DNA of 64,000 bases from Actinoplanes teichomyceticus ATCC 31121 (GTDB lineage: Bacteria > Actinomycetota > Actinomycetes > Mycobacteriales > Micromonosporaceae). How positions within the stretch are numbered: the first letter of the stretch is position 1; each line of letters starts with the position of its first letter. Position numbers and translations under genes: made by a program. The stretch spans positions 2,144,001 through 2,208,000 of the forward strand of contig NZ_CP023865.1 in assembly GCF_003711105.1 (NCBI RefSeq). The letters are read 5' to 3'. The notes under the pieces were generated by a model that was not told the DNA's origin, did not search any database, and saw only the letters and a program-made list of their open reading frames with translations. This document shows positions 1 to 64,000 of this stretch, one piece after another.

Positions 1-728
1 AGGTTGGTGATCGGGGCGAGCAGCGCCAGCGGGCGCAGCAGCCGGTGCCCGAAGACGTACTTCGCGCCCTCGACCAGCTCCCGGCCCAGGTGCCGCTCCT
101 GCGCCGGCGGCGCCGGCGGCTCGGGCGTGCGGATCAACAGCAGCGTGATCAGCGACGCCAGGTAGGAGACGGCGTCGACGATCAGCGCCATCGGCGCGGT
201 GAGCCAGCCGACCAGCACCCCGGCCAGGCCCGGCCCGGCCATGTCGGTGGCCGACCGGCTCACCAGGGTCTTCCGGTTGGCCTCGGCGAACAGCACCGGA
301 TCCTTGACCAGGGTGGGCAGGAACGACATCGAGCTGAGCTCGAAGAGCACCGAGAAGGTGCCGAACACGAACGTCAGCGCGAGCAGCAGGCCGACCGAGA
401 GCCGGTCGAGCGAGGCCAGCAGCGGCACCGCCGCGATCACCAGCATCCGCACCGTGTTGGCCAGCATCATCACCGGCTTGCGCCGGACCCGGTCCACCCA
501 GACGCCGAAGAGCAGGGCGAAGAACAGGTACGGCGCGGATTCCAGGAACCGCAGCCAGCCGACGGTCTCCGCGCTGGTGTCGAAGTAGATCACCGCGGTC
601 AGCGGCAGCGCCAGGGTGGTGACCTGGGTGCCGACCAGCGACAGCGTCTCGCCCGACCAGAACTTGAGGAAGTCGCCGTTGCGCCACAGGCTGCGTGGCG
701 CGGCGGACGTTCCCTCGACAACCGTCAT
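1..728 (-). CDS. MFS drug/siderophore-type exporter, C-terminus beyond window
   Basis: The frame is open from the ATG at 728 to the window edge, so about 242 N-terminal residues are visible. It starts MTVVEGTSAAPRSLWRNGDF and then shows alternating hydrophobic helices with the MFS loop 2-3 signature FGVWVDRVRRKP. This resembles the EntS-like (MFS_3) proton-driven exporters of the cytoplasmic membrane. The ATG overlaps the stop of the upstream thioesterase gene by ATGA, so it is translationally coupled and last in the visible operon. Inferred job: export of, or self-resistance to, the cluster product. The substrate cannot be read from sequence. Confidence 0.85.
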   Translation of the reverse strand, partial: MTVVEGTSAAPRSLWRNGDFLKFWSGETLSLVGTQVTTLALPLTAVIYFDTSAETVGWLRFLESAPYLFFALLFGVWVDRVRRKPVMMLANTVRMLVIAAVPLLASLDRLSVGLLLALTFVFGTFSVLFELSSMSFLPTLVKDPVLFAEANRKTLVSRSATDMAGPGLAGVLVGWLTAPMALIVDAVSYLASLITLLLIRTPEPPAPPAQERHLGRELVEGAKYVFGHRLLRPLALLAPITN

Positions 729-1366
729 CGTGCCGTCTCCTCGACGTCGAGCGTGTCCGGTGCCAGCGACGGATCGCGCAGCACGGTGGAATGGCCGCCG
801 GGCAGCGTGCGCGCGGTGAACGCGCCGCCGGTGCACGAGCGCCACGCGCCGATGCCCTCGTCGCTGGTGAGCGGGTCGCTCTCGCCGCGCACGGCCAGGA
901 CCGGGCAGCTCAGCGGCGCGACGGCGGCCGGGTCGAACTCGGTGAGCAGCCGCAGGTCCTGTGCGGTGGTCTCGGCGACGATGTCGCGCCACTCCGGCGA
1001 CGGCACGTCGGCCAGCGCCTGCGGGTCGACGCGCTGCAGGTAGCCCGCCGGGTCGCGGAGCGCGTCGGCGGCCACCTCGTGGCGGGCCGGGGCGTTGGCG
1101 CCGATCACCACGAGGCCGGCGACCTGCCCCAGGCGGGCCGCGGTCGCGTACGCCACGTACGCGCCGTAGGAGTGCCCGACCAGCGTCGGCGGCGTGCCCG
1201 CGCGCCGGGCGAGCTGCGCCAGGCAGGCGTCGACGACCGCGTCGAACGAGGGCGCCGGCACCCCGAAGCCGCGCCCGTAGCGGCCCGGGTAGCGGATCAG
1301 CACGGCGCCCGCCGGCGTCTCACCGCCGAACGAGCCGGCGCCCGGAAAGAAGAACGTCACGCTCAT
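725..1366 (-). CDS. Free-standing type II thioesterase (alpha/beta hydrolase)
   Basis: The protein has 213 residues. The nucleophile elbow GHSYGAY puts Ser at residue 66, and GGHST near residue 194 supplies the likely catalytic His. The N-terminus FFFPGAGSFGG matches the start of type II thioesterases, which clear mis-acylated carrier proteins in NRPS and PKS pathways. It overlaps by ATGA with both the permease gene upstream and the MFS gene downstream. A second, Cys-type thioesterase lies in the same operon, so editing and product release may be split between the two. A general alpha/beta hydrolase cannot be excluded. Confidence 0.8.
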   Translation of the reverse strand: MSVTFFFPGAGSFGGETPAGAVLIRYPGRYGRGFGVPAPSFDAVVDACLAQLARRAGTPPTLVGHSYGAYVAYATAARLGQVAGLVVIGANAPARHEVAADALRDPAGYLQRVDPQALADVPSPEWRDIVAETTAQDLRLLTEFDPAAVAPLSCPVLAVRGESDPLTSDEGIGAWRSCTGGAFTARTLPGGHSTVLRDPSLAPDTLDVEETAR

Positions 1367-2631
1367 CGCACCCGCTCCCGCAGCATGGCCGCCGGGCGCC
1401 GGGACAGCGCGAGCATCCCGAGGCAGACGACGGCGAAGACGGCCCAGCACAGCCACATCGGCGGCCCGGCGACGAGGGTCACCGCGAGCACGGTGACCGC
1501 GCACAGCACGGTGACCGCCCGGGCGCCGGCGCCGGTGGCGAGCCGGCCGTAGGAGGCGGCCCCGATGCCGTACAGCACGAAGTAGATCCCTCCGGAGAGG
1601 ATGAACAGCCAGGCGAAGGGCACCAGCCCGGTCCACTGCAGCAGCGCGATCAGCGTGAGCACCGTGCCGACCGCGAACACCGCGACGACCGGGTTGCCGT
1701 CGCGCTCGCGCATCCGGCTGAGCCCGCGGGGCAGGTGGCCGCCGCGGGCCATGCCGAACACCAGCCGGGACAGCGCCAGCACCGACGCCACCACGTTCGC
1801 CGTGATCGTGGCGGCCACCAGCAGCAGCGTGATCGGGCGGCCCAGCGCGCCGAACGCCGCCTCCGCCGTGATCAGCAGCGGCGCCTGATCGAGCGCCGGG
1901 TCGTCCGCGCCGGCCGAGGCGAACAACCCGAACAGCAGCAGTCCGTAGAGCACCACCACGATCACGTACGACGCGGCGAAGATCCGTGGGATCAGGTCCG
2001 GCCGTCTGTGCTCCTCGAACGTGAACGCGACGGTCTCCCAGCCGGTGAACGCCACGTACACCGCGGTCAGCACCGCGCCGAACGCGCCGAAGCCGGGCAG
2101 CGCGGTGCCCGGGGCCGGCACGCCGTGCCGGCCCAGCGCCAGCACCGTCATCGCCAGCACCAGCGCGAACAGCGCGAGAATCAGCGCGACCTGCAGCCGG
2201 CCGGACACGTTGGCGCCGAGCGCGGCGACCAGCGTCGCGCCGACCAGCACTACCAGGGGGAACAGCCAGGCCAGGTAGCCGGCGCCGGAGAACTCGGCGA
2301 CGTAGCGGCCGCCGGTGATGGCCGTCGCCGGGATGCCGGTGAGCAGCGCGCCGACGGCCAGCAGGCCGGACGCGCGGCCGACGGAGGGGCCGAACGCCAC
2401 CTCCGAGTAGTGGGCGACTCCGGAAGCCGACGGGTGGTGCCGGCCCAGCCAGGCGTAGCAGTACAGCAGCGGGACGACCGAGACCGCGGCGACCGCCCAC
2501 GGCATCCACGCCGCCCGGGCCAGCTCGTGGTAGCTGGTGCCGGGCAGGATCATCATGCCGCTGCCGAGGATCGTGGACAGCGCCATGAACGTGCCGACGG
2601 TCCCGCCCGTCGCCTTCCGGAGATCAGTCAT
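1363..2631 (-). CDS. APC-family amino acid permease
   Basis: The protein has 422 residues with about twelve hydrophobic helices. The N-terminal segment STILGSGMMILPG carries the unwound-helix GSGM motif of amino acid/polyamine/organocation (APC) carriers, and a segment near residue 185 reads YVAFTGWETVAF. It lies in the cytoplasmic membrane and probably moves an amino acid or amine. Stop and start overlap by ATGA on both sides, which ties it to the biosynthetic operon. It could import a building block or export a pathway intermediate. The C-terminus ends soon after helix 12 with a basic tail. Confidence 0.85.
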   Translation of the reverse strand: MTDLRKATGGTVGTFMALSTILGSGMMILPGTSYHELARAAWMPWAVAAVSVVPLLYCYAWLGRHHPSASGVAHYSEVAFGPSVGRASGLLAVGALLTGIPATAITGGRYVAEFSGAGYLAWLFPLVVLVGATLVAALGANVSGRLQVALILALFALVLAMTVLALGRHGVPAPGTALPGFGAFGAVLTAVYVAFTGWETVAFTFEEHRRPDLIPRIFAASYVIVVVLYGLLLFGLFASAGADDPALDQAPLLITAEAAFGALGRPITLLLVAATITANVVASVLALSRLVFGMARGGHLPRGLSRMRERDGNPVVAVFAVGTVLTLIALLQWTGLVPFAWLFILSGGIYFVLYGIGAASYGRLATGAGARAVTVLCAVTVLAVTLVAGPPMWLCWAVFAVVCLGMLALSRRPAAMLRERVR

Positions 2632-3341
2632 GCAGGCGCCGCCTTCAGAAAACTCCGGGAGCGGGCCAGCACGCCGTCGAGGACACGCTCCAGAACGTCG
2701 ACCGACTCCTCGTCGATCGTGTGGCCGCCGTCCGCGACGGTCATCTGGAATTCACCCTGCACCCGGTCCCACCAGCCGGTGCAGGCCCGGGGTGGGATGA
2801 AGTGGTCGCCCCGGGTGCTGAGCACGTGCAGCGCCCGGAACCGGCCGGCGCCGGCCACCCACGCGGCGATCGTGTCGGCGACCCGGGCGTCGTCGCGCAG
2901 CCCCTCGGCGATCTCGGCGAGCATGTCCTCGTCGTCGAGCAGGTCCTGCGGGAAGCCGTCGTGGGCGAGCACCGTGGCGATCTGGGCATCGGTGAACTCC
3001 GACATGGTCGGGATCCGGCCGGCGGGGTCCGGGCACGGAGTGTTGATCGCCAGCACGCTCACCGGTATACCCAATGTGGCGGCCAAACCGTCAGACAGCC
3101 GGATTGCCGACAATCCCCCCATGCAGTGACCCACCAGGATCACCTGGTCCGCGCCCGCGCCGGCCCGGCGCAGACGCTCGGCGCACGCCGCCGACCAGCG
3201 CCCCGAGTCCAGGTCGGCGATCGAGGGCGGGTTCGGCAGGGCGAGGTAGGTCATCCCGCGCCGCACCGCCAGCTCCTCGAGCACCTGCAGGGTCTTGCCG
3301 CCGGAGCCGGCGGCCGGGAAGGAGGCCAGCAGCGCGCTCAC
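2628..3341 (-). CDS. Free-standing thioesterase with Cys in place of the active-site Ser
   Basis: The start is GTG at 3341, which overlaps the P450 stop as GTGA and gives 237 residues. The nucleophile elbow reads GHCMGG, with Cys73 where type II thioesterases usually have Ser. The late GGHTI segment supplies the His. The N-terminus LLASFPAAGSGG matches the thioesterase family. Family knowledge: Cys-type thioesterase domains are known in NRPS pathways that release strained lactone or lactam rings, for example obafluorin and sulfazecin. Whether this free protein does release chemistry or plain editing is inference. The operon has a second, Ser-type thioesterase. Confidence 0.8.
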   Translation of the reverse strand: MSALLASFPAAGSGGKTLQVLEELAVRRGMTYLALPNPPSIADLDSGRWSAACAERLRRAGAGADQVILVGHCMGGLSAIRLSDGLAATLGIPVSVLAINTPCPDPAGRIPTMSEFTDAQIATVLAHDGFPQDLLDDEDMLAEIAEGLRDDARVADTIAAWVAGAGRFRALHVLSTRGDHFIPPRACTGWWDRVQGEFQMTVADGGHTIDEESVDVLERVLDGVLARSRSFLKAAPA

Positions 3342-4567
3342 CCGTCCTCCCCAGCCTTGATCACCTCGACCTGCAGCTCGGTGAGCCCGAGCATGAAGTT
3401 CGAGTGCAGCCGCTGCGGCGGGGCCAGCACGCGGAACGCCTTGTCCCAGGCGGCCAGTTCCTCCAGGAACATCTGGATCTCCAGGGTGGCCACCGGGGCG
3501 CCGATGCAGCGGTGCACGCCCGCCCCGAACGCGATCTGCTTGTTGTCCGGGCGGTCGATGATGAACTCGTCGGGCCGGTCGAAGACGCGCGGGTCGCGGT
3601 TGGCGGCCATGTTCCACAACGTCACGAAGCTGTTCGCCGGGATGGTCTGCCCGCCGATCTCGACGTCGCGCACGGACAGCCGCTGCACGTAGCTGTTGGT
3701 CGACGTCCAGCGCAGGAACTCCTGGGTGGCCACACCGCTGGCGACCTGCCCGTCGACCACCCGTCGCCACTGGGCCCGCTCGTCGTCGATGGTGGCCACG
3801 CACAGGCTCGCGGTGTGCGGGGTCGTCTCGTTGCCGCCGACCGCGACGTTCAGGCCGTTGAGCAGCGCCACGTCGCGGCTCATCTCGCCGGCGGCGACCA
3901 GCTGCGCCAGGAAGCCGATCATGTCGTCCGAGGAACCGGACCTGATCCGGGCGCTGATCAGGTCGTCCATGAAGTCCAGCACGTTGAGCTGCGCGTCGAC
4001 CAGCGAGTCCAGCGGCGACTCGCCGACGTACGCCTGATCCCGGTAGCCGATCATGGTGCGGGTCGCCTCCAGCAGCCCGAGCGCGTCCTGCGGGCCGATG
4101 CCGAACAGCACCTCCAGTACGCCCTTGGGCAGCTCCGGGGCGACCACCGTGGTGAAGTCGAGCCGGTCGCCGACCGACAGCGCGCCCAGCGCCGTGCGGA
4201 TGTTGCGGCGTACCGTCTCGCCGATCCGGCCGATCATCTCGCGGTTGAAGCCGCTGTGCTTGACCGGCTTCTTGATCTGAGCGTGCGCCGGCTCGTCGGC
4301 CACGATCAGCATCCGCCCGGACGCGGAGTCCTTCTCCGGCCGGTACGAGCCGTCGATCATCGTGCCGTACGAGGAGCTGAGCCCGACGTGGTCGACGTAG
4401 GCGGCGTACACGTCGGCGTAGCGGGTCAGCGCGTAGAACTCGTAGCCGTCGGCGCGCCGGTGCACCGAGACGGGGTGGTTCTCGCGCAGGTCGTTGAGGT
4501 AGGTGTACGGGTCGCCGGCGGCGAAGAACTCGGCGGAGTAGAGCGGGCTGTCCTCAACGACCAACAT
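3338..4567 (-). CDS. Cytochrome P450
   Basis: The protein has 409 residues, a normal bacterial P450 length. The heme loop is FGAGVHRCIGAP with Cys354 as thiolate ligand. The K-helix ExxR appears as EFLRW, and the I-helix reads AVGGNETTPHT, with Asn-Glu before the Thr pair. It needs a ferredoxin and reductase, and none lies nearby. It starts 13 nt inside the end of the carrier-protein gene. P450s beside a free adenylation domain and a free carrier protein often hydroxylate the carrier-bound amino acid at the beta carbon, which is the inferred role here. The substrate is not readable. Confidence 0.92.
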   Translation of the reverse strand: MLVVEDSPLYSAEFFAAGDPYTYLNDLRENHPVSVHRRADGYEFYALTRYADVYAAYVDHVGLSSSYGTMIDGSYRPEKDSASGRMLIVADEPAHAQIKKPVKHSGFNREMIGRIGETVRRNIRTALGALSVGDRLDFTTVVAPELPKGVLEVLFGIGPQDALGLLEATRTMIGYRDQAYVGESPLDSLVDAQLNVLDFMDDLISARIRSGSSDDMIGFLAQLVAAGEMSRDVALLNGLNVAVGGNETTPHTASLCVATIDDERAQWRRVVDGQVASGVATQEFLRWTSTNSYVQRLSVRDVEIGGQTIPANSFVTLWNMAANRDPRVFDRPDEFIIDRPDNKQIAFGAGVHRCIGAPVATLEIQMFLEELAAWDKAFRVLAPPQRLHSNFMLGLTELQVEVIKAGEDG

Positions 4568-4805
4568 GCTGGGCTCCGATCGGGCTCTGCGCGTCGATCA
4601 TCGCGACGATGCCGGCCGGTGTGCGGCCGCCGAAGAAGACGTGACCGGGCACCTTGACACCGGTCTGCTCCTTGAGCAGCGCCCGGCAGCGCAGCACGGC
4701 CAGCGAGTCCACCCCGGCGGAGAAGATGTCGGTGTCGGCGGCCACCTCCTTGTCCGCCGCCTTGCGTACACACTCGATGATCATGGGTACCGAGATCTGG
4801 CTCAT
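4554..4805 (-). CDS. Free peptidyl carrier protein
   Basis: The protein has 83 residues with one carrier-protein fold. The phosphopantetheine attachment motif is GVDSLAVL with Ser34. It overlaps the adenylation gene upstream by ATGA and runs 14 nt into the P450 start. Together, adenylation domain, carrier and P450 make a classic loading-and-oxidation set in which the free carrier presents one activated amino acid to tailoring enzymes. A phosphopantetheinyl transferase is needed and is not visible. The start ATG at 4805 is fixed by the overlap; Met8 is a weaker alternative. Confidence 0.88.
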   Translation of the reverse strand: MSQISVPMIIECVRKAADKEVAADTDIFSAGVDSLAVLRCRALLKEQTGVKVPGHVFFGGRTPAGIVAMIDAQSPIGAQHVGR

Positions 4806-6175
4806 TGCTCTCCGTCCTTGGCGGTGACGAGCTGGTCGAGGGCGCGGTGCTGGTCCATCAGGGCGGCGAGGTCCACCTTGCCGCCGGGCTTGGTCGGGAA
4901 ATGCGCGACGAGTTGCACGGCGATCGCCGGGGAGAACCGCTTGACCACCGTCTCCACGTCCGGCTGGACGGCGCGGTCGCCCAGCACGAACGCCACGGTG
5001 CGCCGGCCGTCCTGCGCGATGCGGCAGTCGAGCACCGTGGGCAGCTCGGTGACCTGCTGTTCGAGCGCGGCGGCGTCGACGCGCATGCCGTTCACCTTGA
5101 TCTGGCTGTCGAGCCGGCCGGCGTAGACCAGGTCGGCCTCGCCGCTGACCCGCACGATGTCGCGGGTGCGGTAGACCCCGTCGAAGCGGCGGGTGAGAGC
5201 ACCCCGCTCGACGTAGCCGAGGCAGACCAGCGGCCCGCCGACGACGAGCTCGTAGGTGCCCGGCTCGGCCAGCTCATCGAGGGTCTGCTCGCAGCCGTCC
5301 AGCGGCTGACCGATCGGGATCGTGTCGGCGTCGAAGCCGGCCGGCAGCCGGTAGCCGTGCGTGGCGAACGTCGCCTCGGTCGGACCGTAGAGGTTGACGA
5401 ACCGGTTGGTCAGCCCGGCGGCGCGGGCCTGGCGCACGGTCGCGGCCCGGAACTGCTCGCCCCCGCTGAAGATCCACGGGATGGCGGCGACGCTGGACGG
5501 CAGCGCCTCGACGATCGTGGCGATCACCGCGGCCGGCAGCAGGACCCGCCGGATGCCGTACCGCTCGGCCAGCTCGCTCCAGGCGAACACGTCCTCGTTG
5601 ACGCTGGGCAGGCAGACCACCGCGCCGCCGGCCGCGACGGTGCGCCAGGTGTCGAACCACCATCCGTCGAAGGTCGGCGTGGCGAAGCTGCCGGCCACCA
5701 GGTCGCCGTCGCCGGGCACGTCCAGGCCGCGGCAGGCGAACAGGGCCGCCAGGTTGTCCCGGGTCACCGCAACCACCTTGCGGCTGCCGGTGCTGCCGGA
5801 GGTGAGGTTGACCGCGACGACCTCGGCGGGCAGGTCGGCGCGCGGTGCGGTCCTCGCCACCACCTCCGGCGGGGAGACGAGGTCGGTGCGCACCGTGGTG
5901 TCCGGCCGGATCCGGTCGATCTCGGCCGGTCCGAGTTTGCCGTCGTCGGCGACCGCGACGCAGCCGGCGCGCCAGGCGGCCAGCTGACCGGCGAAGCAGC
6001 CGAGCTTGGACGCGGACCGGATCCGCACCACCCGGGCCGCGCCGATCGCGTCTTCGAGCTGCCGGGCCAGGGTGTCGACCTGGACCCAGGTGTACTCGGT
6101 GTCGTCCTCGACCCAGAGCAGCCGTGTCGACCGCCAGTGCGGGCCGTGCAGCAGGTCGTTCCAGATGCCGGTCAT
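4802..6175 (-). CDS. Free-standing adenylation domain (amino acid-AMP ligase)
   Basis: The protein has 457 residues from the ATG at 6175, which overlaps the upstream stop as ATGA. Core motifs in order are LTSGSTGSRK (A3), NLYGPTEAT (A5), YRTRD (A7, with Arg instead of Gly), GRLDSQIKVNGMRVD (A8) and GGKVD (A10, catalytic Lys). The Asp of the FDGWW segment sits where the alpha-amino-contacting Asp lies in alpha-amino-acid-activating domains, so an alpha-amino acid is the likely substrate. It has no carrier domain of its own and should load the adjacent free carrier protein. It is somewhat shorter than typical A domains. Substrate identity is unassigned. Confidence 0.88.
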   Translation of the reverse strand: MTGIWNDLLHGPHWRSTRLLWVEDDTEYTWVQVDTLARQLEDAIGAARVVRIRSASKLGCFAGQLAAWRAGCVAVADDGKLGPAEIDRIRPDTTVRTDLVSPPEVVARTAPRADLPAEVVAVNLTSGSTGSRKVVAVTRDNLAALFACRGLDVPGDGDLVAGSFATPTFDGWWFDTWRTVAAGGAVVCLPSVNEDVFAWSELAERYGIRRVLLPAAVIATIVEALPSSVAAIPWIFSGGEQFRAATVRQARAAGLTNRFVNLYGPTEATFATHGYRLPAGFDADTIPIGQPLDGCEQTLDELAEPGTYELVVGGPLVCLGYVERGALTRRFDGVYRTRDIVRVSGEADLVYAGRLDSQIKVNGMRVDAAALEQQVTELPTVLDCRIAQDGRRTVAFVLGDRAVQPDVETVVKRFSPAIAVQLVAHFPTKPGGKVDLAALMDQHRALDQLVTAKDGEQ

Positions 6176-7947
6176 AGCGTCAGCCCCAGCTCGTCGATCA
6201 CCATGCTGATACTGATCACGCTCAGCCGTACGTCCCACTTGTCCGGGGTGCGGTCGGCCGCGAGCGCGCCGAGCACGTCGGCGGTGAACACGCCGGACGC
6301 GGCGACCAGGTCGCGCCAGCCGGCGAGGGTGCGCTCGTCGCTGATCGCGTCCAGCCCGTACGCGGTGAAGCCCTGCTTGGCCCGGCTCACCACCTGGCGC
6401 GGCACGATCCCGGCGTACGCGGCCTTGAGGCAGGCCTTGCCCTCGAAGTCGGCGACCTTGTCGGCGTCCGCGGTGCGCAGACCCAGATCGACCACCGCGT
6501 TACCGAGGAACGGATAGCGGCCCTCGACCGAGTTGGCCATCAGCGCCGTGTCGCCGTGGTCGCCGAGCAGGTGCCCGCCGAGCTGGACGTAGACGTCGGC
6601 CACCGAGCGCAGCTGCATCGGGGTGAGCGCGGCGGCCTGCGCGTCGGTGAGCGGGATCAGCCGCTCACGCCAGAACTCCCGGCCGTGCAGCGCGTCGCGG
6701 GTCGCCGCGCTCAGGCACATCTGCCGGCGGTGCGCCGCCCGGTCCCAGTCCACCTCCCAGCTGAAGTCCGCCCGGCCCCACGCCTGCTCGTTCTCCGCCC
6801 GGGCGGGACGCGGCCGGCGGCGGGCGCCGTCGAAGGCGTACGAGTCGTAGCCGAAGAACAGCTCGTCGGCGCCCTCGCCGGAGATGACGCCCTTGAGCCC
6901 GGCGAGGGCGACCTCGCGGGAGAGCATCAGCGCGGCGACGTTGTACGTTTCCCGCTGCGGATAGCAGCAGTGCCGCACCATCTGCTCGAACTGTGCCGCC
7001 ACGTCCGCGGGCCGGCACCGGATCCGGTGGTGCTCGCTGCGCACCGCCTCGGACACCGCCCGCTGGTAGCCGTCCTCGTCGAGCGCCGCGTCGTCGAACA
7101 CCACCGAGAACGTCCGGGGCGGTTTCTCGCGCACCGCGCTGGCCTCCATGACCAGGGTGCTGGAGTCGAAGCCGCCGCTGAGATAGGCGCCGATCTCGAC
7201 GTCGGCCCGGAGCCGGTCGCGCACCGCGCCGCGCACCACGTCGCGGATCTCCTCGGCCGGGGCGGGCTGCGCGCCGGTCGCGAAGTCGCCGTAGCGCCAG
7301 TAGCGGACGGTGTGCGGCTCGCCGGCGCCGAATCGCACCACACATCCGGGTCGTACCGCGCAGACGTCGCGGACCAGGGTGCGCGGCGCCACGATGTTGC
7401 CCAGCGACAGGTACTGGTCCACCGCGGCGGCGTCCACCCGCCACTGCCGGGGCACGCTGGTGACCAGCGGTTTGAGCTCCGAGCAGAAGTGCACCTGGCC
7501 CTCGGCCGTCGTGTAGTACATCGGGCAGATGCCGAATCGGTCCCGGCCCAGGTAAAGGGCGCTCTCGGCCCGGTCGAAGACGGCCGTGGCGAACTGCCCG
7601 TCGATGCGTTCCAGCCCGGCCGGGCCGTAGCGGGCGAACAGCTCCGGGATCACCGACACGTCGACCCGGTTCTCGCTGCCGGCCAGGCCCAGATGCCGGC
7701 GCAGCTCTTCCTCGTTGTAGATCTCGCCGTTGGTCATCGCGACGAACCGCCCGCTGCGGTCCTCGGCCGGCTGCCAGCCGTCGCGCAGCCCGGTCATGCC
7801 CAGCCGGCCCAGCTTCATCGTGATCACCGGGGTGCTCAGCGAGTACGTCTCGTCCGGGCCGCGGTGCACCAGCCGGGTGTGCATGGCGGCCGCGACGCCG
7901 CGGTCGGCCACGCCGGCCGGCGCGAAGGTCCCGCACAGTCCGCACAT
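6172..7947 (-). CDS. Asparagine-synthetase-like ATP-dependent amidotransferase
   Basis: The protein has 591 residues. It begins MCGLCG, so Cys2 is available as the Ntn glutaminase nucleophile, followed by HRGPD and NGEIYN. The synthetase half carries the pyrophosphate loop SGGFDSS and a later RAKQGF segment. The family activates a carboxylate as acyl-AMP and transfers ammonia from Gln. Relatives in antibiotic clusters make primary amides, beta-lactams or other amide rings. The intact Cys2 argues for Gln-dependent amidation rather than the glutaminase-dead beta-lactam synthetase type. It sits 2 nt after the A-PCP stop and overlaps the next gene by ATGA. The substrate is inferred to be a pathway intermediate. 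Confidence 0.87.
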   Translation of the reverse strand: MCGLCGTFAPAGVADRGVAAAMHTRLVHRGPDETYSLSTPVITMKLGRLGMTGLRDGWQPAEDRSGRFVAMTNGEIYNEEELRRHLGLAGSENRVDVSVIPELFARYGPAGLERIDGQFATAVFDRAESALYLGRDRFGICPMYYTTAEGQVHFCSELKPLVTSVPRQWRVDAAAVDQYLSLGNIVAPRTLVRDVCAVRPGCVVRFGAGEPHTVRYWRYGDFATGAQPAPAEEIRDVVRGAVRDRLRADVEIGAYLSGGFDSSTLVMEASAVREKPPRTFSVVFDDAALDEDGYQRAVSEAVRSEHHRIRCRPADVAAQFEQMVRHCCYPQRETYNVAALMLSREVALAGLKGVISGEGADELFFGYDSYAFDGARRRPRPARAENEQAWGRADFSWEVDWDRAAHRRQMCLSAATRDALHGREFWRERLIPLTDAQAAALTPMQLRSVADVYVQLGGHLLGDHGDTALMANSVEGRYPFLGNAVVDLGLRTADADKVADFEGKACLKAAYAGIVPRQVVSRAKQGFTAYGLDAISDERTLAGWRDLVAASGVFTADVLGALAADRTPDKWDVRLSVISISMVIDELGLTL

Positions 7948-7949
7948 GG

Positions 7950-9608
7950 CTACCCCCGCCGCGTCTCGAGCGCGTCGGCGAGCTCGCGCAGGTCGTCGGC
8001 GCGCAGCACGTCGCGGACCCCGGCGTCCACCCAGCCCAGCTGCTTGAGCTTGGTGACCAGGACCACCGCCGATGCCGAGTCTCCGCCGACGTCGAAGAAG
8101 TTGTCGTCGAGCTGCGCGTCGTCGACGCCGGTGAGCGTACGAACCAGCCCCAGCACCTGCTCGGCCGGGCTCGCGGCGGCGCCGGCCGCGGCGTCCGCGG
8201 CACGCCGCACCCGCAGCGCGTCGCGGTCCACCTTGCCGTTCGGCGTGTACGGCAGCGCGTCGACCTGCCGGAACACCGAGGGCACCTTGTACGGGTCGAG
8301 AATGCCCTCCAGGTGCTCGCGCATCGCCCGTGGATCGAGGTCGCCCTGGTAATAGCAGACCAGCGCGTCGGCGGCCGCGCCGGCGGTCGCGTCGTGCGCC
8401 TCGGCCAGCACCACCGCGTCGCGCACCGAGGTCATCCGGCAGATCGCGTTCTCCACCTCGCCCGGGTCGATCCGGTACCCGCGGACCTTGACCTGCCGGT
8501 CCAGGCGCTCGACGAAGTACAGCTGCCCGTCGCGCAGTTCGACGACGTCACCGGTCGGGTGTCCGGCGGGGGTGAACGGCTGCACGCCGTGCTCGGTCAG
8601 GTAGCCGGCCGCGACGCTGTCGCCGATGATCACCAATTCGCCGCGGGCCGGTCCGCCGGTCGGCCGGATCTCGTACGAGCAGTCACCGACCAGCTCGCCC
8701 AGCGGCACGCCCGCGGTGCAGTGCGCCGGATCCAGCGGGCCGGTCAGCAGGTTGCACACGGTCGTCTCGGTCAGCCCGTACGCGTTGTGGAAGCTCGCCA
8801 CGGCGGACCAGGCGGCCACCACCGCCGGGCGGCACGCGCCGCCGCCGTTGATCACGTGTTCGAGGCTCATCGCGGCGGTCGGCTCGGTGACGGTCAGCGC
8901 GAACGGCGTGGTCTTGACGTGCGTGATCCGATGCCGCTCCAGGGTGCCCCGCAGCACCGCGCCGGGCGCGAGCTGCTCCTCCGGCAGGACGACCAGCCGC
9001 GCGCCGGCGGTCAGCGTCCACAGGATCTCGGTGATGCAGCCGTCGAACGTCAGCCGGGCGAACTGCAGCGTGCTGCAGCCCGGCCCCAGGCCGAGGCGTT
9101 CCACGTGGTCGCGGATCACCGCGGTCAGTGGCGCCTGGCGCACCAGCACACACTTGGGCGTGCCCGTGGAGCCGGAGGTGTAGATGGCGTAGGCCAGGTC
9201 GTCGACCTGCGGCGGCGCGACGACCGGTCCGCTGCGCCAGCGCTCGGGCACCTCGGCCAGCTCGGCGCCGCCGTCGGCGCCGGCGCGGGCGAAGGCCCGG
9301 ATCCCGAGCAGCCGCACCTTGTCGCTGTTGGAGGCGACGCTGTCACGCTCGTCGATGAAGATGAACGGCCTTGCCGCCTTGAAGGATCCGAGCATAGCGA
9401 CGATCGCGGCCAGCCCGCGGCGGGCGTCGATCCCGACGAATTCCCCCCTTTCCGTACGGTTGGTCAGCTCGCGTACGAACGCGTCGACCAGTTCGCCGAG
9501 CCGGGCGTAGCTGACGGTGGCGCCGGCGGTGGTCAGCGCATCGTCGTCGGGGAAGTCGCGCACGGCACGGTCGATACTTCCGCTGATCGACAGCTCCTGA
9601 ATGTCCAT
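7950..9608 (-). CDS. NRPS adenylation-carrier didomain protein
   Basis: The protein has 552 residues. Adenylation motifs are YTSGSTGTPK (A3), NAYGLTETT (A5), ERLDRQVKVRGYRID (A8) and PNGKVDR (A10). A C-terminal carrier domain has DNFFDVGGDSAS with Ser511 as the phosphopantetheine site. The FDGC segment keeps the Asp that contacts an alpha-amino group. There is no condensation or thioesterase domain, so chain joining must come from another protein. The start ATG at 9608 follows a strong GGAGAGAGG ribosome binding site. This is the second amino acid activation system of the cluster. The residue activated is unknown. Confidence 0.9.
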   Translation of the reverse strand: MDIQELSISGSIDRAVRDFPDDDALTTAGATVSYARLGELVDAFVRELTNRTERGEFVGIDARRGLAAIVAMLGSFKAARPFIFIDERDSVASNSDKVRLLGIRAFARAGADGGAELAEVPERWRSGPVVAPPQVDDLAYAIYTSGSTGTPKCVLVRQAPLTAVIRDHVERLGLGPGCSTLQFARLTFDGCITEILWTLTAGARLVVLPEEQLAPGAVLRGTLERHRITHVKTTPFALTVTEPTAAMSLEHVINGGGACRPAVVAAWSAVASFHNAYGLTETTVCNLLTGPLDPAHCTAGVPLGELVGDCSYEIRPTGGPARGELVIIGDSVAAGYLTEHGVQPFTPAGHPTGDVVELRDGQLYFVERLDRQVKVRGYRIDPGEVENAICRMTSVRDAVVLAEAHDATAGAAADALVCYYQGDLDPRAMREHLEGILDPYKVPSVFRQVDALPYTPNGKVDRDALRVRRAADAAAGAAASPAEQVLGLVRTLTGVDDAQLDDNFFDVGGDSASAVVLVTKLKQLGWVDAGVRDVLRADDLRELADALETRRG

Positions 9609-9645
9609 TGACCTCTCTCCTGCAATCGGCCGCGAGGGCGCGAAC

Positions 9646-10425
9646 TCATACCGATCTGATGAAGCCGCCGTCGCAGGGGATTCCCGCGCCGGTCAGGTAG
9701 GCCGCCCGTTCGCTGGCGAGGAAGGCCACCAGCTCGCCGACGTCGTCCGGGGTGCCGTACCGGCCCGCCGGGATGGCCCGGACCGTGGCGGCGCGGACCG
9801 CCGCCACGTCGGTGCCGGTGCGGGTCGCGGTGGCCGCGTCGACCGTCCGGAGCCGGTCAGTGTCGATCTTCCCGGGGAGCACGTGGTTCACCGTGATCCC
9901 CTCCGGTCCGAGCGTCTCGGCCAGCAGTTTCAGGTACACCTGCACCGCCGCGCGGGCCACCGACGAGGCGGCCAGCCCGCTGATCGGGGTGATAAGGGCG
10001 CTGGAGGTGATCGCGACGAGCCGGCCCCAGCCGTTCTTGCGCATGCCCGGCAGGACCGCGTCCACCGCGCCGGCCATCGAGACGAGCATCAGATCCACCG
10101 CTTCGCGCAGCGCCGCCGGGGACAGCGTGTCCACCGTGCCCGCGGCGGCGCCGGGCGTGTTGAGCAGCACGACGTCGTACGGGCCGGTTCCGGCGACCCG
10201 CTCGCCGACCGTGGCCGCCTCGCGCATGTCGCAGGCGAAACCGCTGTGCCCGCGGCCGGGCAGGCCGGCGGCGACCGTGGCCGCCCGGCCGGCGTCGCGG
10301 CCGGTGACGGTCACGGTGCTGCCGTAGCGAGCCAGGCACCGGGCGACGCCGTACCCGATCCCGGCGGTCCCGCACAGGACCAGGGACCGCTTGCCGGCCA
10401 GCCCGTACACGTCCGCGTCGCTCAT
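9646..10425 (-). CDS. Atypical short-chain dehydrogenase/reductase lacking the YxxxK pair
   Basis: The protein has 259 residues from the ATG at 10425. The Rossmann glycine motif reads CGTAGIGYG and the C-terminus has the SDR pattern PDDVGELVAFLASERA. The catalytic segment has Ser (TSSALITP), but the usual Tyr-x-x-x-Lys position reads SSVARAA, with Ser and Arg. A subset of SDRs with Arg for Lys and no Tyr is known, so it may still be active with altered chemistry, or be a binding protein. It lies 5 nt after the fumarylacetoacetase-family gene and 37 nt before the A-PCP gene. The substrate is unknown. Confidence 0.8.
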   Translation of the reverse strand: MSDADVYGLAGKRSLVLCGTAGIGYGVARCLARYGSTVTVTGRDAGRAATVAAGLPGRGHSGFACDMREAATVGERVAGTGPYDVVLLNTPGAAAGTVDTLSPAALREAVDLMLVSMAGAVDAVLPGMRKNGWGRLVAITSSALITPISGLAASSVARAAVQVYLKLLAETLGPEGITVNHVLPGKIDTDRLRTVDAATATRTGTDVAAVRAATVRAIPAGRYGTPDDVGELVAFLASERAAYLTGAGIPCDGGFIRSV

Positions 10426-10430
10426 CGGTG

Positions 10431-11261
10431 TCACTTCACCGGGTGGGTGAGCGTGCCGATGCCCTCGACCACGGCGGTGACCGTGTCGCCCGGATTGATC
10501 ACCGCGGCGCCCGGGGTGCCGGTGCAGATCACCGTGCCGGGCCGTAGGGTGCGCCCCGCGCTGAAGTACTCCACGATGTAGCCGAGGTCGTACTTCATGG
10601 CCGCCGGCGTGGCCGAGGCTATCGTCTCGCCGTTGCGGATCGTGCTGATCCGTACCGACCGCAGCGCCTCGTCGTCCACCTCGTCGAGGGTCACCAGCAC
10701 GGGACCGATGCTGCAGAACGTGTCGAAACCCTTGGCCCACGGGATGTAGCGGGGGTTCTCCCGGATCACGTCCTCGGCGGTCATGTCGAGCACGGTGGTG
10801 ACCCCGGCGACGACCGAGCGCCAGTCGTCACGGACCACGTTCTTGCAGGTGGTTCCGATGATCAGACCCAGTTCCCCCTCGGCGGTGACGCGCTGGGTCC
10901 GGGTGGGCAGCTCGATGTGCTCGCCGTTGCCGATCAGGCAGCCGCCGGGCCGCAGGTACGAGCCGGGGCCGGAGGCCGGGCGGGGGGTGCTGAGGTCGTT
11001 CGCGTGGCCCGCGTAGTTGAGCCCGACCCCCCAGATGTCGGCGTCGCGGTCGATCAGGGCCCCGGCGGCGTCCAGGTCGACCGCGACCAGGTCCAGGTCG
11101 GTGCTCTGCCGTTCCACGGCCTCGGCCAGTTCACGCAGCCGGTCGGTGGCGACGATGTCGGCGAGCCGGGTGACGCTCTGGAATCCGCTGAGCTGCGGGA
11201 GGCGCAGCCATCCGTCCCCGTGCGCGACGGCGATGCCGCCGGCGAACTTCGCGAGTCTCAC
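10431..11261 (-). CDS. Fumarylacetoacetase-family hydrolase/hydratase
   Basis: The start is GTG at 11261, behind a GAGGAG ribosome binding site, giving 276 residues. The FAH fold is shown by GVGLNYAGHA, the acidic metal-binding segment AEGELGLIIG, and WAKGFDTFCSIGPV. The family includes acylpyruvate hydrolases, 2-hydroxypentadienoate hydratases and 4-oxalocrotonate decarboxylases, all acting on 2-oxo or enol acids with a divalent metal. Its neighbour is a hydroxy-oxovalerate-aldolase-like enzyme, as in catechol meta-cleavage pathways, but no ring-cleavage dioxygenase is visible. The pair may run in a biosynthetic direction on a 4-hydroxy-2-oxo acid (inference). Confidence 0.85.
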   Translation of the reverse strand: MRLAKFAGGIAVAHGDGWLRLPQLSGFQSVTRLADIVATDRLRELAEAVERQSTDLDLVAVDLDAAGALIDRDADIWGVGLNYAGHANDLSTPRPASGPGSYLRPGGCLIGNGEHIELPTRTQRVTAEGELGLIIGTTCKNVVRDDWRSVVAGVTTVLDMTAEDVIRENPRYIPWAKGFDTFCSIGPVLVTLDEVDDEALRSVRISTIRNGETIASATPAAMKYDLGYIVEYFSAGRTLRPGTVICTGTPGAAVINPGDTVTAVVEGIGTLTHPVK

Positions 11262-11284
11262 GGTCAGTCTCCTCGGTGCGGCGG

Positions 11285-12436
11285 TCAGGCGGCGATCTTG
11301 GCGAGGGTGATGGCGTCGGCGGTGACCACGTCGTCGGGATCGACCGGCGTCTGCGGCTGGTCCAGCCGCAGCGTGTCCTTCTGGTGCGGCAGCCGCTGCA
11401 GGTCCGCGGCGATCTGCTCGGCGGCCGCCTGGATGTCGGCCGGGCGCGCGCTCTGCTCGGCCAGCCGCACCGCGGTCGCCATCAGGTGGGCCGGCTCGGT
11501 GCCGCAGCGCTCGGCCAGTTGCTCCACCAGCGGGAAGTAGCCGGAGTGGATGCCGATGACGCCGCCGAGCACCTGCATCATCCGGTTGTCGACGACCAGT
11601 TCGAGGCTGCTGCGGGTGAACTGGGCCAGCTTGGCCATCTCGCGGTAGTCGAAGACGTCGTCGTCGATGAGGTTGACGATGCCGGCCAGCGACTCGACCG
11701 GAGCGTTGCCCGAGCCACGGCCGATGCCGTCGAGGGTGCCGTCGACGATCGCCGCGCCGGACTGCCAGGCGCAGACGCTGTTGACCGTGGCCAGGCCGAG
11801 GTTGTCGTGGCCGTGGAAGCCGACGGTCGGGAACATCTGGCTCACCGCGGTGACGTAGCGGCGCACGTCGGCGGGCAGCATCGCGCCGTACGAGTCGACC
11901 ACGTAGACGCCGGCGATGCCCTCCGGGACGCCCTCGAGCATGGTGCGGAAGTCCTCGATCGGCGTCGCACTCGACTTCATCAGGTTCAGGTACACCGCCG
12001 GACAGGTCTCGATGGCGCGCCGCAGATAGTCCAGGTTGGCTTGGACCCGGTCGGGTTCCATGCCGACCCGGACGAACGACATCCCCCGGGCGGTCATCTC
12101 GGCGATGGTGCTCAGCCGGGTGAACTCGGGCTGCGCGAACATCCCCCACGGCTTCTTCGTCAGCGTTTCGTTGGCCAGTTCGCACCAGCGGAAATGGTCG
12201 ATGTTGCCGGCCTTGATACCGGCGCGCTCAGCCTCGAGACCGATACCGTGCCCGATCTCCACCATCGGCATCGGCGTCTCGTTGAGCCGCGCCAGCAGGC
12301 GGGTCACGAATCCTTCGTCGAATTGGAAGTCGACGGCGTAGGAACCTTCCCGCAGCGTGCAGTCGAGCAATGCCAGGTTCGACTTCTCGGTCAGTTCCTC
12401 GGACACGAGGAAAGCACCGTGGTTGACCAACGACAT
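11285..12436 (-). CDS. DRE-TIM metallolyase, 4-hydroxy-2-oxovalerate-aldolase-like
   Basis: ATG at 12436 was chosen for its GAAGGG ribosome binding site, giving 383 residues; a TTG at 12493 would add 19. The signature LLDCTLREGSY opens a TIM barrel with catalytic Asp and Arg. GFHGHDNLGLATVN provides the metal-binding His pair, and GTLDGIGRGSGNAPVE follows. Relatives (DmpG/BphI, HMG-CoA lyase, isopropylmalate synthase) make or break C-C bonds next to pyruvate or acyl-CoA. DmpG normally pairs with an acylating aldehyde dehydrogenase, which is absent here. It is first in the leftward operon. Inferred role: building a non-standard amino acid precursor. Confidence 0.82.
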   Translation of the reverse strand: MSLVNHGAFLVSEELTEKSNLALLDCTLREGSYAVDFQFDEGFVTRLLARLNETPMPMVEIGHGIGLEAERAGIKAGNIDHFRWCELANETLTKKPWGMFAQPEFTRLSTIAEMTARGMSFVRVGMEPDRVQANLDYLRRAIETCPAVYLNLMKSSATPIEDFRTMLEGVPEGIAGVYVVDSYGAMLPADVRRYVTAVSQMFPTVGFHGHDNLGLATVNSVCAWQSGAAIVDGTLDGIGRGSGNAPVESLAGIVNLIDDDVFDYREMAKLAQFTRSSLELVVDNRMMQVLGGVIGIHSGYFPLVEQLAERCGTEPAHLMATAVRLAEQSARPADIQAAAEQIAADLQRLPHQKDTLRLDQPQTPVDPDDVVTADAITLAKIAA

Positions 12437-12644
12437 GTCACAGAACCCTTCGAGGAGGACGTTCAGGGTCGTCGCATGCGAACTACTCAGCAATCGACGC
12501 GGGCGCCGAAGTCATCGATGGTCGTCACCATCTTGCCGCGACTCAACGTTTCCCCGGCTCCCGGGTGCAAACCTGAACTCTCGAAGATTTTCGGGCGGTA
12601 TTTTTCATGATCGAATATCGGGTTTCCGCAGCGCACAGCGTGAT

Positions 12645-12677
12645 GGCGGCTTCGTAGTCAATCTGCACGAAGCCGCC
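12645..12677. promoter_or_regulatory. Inverted repeat, 11-bp perfect arms
   Basis: The arms GGCGGCTTCGT (12645-12655) and ACGAAGCCGCC (12667-12677) are perfect complements separated by 11 nt. As RNA this is a stable hairpin without a U-tract, so it could end the methyltransferase transcript. As DNA it could be an operator for the 12436 operon. Confidence 0.5.
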
Positions 12678-12696
12678 CGAGAATGCGAAGAATTGA

Positions 12697-12717
12697 CAGC
12701 CGATCCGAGATCGGCTG
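12697..12717. promoter_or_regulatory. Inverted repeat, 9-bp perfect arms
   Basis: The arms CAGCCGATC (12697-12705) and GATCGGCTG (12709-12717) flank a 3-nt spacer. The short spacer suits either a tight hairpin or a dimeric regulator site. It lies 20 bp from the previous inverted repeat. Confidence 0.5.
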
Positions 12718-12769
12718 CCCACTGCCGAATGATCTACCAGACCCCCGCTCCAGTCAGTTCCCCCGGGAG

Positions 12770-12789
12770 CCTATGGCGGTGCACATAGG
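12770..12789. promoter_or_regulatory. Inverted repeat CCTATG-N8-CATAGG
   Basis: Perfect 6-bp arms at 12770-12775 and 12784-12789 enclose 8 nt. The AT-containing arms and one-turn-scale spacing look more like an operator half-site pair than a terminator. No matching regulator gene is visible in the window. Confidence 0.45.
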
Positions 12790-12886
12790 ACGGCAACCGG
12801 AGCGCCCGTAAAATTGCCGCAACATTCCTCGCGGACAGCGTTCCCGCTGGTCAGCCGATATTGCGATCTTGAATGCGAGATCAACA

Positions 12887-13942
12887 TTATCGGCGGCTGA
12901 TGGTCAGCGTCAGGCTCGACACCTCGGCGGCCCCGCGCTCGCGCAGGCCGTCCAGGTACTCCTGCTCCTTGGCCGGGTGGTCGACAAGCAGCGTGCCCTC
13001 CGGCAGCGCCCCCGCGGCGAGATCGTGCGGGGTGAGCGCGAACGGCGAGTCGGTGTGCACCAGGACATCGATCCGCCAGTCGCCGGGGCCGGTGAGCCGG
13101 CGCGCCACGTGCTCCGCCCAGTCGCGTTCCGGCGCCAGACGCTCGCCGGAGAGCCACACCTGGGCGTACCCGCCGTCGGCGAGCACATGATCGAGCCCGG
13201 CATTGATGAAGTCGAACGCCACCCGCGGGTCCGGGCTGTTGAACGCGACGTGGTCGAACCGCTCGGGTGGGAACGTCTCCCAGCGGTCCACCACGTACTC
13301 GGCGTCGACGCCGTTCAGATGAGCGTTCGCCCGGGCGAACGCCACCTGCCGCGTGCCGGGGTCGAACCCGGCGATCCGGGCGTAGTCGGTGGCGAACAGC
13401 AGCGACTGGCAGCCGGAGCCGCAGCCGACGTCGAGGAACGAGGTGGCGCCGGCCGGCCGGCGCAACGCGTCCAGCAGCTCCAGGGATGAGGCGTGCGGCG
13501 GCATGCAGCTCTGCGGGGTCGCGTGCACCAGGAAATCGGTGCCGGTGTTCTCGAACAACCGGTCCGACAAGAAGATCCGCCCCTGGATCTCGGTCAGCAC
13601 CGCCGTCGCGCGCAGCAGCTGCGCATCGCCCTCCACCGCAACGATCAGCTTGGTGCGCCGCAATAGTTGTGCCAGTGACGGGTCCAGCGTGTCGATCTCG
13701 GCCGCACTGACGTGCCCGCACAGCATGAAGAGGCGGGCGAGCACCGGGAACGGGCCCTCGATCTCGGCCAGCTCGTCGTTGTGGAACAACGAGTACCGGC
13801 CGATGTTCTTGATGATCTCGGGCACCGAGTCCGGCAGGTCGAGGATTTCCTTCAACCGCCGTGTCGCGTATCCGCTGTCGCGCAGGTGGACCGCCAACTC
13901 TTCCCAGTCGCGCGGAGAAACCGACTCGACGTCAATCTCCAT
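12887..13942 (-). CDS. SAM-dependent class I methyltransferase, PrmC-like motif
   Basis: The protein has 351 residues from the ATG at 13942 with a GAGGAG ribosome binding site. The C-terminal half has SAM motif I FLDVGCGSGCQ, an acidic FDPGTRQ segment and a motif IV reading FNSPDPR, similar to the NPPY-type loop of N-methyltransferases. Residues 1-150 form a separate helical domain with no recognised motif, followed by SCMPPHASS. A substrate nitrogen or oxygen is the likely acceptor; the specific target is unknown. It is upstream of, and on the same strand as, the biosynthetic operon but separated from it by 450 nt, so it may be transcribed separately. Confidence 0.82.
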   Translation of the reverse strand: MEIDVESVSPRDWEELAVHLRDSGYATRRLKEILDLPDSVPEIIKNIGRYSLFHNDELAEIEGPFPVLARLFMLCGHVSAAEIDTLDPSLAQLLRRTKLIVAVEGDAQLLRATAVLTEIQGRIFLSDRLFENTGTDFLVHATPQSCMPPHASSLELLDALRRPAGATSFLDVGCGSGCQSLLFATDYARIAGFDPGTRQVAFARANAHLNGVDAEYVVDRWETFPPERFDHVAFNSPDPRVAFDFINAGLDHVLADGGYAQVWLSGERLAPERDWAEHVARRLTGPGDWRIDVLVHTDSPFALTPHDLAAGALPEGTLLVDHPAKEQEYLDGLRERGAAEVSSLTLTISRR

Positions 13943-13991
13943 ACGTCACTCCTCACCGCATCCCAAAACCGCCGAAAGTTAGACCTTTACA

Positions 13992-13997
13992 ATTATA
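13992..13997 (-). promoter_or_regulatory. Candidate -10 box of the methyltransferase gene
   Basis: A perfect TATAAT lies on the minus strand about 50 nt upstream of the ATG at 13942, in a short AT-rich island inside very GC-rich sequence. No convincing -35 hexamer sits at 16-18 nt spacing. The rest of 13943-14259 holds no gene that I can see. Confidence 0.5.
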
Positions 13998-14259
13998 TCC
14001 CTCGATGAGCGGTGGGGCCTGATTGACCCTTTCATCCCGCGTGGCGGGTGGCTTCGGCGGGGTGCGGGACGAGGGCGGCCCCTACGATCGCGGTCGCGCT
14101 GCGGGGTGCGCACGCTTCCGCGCGGGTCGTGGACCTGCGGCGGGCGGCCCGCTCCGCGGCTTCCACCCAGCGGTGGTCGCGGACACCGGGTTCTCGTAGC
14201 CCGGGAGTCGTCCGCCCACGGCCGAGCCGCCCGGCGGGACGGCCGTACGCTGCGGCAGC

Positions 14260-15003
14260 GTGAATGTCGAACATGCGGTGCTGCTGACCGCCGGGGGAGT
14301 CGGCGCCGGGCTGACCGGGTCGATGGCCGGGCTGGCCTCCCTGGTCAGCTACCCGGTTCTGCTCGCCACCGGGATACCGCCGGTCGCGGCGAACATGACC
14401 AACACGGTGGCCCTGCTGGCCAGCGCGGTCGGGGCCGGGGCCGGGGCGCGCCGGGAGCTGCGCGGGCAGGGCCGGCGGATCGCCCGGCTGAGCGTCCTCG
14501 CCGTCGCGGGCGGGCTGACCGGGGCGCTGCTGCTGATGTGGACCCCGTCGGCGGCGTTCGAGCGGATCGTGCCGGGGCTGATCGTGCTCGGGGCGCTCGC
14601 GCTGCTGTTCCGCGGCCCGGTGCGCGACTGGTACCTGCGGCCCGGATGGCGGCCACCGGTCAACCTCGCGGTGTTCCTGATCGCCATCTACGGCGGCTAC
14701 TTCGGGGCGGCGGCCGGGGTGCTGCTGCTCGCCGTGCTGGTGGTGGCCGTGACGGAGCCGTTCGCCGTCACCAACGCGGTCAAGAGTGTCGTGCTCGGCG
14801 CGGCCAACCTGGTCGCCGCGGCGCTGTACGCGGTGACCGGCCCGGTGCACTGGACCGCGGCGGCGCTGCTGGCCGCCGGCTGCCTGGTGGGCAGCGGGAT
14901 CGGCCCGGCCCTGGTACGCCGCACCCCGGAGCGTCCACTGCGGACGGCCATCGCCGTCGCCGCCCTGTGCCTGGCCACCTACCTGTGGTGGCGCGCCGGC
15001 TGA
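14260..15003 (+). CDS. TauE/SafE-family membrane permease
   Basis: The protein has 247 residues from the GTG at 14260 and about eight transmembrane helices. The repeated family signature is seen near the start (GGVGAGLTGSMAGLASLVSYPVL cut into GVGAGLTGSMAG and ASLVSYPVLL) and again around IYGGYFGAAAGV. The family moves sulfite, sulfoacetate or other organic anions across the cytoplasmic membrane. It stands alone between the divergent methyltransferase and NAT operons. It may belong to the cluster as an anion exporter or be a bystander. Confidence 0.82.
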   Translation: MNVEHAVLLTAGGVGAGLTGSMAGLASLVSYPVLLATGIPPVAANMTNTVALLASAVGAGAGARRELRGQGRRIARLSVLAVAGGLTGALLLMWTPSAAFERIVPGLIVLGALALLFRGPVRDWYLRPGWRPPVNLAVFLIAIYGGYFGAAAGVLLLAVLVVAVTEPFAVTNAVKSVVLGAANLVAAALYAVTGPVHWTAAALLAAGCLVGSGIGPALVRRTPERPLRTAIAVAALCLATYLWWRAG

Positions 15004-15113
15004 GCCTCGCCGCCGGGGTGGACGGGGGTCGTCGGTTTCGCGGATCGGTGCGGAATCGCCGGTCCGGAGGGCACGTGGCGCAGCGGCGGCGCATGACACG
15101 GACGGTCCGTGCC

Positions 15114-15140
15114 CTATAAGTCCCTTTTATGGGATATAGT
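15114..15140 (+). promoter_or_regulatory. AT-rich promoter candidate with bulged dyad
   Basis: An AT island ahead of the NAT gene contains TATAGT at 15135-15140 as a candidate -10 box. The same stretch forms an imperfect dyad: CTATA-AG-TCCC on the left and GGGA-TATAG on the right of a TTTTAT centre. A repressor site overlapping the promoter would fit. No clear -35 box is seen. Confidence 0.4.
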
Positions 15141-15196
15141 CCGATATGGGAAGGGGTGCCGGTCGGCCGAAAGCCGGAAATCGACGAGGGAGCGGT

Positions 15197-16021
15197 GTGG
15201 CCGCAGCGGAACACGACTTCGATCTGGACGGCTATCTGCGCCGGATCGGGTGGGCGGGTGATGCCGTCGCGGACGCCGTCACGCTGCGGTCGCTGCATCG
15301 GGCCCACGTCCAGAGCATCCCCTTCGAGAATGTCGACGTCTTCCTGCTGCGCACCGTGCCGTCCCTCGCCCTGTCCGCCGTGGCGGACAAGATGGTGCGC
15401 GGCCGTCGGGGCGGGGCCTGCTACGAGCACAACATCCTGCTCGCCGCGGCCCTGCGGGCGATCGGCTTCCGGGTCACCTATCTGACCGGCCGGGTCCTGG
15501 CCCGCGCCGTGACCAGGCTGCCGCGCACCCACCTGCTGCTGCGGGTGGACGTGCCCGGCGCGCCGGTGCCGTACATCGCCGACGTGGGCTTCGGGTCGAC
15601 CACCGCCCTGCTGGAGGCGATTCCGCTGGTGGACGGCGCCGAGTCGGTCCAGAGCGGACGGCGTTTCCGGCTGCGCCGGCGGCCTCGCCCCGAGGCCTCC
15701 GACCTGTGGGCGCTGCAAGCCGTCCGGGGCGCCGCCTGGGACGACCAGTACGAGTTCACGCTGGAACCGTTCGAGGAGATCGACATCTTCCCGATGAACT
15801 GGCACGTCGCAACGAACCCGCGCTCGCCCGCGCGGCAGAACCTGTACGTCGGCATCGCCAGGCCGCGGGGACATCTGATCGTCATCGGCATGCGGCTGAT
15901 CGAGGTGACCCCGGACGGGGCCCGCAGGGTCCGTGCGCTGCGCGACCAGCGGGAGCTCGGCCGGGTGCTGGCGGACGACTTCGCCATCGACGTGCCGGCC
16001 GGCGCCCGCTGGCCGGCCTGA
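15197..16021 (+). CDS. Arylamine N-acetyltransferase / amide-synthase family protein
   Basis: GTG at 15197 was chosen for its GAGGGAG ribosome binding site, giving 274 residues starting VAAAEHDFDLDGYLRRIGW, as in the NAT family. The catalytic triad is visible: Cys75 in RGGACYEHN, His112 in RTHLLL and Asp129 in IADVGFG. NATs acylate aromatic amines from acyl-CoA through an acyl-Cys intermediate; RifF-type members close macrolactams from carrier-bound chains. It heads the operon that makes 3-hydroxyanthranilate, itself an arylamine. Coupling that amine to an acyl group, perhaps a carrier-bound one, is the favoured inference. Confidence 0.88.
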   Translation: MAAAEHDFDLDGYLRRIGWAGDAVADAVTLRSLHRAHVQSIPFENVDVFLLRTVPSLALSAVADKMVRGRRGGACYEHNILLAAALRAIGFRVTYLTGRVLARAVTRLPRTHLLLRVDVPGAPVPYIADVGFGSTTALLEAIPLVDGAESVQSGRRFRLRRRPRPEASDLWALQAVRGAAWDDQYEFTLEPFEEIDIFPMNWHVATNPRSPARQNLYVGIARPRGHLIVIGMRLIEVTPDGARRVRALRDQRELGRVLADDFAIDVPAGARWPA

Positions 16022-16052
16022 CCGGCGTCGCGGAGATCATGGAGAGGACGGC

Positions 16053-16838
16053 ATGACCACGGTGGACTTCGCCGGCAAGATCGCCCTGGTGACCGGCGCG
16101 GCGGGCGGCATCGGCGCGGCGGTGGCCCGGACCCTGGCCGCCCGGGGAGCCACGGTCGCGGCGGTGGACCGCGACCGGGAGGCGCTCCGATCGGCCGGGA
16201 GACGGCACCAGGCGGACGGACTGCCGGTCCGGGCGTTCCCGGCGGACGTCTCCTCCAGTGCCGAGGTCGCCGCGGCGGTGACCGCGATCGAACGCGACCT
16301 CGGCCCGATCGACCTGTTGGTCAACGCGTCGGGTGTGCTGCGCACGGGCGAGGTGATCTCGTACGCGGAGCAGGACTGGCACGACACCTTCGCGGCCAAC
16401 GTCAACGGGGTCTTCCTCGTGTCACGGGCCGTGGTGGCCGCGATGGTGCGGCGCGGCTCCGGAGCGGTGGTGACGATCGCGTCGAACGCCGCGGACACGC
16501 CACGGACCGGCATGGCGGCCTACGCCGCCTCCAAGGCCGCGGTCGCGATGTTCACCAAATCGCTGGGTCTGGAAGTGGCCCGGCACGGCATCCGGTGCAA
16601 CGTGGTCGCGCCGGGCTCGACCGGCACGCCGATGCTCAGCCAGCTGTGGAGCGCCGGGCAGGGCCCGCGCACCTCCATCGACGGTACGCCCTCGGAGTAC
16701 CGCCTCGGCATCCCGCTGGGCAAGATCGCGACGCCCGAGGACGTGGCCGAGGCGACGGCTTTTCTGCTGTCGGACCGGGCCGGACACATCACGCTGCAGA
16801 CGCTCACCGTCGACGGCGGCGCGACGCTCGGCGTCTGA
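16053..16838 (+). CDS. SDR, probable 2,3-dihydro-3-hydroxyanthranilate dehydrogenase
   Basis: The protein has 261 residues from the ATG at 16053. It has the NAD-binding TGAAGGIG motif, LLVNASGVL, and an intact catalytic Tyr/Lys pair in YAASKAAV. It resembles EntA/DhbA 2,3-dihydro-2,3-dihydroxybenzoate dehydrogenases. Because its neighbours are PhzD- and PhzE-like, the substrate is more likely the amino analogue DHHA, oxidised to 3-hydroxyanthranilate, as in benzoxazole-type antibiotic pathways. It lies 31 nt after the NAT gene. Confidence 0.85.
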   Translation: MTTVDFAGKIALVTGAAGGIGAAVARTLAARGATVAAVDRDREALRSAGRRHQADGLPVRAFPADVSSSAEVAAAVTAIERDLGPIDLLVNASGVLRTGEVISYAEQDWHDTFAANVNGVFLVSRAVVAAMVRRGSGAVVTIASNAADTPRTGMAAYAASKAAVAMFTKSLGLEVARHGIRCNVVAPGSTGTPMLSQLWSAGQGPRTSIDGTPSEYRLGIPLGKIATPEDVAEATAFLLSDRAGHITLQTLTVDGGATLGV

Positions 16839-16874
16839 GCGACGTCCAGCCGGCCCAGAACAAGAGGGAGAACA

Positions 16875-17534
16875 GTGGCAGGCCTACCAGTCATCGAGTC
16901 GTACCCCATGCCCGGCGCCGACGAGCTCCCCGGGCGGATCGCTGCCTGGACACCCGACCCGGCCCGGGCGGTTCTGCTGATCCACGACATGCAGAAGTAC
17001 TTCCTCCGGGCCTTTCCCACGGACTGCTCGCCGCTGGCCGAGCTGACCGGCAACGTGATCCGGCTGCGGCGGGCCTGCGCGCGTGCGGGGACGCCGGTGG
17101 CGTACACGATGCAGCCCGGCGGCATGACCCCACGGCAGCGCGGGCTGCTCGCGGACTTCTGGGGTCCGGGGATGACCGCCGACCCGGCGCATCGCGAGGT
17201 CGTCGACGGGCTAGCCCCGGCGCCGGGCGACTGGATCCTCACCAAGTGGCGGTACAGCGCCTTCCACCGCACCGACCTGTTGGCGGGGATGCGCCGCAGC
17301 GGGCGCGACCAGCTGCTGGTGTGCGGCGTGTACGCCCACGTAGGCGTCCTGATGACGGCCTGTGAGGCTTTCACCCACGACATCCAGCCGTTCCTGGCCG
17401 CGGACGCGGTCGCCGACTTCACGCCGCAGCACCACCGGATGGCCCTGGACTACGCCGCGGGGCGCTGCGCCGTGGTGGCCACCACCGACCGGCTGCTCGC
17501 GGACCTCGGCGCGGCGCCGGAGACCCGCGGATGA
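16875..17534 (+). CDS. phzD-like: PhzD-like isochorismatase-family hydrolase
   Basis: The protein has 219 residues from the GTG at 16875 behind GAGGGAG. The catalytic Asp is in [10 protein letters not shown]. The segment CGVYAHVGV replaces the nucleophilic Cys site of other isochorismatase-fold enzymes, as in EntB and PhzD, which hydrolyse a vinyl ether. Length matches PhzD; the carrier domain of EntB is missing. It is expected to convert 2-amino-2-deoxyisochorismate to 2,3-dihydro-3-hydroxyanthranilate with release of pyruvate. The stop overlaps the PhzE-like start by ATGA. Confidence 0.9.
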
Positions 17535-19426
17535 CCGGGCACGACCTGCTGCGCCGGGTCCTGGCGGGCCGGGAGCCGGCGTACGCCCTGCTGCACCGGC
17601 CGGAGTCGGCGGCCGCCGGCGACCTGGAGATCCTGCTGGGTGAGCTGTCCGAGGTGGACAGCCTCGACGACCTGCCGGTGCCCTCGGCGCCGGGCGGGCG
17701 GCGCGGGCACGAGGTGCTGGCGCTGATCCCGTACCGGCAGGTCCGGGAGCGCGGCTACCTCGCGCCCGACGACGGCGCGCCGCTGCTGGCGATGGCGGTC
17801 CGCGAGCAGGGCGCCGTCCCGCTGACCGAGGCGCTGTCCGGGATCGAGGACGTCTCCGTCACCCTGCACGACGCCCGGTTCGAGCCGGACGACGCCGGAT
17901 ACGCCGCGACCGTGCGGCGCGTCATCGACGAGGAGATCGGGCGGGGCGAGGGCGCGAACTTCGTCATCAAGCGATCCTTCCGCGCCGACATCGGCGGCCA
18001 CACCCCGGGCGCGGCGCTGGCGTTCTTCCGCCGGCTGGTGGCCGGTGAGCAGGGCGCGTACTGGACGTTCCTCGTGCACACCCCGGAACGCATCCTCGTC
18101 GGCGCGACTCCGGAGCGGCACCTCAGCCTGGCCGGCGGAGTGGCCGCGATGAACCCGGTCAGCGGCACCTACCGCTACCCGGGTTCCGGACCCGACCTCC
18201 GGTCGCTGCTGGAGTTCCTCGCCGACGGCAAGGAGTCCGACGAGCTGTACATGGTGCTCGACGAGGAACTGAAGATGATGGCCCGGATCTGCGACGACGT
18301 ACGCGCGACCGGCCCCGGCCTGAAGGAGATGGCGCGGCTGGCGCACACCGAGTACCACATCACCGGCCGGACCGGGCGCGACGTGCGGGAGATCCTGCGC
18401 GAGACGCTGTTCGCCCCGACGGTCACCGGTAGCCCGGTGGAGAACGCCTGCCGGGTCATCGACCGCCACGAGCCGGAGGGCCGCGGATACTACAGCGGGG
18501 TGGCCGCCCTCATCGGCCGGGACGCGGCGGGCGGCCGGCTTCTCGACTCGGCCGTCCTGATCCGGACCGCCGACATCGACCGGGCCGGTCACCTGCGCAT
18601 CGACGTCGGCGCGACCCTGGTGCGGCATTCCGATCCGCACGCCGAGGTGGCCGAGACCCGGGCGAAGGCGGCGGGACTGCTGGCCGCGCTCAAGCCCCGG
18701 AACCGGTTCGCCGCGCATCCCGCGGTCCGGCACGCGCTGGCGCGGCGCAACGAGAGGATCGCCGCGCACTGGCTACGCCCGGCGCCCGCCCCTCGCCCGC
18801 ACGTGGCCGAGCTCGCCGGTCGCAGCGTCCTGGTGGTGGACGCCGAGGACACCTTCACCGCGATGCTCGATCAGTTGCTGCGCTCGCTCGGCCTGACCGT
18901 CCGGGTGCGCCGGTTCGATCAGCCCTACACCTTCGCCGGACACGATCTGGTCCTGATGGGGCCCGGGCCGGGCGATCCACGGCACACCGGCCATCCCAGG
19001 ATCGCCCGGCTGCGCGACGGCGTGCGGGAACTGCTCGGCACACGCAAGCCGTTCCTCGCGGTCTGCCTGAGCCACCAGATCCTCGGCTCCCTGCTCGGAT
19101 TCGACCTGATCCGCTGCGACGTCCCGCACCAGGGCGCGCAACGGGAGATCAACCTGTTCGGCCGGCCGGTCCGGGCCGGCTTCTACAACACGTTCGCGCT
19201 GCGCTGCCCGCCGCGGATGACCCGCGCCGACACCGTCGCCGGAACGGTCGAGATCAGCCGGGATGCGACCACCGGTGAGATCCACGCATTGCGCGGGCCG
19301 TTCTTCGGCTCCATGCAGTTCCACGCCGAATCCGTGCTGACCGAGGACGGCCTGAGCATCCTCCGGGACGCGCTGACCGGACTGACCACCGGCGCACGCC
19401 GGCTCCCGTCGCTGGCCGGCACGTGA
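17531..19426 (+). CDS. phzE-like: PhzE-like 2-amino-2-deoxyisochorismate synthase
   Basis: The protein has 631 residues and fuses a chorismate-binding domain (about 1-400) to a class I glutamine amidotransferase (about 415-620). Visible motifs are [11 protein letters not shown] and [13 protein letters not shown] in the synthase half, then [10 protein letters not shown], the nucleophile loop [10 protein letters not shown] and the FHAES pair. The VCLSHQ loop and one-chain layout match PhzE rather than primary-metabolism anthranilate synthase. With the PhzD-like and SDR enzymes it should form 3-hydroxyanthranilate from chorismate and Gln. No PhzF, PhzA/B or PhzG is present, so phenazine is unlikely. 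Confidence 0.9.
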
Positions 19427-20607
19427 GCACGGTGCTGATCGCCGGTGGCGGCATCGGCGGGCTGGCCGCCGCGCTGAGCGTGGTCCGCCGGGGTCACCGC
19501 GCGGTCGTCCTGGAACGCCGGCCCGCTCTCGGCGAGCTGGGCGCGGGCATCCAGATCGGGCCGAACGGCTTCCACGCGTTGGACCGGCTCGGTGTCGGTG
19601 ACGCGGTACGGGCCGTGGCGGTCCACATCGACGAGCTGTGCCTCATGGACGGCGTCACCGGCGAGCGGGTCCAGAGCCTGCGCCTGACCGGGCGCTACCG
19701 CGAACGGTTCGGCAACCCGTACGCCGTGGTCCGCCGGGCCGACCTCTACGCCCCGCTGCTGGCGGCGTGCCGGGCATCGCCCGGCATCGAGCTGCGCACC
19801 GGCAGCGGCGTCACCGGGTTCGTTCAGGAGCCGGGATCGGTCACCGCGGTGCTGCGCTCCGGTGACCGAGTGCGCGGCGCGGGGCTGATCGGCGCGGACG
19901 GGCTCCACTCGGCGGTCCGCGCACAGCTGATCGGCGACGGCGCTGCGCGGGTGTCCGGACACACCATCTACCGGTCGGTGATCCCGATCGCGCGGGTGCC
20001 CGGCCACCTGCGGCGCAACCGGGTGACCCTGTGGGCCGGGCCCGGATGGCACTTCGTGCACTACCCGATCGAGCGGGGAAACAGCCTCAACCTGGCGGCC
20101 ACCCGCGATGACGGCGCCCGCGAGGCGGTGGCCGACCGCCCGGCCGGTCACGACGAGGTGCGGGCCGCGCTCGGCTCGCTGGCCCCGGCCGCGCGGACGG
20201 TGCTGGATCTCGGCGCGAACTGGCGCCGGTGGGTGCTGTGCGACCGCGATCCGGTGGACGTCTGGACCGACCGGCGGGTGACGCTGCTGGGCGACGCCGC
20301 GCACGCCATGCTGCAGTACGCCGCGCAGGGCGCGTGCATGGCGCTCGAGGATGCCGTGGTCCTCGGCGACCTCCTCGACTGCTCCGGCGACGACTTCCCG
20401 CAGATGTTCGCGAAGTACAACGTGCTGCGCCGCTCGCGCACCGCCCGGGTGCAGGCGGTGTCCCGGGAGATCGGCCGCGCGCTCTACCATCCCGCCGGGG
20501 GCGCCGCTCGGGCGCGCACCGTGATGCTCGCCGGCTTCACACAGCAGCGCCTGCGGGAGACGGTCGCCTGGCTGCACGGCGACCGGACCTTCAGCCGGGA
20601 CCGGTGA
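19423..20607 (+). CDS. FAD-dependent aromatic hydroxylase (salicylate/3-hydroxybenzoate hydroxylase-like)
   Basis: The start is GTG at 19423, overlapping the PhzE-like stop as GTGA; 394 residues. The FAD motif is AGGGIGGLAAA, followed by AGIQIGPNG, GADGLHSAVR (DG motif) and VTLLGDAAHAMLQYAAQGACMA cut as LLGDAAHAM and QGACMALEDAV. Family members insert one oxygen into phenols or aminophenols and some remove the ring carboxylate at the same time. Position at the end of the 3-hydroxyanthranilate operon makes that acid or its amide the likely substrate. The regiochemistry cannot be read. Confidence 0.88.
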   Translation: MSTVLIAGGGIGGLAAALSVVRRGHRAVVLERRPALGELGAGIQIGPNGFHALDRLGVGDAVRAVAVHIDELCLMDGVTGERVQSLRLTGRYRERFGNPYAVVRRADLYAPLLAACRASPGIELRTGSGVTGFVQEPGSVTAVLRSGDRVRGAGLIGADGLHSAVRAQLIGDGAARVSGHTIYRSVIPIARVPGHLRRNRVTLWAGPGWHFVHYPIERGNSLNLAATRDDGAREAVADRPAGHDEVRAALGSLAPAARTVLDLGANWRRWVLCDRDPVDVWTDRRVTLLGDAAHAMLQYAAQGACMALEDAVVLGDLLDCSGDDFPQMFAKYNVLRRSRTARVQAVSREIGRALYHPAGGAARARTVMLAGFTQQRLRETVAWLHGDRTFSRDR

Positions 20608-20627
20608 CCACTGCGCGCGGGGGCGGC

Positions 20628-20960
20628 TCAGACCGGGTCCAGGCCGAAGACCTCGGTCAGGCCGGTCACCTCGATGGCCTGCCGGACCGGCGGCGACGGC
20701 CGGGTCAGGACCATCGTCAGGCCGGCGGCGGCGGCGCTGTTACGGGCCCCGACCAGCGCGCCCAGCGCGTAGGAGTCGATGAACGTCACCTCGGCCAGGT
20801 CCAGGCACAGCTGCCGGCACGACGACGCCGCGGCGGTCTTCTCCAGGCTGTCGCGCAGCTCGTCGGCGACGTCGAAGTCCAGCTCCGGCGCCAGCAGGGT
20901 GGCGTGCAGCGTGCTGCCGTCGGCACTGGTCCGGTACGACACGATGGCGTTGGTCGTCAT
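20628..20960 (-). CDS. STAS-domain anti-sigma factor antagonist
   Basis: The protein has 110 residues from the ATG at 20960. A single STAS domain carries LDLAEVTFIDSYALGALV, in which the Ser of the IDS turn is the usual phosphorylation site for an RsbW/SpoIIAB-type kinase. It would act in a partner-switching cascade that frees a sigma factor. No kinase or sigma gene is adjacent. The gene converges with the FAD hydroxylase gene 20 nt away and marks the edge of the biosynthetic region. Confidence 0.85.
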   Translation of the reverse strand: MTTNAIVSYRTSADGSTLHATLLAPELDFDVADELRDSLEKTAAASSCRQLCLDLAEVTFIDSYALGALVGARNSAAAAGLTMVLTRPSPPVRQAIEVTGLTEVFGLDPV

Positions 20961-21028
20961 GGCGGGCAACACTACCCACCGCGTCGCGCCGGTACTCATG
21001 ACCGCCACGGGCGACCGGCCGGCCCGGG

Positions 21029-21562
21029 TCAGGCGCGGCGCTCCGTGGTCACCAGGATCCCCGTCTCGCCGGGCGCCTCCGGCTCCCGGGCCGTCCGCTC
21101 CACCTCCCGGAAGCCGGCCTTCGCGGCGACCGCGGCGGACGCCCGGTTGGCCACGTCGTACCGGATCGCCACCCGCCGCACACCCGGCAGGGTCAGCGCG
21201 ACCCGGGCCAGCACCCGCACCGCCGCGGTCATGTGCCCGCGACCCGCGTACGGCGTGCGCATCCAGTAGCCGATCTCCAGGGTGCCCGGCCCCATCCGGG
21301 TCATCAGGCCGATCGAGCCGACCAGTTCGCCGACCGTGGTGAACAGGGCGTAGTTGAACTCGGTGCCGGCCGCCCAGCTGTCCACCGACATCCGGATGTA
21401 GGCGCCGCTCTCGACCGGCCCGTAACCGTCCACGGCCCAGGGCAGGAACGGCTGGAGCTCGGGCAGCGACTCCCGCACGGCGGCCGCCGCCTCCGCGGCC
21501 CACTCCGCCTCCCAGCGTTTCAGCACGAGCTCACCGGCGTTGATCATCTCTGGCACTTCCAT
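21029..21562 (-). CDS. GNAT acetyltransferase, RimJ/RimL type
   Basis: The protein has 177 residues. GNAT features include IGYWMRTPYAGRGHMTAAV, with the acetyl-CoA-binding R/Q-x-x-G-x-G/A-like loop YAGRGH, and the later VANRASAAVAAKAGF helix. The family acetylates protein N-termini or small amines. It is likely cytoplasmic. It sits 41 nt from the GGDEF gene on the same strand, but no functional link is evident. The substrate is unknown. Confidence 0.82.
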   Translation of the reverse strand: MEVPEMINAGELVLKRWEAEWAAEAAAAVRESLPELQPFLPWAVDGYGPVESGAYIRMSVDSWAAGTEFNYALFTTVGELVGSIGLMTRMGPGTLEIGYWMRTPYAGRGHMTAAVRVLARVALTLPGVRRVAIRYDVANRASAAVAAKAGFREVERTAREPEAPGETGILVTTERRA

Positions 21563-21603
21563 GCCGGACAGACTGCGGTCCGCCCGCCACGGAACGCAAA
21601 TAC

Positions 21604-23046
21604 CTAGGCCGCGACGCGGTGCCGGCGGCCGGGCTTCCCGGCGTACATCGCCGCGTCGGCCCGGGCGATCAGCGCGGCCCGGTCGTCGCCGTCGCCGCCC
21701 GTGACGGTCCGGGCGGAGCCGATGGTGACGCCCACCGACACCGGGCCGCCGGGCACGGCGATCGGCGAGCGCACCGCGCCGTGGATCCGGTCCCGCAGGG
21801 CGGCCATCTCGTCGTCACCGGCGCCCCGGCACAGCACCAGGAACTCGTCACCGCCGAGCCGGCCCACCGCCCGGTCCGGCCCGGCCACCTCGGTCAGCCG
21901 CGCGGCGACCGCCCGCAGCACCTCGTCGCCGACCGCGTGGCCGTGCCGGTCGTTGACCGGTTTGAAGCCGTCCAGGTCGCAGAGCAGCACGGTCACCGGC
22001 AGCGGCCCGTCCAGCGCCCGGTCGATCTCGGCCATGATCCGCCGCCGGTTGAACAACCCGGTCAACTCGTCGTGCGAGGCCTGATGCGCCAGGATCCGCT
22101 CGGCCCGCTCCCGCTGCCCGGACAGCTGCCGGAACCGGGCCAGCACCAGCGGGATCACCAGCAGCATGCTGATCGGCAGCAGCGTGCCGGAGGCGTCGTC
22201 GCCGCGCAGCGCCTGCACCGCGGCCAGCACCGGGTGCACACTGAGCGCGACCCCCAGCCAGCCCAGGTGGAACCGGGTGGCGATCCGCTCGGCGGCCGGC
22301 GGCGGCTCGATCGCCGCGGGCGCCCCCGGATGCACGGCCGCGGCCGCGATGGTCAGGAAGGCGACGAGCATCAGCGTCCCGGGCCACGTGCCGTGGCCGG
22401 GCACCCCGAGCGCTCCGGCGGCCAGGGCGCCGCCGGTCAGCGTCACGGTCAGCAGCAGGTAGCCGATGGCGCCGCGGGCCGCGCCGGTCGCCGCCCCGGT
22501 CATCCGCAGCAGGCAGCCGGCCACCCCGCAGAGCACCAGCACGTCGGTCAGCACCTGGACCTGGCCGATCGGGGTGGCCTCGGCCGGCAGGTGCGGCTGG
22601 AACACGCACACCCAGAGCACGCCGCCGGCACACACCCCGAACAGGGCCGCCTCGACGATGCCGCCGGCGTCCGCGCTCATCCGGCGGCGTACCGCCATCG
22701 CCGCGCCCACCAGGAACAGCCCGTGCGCGGCGGCGAGCAGCAGGTCGGGCAGCCCGCCGGCGCCCCGGCCCAGGTGCCCGTCGATGACCCAGTACGGCCA
22801 GAGCAGGTGATCGGCGAGCAGCAGCGCCAGGCCCGTGATCGCCACCAGCCACGGCCGCCGGTGGGCCAGGTGCCCGGTGAGCAGCGCCTGGCCGAACAGC
22901 CCGATCGACACGAGCACGACCCCGGTGTAGATGACCGCGCGGGCACCCGGCGCGGCGACGGCGAACCCGCCACCGGCGGCCAGAGCGCACGCCAGGAAGC
23001 CGGCGTGAACGATCCACGCCGGCGCGGTGGCTCGGGGCCAGCGCAT
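21604..23046 (-). CDS. Membrane-bound diguanylate cyclase (GGDEF)
   Basis: ATG at 23046 gives 480 residues. The first 310 residues contain roughly nine hydrophobic helices with no known sensor motif. The C-terminal GGDEF domain starts at HDELTGLFNRR, has LCDLDGFKPVND and an intact active site RLGGDEFLV, and ends AMYAGKPGRRHR. It should make cyclic di-GMP from GTP at the membrane. No EAL domain is attached. Actinomycetes use c-di-GMP in developmental control; the signal sensed here is unknown. Confidence 0.88.
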   Translation of the reverse strand: MRWPRATAPAWIVHAGFLACALAAGGGFAVAAPGARAVIYTGVVLVSIGLFGQALLTGHLAHRRPWLVAITGLALLLADHLLWPYWVIDGHLGRGAGGLPDLLLAAAHGLFLVGAAMAVRRRMSADAGGIVEAALFGVCAGGVLWVCVFQPHLPAEATPIGQVQVLTDVLVLCGVAGCLLRMTGAATGAARGAIGYLLLTVTLTGGALAAGALGVPGHGTWPGTLMLVAFLTIAAAAVHPGAPAAIEPPPAAERIATRFHLGWLGVALSVHPVLAAVQALRGDDASGTLLPISMLLVIPLVLARFRQLSGQRERAERILAHQASHDELTGLFNRRRIMAEIDRALDGPLPVTVLLCDLDGFKPVNDRHGHAVGDEVLRAVAARLTEVAGPDRAVGRLGGDEFLVLCRGAGDDEMAALRDRIHGAVRSPIAVPGGPVSVGVTIGSARTVTGGDGDDRAALIARADAAMYAGKPGRRHRVAA

Positions 23047-23138
23047 CCGGTCTCCCCTCTCGGCTCGGCACGCATCCATCGGCGCGGCCCGCGGCCACCT
23101 GAGAAGACCGGGCGCCCCGGAGCGCCGGCGGACGCCGG

Positions 23139-23888
23139 TCAGCCGAACGTGGTCGGTTTCTTCGGGCAGCCGTTCCCGGCCTTCCACCGGCGTACCGCCG
23201 CGGCCGGCGACCTGTCCTTGCCGGCCTTCCAGGCGTCCAGGTACGGCCACGGGTAGACGGTGCCGCGCTGGTTCCACCAGTCGCCGACCCGCGCGCACGG
23301 CGGGGAGATGCCGAAGTGCAGGTGGCAGGCGCTCGCGTCGCCGGTGTCGCCGACCTCGCCGATCGTCTGGCCGGCGCTGACCCGCGCGCCGACCCGCACC
23401 GCGTCGGCGATCACCGACAGGTGTGAGCCGTAGTAGCGTACGCCGTCGTCGCCGAGCATCGAGATGGACAGGCCGCCACGGGTCTCGCCGGCGTTGACCG
23501 AGGCCTTCCACCGGTCCACCCGGCTGACCGCCAGGATGGTGCCGTCGGTGACCGCGCGGAACCGGTTGCCGCAGTCCGTGATCAGGTCACTGGCCGGGTA
23601 GTCGTGGTGGGTGCGGGCGTACGAGTTGTTGCCGACCACCGGGAAGACGTACCGGAAAGTCTTCCGCGCCGGTGTGGCGCTCGCCGGCGCCGGGGCGCTC
23701 GGGCTGCCGCCCGCCGCCGGCGTGCCCGGCGCGGTGGCCGCCTCGGGGGACCGGGCGCCCGCGGTGGCGGCCGGGGGCGCGGACGGCGTCGCCTCGCCGA
23801 CGAAGTACGGCTCCTCGCTCCCGCCGCCGCAGGCCGTCAGCGCCAGCGCCGCCGTCATGGCCGCGAACCCGGCCACGAAGTTGCGCAT
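23139..23888 (-). CDS. M23-family lipoprotein (LytM-like peptidase domain)
   Basis: The protein has 249 residues. A lipoprotein signal ends in the lipobox LTAC, so it is exported and lipid-anchored. A Pro/Ala-rich linker (about 30-75) follows. The M23 domain has HHDYPASD and the zinc motif HLHFG, plus GDTGDASACH. These enzymes cut peptidoglycan cross-bridges, or act as activators when zinc ligands are lost. Here the H-x-H pair is present. The C-terminus ends in a Trp/Lys-rich tail after the fold. It is divergent from the molybdopterin oxidoreductase gene. Confidence 0.85.
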   Translation of the reverse strand: MRNFVAGFAAMTAALALTACGGGSEEPYFVGEATPSAPPAATAGARSPEAATAPGTPAAGGSPSAPAPASATPARKTFRYVFPVVGNNSYARTHHDYPASDLITDCGNRFRAVTDGTILAVSRVDRWKASVNAGETRGGLSISMLGDDGVRYYGSHLSVIADAVRVGARVSAGQTIGEVGDTGDASACHLHFGISPPCARVGDWWNQRGTVYPWPYLDAWKAGKDRSPAAAVRRWKAGNGCPKKPTTFG

Positions 23889-23978
23889 CGTGCCGTCCCT
23901 CTCCTCGCCGATCGGCCGCCGCGACCGCGGCGCCGAACGCCCACTCTAAGGAACCGGGCCGCCGGGGGCGACCCGGCC

Positions 23979-24053
23979 GGTTCCGCTCGGTCACGGCCGG
24001 GCTGGTTCCGCTCGGTCGCGGCCGGGCCGGTTCTGGTCCGTCGCGGACCCGCC
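23979..24053. repeat. Tandem repeat, 25-bp unit
   Basis: Three consecutive 25-bp units beginning GGTTCCGCTCGGTCRCGGCC lie between the divergent M23 and molybdopterin oxidoreductase genes. Units one and two differ at two positions and unit three is more diverged, with a decayed fourth copy after it. There are no unique spacers, so this is a minisatellite and not CRISPR. The rest of 23889-24166 has no gene. Confidence 0.75.
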
Positions 24054-24166
24054 GGTTCCGCGCCACCGGCGCGACGGAGCCGTGCCGACTGTGCCGGGAC
24101 CGGTTGACGGACCCGCGCCCGCGCCTGTACTCATGGGTAACAAGCCCGGAAGGCTGGTGAGACGTC

Positions 24167-26374
24167 ATGGTCGAGGTGGCCCGGACCGCGTACCGCACCT
24201 GTCCGCTCTGCGAAGCCGCCTGCGGGCTCGAACTGACCGTCACCGGCGACTCGGTGACCGCCGCCCGCGGCGACCGGGAGCACGTCTTCAGCCACGGGTT
24301 CATCTGCCCGAAGGGCGCCACCTTCGGCCGGCTCGCCGACGACCCGGACCGGCTGCGCCGGCCGTTGATCCGCCGGGACGGGCGGCACCGGGAGGCCACC
24401 TGGGACGAGGCGTTCGCGGCGGTCGAGGCCGGCCTGCGGCCGGTCGTCGAGACGTACGGGCCGCAGGCCGTCGCGGCCTACCTGGGCAACCCGAACGTGC
24501 ACACGATGGCCGGCGGCCTCTACGTCACGCCGCTGCTCAAAGCCCTCGGCACCCGCAACGTGTTCACCGCCAGCACCGTCGACCAGATGCCCAAGCACGT
24601 CTCCTGCGGGTACCTCTTCGGCAGCCCCCTGGCCATCCCGGTGCCCGACCTGGACCGCACCGACCTGCTGCTGGTGCTCGGCGCCAACCCGTGGGAGTCC
24701 AACGGCAGCCTGGCCACCGCCGCCGACTTCCCGGGACGGCTGCGGGCGATCCAGGCGCGCGGCGGCCGGTTCGTGGTCGTCGACCCGCGCCGCACCCGGA
24801 CCGCCGAGCACGCCGACGAGCACGTGTTCATCCGGCCGGGCACGGACGCGTTCCTGCTGTTCGGCATCGTGCACACGCTGCTGGCGGAGGAGCTGGCGAA
24901 TCTCGGGCGGCTCACGCCGTACGTCGTCGGGCTGGACGAGGTGCGCGGCCTGGCCGCGGCGTTCCCGCCGGAGCGCGTCGCCGCGGCCTGCGACATCCCG
25001 GCGGAGCGGATCCGCGGCCTGGCCCGCGAGCTCGCCGCCGCGCCGACCGCCGCGGTCTACGGCCGGATCGGCACGTGCACCGTCGAGTTCGGCACCCTGA
25101 CCAGCTGGCTGGTCGACGTGATCAACGTGCTCACCGGCAACCTGGACCGGCCCGGCGGGGTGATGTTCCCGCTCGCCGCCCACCTGCGGCCGCACCCGGC
25201 GCCGGGTGGCCGCGGGTTCACCACCGGGCGCTGGCGCAGCCGGGTGCGCGGGCTGCCCGAGGTCAAGGGCGAGCTGCCGGTCGCCACCCTGGCCGACGAG
25301 ATCGAGACGCCGGGGGAGGGGCAGGTCCGGGCGTTCCTGACGGTGGCCGGGAACCCGGTGCTGTCCGCCCCGAACAGCGGCCGTCTCGACCGCGCCCTGG
25401 CCGGCCTCGACTTCATGGTCAGCGTCGATCCCTATCTGAACGAGACGACCCGGCACGCCGACGTGATCCTGCCGCCGCTCGACGCGACCCGGAAGGGGCA
25501 CTACGACTTCTCGTTCCTGAGCCTGGCGGTGCGCAACTTCGCGGCGTACTCACCGCCGGTGCTGCCGCCCGACCCGGGTGGCATGGACGAGGTCGACATC
25601 CTGGCCCGGCTGATCCTGATCGCCACCGGCCGGGGGGCCGGCGCGGACCCGGCCGTCGTGCACGAGCACCTGCTGCACGAGGCGCTGCGCCGAGCCGTCG
25701 GGGACCGTGCCGCCGAGCTGCGGGACCGGGTCAGCGGCGCCGGCCCGGCCGAGCGGCTGCTGGACGTGGCGCTGCGGACCGGGGCGTACGGTGACGGCTT
25801 CGGCGCCGTGCCGGACGGCCTGTCCCTGGACCGCCTCCTCGCCGCCCCGCACGGGATCGACCTCGGCCCGCTGCGGCCGCGCATCCCGGAGGTGCTGCGC
25901 ACCCCGAGCGGGCGGATCGAGCTGTGCGCGCCGGCCCTGGCCGACGAGGCCGGGCGGCTGCGCGCCGCGCTGGACCGGCCGCGCCCCGGTCTGGTGCTGA
26001 TCGGCCGCCGCCACCTGCGCTCCAACAACAGCTGGATGCACAACGAGCCGGCCCTGGTGAAGGGCCGCGACCGCTGCACCCTGCAGGTCCACCCGGACGA
26101 CGCGGACCGCCTGACCCTCAGCGACGGTCTGCCGGCCGTGGTGACCGCGCGGGCCGGCACGGTGGTGGCGCCGGTCGAGGTGACCGACCGGGTGATGCCC
26201 GGGGTGGTCAGCCTGCCGCACGGCTGGGGGCACGACCTGCCCGGCGTGCGGCTGGCGGTGGCGGCCGCCCACCCCGGCGTCAACTCCAACATCCTGACCG
26301 ATGAGCTGGTGATCGATCCGCTGTCCGGCAACGCCGTGTTGAACGGAATCCCGGTGGAGGTCAAGCCCGCCTGA
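24167..26374 (+). CDS. Molybdopterin oxidoreductase with [4Fe-4S] cluster
   Basis: The protein has 735 residues. The N-terminal cluster ligands are Cys12, Cys15, Cys19 and Cys47 (CPLCEAAC and CPKG). Cofactor-binding segments follow, such as LLLVLGANPWESNGS, and the C-terminal dinucleotide-binding domain contains LRSNNSWMHNEPALVKG and VNSNILTDE. This is the DMSO reductase superfamily, close to the FdhA/NasA-like soluble oxidoreductases of actinomycetes. It is cytoplasmic, since no Tat signal is present. No partner electron-transfer subunit is adjacent. The substrate (formate, nitrate or other) cannot be fixed. Confidence 0.85.
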   Translation: MVEVARTAYRTCPLCEAACGLELTVTGDSVTAARGDREHVFSHGFICPKGATFGRLADDPDRLRRPLIRRDGRHREATWDEAFAAVEAGLRPVVETYGPQAVAAYLGNPNVHTMAGGLYVTPLLKALGTRNVFTASTVDQMPKHVSCGYLFGSPLAIPVPDLDRTDLLLVLGANPWESNGSLATAADFPGRLRAIQARGGRFVVVDPRRTRTAEHADEHVFIRPGTDAFLLFGIVHTLLAEELANLGRLTPYVVGLDEVRGLAAAFPPERVAAACDIPAERIRGLARELAAAPTAAVYGRIGTCTVEFGTLTSWLVDVINVLTGNLDRPGGVMFPLAAHLRPHPAPGGRGFTTGRWRSRVRGLPEVKGELPVATLADEIETPGEGQVRAFLTVAGNPVLSAPNSGRLDRALAGLDFMVSVDPYLNETTRHADVILPPLDATRKGHYDFSFLSLAVRNFAAYSPPVLPPDPGGMDEVDILARLILIATGRGAGADPAVVHEHLLHEALRRAVGDRAAELRDRVSGAGPAERLLDVALRTGAYGDGFGAVPDGLSLDRLLAAPHGIDLGPLRPRIPEVLRTPSGRIELCAPALADEAGRLRAALDRPRPGLVLIGRRHLRSNNSWMHNEPALVKGRDRCTLQVHPDDADRLTLSDGLPAVVTARAGTVVAPVEVTDRVMPGVVSLPHGWGHDLPGVRLAVAAAHPGVNSNILTDELVIDPLSGNAVLNGIPVEVKPA

Positions 26375-26417
26375 CGCGGCCGGCCCGTCGGCCGCCCGGG
26401 CGGGTGCGTGCCGCTTG

Positions 26418-26437
26418 CTATGCAACGAGTTGCATAG
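26418..26437. promoter_or_regulatory. PadR operator, perfect 9-bp inverted repeat
   Basis: The arms CTATGCAAC (26418-26426) and GTTGCATAG (26429-26437) flank GA, 13 nt before the PadR ATG at 26451. PadR regulators bind short AT-containing dyads with ATGC/GCAT-like half-sites and repress their own genes. Autoregulation of the PadR and acyl-CoA-dehydrogenase-like pair is therefore likely. Confidence 0.75.
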
Positions 26438-26450
26438 GATGATGCCGGAC

Positions 26451-26999
26451 ATGGCGCTGGAGCATGCGATCCTGGTCTCCCTGCTGGAGCAACCCGGGTC
26501 CGGATATGAGCTGGCCCGCCGGTTCGAGCGGTCCATCGGCCGCTTCTGGACCGCCACCCATCAGCAGATCTACCGCGTGCTGAAGCGGATGGAGACGGAC
26601 GGCTGGGTGACCGCCCGTGAGGTCGGGCAGGACGGGCGGCCGGACAAGCGGACCTTCTCGGTCTCGGCGGCCGGGCGTGCGGCGCTGACCGGGTGGTTGC
26701 ACGAGCCGGTGCAGCCCGAGGCGGTCCGCCACGACCTGGCGGTCAAGGTGCGCGGCGCGGCGTTCGACGACGCGGCCGGGCGGGCGGCGCTGATCGGCGA
26801 GGTGGAGCGCTACCGCGCGGAGCACGAGGAGCTGCTCGCCCGATACCTGGCCGGGGAGAAGCGCGACTTCCCCGACCCCGAGGCGTCGACCACCGGACAG
26901 CGGCTTCAGCACGTCGTGCTGCGCGGCGGCATCGCCTACGAGCGGATGCTGCTCGACTGGCTCGACGAGGTCCTGATCGAACTCCGGAAGGAAGCCTGA
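26451..26999 (+). CDS. PadR-family transcriptional regulator
   Basis: ATG at 26451 gives 182 residues. The N-terminal winged helix reads ILVSLLEQPGSGYELARRF, then QIYRVLKRMETDGWV and a KRTFSVSAAGRAAL wing, all typical of PadR. The C-terminal half is a helical dimerisation domain (Vir_act_alpha type). An upstream in-frame ATG would place the start inside the operator palindrome, so the later start is preferred. It is separated from the next gene by only 3 nt and probably controls it together with itself. The effector is unknown. Confidence 0.9.
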   Translation: MALEHAILVSLLEQPGSGYELARRFERSIGRFWTATHQQIYRVLKRMETDGWVTAREVGQDGRPDKRTFSVSAAGRAALTGWLHEPVQPEAVRHDLAVKVRGAAFDDAAGRAALIGEVERYRAEHEELLARYLAGEKRDFPDPEASTTGQRLQHVVLRGGIAYERMLLDWLDEVLIELRKEA

Positions 27000-27002
27000 A
27001 CG

Positions 27003-28685
27003 GTGCTGTTCAACCCGCACACCTACGACCCCGCGCACTTCGACCCCGAGACCCGCCGGCTGCTGCGCGCCACCATCGACTTCTTCGAGGAGCGGGGCAA
27101 GAAGGCGCTGATCGACAGCTACCTCCACCGCACCTGGTACGCCGACTTCCTGGACTTCGCCGCGAAGCAGGGGCTGTTCGCCACGTTCCTGACCCCGTCC
27201 GCCGACGCCGGCGGCAACCCGGACAAGCGCTGGGACACCGCCCGCAACGCGGCACTCAGCGAGATCCTCGGCTTCTACGGGCTGGACTACTGGTACACCT
27301 GGCAGGTCACCGTGCTCGGCCTGGGCCCGGTCTGGCAGAGCGCCAACGCGCAGGCCCGCGCGCACGCCGCCCGGCTGCTCGACGACGGGCACGTGATGGC
27401 GTTCGGGCTGTCCGAGCGCGGCCACGGCGCGGACATCTACGCCACCGACATGGTGCTGACCCCGGCCACGGACGGCGGCTTCACCGCGAACGGCGCCAAG
27501 TACTACATCGGCAACGGCAACGTCGCCGGTCTGGTGTCGGTGTTCGGCCGCACCCCGGACGGCTACGTGTTCTTCGCCGCCGACAGCCGGCACCCGGACT
27601 ACCACCTGATCAAGAACGTCGTGCACAAGCAGATGTACGTCAGCGCGTTCGAGCTGCGCGACCACCCGGTGCGGCCGGGCGACGTCCTGCACACCGGGCA
27701 GGCCGCCTTCGACGCCGCGCTGAACACGGTCAACGTCGGCAAGTTCAACCTGTGCACGGCCGCGATCGGCATCTGCGAGCACGCCATGTACGAGGCGGTC
27801 ACCCACGCGCACCGCCGGATCCTGTACGGCAAGCCGGTCACCGACTTCCCGCACGTGCGCCGGGAGCTGTCCGACGCGTACGTCCGCCTGGTCGCGATGA
27901 AGCTGTTCAGCGACCGCGCCGTCGACTACCTGCGCTGCGCCGGCCCGGACGACCGTCGCTACCTGCTGTTCAACCCGATGACCAAGATGAAGGTCACCAC
28001 CGAGGGCGAGCGGGTCATCGACCTGATGTGGGACGTGATCGCGGCCAAGGGCTTCGAGGCGGACACGTACTTCGACAAGGCGGCGATCGACATCCGCGGC
28101 CTGCCCAAGCTCGAAGGCACGGTGCACGTCAATCTGGCCCTGATCCTCAAGTTCATGCCGAACTACCTGCACCGGCCGGTCGACTGCCCGCCGGTGCCGA
28201 CCCGGCACGACCCGGCCGACGACGAGTTCCTGTTCCGGCAGGGCCCGGCGCGCGGGCTCGGCGCGATCCGGTTCCACGACTGGCGGATCGCCTACGACCG
28301 GTTCGCCGAGCTGCCGAACGTCGCGCGTTTCCGCACCCAGGCCGACGCGCTGTGCGAGCTGTCCCTCGATCCGGAGCAACACGCCGACCTGGACTTCCTG
28401 CTCTCCGTCGGGCAGCTGTTCGCGCTGGTCGTCTACGGCCAGCTGATCTGTGAGCAGGCCGAGCTGACCGGTCTCGACCGCTACCTGCTCGACGAGATCT
28501 TCGCGGTGCTGGTGCGCGACTTCGCCCAGTACGCTACCGAGCTGCACGGCAAGACCGCGACGACCGACGAGCAGGCGGACTGGGCGCGCGCCCAGGTGCT
28601 GCGCCCGGTGGCCGACGAGGCGCGGACGGCGGCCGTCTGGGAGCGGGTGCTGTCGCTGGTCGGGGCGTACGAGATGCGCCCGTGA
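27003..28685 (+). CDS. Acyl-CoA dehydrogenase/oxidase-like flavoprotein
   Basis: The start is GTG at 27003; 560 residues. The middle shows the flavin-binding acyl-CoA dehydrogenase pattern: MAFGLSERGHGADIYATD, then GAKYYIGNGNVAGLVSVFGR (cut as AKYYIGNGN and VSVFGR) and FNLCTAAIGICEHAMYEAV in the helical domain. It is longer than ordinary acyl-CoA dehydrogenases (about 380 residues), with extra N-terminal and C-terminal helical regions. No catalytic Glu could be assigned with certainty. It lies 3 nt behind the PadR gene and shares its operator. Substrate and true reaction are unknown. Confidence 0.8.
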   Translation: MLFNPHTYDPAHFDPETRRLLRATIDFFEERGKKALIDSYLHRTWYADFLDFAAKQGLFATFLTPSADAGGNPDKRWDTARNAALSEILGFYGLDYWYTWQVTVLGLGPVWQSANAQARAHAARLLDDGHVMAFGLSERGHGADIYATDMVLTPATDGGFTANGAKYYIGNGNVAGLVSVFGRTPDGYVFFAADSRHPDYHLIKNVVHKQMYVSAFELRDHPVRPGDVLHTGQAAFDAALNTVNVGKFNLCTAAIGICEHAMYEAVTHAHRRILYGKPVTDFPHVRRELSDAYVRLVAMKLFSDRAVDYLRCAGPDDRRYLLFNPMTKMKVTTEGERVIDLMWDVIAAKGFEADTYFDKAAIDIRGLPKLEGTVHVNLALILKFMPNYLHRPVDCPPVPTRHDPADDEFLFRQGPARGLGAIRFHDWRIAYDRFAELPNVARFRTQADALCELSLDPEQHADLDFLLSVGQLFALVVYGQLICEQAELTGLDRYLLDEIFAVLVRDFAQYATELHGKTATTDEQADWARAQVLRPVADEARTAAVWERVLSLVGAYEMRP

Positions 28686-28765
28686 CCGGGGAGCCCGGTG
28701 CCGCTGCCCGCCCCGGGTGGTGGCCTCCAGGCTCCCGCCTTGCCGGGGCCGGGCAGGATGGGCGG

Positions 28766-29443
28766 GTGATCGGATACCGGGCTGTCCTCCCGCTCGCCCT
28801 GCTGATGCTGCTCGCCGGGTGTGCGCGGCCGTCGTCGCCGTCCGCCACCGGGCCCTACCCGCCACCGGCGCCGTTCGGTCCCGTCTCCCGCTCACCGGCG
28901 CCGCCCGCGCCGCTCGCCTGCCCGCCGGAGGGGGTGCGGATGGAGACCGGCGCCGGCGACGCCGCGATGGGGCTGCGGGTGCTCGGCATCACGATGGTCA
29001 ACTGCGGTACGGCGACGTACCGGGTGCGGGGGTACCCGGCGGTCCGCGCACTCGACGAGGACCGTGCGGTGCTCGATGTCCGCATCCTGCACGGCGCCAA
29101 GGAGATCACCTCGTCGGTGCCGGCCGCGGAGCTCCCGCCACGACCCGTGGTGCTGCGTCCCGGGCAGCGCGCCGGCGCCGCGGTGATCTGGCGCAACACG
29201 TACGACGACATCCGGGAGCCACCGGTCAACCCGAGGTATCTGGAGGTCGCCCCGCTGGCCGGCCGCCCGGCACAGGTCATCGACCCGGACGGCGGCCTGG
29301 ACCTGGGCAGCACCGGCCGGATCGGGGTCGCCCCGTGGACGCTGCTGCCGGACACCCCGGCGGCCCCGGCGTCCCCGATGTACCCGCCGGTGCCCGACTT
29401 CCGGTCCTCCGAGCCGGTGGAGACCAGCGGCCCCCTGCCGTGA
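28766..29443 (+). CDS. Secreted lipoprotein, DUF4232-like
   Basis: GTG at 28766 is chosen because it gives a compact lipoprotein signal, VIGYRAVLPLALLMLLAGC, in which Cys19 is lipidated; 225 residues. A Pro/Ser-rich spacer (20-50) precedes a beta-rich domain containing LGITMVNCGTATYRVRGYP and VVLRPGQRAGAAVIW, a pattern of DUF4232 proteins. Function is unknown and there is no catalytic motif. A strong terminator follows. Confidence 0.75.
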   Translation: MIGYRAVLPLALLMLLAGCARPSSPSATGPYPPPAPFGPVSRSPAPPAPLACPPEGVRMETGAGDAAMGLRVLGITMVNCGTATYRVRGYPAVRALDEDRAVLDVRILHGAKEITSSVPAAELPPRPVVLRPGQRAGAAVIWRNTYDDIREPPVNPRYLEVAPLAGRPAQVIDPDGGLDLGSTGRIGVAPWTLLPDTPAAPASPMYPPVPDFRSSEPVETSGPLP

Positions 29444-29488
29444 CGCCGGTCCGGCCCGGACGCGGCCCGGTGCCGAACGTCCCGGCGA

Positions 29489-29531
29489 CGCGAGGGGGGA
29501 CCCCGGCCACCGGCCGGGGTCCCCCCTCGCG
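29489..29531. terminator. Bidirectional terminator, 20-bp perfect stem
   Basis: A stem of 20 perfect base pairs (29489-29508 with 29512-29531) closes a 3-nt ACC loop. It lies between the convergent lipoprotein gene and the carboxylase gene and ends 9 nt before the latter's stop codon. There is no T-tract, as is usual in actinomycetes. Confidence 0.9.
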
Positions 29532-29539
29532 TGGAACGA

Positions 29540-32500
29540 TCAGGCGGAGCGCGACGAGATCTCCGCGATGATCCGCGGCCGCAGCTCGGCGGCCGAGATC
29601 ACCGCGTCCACCGAGCCCACCTCGATGGCGCGCTGGATGCTGTGCACCCGGTCGAACTCGGCCGCCACCTCACCGAGCTTCTCGGCCCGCACCGCGGAGC
29701 GCAGCTCGTCCAGCTCGGCGGCGAGCGAGCTGCGGCCCGCCCCGGTGGCCGCCGAGGCCCGGGCCTCCAGCTCGCGCACCCGCGGGTCGGCCGCGGTCCG
29801 CGCGTTGACCTCCGCGGTGAAGACCACGGCCGCGGCCGGCGCCCCGCCGAGCACCGACGCGAACGAGCCTTCCAGGGCCAGCACCGTCATGTTCGGGTTG
29901 AGCGCCTTGGAGAACACCACGAACGCGCCACCGTGGTACCGGGAGATCACGCAGAAGACGATCGGGCCGCGGAAGTTCACGATGGCCCGGCCGATCTCCG
30001 CGCCGTACTCCAGCTGGAGCTTGCGCATCGACTCCGGAGAGCCGTCGAAGCCGGACAGGTTGGCCAGCACCACCAGCGGACGGTTGCCGCTGGCCGCGTT
30101 GATCGCCCGGGCCGCCTTCTTCGACGAGCGCGGGAACAGCGTGCCCGCGGTGTACGTGTCCGGCCCGTCGGTGGGCGGGAAGCCCCGCCGCGGCACCGAC
30201 CGCGACTCGATGCCGAGCAGGCACACCGGCCGGCCGCCCAGGTGCGCGTCCTGCACCACCGCGGTCTCCGCGTCCGCCATCCCGGCCCAGCGCTCCAGCA
30301 CCGGGTGGTCCTGGTCGGCCAGCGCGCGCATGACCGTGCGGATGTCGAACGGCTTCTTGCGGTCCGGGTTGGCCGTGGCCGAGAAGATCTCGCCGACGGT
30401 GGTGAAGTCGCTGCCCTCGATCGCGTGCGGGAAGTCCGAGATGTCCCGGTCGATCGGGTCGGTGGTCAGCGTCGGGCGCGGCCCGGCCTCGCCCGGCACC
30501 ACGTACGTGTGCTCGTAGTGCGCCATCAGCACGTCCCGGGCGGCCATCAGGTTCGGCGCCCAGTACTGCGCCTGCCCGTTCGGCCCCATCACCCGGTCGT
30601 AGCCGCCGATGCCGAAGTTGTCCTCGGCCGACACGCCACCGGAGAAGTCCAGCGACTGCTTGCCGGTCAGCACCATCGCCGAGTCCGGCGTCATCACCAG
30701 GATGCCCTTGGTGTGCATCAGCATCGTGGCTTCCGCGTTCCAGTACGGCTGGGCGCCCACGTTGATGCCCGCGACCACGATGTTGATCTCACCGCCGGCC
30801 TGGGTGAACTCGACGATGCGCTTCAGCGCGGCGGCCACCCAGTCCATGTTCTCGGTGCCCGAGGTCATCGAGATCCGGGCGCCGGACGACAGCGCGTACC
30901 ACTCCAGCGGCACCCGCATCCGCTCGGCCAGGTCCAGGGCCGCGATCACCCGGCGGCACTCCGGCTCGGACAGCGCGCCCAGCGACTTGGTCGGGTCGCC
31001 GAGCAGCACCACCCGGGAGATGCCCTCGGGGTGGCGGGACGTGACCGTGCGCACCACGCCGGCCACCAGCGCCGCCGAGTTGCTCCCCTTCGGGCGGTCG
31101 ACCGGCACGAGCGCGTGCCGCTCGTCCAGGTCGTACTCGGTGAACTCGCCGAGGAACTCGGTCAGCTCGTACGGGTAGACGGTGTTGCGGCTGCTGGCCC
31201 GCAGCACCTTCTGCCGGTACCCGTCCAGCGGCTCGACCGGCTCGTCGGTCGGCTCGCTGAGGATCAGCTCGGTGCCGCCGGTCGCGCTGAACGTGATCCG
31301 CACGTTCACCTTGACCAGCTCGCCGGTGGCCTCGTCACGCCGCCGCGCGATGAACAGGATCTCCTCCAGGCCGGCGCCGGCCGTGGTCGGCGACACCCGG
31401 CGGGCGATCATCTCCATCTCGTTGTACGTCAGGCCGAGCACCGGCCACACGTAGATGACGATCCGGTTGGTGTTGAACCGCTTGTCCCGCGACCGCCGCG
31501 CCTGTGCCCGCCGGATGCCGTCCAGGCAGGTGGCGATGGTGTCCTCGGTGGTCGGCAGGGCGACCAGCCGGCCGTCCTGCTCGCGCAGCTCGGTCAGGTC
31601 GCGGATCTGCGCGAACGCCACCAGCCGGTCGTCGGCCGGGTTCTCCCGGGCGACGCACTGGAACAGGTAGATCTCCTCGTCCGCGGACGGCAGCCGGGTC
31701 AGGTCGAACTTGCGCAGCCGCTCCAGCTGCATCCGCTGCGCGATGTACGGGTGCAGCCCCCGGATCAGCCGCTCCTCCTCCATCCCGGTGGTGGACGGCC
31801 GGAAGGTGAAGTGGTGGTGCATGACCGCGCCGCTGCGCCCGGCGACCGTCGTGGTCACCCGGCGGATCTGGGCGGGCAGCGGGTGCCGGCTGATCACCTC
31901 GTGCAGCGCGGTGGCCATCTCGTCGGAGTCGGCCGGCTGGCCCTCCCAGGCGAGGTAGATGTCGGCGTCGACCGTGCCGTCCTCGGTGGCCAGTCCGGCC
32001 AGTCCGGCCAGCGTGCCGCCCAGCCGGTCGAAGCTCTCCGCGGCCGAGACCAGCAGCGAGCCGGACTTCTCGGCGACCACGAAGGAGAAGTCGCCGGACG
32101 TGACGGTGCGCACCCCGGTCAGGCCCTTGTTGCCGTAGTAGCGGCGGGTCAGCACCTCGAGCAGCACCGAGTTGTCCACATTGTGCCGGAGCAGGCGCTG
32201 GCCGAGCAGCCGGACCAGCGGCTCGGTGCTGCGCACCATCTCGGCGATCCGGTCGGCGCGGTCGCTGGACTGCGGGAACTCGTCCAGGTGGCGCAGGTGC
32301 TTGCGGATCTCCGCGTACACCCGGGCCCGGTTGCGGCGCAGCAGCGGCTGGCCGAACCAGGTGAACACCACGCCGCGGGCCAGGTCGGCGATCGCCGGGA
32401 AACGTACCTGGGTGGCGGCGACCAGCCGTTCCAGGGCGAGACCGGCCGGCTCGTGCAGGGTGACGTCCGGTGGCGGCTCCTGCAGCCAGGCGCGCAGCAG

Positions 32501-34990
32501 CGCGGAGACGACCGCGGCCTCGGCCGCGCCGCGCTGCTGGGCCAGGAAGATCCGGAACACCGCGGCCTCCAGGTCCGGGGTGCGCTCCAGGTCGGTGACG
32601 CCGTAGTGGCTCAGCGCCTTGGCCAGCTTGGCCTGGAACGACGCCGGCAGCCCGGCCCGCTCCACGTCCAGGCTCTGCAGGTAGGTGTGGAAGAACTCGC
32701 GGGCGCTGTGCACGTGCGCGTCGCCGTCCTCGCCGGCCGGCCGGTTGCGGCTCAGCTCGGCCAGGTCGGCGAAGACCTCGATGAGCGCGATCTCCTGCTC
32801 CAGGGGCCGGCGCCCCTCCTCGATGGCGGCGCGGCGGGCGGCCAGGTAGTCGTCCAGCACGCGGCGCTCGTCGTGCGGGTCGACGTCGAAGCCGAGCAGC
32901 AGGCTGCGCAGGTCCTCCTGGCCGCGGGCGGCGCGCTGGCGGGCCGGCTGGCCGTCCGGCGCCTGCGGCAGGTCGATGGGGGCGGTGGCGCCGGCGGCCT
33001 GCTCGGCCTCGTCGCCGCCGGTCGGCTCCAGGCGCAGCAGCGCGGCCCCGGCGTCGACCTTGCCGCCGACCGCGACCAGCACCTCCTTGACCCGGGCCCG
33101 GAACGGCGCGCGCAGCACCGCCTCCATCTTCATGGCCTCCAGGACCAGCACCGGCGCGCCGGCCTCGACCTCGGCGCCGGGCTCCAGCGGGGTGGCCACC
33201 ACCAGCGCCGGCATCGGCGAGCGCAGCACGCCGCCCTCGTCCCGGCTCACCCGGTGGGTGACCCCGTCCACCTCGACCAGCGTGATCGCGCCGTGCGTGC
33301 CGGTGAGCAGCCGGTGCCGCACGCCGTTGACCTGGATCCGGCCGCTGTGCCGGTCGAACCGCTCCACCGTGACGTCGGCGAGGCGGACGTCCTCGCCGGC
33401 CTCGATGCCGACCCGGAACCGGTGCGCGCCGACCCGGGCCACCCGCACCCGGTACGTCGACCCGCGCAGCTTGAGGTCCAGCGGCGCGCCGCTGTCGTGC
33501 CGCACCTGCGGGCGCCCGCCGAACGCGGTGGAGAGCAGCCGCTGCTGCTCGACGCGCTCCTCCTCCTCGTACGCCTCGATCGCGGCCGCCGCCAGGGCGA
33601 TGCCGGAGTGCCGGTCGGAGACCAGCCGGCCCTCGCCGCGCACCCGGTCGATCCAGCCGGTGTCCGCGCTGCCGTCGATCACCTCGCTCTGGTCGAGCAG
33701 GTCGAGCACGAAGCTCTTGTTGGTGGCCCCGCCCTCGATCACCACCGTGGTCTCGGCCATCGCCCGGCGCAGCCGGCCGAGCGCCTCGTCGCGGTCCTTG
33801 CCGTACGCGATCACCTTGGCGATCATCGAGTCGAAGTCGCCGGGGATGCTGTCGCCCTCGCTGACCCCGGTGTCCACCCGGATGCCCGGGCCGGCCGGGA
33901 AGTCCAGCCGGACGATACGGCCGGGGGAGGGGGCGAAGTCGCGGTCCGGGTCCTCGGCGTTGAGCCGGGCCTCGATGGCGTGGCCGCGCTCGACCGGCGG
34001 GGTACCCTCCAGACGGTTGCCCGCGGCGACGTGCAGCTGCGCCTTGACCAGGTCGAAGCCGGTGACCGACTCGGTGATCGGGTGCTCCACCTGCAGGCGC
34101 GTGTTGACCTCGAGGAAGGCCAGCAGGTCCTCACCCGGGTGGTAGAGGAACTCGACGGTGGCGGCGCCGCGGTAGCCCACCGCGACCGCGAGTCGCTCGG
34201 CGGACGCCTTGAGCTCGGCGGCCCGCTCGGGCCGCAGCACCGGCGACGCCGATTCCTCGATCACCTTCTGGTTGCGCCGCTGCACCGAGCAGTCGCGCAC
34301 GCCGATCGCCCAGGCGGTGCCCTGCCCGTCCGCGATGACCTGCACCTCGACGTGCCGGGCGCCGGTGACCAGGCGCTCCAGGAAGACGATGCCGCTGCCG
34401 AACGCCCGGGCCGCCTCCTGGCTGGTCCGCTCGTACGCGTCGGCGAGCTGGTCGGGGTCGCGGACCACCCGGATGCCGCGCCCGCCGCCACCGGCGGTGG
34501 CCTTGAGCATCAGCGGGTAGCCGATCCGCTGCGCCGCCTCCAGCGCGGCCTCCAGCGTCTCCACCGGGCCGCGGCTCCACGGCGCGACCGGAACGCCGAC
34601 CTCCTCGGCGATCAGCTTCGCGCCGATCTTGTCGCCGAGCTTGCGCATGGCCTCCGGGCCGGGGCCGATGAAGGTGACTCCGATGCGTTCGCACAGCTCC
34701 GCGAACGCCGGGTCCTCGGCGACGAAGCCCCAGCCCACCCAGGCCGCGTCGGCGCCGGTCTCGACGAGCGCCTGCTCCAGCAGCTTCAGGTTCAGGTACG
34801 GCCGTGCGGCGGCCGGGCCGAGGTCGTACACGATGTCGGCCTCGCGGACGAAGGTGGCGGTCCGGTCGACGTCGGTGAACAGCGCGACGGTCTCGATCCG
34901 CACGCCGGTCTCCGCGGCGAGCTCCCGGACGGCATGGATGAGCCGCATCGCGGCCTCACCACGGTTGACGATGGCGATTCGTTTGAACAC
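29540..34990 (-). CDS. Single-chain biotin-dependent acyl-CoA carboxylase (BC-BCCP-CT)
   Basis: The protein has 1816 residues from the GTG at 34990. Residues 1-455 are a biotin carboxylase: FKRIAIVNRGEAAMR, ATP-grasp loop KATAGGGGRGIR, and EVNTRLQVEHPITE. The carrier domain has EAMKME with biotinyl Lys621. After a long central region, the C-terminal third is a carboxyltransferase, with TGKQSLDFSGGVSAEDNFGI and MGPNGQAQYWAPN. Order and length recall eukaryotic multidomain acetyl-CoA carboxylase rather than the usual split AccA/AccB/AccE subunits of actinomycetes. It makes malonyl-CoA or a substituted malonyl-CoA; acyl specificity is not readable. Confidence 0.9.
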   Translation of the reverse strand: MFKRIAIVNRGEAAMRLIHAVRELAAETGVRIETVALFTDVDRTATFVREADIVYDLGPAAARPYLNLKLLEQALVETGADAAWVGWGFVAEDPAFAELCERIGVTFIGPGPEAMRKLGDKIGAKLIAEEVGVPVAPWSRGPVETLEAALEAAQRIGYPLMLKATAGGGGRGIRVVRDPDQLADAYERTSQEAARAFGSGIVFLERLVTGARHVEVQVIADGQGTAWAIGVRDCSVQRRNQKVIEESASPVLRPERAAELKASAERLAVAVGYRGAATVEFLYHPGEDLLAFLEVNTRLQVEHPITESVTGFDLVKAQLHVAAGNRLEGTPPVERGHAIEARLNAEDPDRDFAPSPGRIVRLDFPAGPGIRVDTGVSEGDSIPGDFDSMIAKVIAYGKDRDEALGRLRRAMAETTVVIEGGATNKSFVLDLLDQSEVIDGSADTGWIDRVRGEGRLVSDRHSGIALAAAAIEAYEEEERVEQQRLLSTAFGGRPQVRHDSGAPLDLKLRGSTYRVRVARVGAHRFRVGIEAGEDVRLADVTVERFDRHSGRIQVNGVRHRLLTGTHGAITLVEVDGVTHRVSRDEGGVLRSPMPALVVATPLEPGAEVEAGAPVLVLEAMKMEAVLRAPFRARVKEVLVAVGGKVDAGAALLRLEPTGGDEAEQAAGATAPIDLPQAPDGQPARQRAARGQEDLRSLLLGFDVDPHDERRVLDDYLAARRAAIEEGRRPLEQEIALIEVFADLAELSRNRPAGEDGDAHVHSAREFFHTYLQSLDVERAGLPASFQAKLAKALSHYGVTDLERTPDLEAAVFRIFLAQQRGAAEAAVVSALLRAWLQEPPPDVTLHEPAGLALERLVAATQVRFPAIADLARGVVFTWFGQPLLRRNRARVYAEIRKHLRHLDEFPQSSDRADRIAEMVRSTEPLVRLLGQRLLRHNVDNSVLLEVLTRRYYGNKGLTGVRTVTSGDFSFVVAEKSGSLLVSAAESFDRLGGTLAGLAGLATEDGTVDADIYLAWEGQPADSDEMATALHEVISRHPLPAQIRRVTTTVAGRSGAVMHHHFTFRPSTTGMEEERLIRGLHPYIAQRMQLERLRKFDLTRLPSADEEIYLFQCVARENPADDRLVAFAQIRDLTELREQDGRLVALPTTEDTIATCLDGIRRAQARRSRDKRFNTNRIVIYVWPVLGLTYNEMEMIARRVSPTTAGAGLEEILFIARRRDEATGELVKVNVRITFSATGGTELILSEPTDEPVEPLDGYRQKVLRASSRNTVYPYELTEFLGEFTEYDLDERHALVPVDRPKGSNSAALVAGVVRTVTSRHPEGISRVVLLGDPTKSLGALSEPECRRVIAALDLAERMRVPLEWYALSSGARISMTSGTENMDWVAAALKRIVEFTQAGGEINIVVAGINVGAQPYWNAEATMLMHTKGILVMTPDSAMVLTGKQSLDFSGGVSAEDNFGIGGYDRVMGPNGQAQYWAPNLMAARDVLMAHYEHTYVVPGEAGPRPTLTTDPIDRDISDFPHAIEGSDFTTVGEIFSATANPDRKKPFDIRTVMRALADQDHPVLERWAGMADAETAVVQDAHLGGRPVCLLGIESRSVPRRGFPPTDGPDTYTAGTLFPRSSKKAARAINAASGNRPLVVLANLSGFDGSPESMRKLQLEYGAEIGRAIVNFRGPIVFCVISRYHGGAFVVFSKALNPNMTVLALEGSFASVLGGAPAAAVVFTAEVNARTAADPRVRELEARASAATGAGRSSLAAELDELRSAVRAEKLGEVAAEFDRVHSIQRAIEVGSVDAVISAAELRPRIIAEISSRSA

Positions 34991-35373
34991 CCGATCGAGC
35001 CCTTACTTCAGGGAAAACCTTCGCCGAGAGACTACAGGTGGTAAAGCGGATTCAGCGGCAACCGCCCTGGTCCGGCCATGTCTCATGGTTACCGGCGGGT
35101 ATTACCGGCGGGTAGCCGGGCTGGTCACGCGCGGCCTCGCCGCCGGTACGTGATATCGATGACAATCAGTCGCCTCAGGGCTCCGCGGCGCGTCGCGGGC
35201 CATCCCTCGTTCGGGGCTCACGTTGCAATTTGCACGCGCCGCGTGCGAGCCCAGCCGCCCTGCGCCATCCGCGTCCCTCGATCGGGGTGTTGACCGGGCG
35301 ATGACCGACGCCAATCCTGGGCGGCGATCACCGTACGGCTTCGCACCAACACCCGCGGCGAGGAGGCACCGGC
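34991..35373. other. Intergenic region between divergent genes
   Basis: No gene is seen. The region separates the leftward carboxylase gene from the rightward conservon and must hold both promoters. A 13-bp direct repeat, TTACCGGCGGGTA, occurs twice in tandem at 35089-35101 and 35102-35114. The conservon start at 35374 has a GAGGAGG ribosome binding site 7 nt ahead. Confidence 0.6.
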
Positions 35374-37677
35374 ATGTGGCGCAGCACCCGGCGCGACCGA
35401 ACCATCCGCGGCCGCGTGGTCCGGATGCTGGCCCCGCCCCTGGCCGCCATGCTCGCGCTGCTCGCCGTCCTGCACGCCAACGAGATCGCCCGCTACCGCA
35501 ACGCCGCCGCCACCGAGCGCCGGATCACCGTCGTCCTCGCCCTGCAGAGCCTGGTCCAACAGCTGCAGAACGAGCGCGGCCTGACCGTCGCGGTGCTCGG
35601 CGGCAACACCGCCTTCCGGTCCCGGATCGGCGCGGCCCGGCAGCGGGTCGACGCCGAGCGTGCGCGGGTCCGCTCCGTGCTGGCCGCGGGCGACGAGTAC
35701 GCCGGCGAGGCCGAGAAGTCGCTCGCCGGGCTCGACGAGCTGACCCGCGTCCGCACCGGCGCGGACACCGGCGCGGCCGACCGGGACGCGACCTTCGACC
35801 TCTACACCCGGCTGATCGAGGACCTCAGCGACGACACCCGGCACCTGGAGATCATCGAAGATCTCCGGCTGCGCCGCGGCGCCGAGTCGCTGGAGATGCT
35901 GACCGAGGTCAAGGAGGCGACCGCCCAGGAATGGGTCTTCCTGGACGGCGTGATCACCGCCGGTGGCTTCCAGCCCGGCGAGTTCTCCGAGCTGCTCACC
36001 ATCGTCGCGGCCCGGGACCTGGCGCTGGAGGAGTTCGACGAGTTCGCCGACCCGGCCGCCGCAGCGGCCAAGGCGGCACTGTTCGACTCCGGCGCCGCCG
36101 CTCAGGCCCGCGCCGTGGAACGGGCCGCGCTGCGCGCTGGCGACCGGCAGAGCCTGCTGGCCGACGCGGGCGCGTGGTGGACCGCGGTGGACACCCTGCT
36201 GGACGGGATGACCGGACTGGCCACCCGGATCGGCACGGGCACCCTGGCCCGGGCGGACGACCTGCGCGACCGGGCCACGCTGCGGCTGGCGCTGCTGTCC
36301 GCGGTGGTGCTGCTCTGCCTCGCCGGCTCGGCCTTCCTGGCGACCGCGGCCACCCGGTCGCTGGCGGAACCGCTGGCCGAACTGGCCGGCGAGGCGGACC
36401 GGCTGGCCGGTGAGCGGCTGCCGGACGCGGTGCGCCGGGCCGCGGCCGGCGAGGACACCGGGCCGCCCGCCGCGCTGCCGGTGCCCCGGGGCGCGAGCGC
36501 CGAGGTGCGCCGGGTGGCCGGCGCGTTCGACCGGGTGCGGACCACCGCGTACGCCCTCGCCACCGAACAGGCGCGGCTGCGCCGCGGCACCGCCGAGTCG
36601 ATGGCCGACCTGGCCCGGCGCAACCAGAACCTGCTGCGCCGCCAGCTCGGCTTCATCACCCGGCTGGAGCGCGAGGAGACCGACCCGACCGGGCTGGCGA
36701 ACCTGTTCGAGCTCGACCACCTGGCCACCCGGATGCGCCGCACCGCGGAGAGCCTGCTGGTCCTGGTGGGCGCCGCCAGCCCGCGCCAGTGGCCGGGCCC
36801 GCTGGCGATGGCCGACGTCATCCGGGCCGCGGTGTCCGAGGTGGAGGAGTACCGCCGGGTGGTGCTACGGCGGCTGGACGACGCGCTCGTGCAGGGCTCG
36901 GTCGCCAGCGGCCTGGCGCACATGCTCGCCGAGCTGATCGAGAACGGTCTGACGTTCTCCCCGCCGGACCTGGAGGTCGAGATCCACGGGCGCCGCCTCG
37001 GCGACGGCTACCTGATCGCGATCTGCGACCAGGGCGTCGGGATGACCGACGAGGACCTGGACCGCGCCAACCGGCGGCTGCGCGGCGAGGGCGACTTCAT
37101 GACCGGACCGGCCCGGTTCCTGGGCCACTACGTGGTCGGCCGGCTGGCCGCCGAGATGAAGGCCGGGGTGCGGCTCACCCCGTCGGCGGTGACCGGGGTG
37201 ACCGCCCGGATCACGCTGCCCGGCGAGCTGCTCGCCGACCCGGCCCCGGTCGGCCCCGCTCCGGCGGCTCCCGGCCCGGCGCCGGTCGGCCCGGGCCCGG
37301 CGGCTCCCGGCCCCGCGCCGGTCGGCCCGGCGGCTGCCGCCCCGGCCCATGCCGCCCGGCCGCGCACGGCGGACCGGGTGCGCATCCGGCCGCGGGCCCT
37401 GGAGGTCGACTTCGTGGTGGTCACCGAGCGGCCCGCGGCCCCGGCGCTGGACGCGGCGCTCCGGCCGGCGGACTTCGAACGTACGGCGAACGGGCTGCGC
37501 AAACGGATTCCCCGGGCGCGCCGCGCCGGACCCGGCGCCGCGCCGGCCCCGCGCGAGGAGCCGACGGGCGAGCTCAGCGACTCACCCGACGCCGTCCGTG
37601 ACCGTCTGACCGCGTTCCGCGACGGCGTCCGGCGGGGCACCGCCCGCCCCGTCGCGGCGAGCTCCGAGGAGACGTGA
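35374..37677 (+). CDS. cvnA-like: Conservon sensor ATPase (CvnA-like, NIT-HAMP-HATPase)
   Basis: The protein has 767 residues. One transmembrane helix is near 18-36; an extracytoplasmic NIT-type sensor (about 40-300) opens with LVQQLQNERGLTVAVLGG, and a second helix lies near 310-330. A HAMP-like linker and a histidine-kinase ATPase domain follow: N-box ELIENGLTFSPP, then CDQGVGMTDEDL. A Pro/Ala/Gly-rich tail (630-670) ends in a basic C-terminus. No canonical phosphoacceptor H-box is obvious, as in CvnA proteins. It starts the four-gene conservon and is coupled to the next gene by TGATG. The signal is unknown. Confidence 0.9.
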   Translation: MWRSTRRDRTIRGRVVRMLAPPLAAMLALLAVLHANEIARYRNAAATERRITVVLALQSLVQQLQNERGLTVAVLGGNTAFRSRIGAARQRVDAERARVRSVLAAGDEYAGEAEKSLAGLDELTRVRTGADTGAADRDATFDLYTRLIEDLSDDTRHLEIIEDLRLRRGAESLEMLTEVKEATAQEWVFLDGVITAGGFQPGEFSELLTIVAARDLALEEFDEFADPAAAAAKAALFDSGAAAQARAVERAALRAGDRQSLLADAGAWWTAVDTLLDGMTGLATRIGTGTLARADDLRDRATLRLALLSAVVLLCLAGSAFLATAATRSLAEPLAELAGEADRLAGERLPDAVRRAAAGEDTGPPAALPVPRGASAEVRRVAGAFDRVRTTAYALATEQARLRRGTAESMADLARRNQNLLRRQLGFITRLEREETDPTGLANLFELDHLATRMRRTAESLLVLVGAASPRQWPGPLAMADVIRAAVSEVEEYRRVVLRRLDDALVQGSVASGLAHMLAELIENGLTFSPPDLEVEIHGRRLGDGYLIAICDQGVGMTDEDLDRANRRLRGEGDFMTGPARFLGHYVVGRLAAEMKAGVRLTPSAVTGVTARITLPGELLADPAPVGPAPAAPGPAPVGPGPAAPGPAPVGPAAAAPAHAARPRTADRVRIRPRALEVDFVVVTERPAAPALDAALRPADFERTANGLRKRIPRARRAGPGAAPAPREEPTGELSDSPDAVRDRLTAFRDGVRRGTARPVAASSEET

Positions 37678-38105
37678 TGAGTGTGGAAGCGGGCACCGCC
37701 GACCGGCACCAGTTCAACTGGATGCTCGGCAACTTCGTCCACCAGACGGACGGGGTCCGCGACGCCGTGGCGGTGTCGTCGGACGGGCTGCTGATCGCCG
37801 GATCGGACGGACTGGACCGGGCCGAGGCCGACCAGCTCGCCGCGATCGTGTCCAGCCTGGCGAGCCTGGCCCGGACCGCGTCGCGCCGGTACGACTTCGA
37901 GGGCCTGGAACTCATCATGATCGAGATGCGACGCGGGTTCCTGGTGATCTCGGTGATCCCGGGGGGCAGCTGCCTGGGCGTGGTGGCCGGCGGGGACAGC
38001 GACCCGGGCCTGGTCGGGTACGAGATCTCCCGGCTCGCCGAGCGGTTCGGCGACCTGCTCACCCCGGCGCTGATCGCCGAGTCCCGGCAGAGGCTCCCGC
38101 GATGA
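37677..38105 (+). CDS. cvnB-like: Roadblock/LC7 protein (CvnB-like)
   Basis: The protein has 142 residues and a single roadblock/LC7 domain: FNWMLGNFVHQTDGVRDAVAV at the start, then SSDGLLIAGSDGLDR. These MglB-like proteins bind the small GTPase of the same operon and modulate its cycle at the membrane next to the sensor. The ATG at 37677 shares a base with the kinase stop, and its own stop overlaps the DUF742 start by ATGA. Confidence 0.92.
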   Translation: MSVEAGTADRHQFNWMLGNFVHQTDGVRDAVAVSSDGLLIAGSDGLDRAEADQLAAIVSSLASLARTASRRYDFEGLELIMIEMRRGFLVISVIPGGSCLGVVAGGDSDPGLVGYEISRLAERFGDLLTPALIAESRQRLPR

Positions 38106-38452
38106 GAGGCGCTGCCCGGCCGCCCGACCCCGATCCGGTGGTCCGCCCGTTCATGCTCACCGGTGGGCGTACCCACCCGGTGCGCGACGGCCTGCGGATC
38201 GAGACGCAGCTGTCCGCCGCCCCGGCCGCGCTCGGCGCGCCGTTGCGGTTCGAGTCGCGCCGCATCGTCGAGCTGTGCCAGGCGCCGGTGTCGGTGGCGG
38301 ACCTCGCGTCCGCGCTCGGCGCGCCGCTGGGGGTGGTGCGGGTGATCGTCGCCGACCTGATCACCGAGGGTTTCGTGCTCGTGGAGGACACGCCGGTCGA
38401 GCTGCCGGCCACGCTGATCGAGAGGATCCGGGACCGTGTCCGGGCGCTCTGA
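38102..38452 (+). CDS. cvnC-like: DUF742 protein (CvnC-like)
   Basis: The protein has 116 residues. The DUF742 signature is visible as VRPFMLTGGRTHP, followed by a winged-helix-like part FESRRIVELCQAPVSVADLA and GVVRVIVADLITEGFV. This is the third member of conservons; it is thought to join the membrane-associated complex of sensor, roadblock and GTPase. It overlaps the gene before it by 4 nt and the gene after it by 17 nt. Confidence 0.92.
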   Translation: MRGAARPPDPDPVVRPFMLTGGRTHPVRDGLRIETQLSAAPAALGAPLRFESRRIVELCQAPVSVADLASALGAPLGVVRVIVADLITEGFVLVEDTPVELPATLIERIRDRVRAL

Positions 38453-39029
38453 GACCGCCGCCGCGCCGCCACCGGTCGCCGTCAAGATCGTGGTCAGCGG
38501 CGGCTTCGGCGTCGGGAAGACCACCTTCGTCGGCGCCGTCTCCGAGATCGAGCCGCTGGTCACCGAGGCCGAGCTGACCGAACGCTCGATCGGCGTGGAC
38601 GACACCTCGGCGGTGGCCGCGAAGACCACCACCACGGTCGCCCTCGACTTCGGGCGGATCACCCTGGACGACGCGCTGCTGCTCTACCTGTTCGGCACAC
38701 CGGGCCAGGACCGCTTCGCCTTCCTCTGGGACGATCTCGTCGACGGCGCGCTCGGGGCCATCGTGCTGGTCGACACCCGCCGTATCGAGGACTGCTTCCC
38801 GGCGATCGACTATTTCGAGGACCGCGACATCCCGTTCGTCATCGCCGTCAACACGTTCGACGGCGCGCGCCGCTTCGCCCACGCGGAGATCCGCGAGGCG
38901 CTCGGCCTGCCGGACGACCTGCCCCTGGTCGACTGCGACGCCCGCCGTCGCGAGTCGGTCAAGGCCGTCCTGGTCACCCTCACCGAATGCGTCCTCACCC
39001 GCCGCCTGGAGCGCGCCGCGGCCTCGTGA
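38436..39029 (+). CDS. cvnD-like: Small GTPase (CvnD-like)
   Basis: The start is GTG at 38436; 197 residues. The P-loop is GGFGVGKTTF, the G3 region reads FGTPGQDRF (DxxG replaced by TPGQ, typical of MglA/CvnD GTPases) and the guanine-specificity region is VNTFDGAR. It is the output GTPase of the conservon and is expected to cycle between GDP and GTP under control of the roadblock protein. Some conservons carry a P450 (CvnE) after this gene; here a minisatellite and then the azole RiPP cluster follow. Confidence 0.92.
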   Translation: MSGRSETAAAPPPVAVKIVVSGGFGVGKTTFVGAVSEIEPLVTEAELTERSIGVDDTSAVAAKTTTTVALDFGRITLDDALLLYLFGTPGQDRFAFLWDDLVDGALGAIVLVDTRRIEDCFPAIDYFEDRDIPFVIAVNTFDGARRFAHAEIREALGLPDDLPLVDCDARRRESVKAVLVTLTECVLTRRLERAAAS

Positions 39030-39035
39030 CCCGCC

Positions 39036-39232
39036 CGCCGCCACCGGACGCGCCGGCTTGACCGGTCGCCACCGACGCGGCCGGCCTGTCTCGCCACCAC
39101 CGGACGCGCCGGCCCGACCGTCGCCACCGACGCGGCCGGCCTGTCCCGCCACCACCGGACGCGCCGGTCCGTCCCGCCACCACCGGACGCGCCGGTCCGT
39201 CCCGCCACCACCGGACGCGCCGGCCCGGCCTG
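39036..39232. repeat. Minisatellite with 28-bp unit, in a 538-bp intergenic region
   Basis: Between 39030 and 39567 there is no gene. Three near-identical 28-bp units (39143-39170, 39171-39198, 39199-39226) are preceded by more diverged copies that alternate in a 56-bp pattern. The first two units are identical and the third differs at one base. Units are contiguous without spacers. The lower-GC stretch at about 39361-39480 probably carries the promoter of the azole cluster, but no confident -35/-10 pair was found. Confidence 0.8.
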
Positions 39233-39567
39233 CCACGGGCCGGGCCGCCGCCGGACGGCGCCCGGTGTGGCGCGGGCCCGGTCCGCCGCCGGATCGGTGT
39301 GCCGGCGCCCGCGGCGGTCCGTTGTGGACGGCCCGGCCAGGGCGCCCGCCGGACGCCCTGGCGGGCGAACGCGAATGCTCCGACCATGTCGTCAATGTCG
39401 GACAATTCATTCCTATGGGGATCAGGAACACAACTCGGTTGTAGCTTTCGCAAACCACAGCGAATCGTCCGCCGGAGGTCCAGAGTTGAAGGAGCACGGG
39501 TAGTCCTCGACGGGCGCCGTCGGACAGCTTTCGCCCGGATCCGACCGGGCAGGGAGAAGCGTGCGCA

Positions 39568-40905
39568 ATGAGCGCGGTTGCCGTGGGAGCAACGCAGCGG
39601 AGCGTGGAAACGGCAGATTCGGCCCGGCTGGCGGATCTGGTGTCGCCGCTCGGCGGGCTGGTCGGGCACGTGCTGCGGCTCCCGGTCGAACCCTCCGAGC
39701 CGCCGCTCGCGGTGTTCTCGGCCGATCTCGGCGACGTGTCCAGCGTGCTGCCCAACCTGTGCGGACCGGAGTGCCTGGGCAACCTCGACGGCACCGGAAC
39801 CGGGGTGGACCCGGAGCGCTCGGCGCTGGTCGCCGTCGCCGAGGCGCTGGAACGCTATGCCAACTGCGTGTACGACGAACGCCAGTTCATCTGGGCGACC
39901 GCTGACGAGCTGGGCCCCGAGGCCCTCGACCCGGACACCCTGCCGCGCTGCTCGGAGGCCGAGTTCGCGGACCCGGACTGCCCGGTCACCCGGCCGGACC
40001 GCGCGGCGCGGATGCGCTGGGTACGCGGCGTGCACCTGGGCACCGGCGAGCCGCGCTGGGTGCCCGCCGTGCTGGTGTACATGCACCTGCCCGCGCACGC
40101 CGGGGAGCGCTTCACCAGGCCGATCTCCACCGGCTCGGCGGCGCACCCGGATCCGGCCGTCGCGGTGTGCGGAGCGCTCTGCGAGGTGATCGAGCGCGAC
40201 GCGATCAGCATCACCTGGCTGCAACGGCTCGCGCTGCCGCGGCTGGAGCTCGACACGGTCAGCCCGCAGCTGCAGCGCTACCTCGACCTCAGCGCCGGCC
40301 GGGACGTGACGGTGCACCTCTTCGACGCCACCACCGACGTGGGCATCCCCACCGTCTACGGCGTCTCGGTCGCGCCGGACCACCCCACCTGCCGCACCGT
40401 GGTCTCCTGCGCCACCGGGCTGGACCCGCAGGTGGCGGCCGCGAAGGCGATCTGCGAGACGGTCTCCGAGCGGATCGCGCTGCACGGGACCCCGCCGCCG
40501 GGCGAGGACGTGCGGGCGTTCGGCGGGGTGTCCGACGGCGCCGCCTACATGTCCGCCCCGCAACGGGCGGCGGCGTTCGACTTCCTGCTCGACAGCCCGG
40601 CCCGTCGCCGGATCTCCGCGATGCCGACGCTGTCCACCGGTGATCCGGTCGCCGATCTGCGGCTGGTCTCCGCGCGCCTGGCCGCGTGCGAGCTGGACGC
40701 GTACATCGTCGACCTGACCCCGGACGAGGCGCTGCGGACCGGGATGACCGTGGTGCGCGCGGTCGTGCCGGGCCTGCAGCCGCTGTCCTTCAGCTACCTG
40801 GCCCGCTACCTCGGGCATCCCCGGCTCTACCAGGCGCCGGTCCGGATGGGCTATCCGAGCAGGCCGGAAGCCGAGCTCAACGCCTGGCCCCAGCCGTTCG
40901 CCTGA
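39568..40905 (+). CDS. YcaO cyclodehydratase (TOMM D protein)
   Basis: The protein has 445 residues, ATG at 39568 with GGGAGAAG 8 nt ahead. YcaO features include GVDPERSALVAVAEALERYA near residue 90, CGALCEVIERDAI near 205 (ATP/Mg-binding Glu residues) and KAICETVSERIALH near 295. The C-terminus ends WPQPFA, a Pro-containing tail like those of cyclodehydrating YcaO proteins. It uses ATP to cyclise Cys (or Ser/Thr) of the precursor to azolines, with help from an E1-like partner that binds the leader. It is first in the operon; the Cys-rich precursor is five genes on. Confidence 0.93.
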   Translation: MSAVAVGATQRSVETADSARLADLVSPLGGLVGHVLRLPVEPSEPPLAVFSADLGDVSSVLPNLCGPECLGNLDGTGTGVDPERSALVAVAEALERYANCVYDERQFIWATADELGPEALDPDTLPRCSEAEFADPDCPVTRPDRAARMRWVRGVHLGTGEPRWVPAVLVYMHLPAHAGERFTRPISTGSAAHPDPAVAVCGALCEVIERDAISITWLQRLALPRLELDTVSPQLQRYLDLSAGRDVTVHLFDATTDVGIPTVYGVSVAPDHPTCRTVVSCATGLDPQVAAAKAICETVSERIALHGTPPPGEDVRAFGGVSDGAAYMSAPQRAAAFDFLLDSPARRRISAMPTLSTGDPVADLRLVSARLAACELDAYIVDLTPDEALRTGMTVVRAVVPGLQPLSFSYLARYLGHPRLYQAPVRMGYPSRPEAELNAWPQPFA

Positions 40906-40924
40906 CGTCTACCGGGAGTGGCGC

Positions 40925-41569
40925 ATGTGTCATCTGATCGTTTCCCCCGTCGGCCCGTTCGGCTACGCGGTCGCCGAGCGGCTGCGCGACCTGTGCCGCG
41001 ACGTGCAGGTCGCCGGGACCGACGCGACCGGCGCCGGGACCGGGCCGCCACCGGCGCCGGGACCGGGTCCCCGGCTGGACGTGCTGGTGGCGTGGCGGCG
41101 GGTGCCCGCGCTGGAGCGGGAGTTCGACGAGGACGCGTACCGGTCCGGACACCCGTGGCTGCCGGTCGTCCTGGACCATCCGGTGCTGGAGATCGGCCCG
41201 GTGGTGGTGCCGGGCGCCGGCGCCTGCCACGGCTGCTACCGCCGCCGGCTCGCGCAGCACGACGCCGGGCGGGCGGTGCGCGCCGCCGTCGACCGGTACT
41301 ACGACGCCGACCCGCAGGCCGGGCCGGCCGGGTACCTGCCGGCGACCGCGCTGTTCGCGGCGGCCACGGTCGCCGAGGTGGTGGACCGGTTCCGGGCCGA
41401 CCCACGGGACGAGGCCGGCCGGGTACGCCAGATCGACGTGCCGACCCAGCAGCTGCGCTCCGGCCGGGTGGTCGGCGTGCACGGCTGCCCGCGGTGCGGT
41501 TCCGGCCGGGACGAGACCACCCGGTCGTACGAGCGGCTGCCCGCGATGCTCCAGGGGGTGTGGGGATGA
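40925..41569 (+). CDS. Small TOMM E1-like / C-type protein with zinc tetrad
   Basis: The protein has 214 residues. Cys101-H-G-Cys104 and Cys188-P-R-Cys191 form a structural zinc tetrad, as in E1-like cyclodehydratase partners (C or Ocin-ThiF type). It lacks an obvious leader-binding wing at its N-terminus, reading MCHLIVSPVGPFGYAVAE, and is only about half the usual length. It may be a trimmed C protein that docks the YcaO enzyme while the next gene recognises the leader. It overlaps that gene by ATGA. Family assignment rests on context and the Cys pairs. Confidence 0.75.
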   Translation: MCHLIVSPVGPFGYAVAERLRDLCRDVQVAGTDATGAGTGPPPAPGPGPRLDVLVAWRRVPALEREFDEDAYRSGHPWLPVVLDHPVLEIGPVVVPGAGACHGCYRRRLAQHDAGRAVRAAVDRYYDADPQAGPAGYLPATALFAAATVAEVVDRFRADPRDEAGRVRQIDVPTQQLRSGRVVGVHGCPRCGSGRDETTRSYERLPAMLQGVWG

Positions 41570-43266
41570 TCCAGATCGAGGACACCTCCCGGCAGAACGG
41601 GCGCCTCTCCGCCGCGGCCATGGCGTACGCGGTCGCCGTCGATCCGCAGTTCAGCGTGCCCGTCCGGCCGTGCCTGGCGCCCGGGCTGGTGTGCGTCCCG
41701 CTGGACGACGGGCTGGCGTTCGTGGGCAGCGCCAACCGGCAGACGGTGCTGCGCGGGCGGGCCGCGCTGACCCTGATCCCGCGGCTGCTGCCGGCGCTGG
41801 ACGGTACCCGTACCGTGGCCGAGCTGGCCGCGGCGCACGCCGACGTGGCCGGAACCGACCTGCGCGCGTGCGTCTCCCTGCTGTACGTCAGCGGGCTGCT
41901 GCAGGACGGACCGCCCGGTCCGGAGAGCGAGCTGATCCCGTCCGAGGTGGCCGGCTACCTGGGCCGGAATCTGGACACCACCCGGGTCAACCACAGCCGG
42001 GGTGAGGCGTGCGACCGGCTGGCACGCACCCGGGTGCTGGTCGCCGGTCCGGAGCCGCTCGCCGGCCGGCTCCGCGCCGAGCTGGCCGCCGCGGGCGTCG
42101 ACGCGCACCGGAGCGGTCCGGAGCAGGCCGCCGGGGCCGGCGACTTCCTGGTCGCCGTCGACGACGGGAACGCCGCCGCGATGGTGGCGGTGGACCGGGC
42201 CTGCCGGCGTGCCGGGATCAGCTGGCTGCGCACCGCGGCCGGACCGCGCACGGCCGAGATCGGACCGCTGTTCAACGCCCGGTACACCTGCTGCTACGAG
42301 TGCTTCGCCGGGAGCGGGGCCGGGCCGGGCGGCGTGCCGTCCCGGGCGTGCGCGGCGATCTGGGCGGCGCTGACCGCGACCGAGATCGTGCACCTGCTGT
42401 CCCGGGTCGGCTCGACCCCGTCGACCTCCGGCTGCACCGTCTTCGACCTCGCCGATTGGACCCAGCGGGCGGTCGGCGCGTACCGCCGGCCGGGCTGCCC
42501 GCAGTGCCTGCCCACCCGCGCGCCGGCCCGGCCCGGCCGCCCGGCGCTGGCCCACCTGTACGAGCAGGAGGTGGCGGCGCCGCCCCGCGAGTGGCTCAAC
42601 CTCAAGGACCACCAGGCGCACTACAAGCCGGCGAACCTGTCCCTGCAGCGGTACAACAAGGAGTACCTGGCCGCCCCGCGCATCCCGCTCAACGGCGGCC
42701 CGCCCGCCCCGGCCCCGCGCCTGACCCTGGCCACCCTGTCCGTGCTGCTGCGGCGCACCGTCGGGCTGCGCGACGACGGCCCGGCGGCCGGGTCCGGCAA
42801 GGTCGGCCGGTGGGCGCCGACCGGCGGGAACCTCGGCTCGGTGCAGGCCTACCTGCTCCCGCTGGACGTGGCCGGACTGCCCGCCGGGTGGTACTTCTAC
42901 CAGCGCGGCGACCACAGCCTGGCGCGGATCCGGCCGCTGTCGGCGTCGACGCTGCCGGCCGAGGCCGCGGCGGTCTGCCCGGAGCTCGCGGCGCAGCGGC
43001 CGGCCGCCCTGATCGCCCTCACCGGGGCGCTGGGCGTGGTGTCGGCCAAGTACCAGGACTTCGCCTACCGGGTCCTCTGCCTGGACGCCGGCGTCGCGCT
43101 GGCCCAGCTGTCCGCGCTCGCCGACGAGTGCGGGCTGGCCACCCGCTTCGCCGGCCGCTGGGACGACACCGCGCTGAGCCGGGCGCTGCGGATCGAGGCC
43201 GCCGACGAGCCGGTGACCGCGGTGATCGCACTCGACCCGAGGACTGACGATGATCCCGACAACTGA
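41566..43266 (+). CDS. Fusion of leader-binding E1-like protein and SagB-type dehydrogenase
   Basis: ATG at 41566 gives 566 residues. Residues about 45-115 look like a RiPP recognition element (GLAFVGSANRQTVLRGRAAL, then LDGTRTVAELAA). An E1-like part follows with zinc pairs Cys243/Cys246 and Cys311/Cys314. The C-terminal part (about 385-566) is an FMN nitroreductase-fold SagB domain: VGRWAPTGGNLGSVQAYLLP, then GWYFYQRGDHSL and YQDFAYRVLCLDAGVALAQ. It can thus bind the leader, support cyclisation and oxidise azolines to azoles in one chain. It overlaps the next gene by 17 nt. Confidence 0.85.
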   Translation: MIQIEDTSRQNGRLSAAAMAYAVAVDPQFSVPVRPCLAPGLVCVPLDDGLAFVGSANRQTVLRGRAALTLIPRLLPALDGTRTVAELAAAHADVAGTDLRACVSLLYVSGLLQDGPPGPESELIPSEVAGYLGRNLDTTRVNHSRGEACDRLARTRVLVAGPEPLAGRLRAELAAAGVDAHRSGPEQAAGAGDFLVAVDDGNAAAMVAVDRACRRAGISWLRTAAGPRTAEIGPLFNARYTCCYECFAGSGAGPGGVPSRACAAIWAALTATEIVHLLSRVGSTPSTSGCTVFDLADWTQRAVGAYRRPGCPQCLPTRAPARPGRPALAHLYEQEVAAPPREWLNLKDHQAHYKPANLSLQRYNKEYLAAPRIPLNGGPPAPAPRLTLATLSVLLRRTVGLRDDGPAAGSGKVGRWAPTGGNLGSVQAYLLPLDVAGLPAGWYFYQRGDHSLARIRPLSASTLPAEAAAVCPELAAQRPAALIALTGALGVVSAKYQDFAYRVLCLDAGVALAQLSALADECGLATRFAGRWDDTALSRALRIEAADEPVTAVIALDPRTDDDPDN

Positions 43267-44059
43267 GACCCGTTCCGCGCCCGCCGGGCCGCGTTCCGGC
43301 GAGCCGGATCCCGCCGCCGACCGGCTGCGGCTGCTGGAACGGCTGCTGAGCGACACGCTGCTGGACGCCGCGGCGGCCGCCCGGCCGCCCGCGCCGGTGC
43401 CCGCGCACCTGCGCCGGGCGCCGGACGACGGGCCGCTGATCGGGCTGCCCGAGCCGGCGGCCCCGCACGCGGCCCTGGACGACGTGCTGCCGGGGCGCAG
43501 CGCGGCCCACGAGTACGCGCCCACCGCCCTCACCGGCGCCGAGGTGTCGGCCCTCTTCGCCGCCGCGGACCGGATGGACGCCCGCGGCTGGCCCGCCGAG
43601 CGGGAGGCCGGCGTCGACCTCGAACTGTACTGCGCGGCCTGGCGGGTGACCGGGGTGGACACCGGGCTGTACCGGTACCGGCCGGAGCGTTCCGGGCTGT
43701 GCCGGGTGGCGAGCCTGCCGGACGGCCCGCAGGCCGAGGAACTGGTGCTGCAACGGGAGTTCGCCCAGGCCGCGGCCCTGTTGGTGATCACCGGCAACCT
43801 GGCCGCCGCGCTCGCCCGGCACGGCAGCCACGGCCACCGGCTGCTGCTGTCGCGGGCCGGCGCGGCCGGACACGCCGCGTGGCTGACCGCGCTGCGCCTC
43901 GATCTCGTCGGCACGGTCTTCGCCGGCCTGCTGCCGCACGTCCTGCGCGAACGTGCCGGCGCCGACGGTTACCACCGGGCCGCGCTGTTCGCGTTCGCGG
44001 TCGGGCATCCCCCGGGCACGGCGGTGTCGTACCGGTCCACAGTCGCGGGTCCGGACTGA
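43250..44059 (+). CDS. Second SagB-like nitroreductase-fold protein
   Basis: The protein has 269 residues. The SagB start pattern LPGRSAAHEYAPTALTGAEVSAL is present, along with the FMN-domain helix HRLLLSRAGAAGHAAWLTAL and DTGLYRYRPERSG. Nitroreductase-fold enzymes work as dimers with FMN at the interface. A second, separate SagB next to a fused one suggests a heterodimer or two oxidation steps. The N-terminal 60 residues are Ala/Pro-rich and unassigned. It ends 77 nt before the precursor gene. Confidence 0.8.
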   Translation: MIPTTETRSAPAGPRSGEPDPAADRLRLLERLLSDTLLDAAAAARPPAPVPAHLRRAPDDGPLIGLPEPAAPHAALDDVLPGRSAAHEYAPTALTGAEVSALFAAADRMDARGWPAEREAGVDLELYCAAWRVTGVDTGLYRYRPERSGLCRVASLPDGPQAEELVLQREFAQAAALLVITGNLAAALARHGSHGHRLLLSRAGAAGHAAWLTALRLDLVGTVFAGLLPHVLRERAGADGYHRAALFAFAVGHPPGTAVSYRSTVAGPD

Positions 44060-44073
44060 TTCAGGTCACGGGC

Positions 44074-44095
44074 CCGGCCGGCGGCCCACGGCCGG
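44074..44095 (+). promoter_or_regulatory. GC hairpin ahead of the precursor gene
   Basis: The arms CCGGCCG (44074-44080) and CGGCCGG (44089-44095) are perfect complements around 8 nt. The hairpin lies between the SagB-like stop and the precursor start. It could mark an mRNA processing site or attenuate read-through. Confidence 0.4.
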
Positions 44096-44136
44096 CCGGC
44101 GTTCACCAGGAGACGAGAGAGCAAGGGAGTTGAGAG

Positions 44137-44367
44137 ATGCGCAGTGAGCTGAAGAAGCCGGAGGTCTCGGAGGAGCTGGACCTCTGGCTGGAAGATGATC
44201 TGACCGCCGAGCAGTTACCGACCGTCGTCAGCGCGTCGTTGCTGGGGACCGGTGGCTGCGGCGGTTGTGGCGGCTGCCACGGTTGCCACGGCTGCCACGG
44301 CTGCCACGGCTGCGGGCCGTGTCACGGCTGCCACGGCTGCCGCGGATGCCACGCGTGCCGGTGGTGA
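44137..44367 (+). CDS. Azole RiPP precursor peptide with Cys-Xaa-Xaa repeat core
   Basis: The peptide has 76 residues, ATG at 44137 behind GGGAGTTGAGAG. Residues 1-38 are an acidic leader (EVSEELDLWLEDDLTAEQL). From Cys41 to Cys74 a Cys sits at every third position, twelve in all (41, 44, 47 and so on), mostly as CHG, with CGG early, CGP at 59-61 and CRW at the end. Such a core is an ideal substrate for YcaO-type thiazole formation. It resembles the heterocycloanthracin class of Cys-Xaa-Xaa repeat precursors. A metallothionein is unlikely given the leader and neighbours. At the DNA level it contains a 9-bp codon-phased repeat. Confidence 0.92.
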   Translation: MRSELKKPEVSEELDLWLEDDLTAEQLPTVVSASLLGTGGCGGCGGCHGCHGCHGCHGCGPCHGCHGCRGCHACRW

Positions 44368-44373
44368 TCGCAG

Positions 44374-44402
44374 CCGGGGGCGTGTCGTGAACACGCCCCC
44401 GG
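44374..44402 (+). terminator. Strong hairpin just after the precursor gene
   Basis: The arms CCGGGGGCGTGT (44374-44385) and ACACGCCCCCGG (44391-44402) pair perfectly around a 5-nt loop. It begins 6 nt after the precursor stop and lies before the protease gene on the same strand. A partial terminator or 3'-end stabiliser that raises precursor mRNA over the protease mRNA is likely. Confidence 0.75.
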
Positions 44403-44442
44403 TCGTCCGTACCGCAGCGCCGCCCGGGTAACGGAGGCATCG

Positions 44443-45570
44443 ATGTCCCTGGACAGCGGCACCACGCCGAACGTCGTCGTACCCGAGTGGCTGGACCAGC
44501 CCATCGGGCTCGCACCGCAGGTCACCCTGGTCGACGGCGCGGATGGCCATGCCCTGCTGTTCAACGCCGCGAACGGGACGTACGTCCGGGTGAGCCGGAC
44601 CGGCGCGCGGCTGGTGCCGTTGCTGGACGGCACCCGGACCGGGACGGCGCTGCTGGCCGCCGCCAGCCGGGCACGCGGGCCGGAGGGCACCCGGGACCGC
44701 GGGCCGGTCCTGCTGTCGTTCCTGCAGGATCTGCGCGCGGCCGGGGTGCTGTCGGTGCCGCCGGAACCGTTGCGCGGCCGGCGGCTGGCGCTGACCCGGC
44801 TCGGCCGGCTCACCCCGCGCGTCCGGTTCCCGGCCCGCCGCCTGAACCGGCTGCTGCGTCCGCCGGCCCTGCTGCTGGCCCGTTACCCCCGCACCGGGTG
44901 CACCGTCGCGGTGCTGGTCGCCGTGGCGTCCGTGAGCGCGGTCGTGCTGGCGTTCGTCGTGCCGGCGCCGCTGGTCTTCACCGGTCCGTCGTGGACGATG
45001 CTGATCGGGGCGCTGCTGGTGCAGGCCACCGTGCACGAGATGGCGCACGCCACCGTGTGCCAGTCGCTGGGCGTGCCGGTACGCGAGGCCGGGATCAAGC
45101 TGTTCTGCCTGCTCATCCCGCTGACGTACGTGGACCGGACGGACGCCTACCGGGTCCGGTCGCGCGCCGGGCGCGCCGGTGTGGCGCTGGTCGGGCCGCT
45201 CGTCGACCTGGCCGCGGCGGGGCTGTCCGCGCTGCTGATCCTCATCGACCCGGTCGGGTTCGGGCCGCTGCGCTGGCTGCTCGGGCTGCAGCTGTTCGTC
45301 ATCATCAACAACCTCAATCCGCTGCTGCCCACCGACGGCAACCACGCGCTGGAGGCGGCGCTCGGGGAGCTGAACCTGCGGCACCGCGCCAACGCGTACA
45401 TGGCCCACGTGCTGCTGCGGCTCCCGCTGTCCGCGGCGCACCGCTCGGTCTCGGCGGCCCGGCGGCGGCTGTACCTGACCTACGGGTTCGTCAGCACCGC
45501 GTTCCTGCTCATGCTGCTCACCATGATGGCGATCAACTACTACCGGCTGATCGACCACGCCACCGGCTGA
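44443..45570 (+). CDS. M50-family membrane metalloprotease with PqqD-like N-terminal domain
   Basis: ATG at 44443 after GGAGG gives 375 residues. Residues about 25-110 resemble a PqqD/RRE fold (APQVTLVDGADGHALLFNAA, then GTYVRVSRTGARLV). The rest is polytopic, with the zinc motif HEMAH (His198, Glu199, His202) and a second-ligand region PLLPTDG with Asp298, as in site-2 proteases. In RiPP operons such proteins are candidates for leader removal or for export-linked processing. No ABC transporter lies in the operon. Its stop codon directly abuts the stop of the convergent kinase gene. Confidence 0.85.
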   Translation: MSLDSGTTPNVVVPEWLDQPIGLAPQVTLVDGADGHALLFNAANGTYVRVSRTGARLVPLLDGTRTGTALLAAASRARGPEGTRDRGPVLLSFLQDLRAAGVLSVPPEPLRGRRLALTRLGRLTPRVRFPARRLNRLLRPPALLLARYPRTGCTVAVLVAVASVSAVVLAFVVPAPLVFTGPSWTMLIGALLVQATVHEMAHATVCQSLGVPVREAGIKLFCLLIPLTYVDRTDAYRVRSRAGRAGVALVGPLVDLAAAGLSALLILIDPVGFGPLRWLLGLQLFVIINNLNPLLPTDGNHALEAALGELNLRHRANAYMAHVLLRLPLSAAHRSVSAARRRLYLTYGFVSTAFLLMLLTMMAINYYRLIDHATG

Positions 45571-47163
45571 TCAGCGCGCCGTGCGGTGCAGCCGGCGGTA
45601 GACCGGCGCGAGTTGCCGGTGCAGGCTGGTGTAGATCTGGTAGATCTCGTCGTAGGCGGCCCGGTCCGGGCCCGGCTGGAAGACCTGATCGTTGCGGGCC
45701 AGGCCGGGGATGTCCGGGAAATCGATCATCCCGGCGCCGACCGCCCCGATCCAGCCCGCCCCCCGCGCGTTGACCGCGACCGGGTCGGCGTCACGCCGGA
45801 TCTCGATGCCGAGCACGTCCGCGAAGATCTGGCACCACGAGCGGGACCGCGCCGCCCCGCCGGTGATCACCAGGGACCGCACCGGCGCGCCGAGGAACCG
45901 GTCCACCGCCCGGGTCATCCACCGGGTGTTCAGCGCCACCCCCTCGAACACCGCCCGCAGCAGGTCCGACCGGGTCGTCTCCAGCGAGATGTTGAGGAAG
46001 CCCGCGCGCAGGTGCGGATCGTCGACCGGGGCCCGCTCGCCGTAGAGCCAGGGGGTGTAGAGCACGCCGTCCGCCCCGGCCGGCACGGTCGGGATGATCC
46101 TGTCGAAGGCGTCGAAGATGGTGCCCTCGTCGCGGCTGATGTGCCCGGCCGACAGCAGCGGGTCGTCGTACTCGACGATCTTGTCGCGCAGCCAGGTCAG
46201 GTTCGCGCCGGCGGTGGCCTGCAGCGCGGTCATCAGGTAGCGGTCCGGCAGCGCGCACGGGATGGACGCGATGCCGCTGGTCACATCGGTCTTCTTGGCC
46301 GGCACGTGCGCCGCGATCCAGGACGAGGTGCCCAGGTACAGGTGCGGCTCGTGGTCGCGTACCGTGCCGGCCCCGATCGCGGCCGCGGTGTTGTCGATCG
46401 CGCCGGCCACCACCCGCACCGACGTGGGCAGCCCGAGATGGGCGGCGGCGTCCGCGGCCAGCGTGCCGATCACCTCGGTGCACCGCACGATCGGCGGGAA
46501 CTTGTCCGGGTCGATCCCGCTGGCGGCGAGCAGCGACGGCGCGTACCGGATGTCGGTGGCCCGGCGGTTGTCGGTGACCCACGAGGTGAGGATCGAGTCG
46601 ACGGTCGCCACCGTACGGCCGGTGAGCTTCAGGTTGATCCAGTCGAGGACGTTGAGGAACGTCTTCGTCCGCGCGTACACCGCCGGCATCTCGTCGCGCA
46701 CCAGCAGCATGTGCGCGGCCGGGTCCTTGCCGGTCGGCGACGGCATCCCGCCGGTCAGGCGCAGCCACCGGACGATCCGGAAGAGCGAGAGCCCGGCGTA
46801 CGACGGGAACCCGCCGAACTGCCGGCGCAGATGAGCCGCCCCGCGCATGTCCAGCCAGCTGATGCACGGGGTGAGCGGCTCACCCGCGGCGTCGACCGCG
46901 ATGGTGCCCTCGCCCTGGGTGGAGGAGCAGATCGTGGTCACCGCGCGCAGGTGTTCCGGGACGTCGCGCCCGAGATCGCCGACCACCTCGGCCAGGGCGT
47001 CCCACCACGCGACCGGGTCCTGTTCGGCGCCGCCGCCGGGCAGCACCCGCAGCGGCACCGGGCGCTGCGCCCAGCCGGTCACCGTGCCGTCCGCCGCCAC
47101 CAGCGCGGCCTTCATCCCCGAGGTGCCCAGGTCGATCGCCAGCACCTGCGGCGGAGTGGCCAT
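45571..47163 (-). CDS. FGGY-family carbohydrate kinase
   Basis: The protein has 530 residues. The FGGY ATPase fold shows LAIDLGTSGMKAALV at the N-terminus, AGAIDNTAAAIGAG in the middle and LVITGGAARSRSWCQIFADVL near the C-terminus, with PWLYGERAPV typical of xylulokinase-like members. It phosphorylates a sugar or polyol with ATP. The gene abuts the aldolase-aminotransferase stop exactly, so the two are one operon transcribed after that fusion gene. A kinase-aldolase pair suggests phosphorylation before or after C-C cleavage of a sugar acid or polyol. Confidence 0.9.
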   Translation of the reverse strand: MATPPQVLAIDLGTSGMKAALVAADGTVTGWAQRPVPLRVLPGGGAEQDPVAWWDALAEVVGDLGRDVPEHLRAVTTICSSTQGEGTIAVDAAGEPLTPCISWLDMRGAAHLRRQFGGFPSYAGLSLFRIVRWLRLTGGMPSPTGKDPAAHMLLVRDEMPAVYARTKTFLNVLDWINLKLTGRTVATVDSILTSWVTDNRRATDIRYAPSLLAASGIDPDKFPPIVRCTEVIGTLAADAAAHLGLPTSVRVVAGAIDNTAAAIGAGTVRDHEPHLYLGTSSWIAAHVPAKKTDVTSGIASIPCALPDRYLMTALQATAGANLTWLRDKIVEYDDPLLSAGHISRDEGTIFDAFDRIIPTVPAGADGVLYTPWLYGERAPVDDPHLRAGFLNISLETTRSDLLRAVFEGVALNTRWMTRAVDRFLGAPVRSLVITGGAARSRSWCQIFADVLGIEIRRDADPVAVNARGAGWIGAVGAGMIDFPDIPGLARNDQVFQPGPDRAAYDEIYQIYTSLHRQLAPVYRRLHRTAR

Positions 47164-49413
47164 TCAGACCCCTTCCACCAGAGCGAACACCCGGTCGAAC
47201 CGGGCCAACGCGTCGTCGATGACCTCGTCGGTGTCGGCCATCGAGGTGTACATCCGGGAACCGGCCAGGGTGATGATGCCGTGCGCGGCGTACGCCGCCC
47301 CCATCTGCTCCATCAGCGTCTTGCGGGCCTTGTTCTCCCGGAGCAGCTTGATCGGGCTGCGCATGTCCAGCAGCATCACGCCGCTGCACTCCAGGTGCAC
47401 GATGGAGCCCTGGTTGTACGCCACGTACGGCAGGCCGTACCGGTCGATCAGCCGCTGCAGACCGCGGGTGAGCCGGTCCCCGGCCCGCCCGGCCAGCACC
47501 GGCGCGCCGGTCCGGGCCATCTCCCGGATCGCGAAGTACCCGGCCGCGCAGGACAGCGGGTTCGCCGACAGGGTGCCGCCGACCTGGATGTGCGCGCCGC
47601 TCCGGCCGTCCAGGCCGGAGCCGAAGACGCTCATCACGTCGGCCCGCCCGCCGACCCCGCCGGCCATCGGGTACCCGCCGGAGACCGCCTTGCCGAAGAC
47701 GGTCAGGTCGGGGGTGACGCCGAAGTACCCGGCGGCGCCGCCCATGCCGGTCCGGAAGCCGGTCACCACCTCGTCGAAGATCAGCAGCGCGCCGAACTCG
47801 TCGCACAGCTCGCGGACGGCCGCGTTGTAGTCGCGCGGCACCGGCCGGGTGCCCGACTCCGGGCCGAACGGCTCGACGATGACCGCCGCGGTGCCGCCGC
47901 GGACCCGGTTCTCGATCAGCTTGCGTCGCAGCGCGCCCAGGTCGTGCGGGAAGGTCTCCCGGGTCCGCCCGGTGGCGCCCCACGGGATGCCCTTGGCGTT
48001 CATCCGGAACGTGCCGGGCACCCGTAGGGCGTACACCACGGTGTCGGACCACCCGTGGTACGCCCCGCCCACCTTGATCACCATCTTCCGGCCGGTGTGC
48101 GCGCGGGCCGCCCGGACCGCCGCCATCACGGCCTCGGTGCCCGAGCCCAGCGACCGGTACATCTCGATGTGCGGCATGAACTCGTGGATGATCTCGGCGA
48201 GTTTCAGCTCGTACTCGTGGAACAGGCCGGTGACCGGCCCGGACTCGGCGATCACCGCGGCCACCTGCTCGTTGACCGGGGCGTAGTTGCTGCCCAGGAT
48301 GGTCGGGCCGCCGGCCTGCAAAAAGTCGATGTAGACGTTGCCGTCCCGGTCGGTCAGGTGCGCGCCCTCGGCCCGGTCGATCGCCAGCGGGAACGGATAG
48401 TTGAACGCCAGGTTGTGCTGGACGCCGCCGGGGATGCGCCGCTTGGCCCGCTCGGTGATCTCCCGGCTGGCCGTGCACTTGGTCTCGAAGTAGTTCAGCA
48501 CGTCCAGCAGCGCGTCGTGGCGCAGGCCGCGCACCGGCTGCGCGACGAGCGCCTTGAGCCGGCGCATGGTGTCGTCGACGTCCAGGTACTCGCTGATCAT
48601 GTAGCCGTGGGCGGCCGGCTGCGGCTCGCCGCGCGGCCCACCGGCCGGCTCGGTGGCGGCCGGGGGCAGCGGGTCGGCGACCGAGGGCAGCGGCTCGTCC
48701 TCCGGCACCCGGACCGGCTCGACGGCGTCCACGATCTGCGCGGCGATCCGTTTCTCGTCCGCGCGCAGCTTGTTGAACGCGATCTCCCGGATCGTCGCCG
48801 GGATCGTGTGGACCTTCCCGGCCTCCGAGGTCAGCGCCAGCAGGTACGCGATCGACACCTTCTCCAGCAGCGCCATGTTGAACACCGCACGCGACGGGTC
48901 GGTGCCCACCGCCACCACCCCGTGGTTGGCGATGATGAACGCGTTGTCCCCGCTCGCCACCCTCTTCTGCACGTTGCGGGCGAGGAAGCCGGTCCCGGCC
49001 GGCGCGTAGTCGATGATCGCGACCTCCCGCCCGAGGAAGCGCACCTGCTCGTCGGTCAGCGCCGGGATCGGCTTGCGCAGGAACGCCAGGGCCGACGCGT
49101 ACGGCTGGTGGGTGTGCACGATCGCGTTGACGTCCGGCCGCTCGCGGTAGATGTTCGCGTGCATCCCGCACTCGATCGACGGGACCAGCCCACCGGCGGC
49201 GCCCGGATCGGGCACGTGCCGGCCCCGGAAGTCGACGATGCAGACGTCCTCGACGCGCATCCGGTCGTAGTCGTAGTTGCTGGGCGTGACGGCGTAGAGC
49301 TCGTGGCCCGGGATGCGGACCGAGACGTTGCCCTCGGTCGCCTTGAGGTAACCACGGTCGAGCATGGTGCGGCACATGTCGACCACATGCTGACGGGACA
49401 TCCGGTGCTTCAC
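47164..49413 (-). CDS. Class II aldolase fused to class III aminotransferase
   Basis: The protein has 749 residues. Residues 1-235 form a class II aldolase/adducin domain: ATEGNVSVR at the phosphate-binding turn, zinc ligands His100 and His102 in IVHTHQP, and ANHGVV. After a Pro-rich linker (240-265) comes a glutamate-1-semialdehyde-aminomutase-like PLP domain: GSGTEAVMAAVRAAR, GGAYHGWSD, LIFDEVVTGFR and PLP Lys575 in FGKAVSGGY. Such a fusion is unusual. It could cleave a substrate and transaminate the aldehyde product, or be a metabolic channelling protein. A PucR regulator is divergent. Confidence 0.88.
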   Translation of the reverse strand: MKHRMSRQHVVDMCRTMLDRGYLKATEGNVSVRIPGHELYAVTPSNYDYDRMRVEDVCIVDFRGRHVPDPGAAGGLVPSIECGMHANIYRERPDVNAIVHTHQPYASALAFLRKPIPALTDEQVRFLGREVAIIDYAPAGTGFLARNVQKRVASGDNAFIIANHGVVAVGTDPSRAVFNMALLEKVSIAYLLALTSEAGKVHTIPATIREIAFNKLRADEKRIAAQIVDAVEPVRVPEDEPLPSVADPLPPAATEPAGGPRGEPQPAAHGYMISEYLDVDDTMRRLKALVAQPVRGLRHDALLDVLNYFETKCTASREITERAKRRIPGGVQHNLAFNYPFPLAIDRAEGAHLTDRDGNVYIDFLQAGGPTILGSNYAPVNEQVAAVIAESGPVTGLFHEYELKLAEIIHEFMPHIEMYRSLGSGTEAVMAAVRAARAHTGRKMVIKVGGAYHGWSDTVVYALRVPGTFRMNAKGIPWGATGRTRETFPHDLGALRRKLIENRVRGGTAAVIVEPFGPESGTRPVPRDYNAAVRELCDEFGALLIFDEVVTGFRTGMGGAAGYFGVTPDLTVFGKAVSGGYPMAGGVGGRADVMSVFGSGLDGRSGAHIQVGGTLSANPLSCAAGYFAIREMARTGAPVLAGRAGDRLTRGLQRLIDRYGLPYVAYNQGSIVHLECSGVMLLDMRSPIKLLRENKARKTLMEQMGAAYAAHGIITLAGSRMYTSMADTDEVIDDALARFDRVFALVEGV

Positions 49414-49511
49414 GGGCGGTTCCGATCCTCAAGGGGTGTGACCGGGACCATCGTCACCCCGCCCCGGGCCGGCGGGCACCGTCCCGCGGCCAGCAATCTG
49501 CGACCCCGCCG

Positions 49512-49528
49512 TTGTCACCGGGTGACAA
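49512..49528. promoter_or_regulatory. Palindrome TTGTCACC-G-GGTGACAA
   Basis: Perfect 8-bp arms (49512-49519 and 49521-49528) lie 9 nt before the PucR start and about 100 nt before the divergent aldolase-aminotransferase start. This is the natural place for an operator that controls both directions, most simply bound by the PucR protein itself. Confidence 0.7.
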
Positions 49529-49537
49529 AATGCGGCG

Positions 49538-50689
49538 ATGACGACCCCGTGGCAGCGGCTGCCGACCGACCTGGCCGCCGTCATGCGGCCGCGCCTGCCG
49601 GCCGCCGTGCGGGCGATCGCCGAGGCGGTCGCCGCGGCCGACCCGGCCTTCGCCGGCACCGGCGGCGCCAAGTTCGAGCGGGACGTGCGGACCGCCGTCC
49701 AGGTGGCCCTGGACCGCTTCCTCGACCTGGCCGGCACCGGCGAGCCGGCGCTGCCGCCGCGGATCCGCGAGGTGTTCGTCGCGCTCGGCGCGGCCGAGGC
49801 CCGCGAGAACCGCGGCCCGGAGTTGCTGCTGGGCGCCCTGCGCACGGCCGCCCGGCTGCTGCTGCGCACCGCGTCGCAGGCGCTGGCCGGCTCCCGCCCG
49901 GTCTCGCTCGACGAGATCATCGACCTGTCCGACGCGACCAGCGCCTTCGTCGACGAGCTCGCCGCGGCCTGCACCGACGGCCTGGCCCGGCAACTGCGCG
50001 AGCAGGCCGGGGAGGGGGACCGGCGCCGCCGCCAGGCCGCCGACCTGCTGCTGCGCGGCGGCGCGCCGGCCGACGTGGCCCGGGAGGCGGTGGCCGCGAT
50101 CGGCTGGGCCACCCTGGACCGGGTGATCCCGGTCCTGCTGCCACCGGACCAGGCCCGGGACGCCCGATTCCGGTTCGCCGCCGACGGGGTGGTGGCCGAG
50201 CGCGGCCGTGACGCGGTGCTGCTGCTGCGCTCCGGCCCGCGGGCGGAGCGGGCCGCGCTGGCCGAGGCGCTCGACGGCCGCGGCGCGGTGGTCGGCCCGG
50301 CCCAGCCGTGGACCGAGGTGCCCGAGGCGGTCCGGCTCGCCGAGCGCGCCGCCGACCTCGTCGGCGCCGGGCCCGCGCCGGTCTTCGTCGAGGACCACTT
50401 CGCGCTGCTGGCGTTGCGTGGCGAGCCGGGCGCCCTGGCCGCGCTCGCCGCCCGGCGCCTGGCGCCGCTGGCCGGGCTGCGCCCGAACCAGCGCGACCAA
50501 CTGCTGGTCACCCTGGAGTCGTGGCTACGGCACTGGGGTTCCCGGACGGCCGTGGCCGCGGAGCTCTACGTCCATCCGCAGACCGTCAGCTATCGCGTCA
50601 ACCGGCTGCGCGACCTGCTCGGCCCGGCTCTCGACGACCCCACCGCCCGCTTCGAGCTCCAGCTCGTGCTGGCCTACCGCGCCGGCTGA
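49538..50689 (+). CDS. PucR-family transcriptional regulator
   Basis: The protein has 383 residues. The C-terminus holds the PucR helix-turn-helix: ELYVHPQTVSYRVNRLRDLLG. Before it comes a GGDEF-like regulatory region, and the first 150 residues are helical with no recognised ligand motif (LPTDLAAVMRPRLPAAV). PucR proteins control degradation operons in response to a substrate or product. It is divergent from the aldolase-aminotransferase and kinase operon, with a palindrome between them, so regulation of that operon is the inferred role. Confidence 0.88.
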   Translation: MTTPWQRLPTDLAAVMRPRLPAAVRAIAEAVAAADPAFAGTGGAKFERDVRTAVQVALDRFLDLAGTGEPALPPRIREVFVALGAAEARENRGPELLLGALRTAARLLLRTASQALAGSRPVSLDEIIDLSDATSAFVDELAAACTDGLARQLREQAGEGDRRRRQAADLLLRGGAPADVAREAVAAIGWATLDRVIPVLLPPDQARDARFRFAADGVVAERGRDAVLLLRSGPRAERAALAEALDGRGAVVGPAQPWTEVPEAVRLAERAADLVGAGPAPVFVEDHFALLALRGEPGALAALAARRLAPLAGLRPNQRDQLLVTLESWLRHWGSRTAVAAELYVHPQTVSYRVNRLRDLLGPALDDPTARFELQLVLAYRAG

Positions 50690-50734
50690 TCCCGCGCCCG
50701 GCGACGCCCTCCCGCGCACTCTTCAGACGCCGCT

Positions 50735-50850
50735 CCGGGCGGTTGTGGGGGCACTGCTCCGGGCGGTCCTGGGGCACCGCTCCGGGCGGTCCTGGGGCAC
50801 CGCTCCGGGCGGTTCCGGGGCACCGCTCCGGGCGGTTCCGGGGCACCGCT
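50735..50850. repeat. Minisatellite, 23-bp unit
   Basis: Five consecutive units (one of 24 bp, four of 23 bp) begin CCGGGCGGTYCYGGGGCACC, with a decayed sixth copy to about 50873. They lie between the convergent PucR and protease genes (50690-50907), where no gene is seen. Confidence 0.85.
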
Positions 50851-50907
50851 TCAGGCGGCTCCGGGACGGCGACTGGCTCGCCCGCCGTCCCGGTCGTCGC
50901 GCAGCGG

Positions 50908-51675
50908 TCAGCTCGCGCCGATCATCGAGTTGATCCACGCGGCGATGTTGTCGGTCCGCGCGGCGTTCTCCACCCCGGTGTGCGGGCAGCTCGGCCCGTT
51001 GCTGACCACGCCGGCCAGCACCGGGTCCGCGCCCGCCGGCTCGGTGAAGTACGGCCCGCCGGAGTCGTACGGGCACGGTGTGGTGTTCGACTGCGGCGCG
51101 TACCCGCGCAGCCCGAGCACCGAGCTGCTCACCGACGCCACGGTCAGCTGCCCGGTCCGCAGCCGCGTCTCGGGCACCGGGTTGACACTGGTCACCGAAC
51201 CGTACCCGGTCACCCGCAGGATCGTGCGGACCTGCGGCGGCCGGAGGCCGAGCCGGATCGGGCGCACATCGGTCACCGGCTGCTCCAGGCGCGCCAGCGC
51301 GACGTCCGCGGTCGCCGACTGCCGGACCGAGACCACCTCGAGCACGTGGCCGCCGGTGCCGGTCACATCGGTGCGGCCCACGGTCGCGGTGGTCGAGTCG
51401 GCCACCGGGTACTCGACGCGGACGCCGTTCGCGTCGCGGAAGCAGTGCCCGGCGGTGATCACCCACTCCGGTGCGATCAGCGCGCCGGAGCACGCGCTGT
51501 TGCGGCGGCCACCGGTGGCGGTCGGGATGCCGGTCATGGTGAACTTGACCGAGAAGCGGTAGCGGCCGTCGGGTACCAGCTCGCCGTTGGCGATGGCATG
51601 GGCGGGCGCCGCGGTCCCGGCCAGCGTGCCGGCCAAGGCCAGCGCGGCGACGGCCCAGCGGATCCTGTTGTGCAC
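50908..51675 (-). CDS. Secreted trypsin-like serine protease (S1)
   Basis: GTG at 51675 follows AAAGGAC and starts a signal peptide of about 26 residues ending AAPAHA; 255 residues in all. The catalytic triad is readable: His in VITAGHCF, Asp in TADVALARL and Ser in YDSGGPYF, where the first Gly of GDSGGP is Tyr. It is exported and probably active after loss of the propeptide beginning IANGE. It is monocistronic, with a minisatellite on each side. A 20-bp repeat lies in its upstream region. Confidence 0.9.
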   Translation of the reverse strand: MHNRIRWAVAALALAGTLAGTAAPAHAIANGELVPDGRYRFSVKFTMTGIPTATGGRRNSACSGALIAPEWVITAGHCFRDANGVRVEYPVADSTTATVGRTDVTGTGGHVLEVVSVRQSATADVALARLEQPVTDVRPIRLGLRPPQVRTILRVTGYGSVTSVNPVPETRLRTGQLTVASVSSSVLGLRGYAPQSNTTPCPYDSGGPYFTEPAGADPVLAGVVSNGPSCPHTGVENAARTDNIAAWINSMIGAS

Positions 51676-51760
51676 AGTCGATTGTCCTTTCCGGACTTCC
51701 GGCAACGACCGTATCGACGTTAGTCCTTTCCGGCCGAGCGCGCTGACCCGTCCGGCCATC

Positions 51761-51960
51761 GACCGGGCCGGATCCCCGCCGAGCGGTCCGGGTCCCCGCC
51801 GAGCGGTCCGGGTCCCCGCCGAGCGGTCCGGGTCCCCGCCGAGCGGTCCGGGTCCCCGCTGATGTGCCTGGATCCCCGCCGATCTGCCTGGATCCCCGCT
51901 GACTCGCCCGGAGTTCCGCCGAGCGGTCCGGATCCGCGCCGACCGGCGGGGATGCCGGCC
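51761..51960. repeat. Minisatellite, ten 20-bp units, in a 366-bp intergenic region
   Basis: Ten units in exact 20-bp register, consensus GAGCGGTCCGGGTCCCCGCC, with three central copies identical and outer copies diverged. It sits upstream of the protease gene and downstream of the cellulase gene, within 51676-52041, which holds no gene. There are no spacers, so it is not CRISPR. Confidence 0.88.
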
Positions 51961-52041
51961 GGGGTGGGTCGGATGCCCGCCGGACGGACCGGCCGCCGGT
52001 CCGGCCCGCGGCGGTGGCGGGTCCGGGCCGGCGGCCGGTTC

Positions 52042-53391
52042 TCAGGAGGCGGTGCAGGTCAGCGCCGGGGTGGTGGCGCTGCCGCTGCCGATCAGACCGA
52101 ACTCGGCGGAGGCGCCGGCGCCGAGGGCGCCGTTCCAGGACGCGTTGCGTACGGTCACCGCGGTGCCGCTGGTGCTCAGCGTGCCGCCCCAGACCTGGCT
52201 GACCGACTGCCCGCCACCCAGCGCCCAGGACACCGCCCAGCCGGTGGTGGCCCGGCCGGCGGTCACCGTGACCTGCGCCTGGTACCCGCCGGACCACGAG
52301 CTGGTCACCCGGAACACCGCGGAGCACCCGGCCGGCGGCGTGCCACTGCTGCCGCTGGGCGACGGCGACGCCGACGAGGACGACGGCACAGCGGTCGGCG
52401 AGCTGGTCACCGGCGGGTTCGGCACCCCGCTGGCCAGGCTGTACGCCAGGTCGGGCTGGAACGACCCGGCGGTGTACCGGCAGCCGTCCGCCTCACCGGG
52501 CGGCTTCACCCACAGGAACGCGTCCACCGCGCTGTCACCGGTCGCGGTGGTCGGGTACGTCCCGATCCGCCGGTCGGTGTTGTCGTCCCCGCACCAGTCC
52601 CCGGCCGCCCCGCCGTTGCGGCTGGTGTCCACGACCTGGTGCTTGCCGGTGACGCCGCGGCCGTTGAGCGCGCTGATGATCGCCCGGCCGTAGGCGGTCT
52701 CCGCCGAGGTGGGGTTGAAGTTGGACACGTTGGTGTAGAACCCGTCCGCGTCGGCCACGCCGGCCGCGACCAGCCGATTGGCCTGCTCGGCGGCGCTGTT
52801 CCAGGTCGAGTGGCCGGCGTCCAGGTACACCTTGGCGTTCGGGTTGGCCGCCTTCAGCGTCCGGGTGGCGCTGGCCAGGGCCGCGTTGCGGGCGGCGAGC
52901 TCACCGGCGCTCAGGCAGGTCTGCAGCGCGATCGAGTCCGGCTCCAGGATCACCAGGACGGTGCGGTTGCCGAGCCCGCCGGCGACCGCGTTGATCCAGT
53001 TCTGGTAGGCGGTGAGGTCCGGCGCGCCGCCGGCGCTGGCGCCGCCGCAGTCCCGGTTGGGGATGGCGTAGGCGGTCAGGACCGGGATCTGGCCCGCGGC
53101 GTTGGCGGCACTGACGTACGACGAGACCTCCGACCCGATGGTCGAGTTGTAGTTGGCGAACCAGCGGGACGCCGGCTGGCTGGCGATCCGGTCGCGGATC
53201 ACCGCGGCTCGGGAGTCGTTCGGGTTGGCGGCCACCCAGCGGGCGGCGGCGGTGTTCGGGTCGCGGTAGAGGGTGCCGCTGATCGAGCCGGCTTCGGCGG
53301 CGCCCGCGGTGGCGAGGACGGCGCCGGCCGCGACGGTGGCGCCGGCGGCCGTGGCCGCGAGCCATCTCAGGCGAGGGGATACGGATTGCAT
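52042..53391 (-). CDS. Secreted GH6 cellulase with C-terminal CBM2
   Basis: ATG at 53391 after GGAAGGAA gives 449 residues. A signal peptide of about 35 residues ends near AAEAGSISG. The GH6 domain (about 38-325) has YAIPNRDCGGASAGG and LVILEPDSIAL, with the catalytic-acid Asp region, and DAFLWVKPPGEADG near its end. A Ser/Pro linker (about 330-355) leads to a type 2 cellulose-binding module with WSGGYQAQVTVTA and conserved Trp residues. It cuts cellulose from outside the cell as an endoglucanase or cellobiohydrolase. A CebR-type palindrome precedes it. Confidence 0.95.
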   Translation of the reverse strand: MQSVSPRLRWLAATAAGATVAAGAVLATAGAAEAGSISGTLYRDPNTAAARWVAANPNDSRAAVIRDRIASQPASRWFANYNSTIGSEVSSYVSAANAAGQIPVLTAYAIPNRDCGGASAGGAPDLTAYQNWINAVAGGLGNRTVLVILEPDSIALQTCLSAGELAARNAALASATRTLKAANPNAKVYLDAGHSTWNSAAEQANRLVAAGVADADGFYTNVSNFNPTSAETAYGRAIISALNGRGVTGKHQVVDTSRNGGAAGDWCGDDNTDRRIGTYPTTATGDSAVDAFLWVKPPGEADGCRYTAGSFQPDLAYSLASGVPNPPVTSSPTAVPSSSSASPSPSGSSGTPPAGCSAVFRVTSSWSGGYQAQVTVTAGRATTGWAVSWALGGGQSVSQVWGGTLSTSGTAVTVRNASWNGALGAGASAEFGLIGSGSATTPALTCTAS

Positions 53392-53419
53392 GGGCTTCCT
53401 TCCGGGGAGAAGGGCCGAC

Positions 53420-53433
53420 TGGGAGCGCTCCCA
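53420..53433. promoter_or_regulatory. CebR operator TGGGAGCGCTCCCA
   Basis: This 14-bp perfect palindrome lies 29 nt upstream of the cellulase ATG. It equals the known Streptomyces CebR site, where the LacI-family repressor releases DNA on binding cello-oligosaccharides. No cebR gene is in the window, so regulation would act in trans. Confidence 0.92.
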
Positions 53434-53558
53434 CCGTAACCACATCGACATCGGTTAGCAATCTGTACGTCTCGATGTGCTTCCCGCCGCGCGGTCACCC
53501 CGTCGCGCGGTCGCGCGGTCGCGCCGCCGCGCGGTCACCCCGTCGCGCCGCCGCGCGG

Positions 53559-54200
53559 TCACACGCTGCGCAGCACCGACACCACCTTGCCGAGGATGAC
53601 CGCGTGGTCGCCGTCGATGTCGGGGTAGGCCGGGTTGCGCGGCTGGAGGACCACGTGCCCGCCCCGCCGCCGGAACACCTTGACCGTCGCCTCGTCGTCG
53701 ATCATCGCCGCCACGATGTCCCCGTTGTACGCCTCCGGCTGCTGCTTGACCACGACCAGGTCGCCGTCGCAGATCGCCGCGTCGATCATCGAGTCGCCGC
53801 GCACCCGCAGGGCGAACAGGCTGCCCCGGCCGACCAGCTCCGGCGGCAGCGACAGCACCTCGTCGGCGCTCTCCTGGGCCGGGATCGGCGTGCCGGCCGC
53901 GATCTCGCCGAGCACCGGGACGCCGATGGTGGCCGGCTCGGCGCGCGGCCGCTCGGCCGGGCGCAGGAACATCCGCACGTCGACCGGCCGGGTGGCGCGC
54001 CCGCGCCGCAGGAACCCGAGCTCCTCCAGGGCCCGCAGGTGCCGGCTGACCGCCGAGGTGGAGGCCAGGCCCACCGCGTCGGCGATCTCCCGGGTGGACG
54101 GCGAGTACCCGTGCCGCCGGGCCCCGTCGCGGATGACCGTGAGGATCCGGCGCTGCCGCTCGGTCAGGATCGTGGTGTCGAGCTCGTCATCCGCTAGCAC
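53559..54200 (-). CDS. lexA: LexA SOS repressor
   Basis: GTG at 54200 gives 213 residues. The N-terminal winged helix reads STREIADAVGLASTSAVSRHL. The autocleavage Ala-Gly is in GEIAAGTPI, the catalytic Ser in RGDSMIDA and Lys in ATVKVF. RecA filaments trigger its self-cleavage, which derepresses DNA repair genes. No canonical actinobacterial SOS box was found just upstream, though the region is short. A hairpin separates it from the DUF2750 gene on the same strand. Confidence 0.95.
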   Translation of the reverse strand: MLADDELDTTILTERQRRILTVIRDGARRHGYSPSTREIADAVGLASTSAVSRHLRALEELGFLRRGRATRPVDVRMFLRPAERPRAEPATIGVPVLGEIAAGTPIPAQESADEVLSLPPELVGRGSLFALRVRGDSMIDAAICDGDLVVVKQQPEAYNGDIVAAMIDDEATVKVFRRRGGHVVLQPRNPAYPDIDGDHAVILGKVVSVLRSV

Positions 54201-54226
54201 CCGACGATCTTGCCTGATCGCCTGCC

Positions 54227-54252
54227 GTCCCGGCGAGCGGGCTCGCCGGGAC
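54227..54252 (-). terminator. Hairpin terminator, 12-bp perfect stem
   Basis: The arms GTCCCGGCGAGC (54227-54238) and GCTCGCCGGGAC (54241-54252) pair around GG. It lies downstream of the DUF2750 gene and upstream of lexA, both leftward, so it should isolate lexA from read-through. In RNA two stem pairs must open to form a loop. Confidence 0.75.
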
Positions 54253-54292
54253 GGCCCGGCCGCGAGCCCGCGGGTCGGACCGGTCGCCGGGC

Positions 54293-54688
54293 CTAGTTCA
54301 GGCGGAGCGCGGCGGTCAGCCTCGATCGGAACTCGTCGAGCGTGAGCGTCGCCGCGCTGCGCTCCTCGACCGGGAAGATCGCGATGTCGGCGTCGTCCTC
54401 GCGCAGCTGCGGCAGCCACTCGTCGAGGAACACCCGCACCGGGATCCGGATGGCGTGCTCGCCGTCGACCTCGCCCTCGTGCTCCAGCTGGGCCACCGCC
54501 GCGTACGGCCAGACCGGCAGCAGGGTGCGGCGCTTCGCGTCCTCGGTGAACAGGATCTCGTCCTGGTCGCCCCAGACCCACAGCGCGCCGTTCTCGGCGA
54601 GGATTTCGAACGTCCGGCTCACCCGGGCCGCCTCGGCGAGCCCGCGAAGCCGCTGCGCTTCACGGCGCGAGATGTCGTCCGGTGCCAC
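54293..54688 (-). CDS. DUF2750 protein
   Basis: GTG at 54688 is set by a GGAGG ribosome binding site 5 nt ahead; 131 residues. It contains SRTFEILAENGALWVWGDQDE and LPVWPYAAVAQL, the aromatic-rich core of the DUF2750 family, then RIPVRVFLDEWLPQL. The protein is small, soluble and acidic. Function is not known. A hairpin follows it. Confidence 0.75.
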   Translation of the reverse strand: MAPDDISRREAQRLRGLAEAARVSRTFEILAENGALWVWGDQDEILFTEDAKRRTLLPVWPYAAVAQLEHEGEVDGEHAIRIPVRVFLDEWLPQLREDDADIAIFPVEERSAATLTLDEFRSRLTAALRLN

Positions 54689-54841
54689 GTGACCTCCGAT
54701 GGTGGGTTGTACCGCGGCGATGGTATCGGCCACCGCCCGCGCGCCGCCGGCCGACCGGCACACCCGAGCCCCCGGGTGCCCGCGGCCCGGCTCGCCGCCG
54801 GGGCCACGAATGGGACGCCCACCTCGGGGTATGCGCCCGGC

Positions 54842-55057
54842 ATGAGTACGAACACCTTTGCCGAAGTGCAGACGCTGCTGGAGGATCTCGACTTCCCGGC
54901 GGACAAGGACGCCATCGTGCGGCACGCCACCGAGCGGGGCGCGTCGGAGGACTCGGCGGCGGTCCGCGCCCTGCGCGCCATGCCGCTGGCGACCTACCGG
55001 AACATCTCGGAGATCCGCAGCTCGGTCGACCTGGATCCGGAGGAGATGCCGGGCTGA
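54842..55057 (+). CDS. DUF2795 small protein
   Basis: ATG at 54842 gives 71 residues. It has the DUF2795 pattern: AEVQTLLEDLDFPADKDAIVRHA followed (after a break) by LRAMPLATYRNISEI. These acidic helical proteins are common in actinomycetes and have no known activity. It is transcribed away from the DUF2750 gene and converges with the Lrp gene. Confidence 0.8.
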   Translation: MSTNTFAEVQTLLEDLDFPADKDAIVRHATERGASEDSAAVRALRAMPLATYRNISEIRSSVDLDPEEMPG

Positions 55058-55106
55058 CCGCGCGGGGCGCGCAGCCGGGCCCGCCGGATCCGCCCCGGCC
55101 GGAACC

Positions 55107-55592
55107 CTAGGCGTCCAGCCGGGGCGGCGCGGGCTCCCCGGCGGACGCCGGCGCCGGCGACTCGAACTCCTCGAACACCAGCAGGGTCCGCGTGTTGACG
55201 ACTCCCGGCATGCCCTGGATCTCGTCCAGGACCAGGCGGCGCAGGTCGGCGTTGTCCCGCGCGCGGACCAGCAGGATCACGTCGAACTCGCCGCCGACCA
55301 GGGCGATGTGCACCACGCCGGGCAGTGCCCGCAGCCGCTCGCGCACCGGGCGCCAGTCCGCCTGGCGCAGGTTCACCGTGACGTAGGCGGACGTGCCCAT
55401 CCCGGCGGAGACGTGATCGACGTCGGCGCGGAACCCCTTGATCACGTTGGTCTCGCGCAGCCGCTGGACGCGGGCGTAGGCGTTGGCCCGGGAGATGTGC
55501 AGCGTCTCGGCGAGCTTGCGGATCGGCATCCGGCCATCCCGGCCGAGCTCGGCGAGGATCCGCCGGTCGATGTCGTCGAGCGTGCTGGCCAC
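55107..55592 (-). CDS. Lrp/AsnC-family regulator
   Basis: GTG at 55592 follows AGGGGGA and gives 161 residues; an ATG at 55634 would add 14 but has no ribosome binding site. The N-terminal HTH reads IRKLAETLHISRANAYARVQRL. A RAM ligand-binding domain follows, with LPGVVHIALVGGEFDVILLV. Lrp/AsnC proteins sense amino acids as octamers. It is divergent from the branched-chain 2-oxoacid dehydrogenase genes, so it is the BkdR-like regulator expected there, probably sensing Leu, Ile or Val. Confidence 0.9.
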   Translation of the reverse strand: MASTLDDIDRRILAELGRDGRMPIRKLAETLHISRANAYARVQRLRETNVIKGFRADVDHVSAGMGTSAYVTVNLRQADWRPVRERLRALPGVVHIALVGGEFDVILLVRARDNADLRRLVLDEIQGMPGVVNTRTLLVFEEFESPAPASAGEPAPPRLDA

Positions 55593-55675
55593 CTGTCTTC
55601 GTCCCCCTGCCGCATCGACCGTCCGGGTGGACATCTGGCCCGCTGCGGCCGTCCACGGAACGCAAGTTTCTCGAT

Positions 55676-55696
55676 CTGTCCCAGATTATGGAACAG
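55676..55696. promoter_or_regulatory. Inverted repeat in the Lrp-bkd divergent region
   Basis: The half-sites CTGTCCCA (55676-55683) and TGGAACAG (55689-55696) match at seven of eight positions around GATTA. The AT-containing centre and position between divergent genes fit an Lrp-type site. Confidence 0.6.
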
Positions 55697-55700
55697 AAGT

Positions 55701-55715
55701 GGTGTGGGCCACACC
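55701..55715. promoter_or_regulatory. Palindrome GGTGTGG-G-CCACACC
   Basis: Perfect 7-bp arms lie 9 nt before the E1alpha start and 4 nt from the previous dyad. The two dyads side by side could bind an Lrp oligomer covering the bkd promoter or ribosome binding site. Confidence 0.55.
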
Positions 55716-55723
55716 ATTACCGC

Positions 55724-56818
55724 ATGACGCCTGACTCCCGTCGGCTGTTGCCGTCCGATGCTCCTGTCACCCTCATCGACCCCCGCGGCGAGCCGGTCGG
55801 CGACGGCCGCTACGCCGCCCCGGACGACGCGGTCCTGCTCCGGTCCCTGGAGGCGCTGATCGTCGCCCGCCGGCTCAACGATCAGGCGTACGCGCTGGTC
55901 CGGCAGGGCCGGTTGGCGGTCTACCCGTCCTCGCACGGCCAGGAGGCCTGCCAGGTCGCCGCCGCCCAGGTCCTCGACCCGGGCGACTGGCTGTTCCCCA
56001 CCTACCGTGACACGGTGGCCGCGGTCGGCCGGGGCGTCGACCCGGTGGAGGCGCTCAGCCTGCTCAAGGGCGACTGGCACTGCGGGTACGACCCGTACGA
56101 GCACCGGGTCGCGCCGCACGCGACGCCGCTGGCGACCCAGCTGCCGCACGCCGTCGGGGTGGCGTACGCCGCCCGGCTGCGTGACGAGCCGACCGTCGTG
56201 CTGGCGATGTGCGGCGACGGCGGCACCAGCGAGGGCGACTTCCACGAGGCGCTCAACTTCGCCGCGGTGTTCCGGGCGCCGGTGGTCTTCTTCGTGCAGA
56301 ACAACGAGTACGCGATCAGCGTCCCGCTGGCGCGCCAGTCGGCGGCGCCGTCCCTGGCGCACAAGGGCATCGGATACGGCGTGGCCGCCGAACGCGTCGA
56401 CGGCAACGACATGGCGGCCCTGCTCGCCGTCCTGGGCGAGGCGGTGCGGCGGGCACGCGACGGGGCGGGACCGCAGCTGGTGGAGGCGCACACCTACCGG
56501 ATGCAGGCGCACACCAACGCCGACGACGCCAGCCGCTACCGCGACGAGGACGAGGTCGCGGCGTGGGCGGAGCGCGACCCGATCACCCGGCTGCGGAGCT
56601 ACCTGCGCCAGCGGGACGCGCTGACCGGCGAGGCGGAGGCCGGGTTCGCCGCGGCGGCCGACCGGGTCGCGGCGCACCTGCGCGACGGGCTCAACCGCGA
56701 CGTCGAACCGAATCCCGAGGACCTCTTCGCGTACGTCTACGCGACTCCCACCCCGCAGCTGCGGGAGCAGGCGGCGCTGGTCGCCGACGAGCTGAGCCGG
56801 GAAGGGGCGCTCGGATGA
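55724..56818 (+). CDS. bkdA: Branched-chain 2-oxoacid dehydrogenase E1 alpha
   Basis: ATG at 55724 gives 364 residues. The thiamine diphosphate motif runs from GDGGTSEGDFHEALNF to FFVQNNEYA. FPTYRDTVAAVGRG and EAHTYRMQAHTNADD are typical of E1 alpha. With E1 beta it decarboxylates 2-oxo acids from Val, Leu and Ile and transfers the acyl group to E2. The products are branched acyl-CoA starters for fatty acids and polyketides. It overlaps the E1 beta gene by ATGA. A pyruvate-type substrate is possible but the Lrp context favours branched-chain. Confidence 0.92.
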   Translation: MTPDSRRLLPSDAPVTLIDPRGEPVGDGRYAAPDDAVLLRSLEALIVARRLNDQAYALVRQGRLAVYPSSHGQEACQVAAAQVLDPGDWLFPTYRDTVAAVGRGVDPVEALSLLKGDWHCGYDPYEHRVAPHATPLATQLPHAVGVAYAARLRDEPTVVLAMCGDGGTSEGDFHEALNFAAVFRAPVVFFVQNNEYAISVPLARQSAAPSLAHKGIGYGVAAERVDGNDMAALLAVLGEAVRRARDGAGPQLVEAHTYRMQAHTNADDASRYRDEDEVAAWAERDPITRLRSYLRQRDALTGEAEAGFAAAADRVAAHLRDGLNRDVEPNPEDLFAYVYATPTPQLREQAALVADELSREGALG

Positions 56819-57804
56819 CGGTCGTACACCGGAAACTGTCGATGGCGCAGGCGCTCAACCGGGCGCTGCGCGACGCGATGGCCGACGACCCGGCGGTGAT
56901 CGTGTTCGGTGAGGACGTCGGGGCGCTGGGCGGCGTCTTCCGGATCACCGACGGGCTCACCGCCGAGTTCGGCGAGACGCGGTGCTTCGACACCCCGCTC
57001 GCCGAGTCCGGGATCGTCGGCATGGCCGTCGGCATGGCGATGAACGGCATGCGCCCGGTCGTGGAGATGCAGTTCGACGCGTTCGCCTACCCGGCGTTCG
57101 AGCAGATCGTCAGCCACGTCGCGAAGATGCGCAACCGCACCCGCGGCCGGGTCGCGCTGCCCATGGTGATCCGGGTGCCGTACGCCGGTGGCATCGGCGG
57201 AGTGGAGCACCACTGCGACTCCTCGGAGGCGTACTACGCGCACACGCCGGGCCTGCAGGTCGTCACGCCGGCCACGCCGGCCGACGCCTACGCGCTGCTG
57301 CGCGCGGCGGTCGCCGCTCCGGACCCGGTCGTCTTCCTGGAGCCCAAGAAGCTGTACTGGAGCAAGGAGGAGGTGGAGCTGCCGGTCCGGGCGCCGGGCA
57401 TCGGCACGGCCGTGGTGCGCCGCGCCGGGACCGACGCCACGCTGATCGCGTACGGGCCGACCGTCGCGGTGGCCCTGGAGGCGGCTGAGGCCGCCGCCGC
57501 CGAGGGGCGCAGCCTGCAGGTCGTCGACCTGCGCTCGATCGTGCCGTTCGACGACGAGACGGTGTGCGAGGCGGTCCGCTCCACCGGGCGCGCCGTGGTG
57601 GTCACCGAGGCGGCCGGGTTCGCCGGTGTCGCCGCGGAGGTCGTCGCCCGGGTCACCGACCGGTGCTTCACCAGCCTGGCCGCGCCGGTCCGCCGGGTGA
57701 CCGGGTTCGACATCCCGTACCCGCCGCCGAAGCTGGAGCACTTCCAGTTGCCCGGGGTGGACCGGATCCTCGACGCCGTCGACGACCTGCAGTGGGAGCA
57801 GTGA
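56815..57804 (+). CDS. bkdB: Branched-chain 2-oxoacid dehydrogenase E1 beta
   Basis: The protein has 329 residues. Typical segments are VIVFGEDVGALGGVFRITDG, then CFDTPLAESGIVGMAVGMA (cut as DTPLAESGI), MQFDAFAYPAFEQI, PYAGGIGGVEHHCDSSEAYY and VTGFDIPYPPPKLE. It pairs with E1 alpha as a heterotetramer, contributing the aminopyrimidine-activating Glu side. Start and stop overlap neighbours (ATGA before, TGATG after), so the three subunits are translated together. Confidence 0.93.
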   Translation: MTVVHRKLSMAQALNRALRDAMADDPAVIVFGEDVGALGGVFRITDGLTAEFGETRCFDTPLAESGIVGMAVGMAMNGMRPVVEMQFDAFAYPAFEQIVSHVAKMRNRTRGRVALPMVIRVPYAGGIGGVEHHCDSSEAYYAHTPGLQVVTPATPADAYALLRAAVAAPDPVVFLEPKKLYWSKEEVELPVRAPGIGTAVVRRAGTDATLIAYGPTVAVALEAAEAAAAEGRSLQVVDLRSIVPFDDETVCEAVRSTGRAVVVTEAAGFAGVAAEVVARVTDRCFTSLAAPVRRVTGFDIPYPPPKLEHFQLPGVDRILDAVDDLQWEQ

Positions 57805-59237
57805 TGACCGAGCGGATCTTCCGGCTGCCCGACCTCGGCGAGGGCCTGACCGAGGCGGAGGTCGTGCAGTGGCTGGTGGCCGAGGGCGACGTCGTCGCCG
57901 TGGACCAGGGCATCGCCGAGGTGGAGACGGCCAAGTCGCTGGTGGAGGTGCCGTCGCCGTACGCCGGCCGGGTCACCACCCGGCACGTGCCGGCGGGCAG
58001 CACGCTCGCCGTCGGCGACCCGCTGATCACCGTGGCGGAGTCGGCCGCCGACCGCTACCGCGAGGAGGAGCAGGCCGGCTCCGGCAACGTGCTGATCGGG
58101 TACGGCACATCGGGCGCGCCGGTCACCGCCCGGCGGCGCCGGCCACGCGCCGGGGTCCGGACGGCCGCCGGAGCGCAGCCGGTTCCCGCCGGAGCGCAGC
58201 CGGTTCCCGCCGGAGCGCAGCCGGTTCCCGCCGCCGGAGCGCGCCCGGCCCCCGCCGCCGGAGCACCGCGGGTGATCTCGCCGCTGGTGCGCCATCTGGC
58301 CCGGGACAGCGGCGTCGATCTGAACCGGGTCGAGCCGACCGGGCCCGGCGGCGTGATCATGCGGGCCGATGTCGAGCGGGCCATCGCCGCGTCCGCGGCC
58401 ACCGCTGCGGCGGCCGTGCCCGGCCCGGCAGCCACGCCTGTTCCGGCCGCCACGCCTTTTCGGGCAGCCACGCCTGGTCCGGCGGACGTACCTGTTCCGG
58501 CAGCCACGCCTGCTCCGGCGGGCGCGCCCGGCCCCGGGGACGCACCCGGTTCCGTGGCGGGGGAGCGGCGGGTGCCGCTCACCGGGTTCCGCAAGGCGGC
58601 GGCCGCCGCGCTGACCCGCAGCCGTGCCGAGATCCCGGAGGCGACCGTCTGGGTCGACGTGGACGCGACCCGGCTGTGGCAGCTGCGCGAGAGCAACCCG
58701 GGCGGCCCCGGCCTGCTCGCCTACCTCGCCCGGTTCGTGGTGGCCGGGCTGCGCGGGTACCCGGTGCTCAACGCCCGCTTCGACGCCGACCGGCAGGAGA
58801 TCGTCCAGTTCGACCGGGTCGATCTTGGCATCGCGGTGCAGGGCGAGCGCGGCCTGGTGGTGCCCGCGGTGATCGGCGCGGACACGATGAACACCACCCG
58901 GCTCGGCGAGGAGATCCGCCGGCTCACCGCGGTCGCCCGGGCGGGCCGGGCCACCGCGCGCGAGCTGTCCGCGGGCACCTTCACGCTGAACAACTACGGC
59001 GGCTTCGGGGTGGACGGCAGCGCCGCCGTCATCAACCATCCGCAGGTCGCGATCCTCGGCTTCGGCCGGATCATCGACCGGCCGTGGGTGGTCGACGGCG
59101 CGCTGTGCGTTCGTAAGATCACCCAGATGAGCTTCGTGTTCGACCACCGGGTCTGCGACGGCGGCACGGCGGCGGGCTTCATGCGTGCCGTCGCCGACGC
59201 GATCGAGGACCCGGCCTCGGCGATCGCCCGGCTGTGA
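57804..59237 (+). CDS. bkdC: Branched-chain 2-oxoacid dehydrogenase E2 acyltransferase
   Basis: The protein has 477 residues. One lipoyl domain has the lipoyl Lys in VETAKSLVEV. An Ala/Pro linker includes three tandem copies of GAQPVPA, encoded by 21-bp repeats near 58170-58240. A peripheral subunit-binding domain (SPLVRHLARDSGVDLNRVEP) and a second Pro/Ala linker follow. The catalytic domain has FTLNNYGGFG and the active-site His in FDHRVCDGG. It moves the branched acyl group to CoA. No E3 gene is adjacent; a general lipoamide dehydrogenase must serve. Confidence 0.93.
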   Translation: MTERIFRLPDLGEGLTEAEVVQWLVAEGDVVAVDQGIAEVETAKSLVEVPSPYAGRVTTRHVPAGSTLAVGDPLITVAESAADRYREEEQAGSGNVLIGYGTSGAPVTARRRRPRAGVRTAAGAQPVPAGAQPVPAGAQPVPAAGARPAPAAGAPRVISPLVRHLARDSGVDLNRVEPTGPGGVIMRADVERAIAASAATAAAAVPGPAATPVPAATPFRAATPGPADVPVPAATPAPAGAPGPGDAPGSVAGERRVPLTGFRKAAAAALTRSRAEIPEATVWVDVDATRLWQLRESNPGGPGLLAYLARFVVAGLRGYPVLNARFDADRQEIVQFDRVDLGIAVQGERGLVVPAVIGADTMNTTRLGEEIRRLTAVARAGRATARELSAGTFTLNNYGGFGVDGSAAVINHPQVAILGFGRIIDRPWVVDGALCVRKITQMSFVFDHRVCDGGTAAGFMRAVADAIEDPASAIARL

Positions 59238-59396
59238 CCGGCGGATCGAGGCCCCGTCCCTCGACGACGTGACCGGCGGCCCGGCGTACGACGTCGCGCG
59301 CGGGCCACTGCCGCCGCGGGGCGCCGCCTCGGCGACGCGCGCGGAGCCGACCGGGCGGTCACGACACCCCGGGGGCATGGTGGCGGGCGACCGGGT

Positions 59397-60188
59397 TCAC
59401 CCGCCGCCCGTCCGGCCCGGACCCGGTGGCGGCCGCTCGGTCCCGAACGCCGACACCAGCCGGGCCACCAGCGTCACCAGGAAGATCTGGCCGGTGAGCG
59501 CGTTCAGCACCGCGAGGCTGCGCCCGCTGGGCCCGGCCGGGGCCAGGTCGCCGTACCCGGTGGTGGTGAGGGTGACGAAGGCGAAGTACTGGATCGTGGC
59601 GCTGTCCGCCGGCTGAGCGCCGGTGAACAGCGGCGCGGTGTCGATCCGGGCGGCGGCCGTGAACAGCGACGCGAAGAGGAAGCCGAGCAGCAGGTAGGCG
59701 CTGAGGGCGCCGAGGATGGTCTGCACCGAGACCACCCGGTGACGCACCACCCGCAGCACGATCACGCAGACGCTGAACAACAGGATGGCCGCCGCCCACA
59801 GCGCGGCCAGCGCCTCGACCACCCGGCCGGGCCTCGTGGCCGCCAGGACGGCGACGGCGGCGGAGCCGCTCGGCAGCCCCCAGCACAGCCACCGTGCCGA
59901 CCGTGGCGGGAATCTGGCCAGGCGCAGCGCGAGCAGCAGCGTGGTGGCGTACAGCAGCAGGTTCACCATCCGGGCCGAGCGGTTGTCCAGCATCATGGCC
60001 GTGCTGAAACTGCCCAGCAGCAGGACGAAGAGCAGCCCGTACCGGTCCGGCGGCCGGGCGGCGCCCGCAGCGTGCGGACCGGGGCCCGGCCCGGCCGGCG
60101 CTCCGCTCGCCCCCGGCTCGGCGCGATCGGACCGGCCGGCACCGGCACACCGGGCTCCGGGTGTGTCGATGCCGCCGTCGTCGGACAT
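59397..60188 (-). CDS. Potassium channel, two-helix pore type
   Basis: The protein has 263 residues. A Pro/Gly-rich N-terminus (1-48) precedes several transmembrane segments. The selectivity filter is TTTGYGDL, with a pore helix FAFVTLTTTGYGD. No RCK domain or voltage-sensor Arg ladder is present. It should conduct K+ across the cytoplasmic membrane. It converges with the E2 gene, with 159 nt between the stops that hold no gene. Its neighbour on the other side is an unrelated membrane protein. Confidence 0.88.
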   Translation of the reverse strand: MSDDGGIDTPGARCAGAGRSDRAEPGASGAPAGPGPGPHAAGAARPPDRYGLLFVLLLGSFSTAMMLDNRSARMVNLLLYATTLLLALRLARFPPRSARWLCWGLPSGSAAVAVLAATRPGRVVEALAALWAAAILLFSVCVIVLRVVRHRVVSVQTILGALSAYLLLGFLFASLFTAAARIDTAPLFTGAQPADSATIQYFAFVTLTTTGYGDLAPAGPSGRSLAVLNALTGQIFLVTLVARLVSAFGTERPPPGPGRTGGG

Positions 60189-60440
60189 GCGGCGAGTCTG
60201 TGGCCCGCGACCGGCGGTGTCATCGTCCGGTGCGGATGAGTGGGCGCCGCGGGTCCCGCGGCCCGGGTGCGCCGCGTCCGCCGTCCGGCGGCCCGGAGGC
60301 GCCCCGCCTGCCGGACCATCCGGACCGGGGGACGCGGTCCGGCGCCGGACGGCCCTACCGTGTGGGCTTCCGGGCGATCACCGAGCCGCGCCGGGACCGC
60401 ATCCGCCGCGCCGCCCGGGTGGTCGAGCCGGAGGGGAGCC

Positions 60441-61766
60441 ATGGCCGATGCCGAGGCGTCCGCGGCCGAGCGGGAACTGGCGCTGCTGCGGGCGGAGAAC
60501 GAGCGGCTGCGTGCCCTGCTGGCGGCCCGGCCGCCGGCGCAGCGGCGCCGCCGTGGCGGGCGGTGGGCGTTGGCGACGACGCTGCTGCTGGCCGGTTGCC
60601 TGCTGCTGCCGGTCGGCGCGGTCGCGTTGTGGGCGCGTGCCGTGGTCTTCGACACCGACCGGTACGTCGGGGCCACCGCGCCGCTGGCCCGGGATCCGGC
60701 CGTGCAGGACGCGGTGGCGGACCGGATCACGGCGGAGGTCGTCGCCGTGCTGCACGTCGACGGCATCACCACCCGGGTGCTCGACGCGCTGGTGAAGCAG
60801 GGCGCCCCGGCCGAGCTGGCGGTCCTGCGCCGCCCGGTGGTGGAGGCCGTGCAGTCGTTCGCCCGCGCGCAAATCGGCGACGTGGTGCGCTCCGACCGGT
60901 TCGTGCGGGCCTGGGAGCAGGCCAACCGAGCCGCCCACGAGGGGCTGGTGGCGGCGTTGCGAGGCACCGGGGACGGGGTGATCGGGATCCAGGACGGCAC
61001 CGTGTCGGTGGATCTGGGCGCGTTCCTCGCGATGATCAAACCTCAGCTGGTGGCGGCCGGTGTCCCGTTCGCCGACCGGATCCCCGCGGTGAGCCTGACG
61101 TTCCCGATCGTGCAGTCCGCGCAGATCCCGCGGATCCAGCGCGCCGCCGGGTTGCTCGACACGCTGGCCGTACCCTCGGTCGTCCTGGCTCTCCTGCTGC
61201 TGGTCGTGGCGATCGGCGTCGCGCCGGGCCGCCGCCGGATGCTGGCGGTCGCGGGCTTCGGGACGGCCGCCGTCCTGCTGGCGCTGCTGGGTGCCCTCGC
61301 CCTCGGCCGCGGGTACTACCTGCGGCACCTGCCCGCCGGCGGCATCGCGTCCGGCGCCGCCGCGGCGGTGTGGGACGCCCTGGTGGGACAGCTGCGGCTG
61401 CGGGTACTGGCGGTGGTCGCGGCCGGCCTGACGATCGGGCTCGGCGGCTGGCTGACCGGTCCCGGGCGGGCGGCGCGGGAACTGCGCGCCGGCGCCGGAT
61501 GGCTGCTCGTGGCGCTGCGTCTGGGCGCCCGGCGGCTGGGCTGGGGCAGCACCGTGGCGGATCGCTGGGTCGCGGCGCACGCCACCGCGCTGCGGACCGC
61601 GGCGGTACTGCTGGTGGTCACGGTGTACGCGCTGTGGACCAGGCCGACCGGCGCCGTCGTGCTCGGGCTGGCGCTGGCGCTGCTCGCGCTGGTGGCCGTG
61701 ATCGAGCTGCTGCGCACGGGCACGAAGCCGCCGGTGGCCGGGCCGGCCGCGCGGCCGGCGCGCTGA
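60441..61766 (+). CDS. Membrane protein with N-terminal coiled coil, function unknown
   Basis: ATG at 60441 after GGAGGGGAGCC gives 441 residues. Residues 5-32 form a heptad-like coiled coil (AERELALLRAENERLRALL). A transmembrane helix near 43-66 leads to an extracytoplasmic domain (about 70-235) with FDTDRYVGATAPLARDPAVQ. Four further hydrophobic segments follow between 240 and 425. I see no catalytic motif. The layout suggests a membrane-anchored sensor or structural protein. Similar proteins are common in actinomycetes and are annotated only as membrane proteins. Confidence 0.78.
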   Translation: MADAEASAAERELALLRAENERLRALLAARPPAQRRRRGGRWALATTLLLAGCLLLPVGAVALWARAVVFDTDRYVGATAPLARDPAVQDAVADRITAEVVAVLHVDGITTRVLDALVKQGAPAELAVLRRPVVEAVQSFARAQIGDVVRSDRFVRAWEQANRAAHEGLVAALRGTGDGVIGIQDGTVSVDLGAFLAMIKPQLVAAGVPFADRIPAVSLTFPIVQSAQIPRIQRAAGLLDTLAVPSVVLALLLLVVAIGVAPGRRRMLAVAGFGTAAVLLALLGALALGRGYYLRHLPAGGIASGAAAAVWDALVGQLRLRVLAVVAAGLTIGLGGWLTGPGRAARELRAGAGWLLVALRLGARRLGWGSTVADRWVAAHATALRTAAVLLVVTVYALWTRPTGAVVLGLALALLALVAVIELLRTGTKPPVAGPAARPAR

Positions 61767-61776
61767 GCCGGGCGGC

Positions 61777-64000
61777 TCAGACCAGCCCCAGCGCGCGGGC
61801 GCGACGTACCGCCTCGTTGCGCCGCGGTGCGGCCAGCTTGCGCAGGATGCTGCGGACGTGGGTCTTCACCGTGTTCACCGACAGGTACATCGCGTCGGCG
61901 ATCTCCTCGGTGCCCAGCATCGCGGCGAGATGGTGCAGCACCTCCAGCTCCCGCTCGCTGAGCGGGTCCACCAGGATCGGCGTGCCGGGCGGCGCCGCCA
62001 CGGAGCTCGCCTCGGCCGGGGCCGCCCGCTCCGGCGGTGCGTCCGGGGGCCGGCGGGCGGCGGCGAACTGCGGATCGCCGCGCAGCAGCCGGCGCAGCCG
62101 GGGCCCGCCCTGGTGGAACGGGCGCCGGTGGCCGTCGGGAGCCGCGAGCGTCAGCGCCCGCTGCAACGATTGGTGCACCGTCGCTGCCGGCTCGCCCTGT
62201 TCGCTCGCCGCGGCGGCGGAGATCAGCCACGCGTCGATCAGCAGCGGCGGCGGTGACCCGGCGCCGCCGAGGATCGGCTTGACCAGGTCAGCCGCCTGCC
62301 GGGCCTCGCCCTTGGCCAGCCGGGCGGCGGCGCTGACCAGCACCGCCTGGGCCGAGTCCCGGTCGTCCAGGGTGGCGACGGTGGCCAGCGCCTCGTCCGG
62401 GCTGCCCATGGAGACCGCCAGTTGGGCCCGGTTCACCGTGATCTCCTGGTGCAGCCAGCGCGGCCGGCGCCCGGCATCGTCGCGCGCCTGCGCCTCGTCC
62501 AGGACGGTCGCGGCGCTGCGGAACTCCCCCCGGCCGCTGAGCAGGCGGGACCGGACCAGGGCCACCGCCGCGGCGACCAGCGGGTCGTCGGCGCCGGCGC
62601 CCTCCGCGGCACGCAGGTGGGCCCACGCCGTCGCCGCCGACCACCGTTCCGCGTCGACCCAGGCCAGCGCGGCGGACACGGCCGGGCGGGGGCGCTGCGC
62701 CGCCCGGTGCCGGCTGTTCAGCTGCGCCGCCTGGCCGGCCGCGGCGACCGCCTCACACAGCCGGCCCTGGTACGCGTTGAGCAGGGCGAGCCGTTCCAGG
62801 CAGCTGAGCCGCAGGCCGTCCCAGCCGGAGGGCGGCAGGGCGCGGGTGGCGTCGGTCAGCGTCGCGATGGCGTCGTCCAGCGCCCCGGCCTCGCCCTGCG
62901 CCACCGACCGCCAGAACAACCTGATCGCGTCCAGTTCGGGGTGCTCGGCGGGCAGCCGGGCGAGCAGCGCGCCGGCCGTCTCCGCCGAGCGCAACGCCCG
63001 CGGGACATCGCCCCGCATGGCGCTCGCGACGGTGTCCAGCAGCGCCGCGGTCGCCCGTACCGGCGCGGTCGCCGGGTCCGTCGCGGCGGCGTCGGCCCGC
63101 TCCGCGGCACGCCGCAGGTGTGCCGCCGCCCGCTCCGGGTCGGTGCGGGCCAGCCACCGGGCGGCGGTCACCAGCTCGGCCTCCGGGCCGTCCACGTCGT
63201 CCGGCATGTCGTGGAACAACCGGACGAGCCGGTCGGACTCGCCGCCGGCCAGCAGGTGCCCGACTCCCAGGTCGCGCAGCAGCACGGTGCTGGCGTGCCG
63301 CCAGTCGCCGCCGCTGACGGCGTGCCGGACGGCGTCGACCGGCCGTCCCCGGGCGGCGAACCAGGCAGCGGCCCGGCGGTGCAGCTCGGGTACCCGGGCC
63401 GGATCCTCGTACGCCAGCTGGGCGCGCAGCAGCTCGCCGAAGAGCCGGTGGTAGCGGTGCACCGCGGGGTCGTGGGCGACCGGCTGGAGGAAGGCGTTCG
63501 CCCGCTCCAGCCGGTCGACGATGTGTCGTGCGTCGCCCCGCCCGACCAGCGTCTCGGCCAGATCGAGGGTGAAGTCGTCGACGATGCTGGTGCACAGCAG
63601 GAACTCGCGCGCCTGCGGCGGCTGGCTCGCGAGCACCTCGCCCAGGAAGTACTCGGCGAGATTGGACTCGTCGCCGACGACGGTGGCGATCAGCTCCTCG
63701 GCGTCGCCGCGCCCCTGCGCCGCCAGGGCGAACATCCGCAGACCGACGGCCCACCCCTCGGTGTGCTCGACGAGCGCCCGCACGGCCCGCTCCGGCAGCG
63801 CCACGGCGTGCCCGCTGAGCAGGTCGGCCGCCTCGGCGACGGTGAAGGCCAGATCGCCGGCGCGGATCTCGCTGAGCGTTCCGGCCAGGCGGTAGCGGTA
63901 CAGCGGCAGGGGCGGATCCCACCGCCCCGCGAGGACCAGGCGCAGGTGCTTGTCCGCGTGCCGTAGCAGCGCGTCCAGGTCCTCGGCCAGTCGCCGGTCG
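61777..64000 (-). CDS. MalT-like LuxR regulator, N-terminus beyond window
   Basis: The frame is open from the stop at 61777 through the right edge, giving about 740 visible residues. The C-terminal HTH is LuxR type: LSERELEVLHHLAAML, then VNTVKTHVRSILRKL. The middle is Ala/Arg-rich helical repeats of the TPR-like MalT arm. Near the edge it reads LRLVLAGRWDPPLPLYRYRL and EHTEGWAVGLRM, which belong to the STAND ATPase part (LAL/AcoK subgroup). Such large regulators activate genes after ATP and inducer binding. The Walker A region lies beyond the window. Target genes are unknown. Confidence 0.9.
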   Translation of the reverse strand, partial: DRRLAEDLDALLRHADKHLRLVLAGRWDPPLPLYRYRLAGTLSEIRAGDLAFTVAEAADLLSGHAVALPERAVRALVEHTEGWAVGLRMFALAAQGRGDAEELIATVVGDESNLAEYFLGEVLASQPPQAREFLLCTSIVDDFTLDLAETLVGRGDARHIVDRLERANAFLQPVAHDPAVHRYHRLFGELLRAQLAYEDPARVPELHRRAAAWFAARGRPVDAVRHAVSGGDWRHASTVLLRDLGVGHLLAGGESDRLVRLFHDMPDDVDGPEAELVTAARWLARTDPERAAAHLRRAAERADAAATDPATAPVRATAALLDTVASAMRGDVPRALRSAETAGALLARLPAEHPELDAIRLFWRSVAQGEAGALDDAIATLTDATRALPPSGWDGLRLSCLERLALLNAYQGRLCEAVAAAGQAAQLNSRHRAAQRPRPAVSAALAWVDAERWSAATAWAHLRAAEGAGADDPLVAAAVALVRSRLLSGRGEFRSAATVLDEAQARDDAGRRPRWLHQEITVNRAQLAVSMGSPDEALATVATLDDRDSAQAVLVSAAARLAKGEARQAADLVKPILGGAGSPPPLLIDAWLISAAAASEQGEPAATVHQSLQRALTLAAPDGHRRPFHQGGPRLRRLLRGDPQFAAARRPPDAPPERAAPAEASSVAAPPGTPILVDPLSERELEVLHHLAAMLGTEEIADAMYLSVNTVKTHVRSILRKLAAPRRNEAVRRARALGLV

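Follow-up and report, generated by a model that had tools for sequence, protein, structure and literature searches.

A predicted azole-peptide family with a Cys-repeat core in Actinoplanes and its kinship with split-LanB clusters

Within the 64,000 nucleotides of the Actinoplanes teichomyceticus ATCC 31121 genome analysed here (the window), a small gene encodes a 76-residue peptide in which cysteine recurs at every third position. This raises the question of what kind of product such a peptide yields and how its biosynthetic genes are related to known systems. The first-pass annotation of this DNA had read the gene as an azole RiPP precursor with YcaO, E1-like and SagB-type genes as neighbours. 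This reading is supported by the precursor itself, its conserved leader, a core that keeps its register and a conserved enzyme set, and family models recovered all three neighbours (TIGR03604, TIGR03882 and TIGR03605, respectively). The genes form a six-gene operon on the plus strand (39568-45570) in the order YcaO, E1-like protein, E1+SagB fusion, second SagB-like protein, precursor and M50 protease; the protease gene downstream of the precursor was absent from the earlier annotation. Judged by its gene content and relatives, this operon quite probably makes a linear azole-containing peptide (LAP/TOMM) and is kin to split-LanB clusters, without a dehydratase beside it. The features concerned are:

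39568..40905, + strand: YcaO cyclodehydratase (SagD family); TIGR03604 303.1 bits (cut-off 219.25), PF02624 249.1 bits
40925..41569, + strand: short E1-like protein (TOMM leader-binding type); TIGR03882 59.6 bits (cut-off 36.9)
41566..43266, + strand: E1-like + SagB-type dehydrogenase fusion (P0002); TIGR03605 81.1 bits (cut-off 78.4)
43250..44059, + strand: second SagB-like protein; TIGR03605 37.5 bits, under the cut-off of 78.4
44137..44367, + strand: precursor peptide, stop included; 76 residues, leader 1-40, core 41-76 with 12 Cys
44271..44353, + strand: 9-bp tandem array encoding the repeat core; Tandem Repeats Finder, 9.2 copies, 78% matches
44368..44407, + strand: GC-rich hairpin just 3' of the precursor stop; region z -3.24, possible attenuator
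44443..45570, + strand: M50 metalloprotease with a weakly PqqD-like N-terminus; PF02163 35.4 bits (cut-off 27.2)

The twelve cysteines of the window core follow the strict three-residue periodicity that had been described (Cys 41, 44 ... 74; 11 of 11 gaps are 3). His-Gly forms 6 of the 11 spacers and the peptide ends with Arg-Trp, also as described. Histidine is present in 7 of the 11 spacers (7 His in total), and the core contains neither Ser nor Thr. Among random placements over the 36 core residues, all 12 Cys fall into one register in 3 of 1,251,677,700 cases, a null that is too generous to the regularity because the core DNA is a 9-bp tandem array; the regularity therefore partly reflects repeat slippage. 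Better evidence for a gene comes from comparison. The leader is nearly invariant among relatives, and its codons show 313 synonymous versus 51 nonsynonymous differences (45 pairs of 10 leaders, 22 codons each), while random single changes would split 521:1459. The leader is thus under purifying selection. A Shine-Dalgarno-like stretch lies upstream of the start, and the precursor keeps its operon position in all 11 Actinoplanes operons. On the comparative evidence of leader codons and operon place, 44137-44367 can be regarded as confirmed to be a real gene. An opposite-strand reading frame (44215-45558) was ruled out as a real gene by the plus-strand leader conservation and the operon order. 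Strong GC-rich hairpins like that of the window are present after the precursor gene in 9 of 10 loci, and such a structure may adjust how much precursor is made relative to the protease.

The enzymes carry conserved motifs as well. The TIGR03604 match spans residues 77-445 of the 445-residue YcaO protein, whose C-terminus PQPFA is kept in 10 of 10 aligned Cys-repeat loci. In the fusion protein, two CxxC pairs are invariant across 29 aligned homologues, TIGR03882 scores 29.3 bits (under the cut-off of 36.9), and Pfam gave ThiF and nitroreductase only, with no RRE (leader-binding) domain found. The Lys-Tyr pair, which is catalytic in McbC-type dehydrogenases, occurs in this protein in 9 of 10 aligned Cys-repeat loci, with Arg-Tyr replacing it in locus L009, and all 11 sister loci have it too. 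In the second SagB-like protein, none of 21 sequences has Lys-Tyr at the aligned place. The HExxH motif of the M50 protease is kept in 17 of 17 aligned sequences, and its N-terminus reaches 17.6 bits with PF05402 (below the cut-off of 23.4). This protein is likely to be the leader protease. No transporter or immunity gene conserved beside the operon was found in the compared loci, and the histidine-kinase and GTPase genes upstream as well as the kinase and aminotransferase genes downstream were not found next to the operon in relatives.

Other features were seen elsewhere in the window. A GC-rich tandem array (39030-39236, 28/56-bp units) separates the GTPase gene from the YcaO gene, directly upstream of the operon, and two more arrays occur at 50730-50865 (23 bp) and 51760-51961 (20/60-bp units). 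On the minus strand, 29543-34990 encodes a 1816-residue single-chain acetyl-CoA-carboxylase-like protein with biotin carboxylase, biotin-carrier, ACC_central and carboxyltransferase domains in one frame, and 47167-49413 encodes a fusion of a class II aldolase domain with a class III aminotransferase domain.

How widespread is the operon? The fusion protein was found in 12 of 67 Actinoplanes genomes. Eleven of the 67 contain the six-gene operon with a Cys-repeat precursor in the same gene order (one of these loci, L006, in a gapped assembly), and the twelfth genome (G035) carries a split-LanB cluster. At class level, 10 of 394 genomes matched at E<=1e-20, the own genome included and the others with 34 to 48% identity, and in the phylum sample 2 of 396 genomes matched, again including the own one. 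A leader scan of one genome collection gave six loci, in Actinoplanes only, and profile and single-sequence searches yielded further precursors in Luedemannella flava (P0057) and among metagenome-type sequences (P0003, P0005, P0007). A. regularis has three precursors within one locus (L008), and genome G049 has an extra precursor (L028, 10146-10388) ~2.8 Mb from its operon with no operon enzymes within 20 kb. In P0006, a precursor-like protein from another Actinoplanes regularis record, the family leader is followed by a core that gives way to a Trp/Pro-rich tail. This protein is distinct from the three L008 precursors (78-86% identity, leader only) and may stem from a different strain in which the frame has changed. 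Weak precursor matches in G018, G053, G075, G098 and G099 (six loci; E 7e-6 to 9e-4) were without the leader motif and were dropped. No earlier description of a Cys-repeat Actinoplanes family was found among the matches listed in the open-licence literature. In the excerpt of a survey of Micromonosporaceae (PMC10868606), 37 LAP and 36 thiopeptide clusters are listed, and the name Actinoplanes does not occur. According to an excerpt on the transcriptome of Actinoplanes sp. SE50/110 (PMC7682106), expression of predicted clusters, a bacteriocin cluster among them, increases late in growth. Within the data searched, these sequences point to a real, conserved and apparently uncharacterised LAP family in Actinoplanes, Luedemannella and a few metagenome sequences.

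Comparison of the cores within this family shows what is kept and what varies. The counts cover 13 precursors; L006 was omitted because its core runs into the assembly gap, and P0003, P0005, P0006, P0007 and P0057 were also left out. The number of Cys per precursor ranges from 8 to 24. Of the 192 Cys-Cys gaps, 161 are three residues and 16 are six residues long, the remaining ones being 4 (10), 2 (3), 5 (1) and 7 (1). The residue before Cys is Gly in 167 and Pro in 25 of 205 cases. In the 16 skipped Cys slots, Ser/Thr occurs nine times, His six times (all in L007) and Gly once, and Ser/Thr is enriched there compared with the other positions of those gaps (9/16 versus 6/64, p 1e-4), an excess that weakens to p 0.02 when distinct gap strings are counted once (5/7 versus 6/28). 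Ser and Thr can also form azoles, and the excess therefore fits slots that are ring sites. Across these precursors the core changes quickly yet holds its three-residue register. The excess also bears on whether the peptide could be an unmodified Cys-rich structural or disulfide peptide that merely adjoins azole enzymes. Slippage can indeed create a repeat-born Cys-Gly sequence of this kind, but against it stand the leader motif, which precursors of related azole clusters have as well, the place held in 11 of 11 operons and the excess of Ser/Thr in skipped slots, and we regard such a peptide as very improbable.

The first-pass annotation had regarded His in the spacers as the unusual part and had suggested a metal-binding or nucleic-acid-binding product. 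Neither statement finds support across the family. In the 161 Cys-x-x-Cys triplets the first spacer residue is Gly in 63, His in 37, Arg in 32, Ser in 14, Tyr in 5 and another residue in 10 cases. Histidine is common in the window core and in L007, and 4 of the 13 cores have none at all, so His cannot carry a family function and the binding inference drawn from it is weak. Moreover, CHG-type cores are also found on other leaders (P0008, P0011). A metallophore, in which the Cys/His chain, partly unmodified or modified, would bind metal and be exported for uptake or detoxification, could be imagined from the 12 Cys and 7 His of the window core, but the His-free cores argue against it, the ring-forming enzymes present in every Cys-repeat operon would consume the thiols, and the compared loci show no conserved neighbouring gene for metal uptake. 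We consider this role unlikely.

Cys-x-Gly repeat cores were also seen on other leaders in P0008, P0009, P0011, P0012, P0060, P0061 and P0067. P0008 has an NHLP leader, P0009 and P0012 share a leader with ATFYVFDKE, and P0011 is a short metagenome peptide; P0060, P0061 and P0067 are Nostoc/Dolichospermum peptides, of which P0067 is labelled as heterocycloanthracin/sonorensin family by one source. The occurrence of such cores on differing leaders suggests repeated convergence.

The closest relatives of the enzyme set lie in clusters of a different kind. Homologues of the fusion protein occur in genomes of other actinomycete families, and in eleven split-LanB loci (L044-L052, L069 and L070) the YcaO, E1a, E1+SagB and SagB2 genes stand in the same order as in the Actinoplanes operon; seven of these eleven also contain the M50 gene. 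A motif scan detected precursors in 7 of the 11 loci, with the leader motif common to the Cys-repeat family, and their cores are mostly Ser/Thr-rich around Ser-Cys-Pro. All eleven loci carry LanB-type or TIGR03891 genes, whereas the Actinoplanes operons have neither such genes nor such cores. Three of three tested sister precursors (of ten) matched NF033482, ‘thiocillin family RiPP’, with 48 to 78 bits (cut-off 25); the window precursor reached 23.4 bits, narrowly short of this cut-off, P0005 13.0 bits, and P0004 and P0007 gave no match. Comparison of leader profiles between the Cys-repeat and the sister set returned a probability of 93.9% over 21 columns. In the YcaO tree (46 rows), the ten Cys-repeat rows form one clade (100/100) that nests in a 21-row clade with the split-LanB loci (100/100). 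On these sequence comparisons, the case for shared ancestry of the Cys-repeat operon and the split-LanB azole clusters is solid. As to its direction, a lost dehydratase is the simpler interpretation and is likely, not proved. The LanB locus L069 falls outside both groups in the free YcaO tree (support 93/87), but an alternative topology in which the LanB rows together form the sister of the Cys-repeat group was not rejected by an AU test (p 0.24), and the fusion-protein tree, where long branches come together, gives no information on the root.

The sister clusters examined have a single TIGR03891/Lant_dehydr_C-type protein near the YcaO gene. Goadsporin is a linear dehydrated azole peptide, and the sister products may be macrocyclic thiopeptides or goadsporin-like peptides, the term ‘thiopeptide-type’ being given by model names only. 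An assignment of the sister clusters to the dehydrazoles was rejected, as dehydrazoles have a LanM-type dehydratase and an NHLP leader according to the excerpt of PMC10676384. Genome G023, which has a Cys-repeat ortholog (L032), also contains L070, one of the sister azole clusters, with a split LanB and two YcaO genes.

The relationship invites a further reading, namely a true thiopeptide, a macrocycle with a six-membered nitrogen ring, made with the help of a dehydratase whose gene lies at another place in the genome. Leader and enzymes are akin to those of thiopeptide-type clusters, and a single LanB gene is present in the window's genome, at 4.19 Mb (G000:C1:4190144-4193101); it encodes a full-length LanB dehydratase, is the sole TIGR03891 match there and lies ~2 Mb from the operon. 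Against this, a dehydratase would find neither Ser nor Thr to act on in the window core, and TIGR03891 gave no match in 7 of the 11 Cys-repeat genomes, with matches elsewhere in the genome in the other four. A tblastn search for LanB homologues gave nothing better than E 0.34, and thus no homologue, in the window and across 15 Cys-repeat loci of ~19-20 kb, a set in which some genomes are represented by two copies. Membership of the window cluster among the thiopeptides was rejected on these grounds, and a dehydratase acting from elsewhere is highly improbable.

We then compared the family with described azole peptides. The first-pass annotation had placed the core near the heterocycloanthracins, and as far as the core pattern goes this stands: in the excerpt of the 2009 description, Bacillus heterocycloanthracins have Cys at every third residue and tripeptide indels (PMC2674419), and the heterocycloanthracin/sonorensin cores resemble the present ones in this spacing, in being Gly-rich and in the tripeptide indels between relatives. 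The same excerpt mentions precursors that are sometimes far from their enzymes, as is the orphan L028 here. The implied kinship does not stand. Here the leader is another one, YcaO is unfused, E1 and SagB are fused, and an M50 protease is present. According to the excerpt of a 2015 TOMM survey (PMC4603692), every heterocycloanthracin cluster contains both a fused cyclodehydratase and an F protein. The window precursor gave no TIGR03601 match at E<=0.1, family models reported no fused C domain on the window YcaO, and the F-protein model TIGR03693 had no match among the operon proteins. Neither TIGR03601 nor TIGR03693 matched in the own genome, searches in which the control genomes (14 for TIGR03601) were negative as well and which had no positive control. 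Heterocycloanthracin membership was rejected for lack of the precursor, C-fusion and F-protein matches in the operon, and in our reading the Cys-Xaa-Xaa core would be common to both by convergence. In the excerpt of the RRE-Finder study (PMC7470986), TIGR03693 is associated with heterocycloanthracins and thiopeptides, and TIGR03882 with other LAPs, in keeping with the window cluster being a LAP.

Other systems share single traits with the operon. Mobilisins have only B, C and D, with the precursor unknown, in the excerpt of PMC4603692. The daptide M50 protease model NF041824 is homologous to the window protease (110.4 bits), but this score is far below its 300-bit cut-off and the remaining daptide cluster is of another kind. 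Microcin B17 has a similarly Gly-Cys-rich core and a B, C and D enzyme trio; leader, spacing, the fused E1+SagB and the M50 protease differ here. By analogy, the product could be a nucleic-acid- or gyrase-targeting peptide, with a Gly-thiazole chain lying along DNA or blocking gyrase. Such a target would be compatible with azole formation and with the composition, but no pentapeptide-repeat gene or other gene for target protection was seen within the conserved unit, and this target seems improbable.

Returning to the linear azole-containing peptide, a pathway can be outlined from family knowledge and the conserved motifs. The leader motif LDLWLEDDLTAEQLP would dock on the E1-like proteins, and YcaO would cyclise each Cys by joining its side chain to the carbonyl of the residue before it, which is mostly Gly. 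Oxidation of the resulting thiazolines to thiazoles would fall to the fusion's SagB domain, for which the second SagB-like protein is a putative partner, and the M50 protease would remove the leader. The predicted product is a chain of up to twelve Gly-thiazole units with one variable residue between units, and variants would arise through gain and loss of 9-bp units. The twelve thiazoles proposed earlier hold as an upper limit: a cut between Gly40 and Cys41, directly before the first core cysteine, would make ring 1 impossible, so that either the cut lies upstream or at most eleven rings form. The calculated monoisotopic masses are 3343.87 for residues 41-76 carrying 11 azoles, and 3437.89 and 3595.96 for residues 39-76 and 37-76, respectively, carrying 12. 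A secreted antibacterial is the likeliest role of the product, a view that we hold with slightly less than even confidence.

In our reading the LAP pathway converged on the Cys-Xaa-Xaa core, and it probably did so once it had left a dehydratase-bearing lineage. It may be speculated, tentatively, that a thiopeptide-type pathway lost LanB in the ancestor of an Actinoplanes lineage and kept leader and azole enzymes, while its Ser/Thr-rich core gave way to a 9-bp repeat with every third slot a ring site. Ring number and spacers would then have been rewritten in each species, which would make the system a combinatorial poly-thiazole generator that converged on the core of the Bacillus heterocycloanthracins. 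What is new here is a different enzyme set behind a known Bacillus-type core, and thus a variant rather than a new class. The arrival of two lineages at a Cys-Xaa-Xaa core suggests a function for the spacing as such. The family offers a clean comparative case of RiPP core replacement, with the same leader motif and azole enzymes and different core chemistry in one 21-row YcaO clade. In addition, the enzyme set apparently tolerates spacers as varied as Gly, His, Arg, Ser and Tyr, among others, as well as precursors with 8 to 24 Cys, and is therefore of interest for the production of long poly-azoles.
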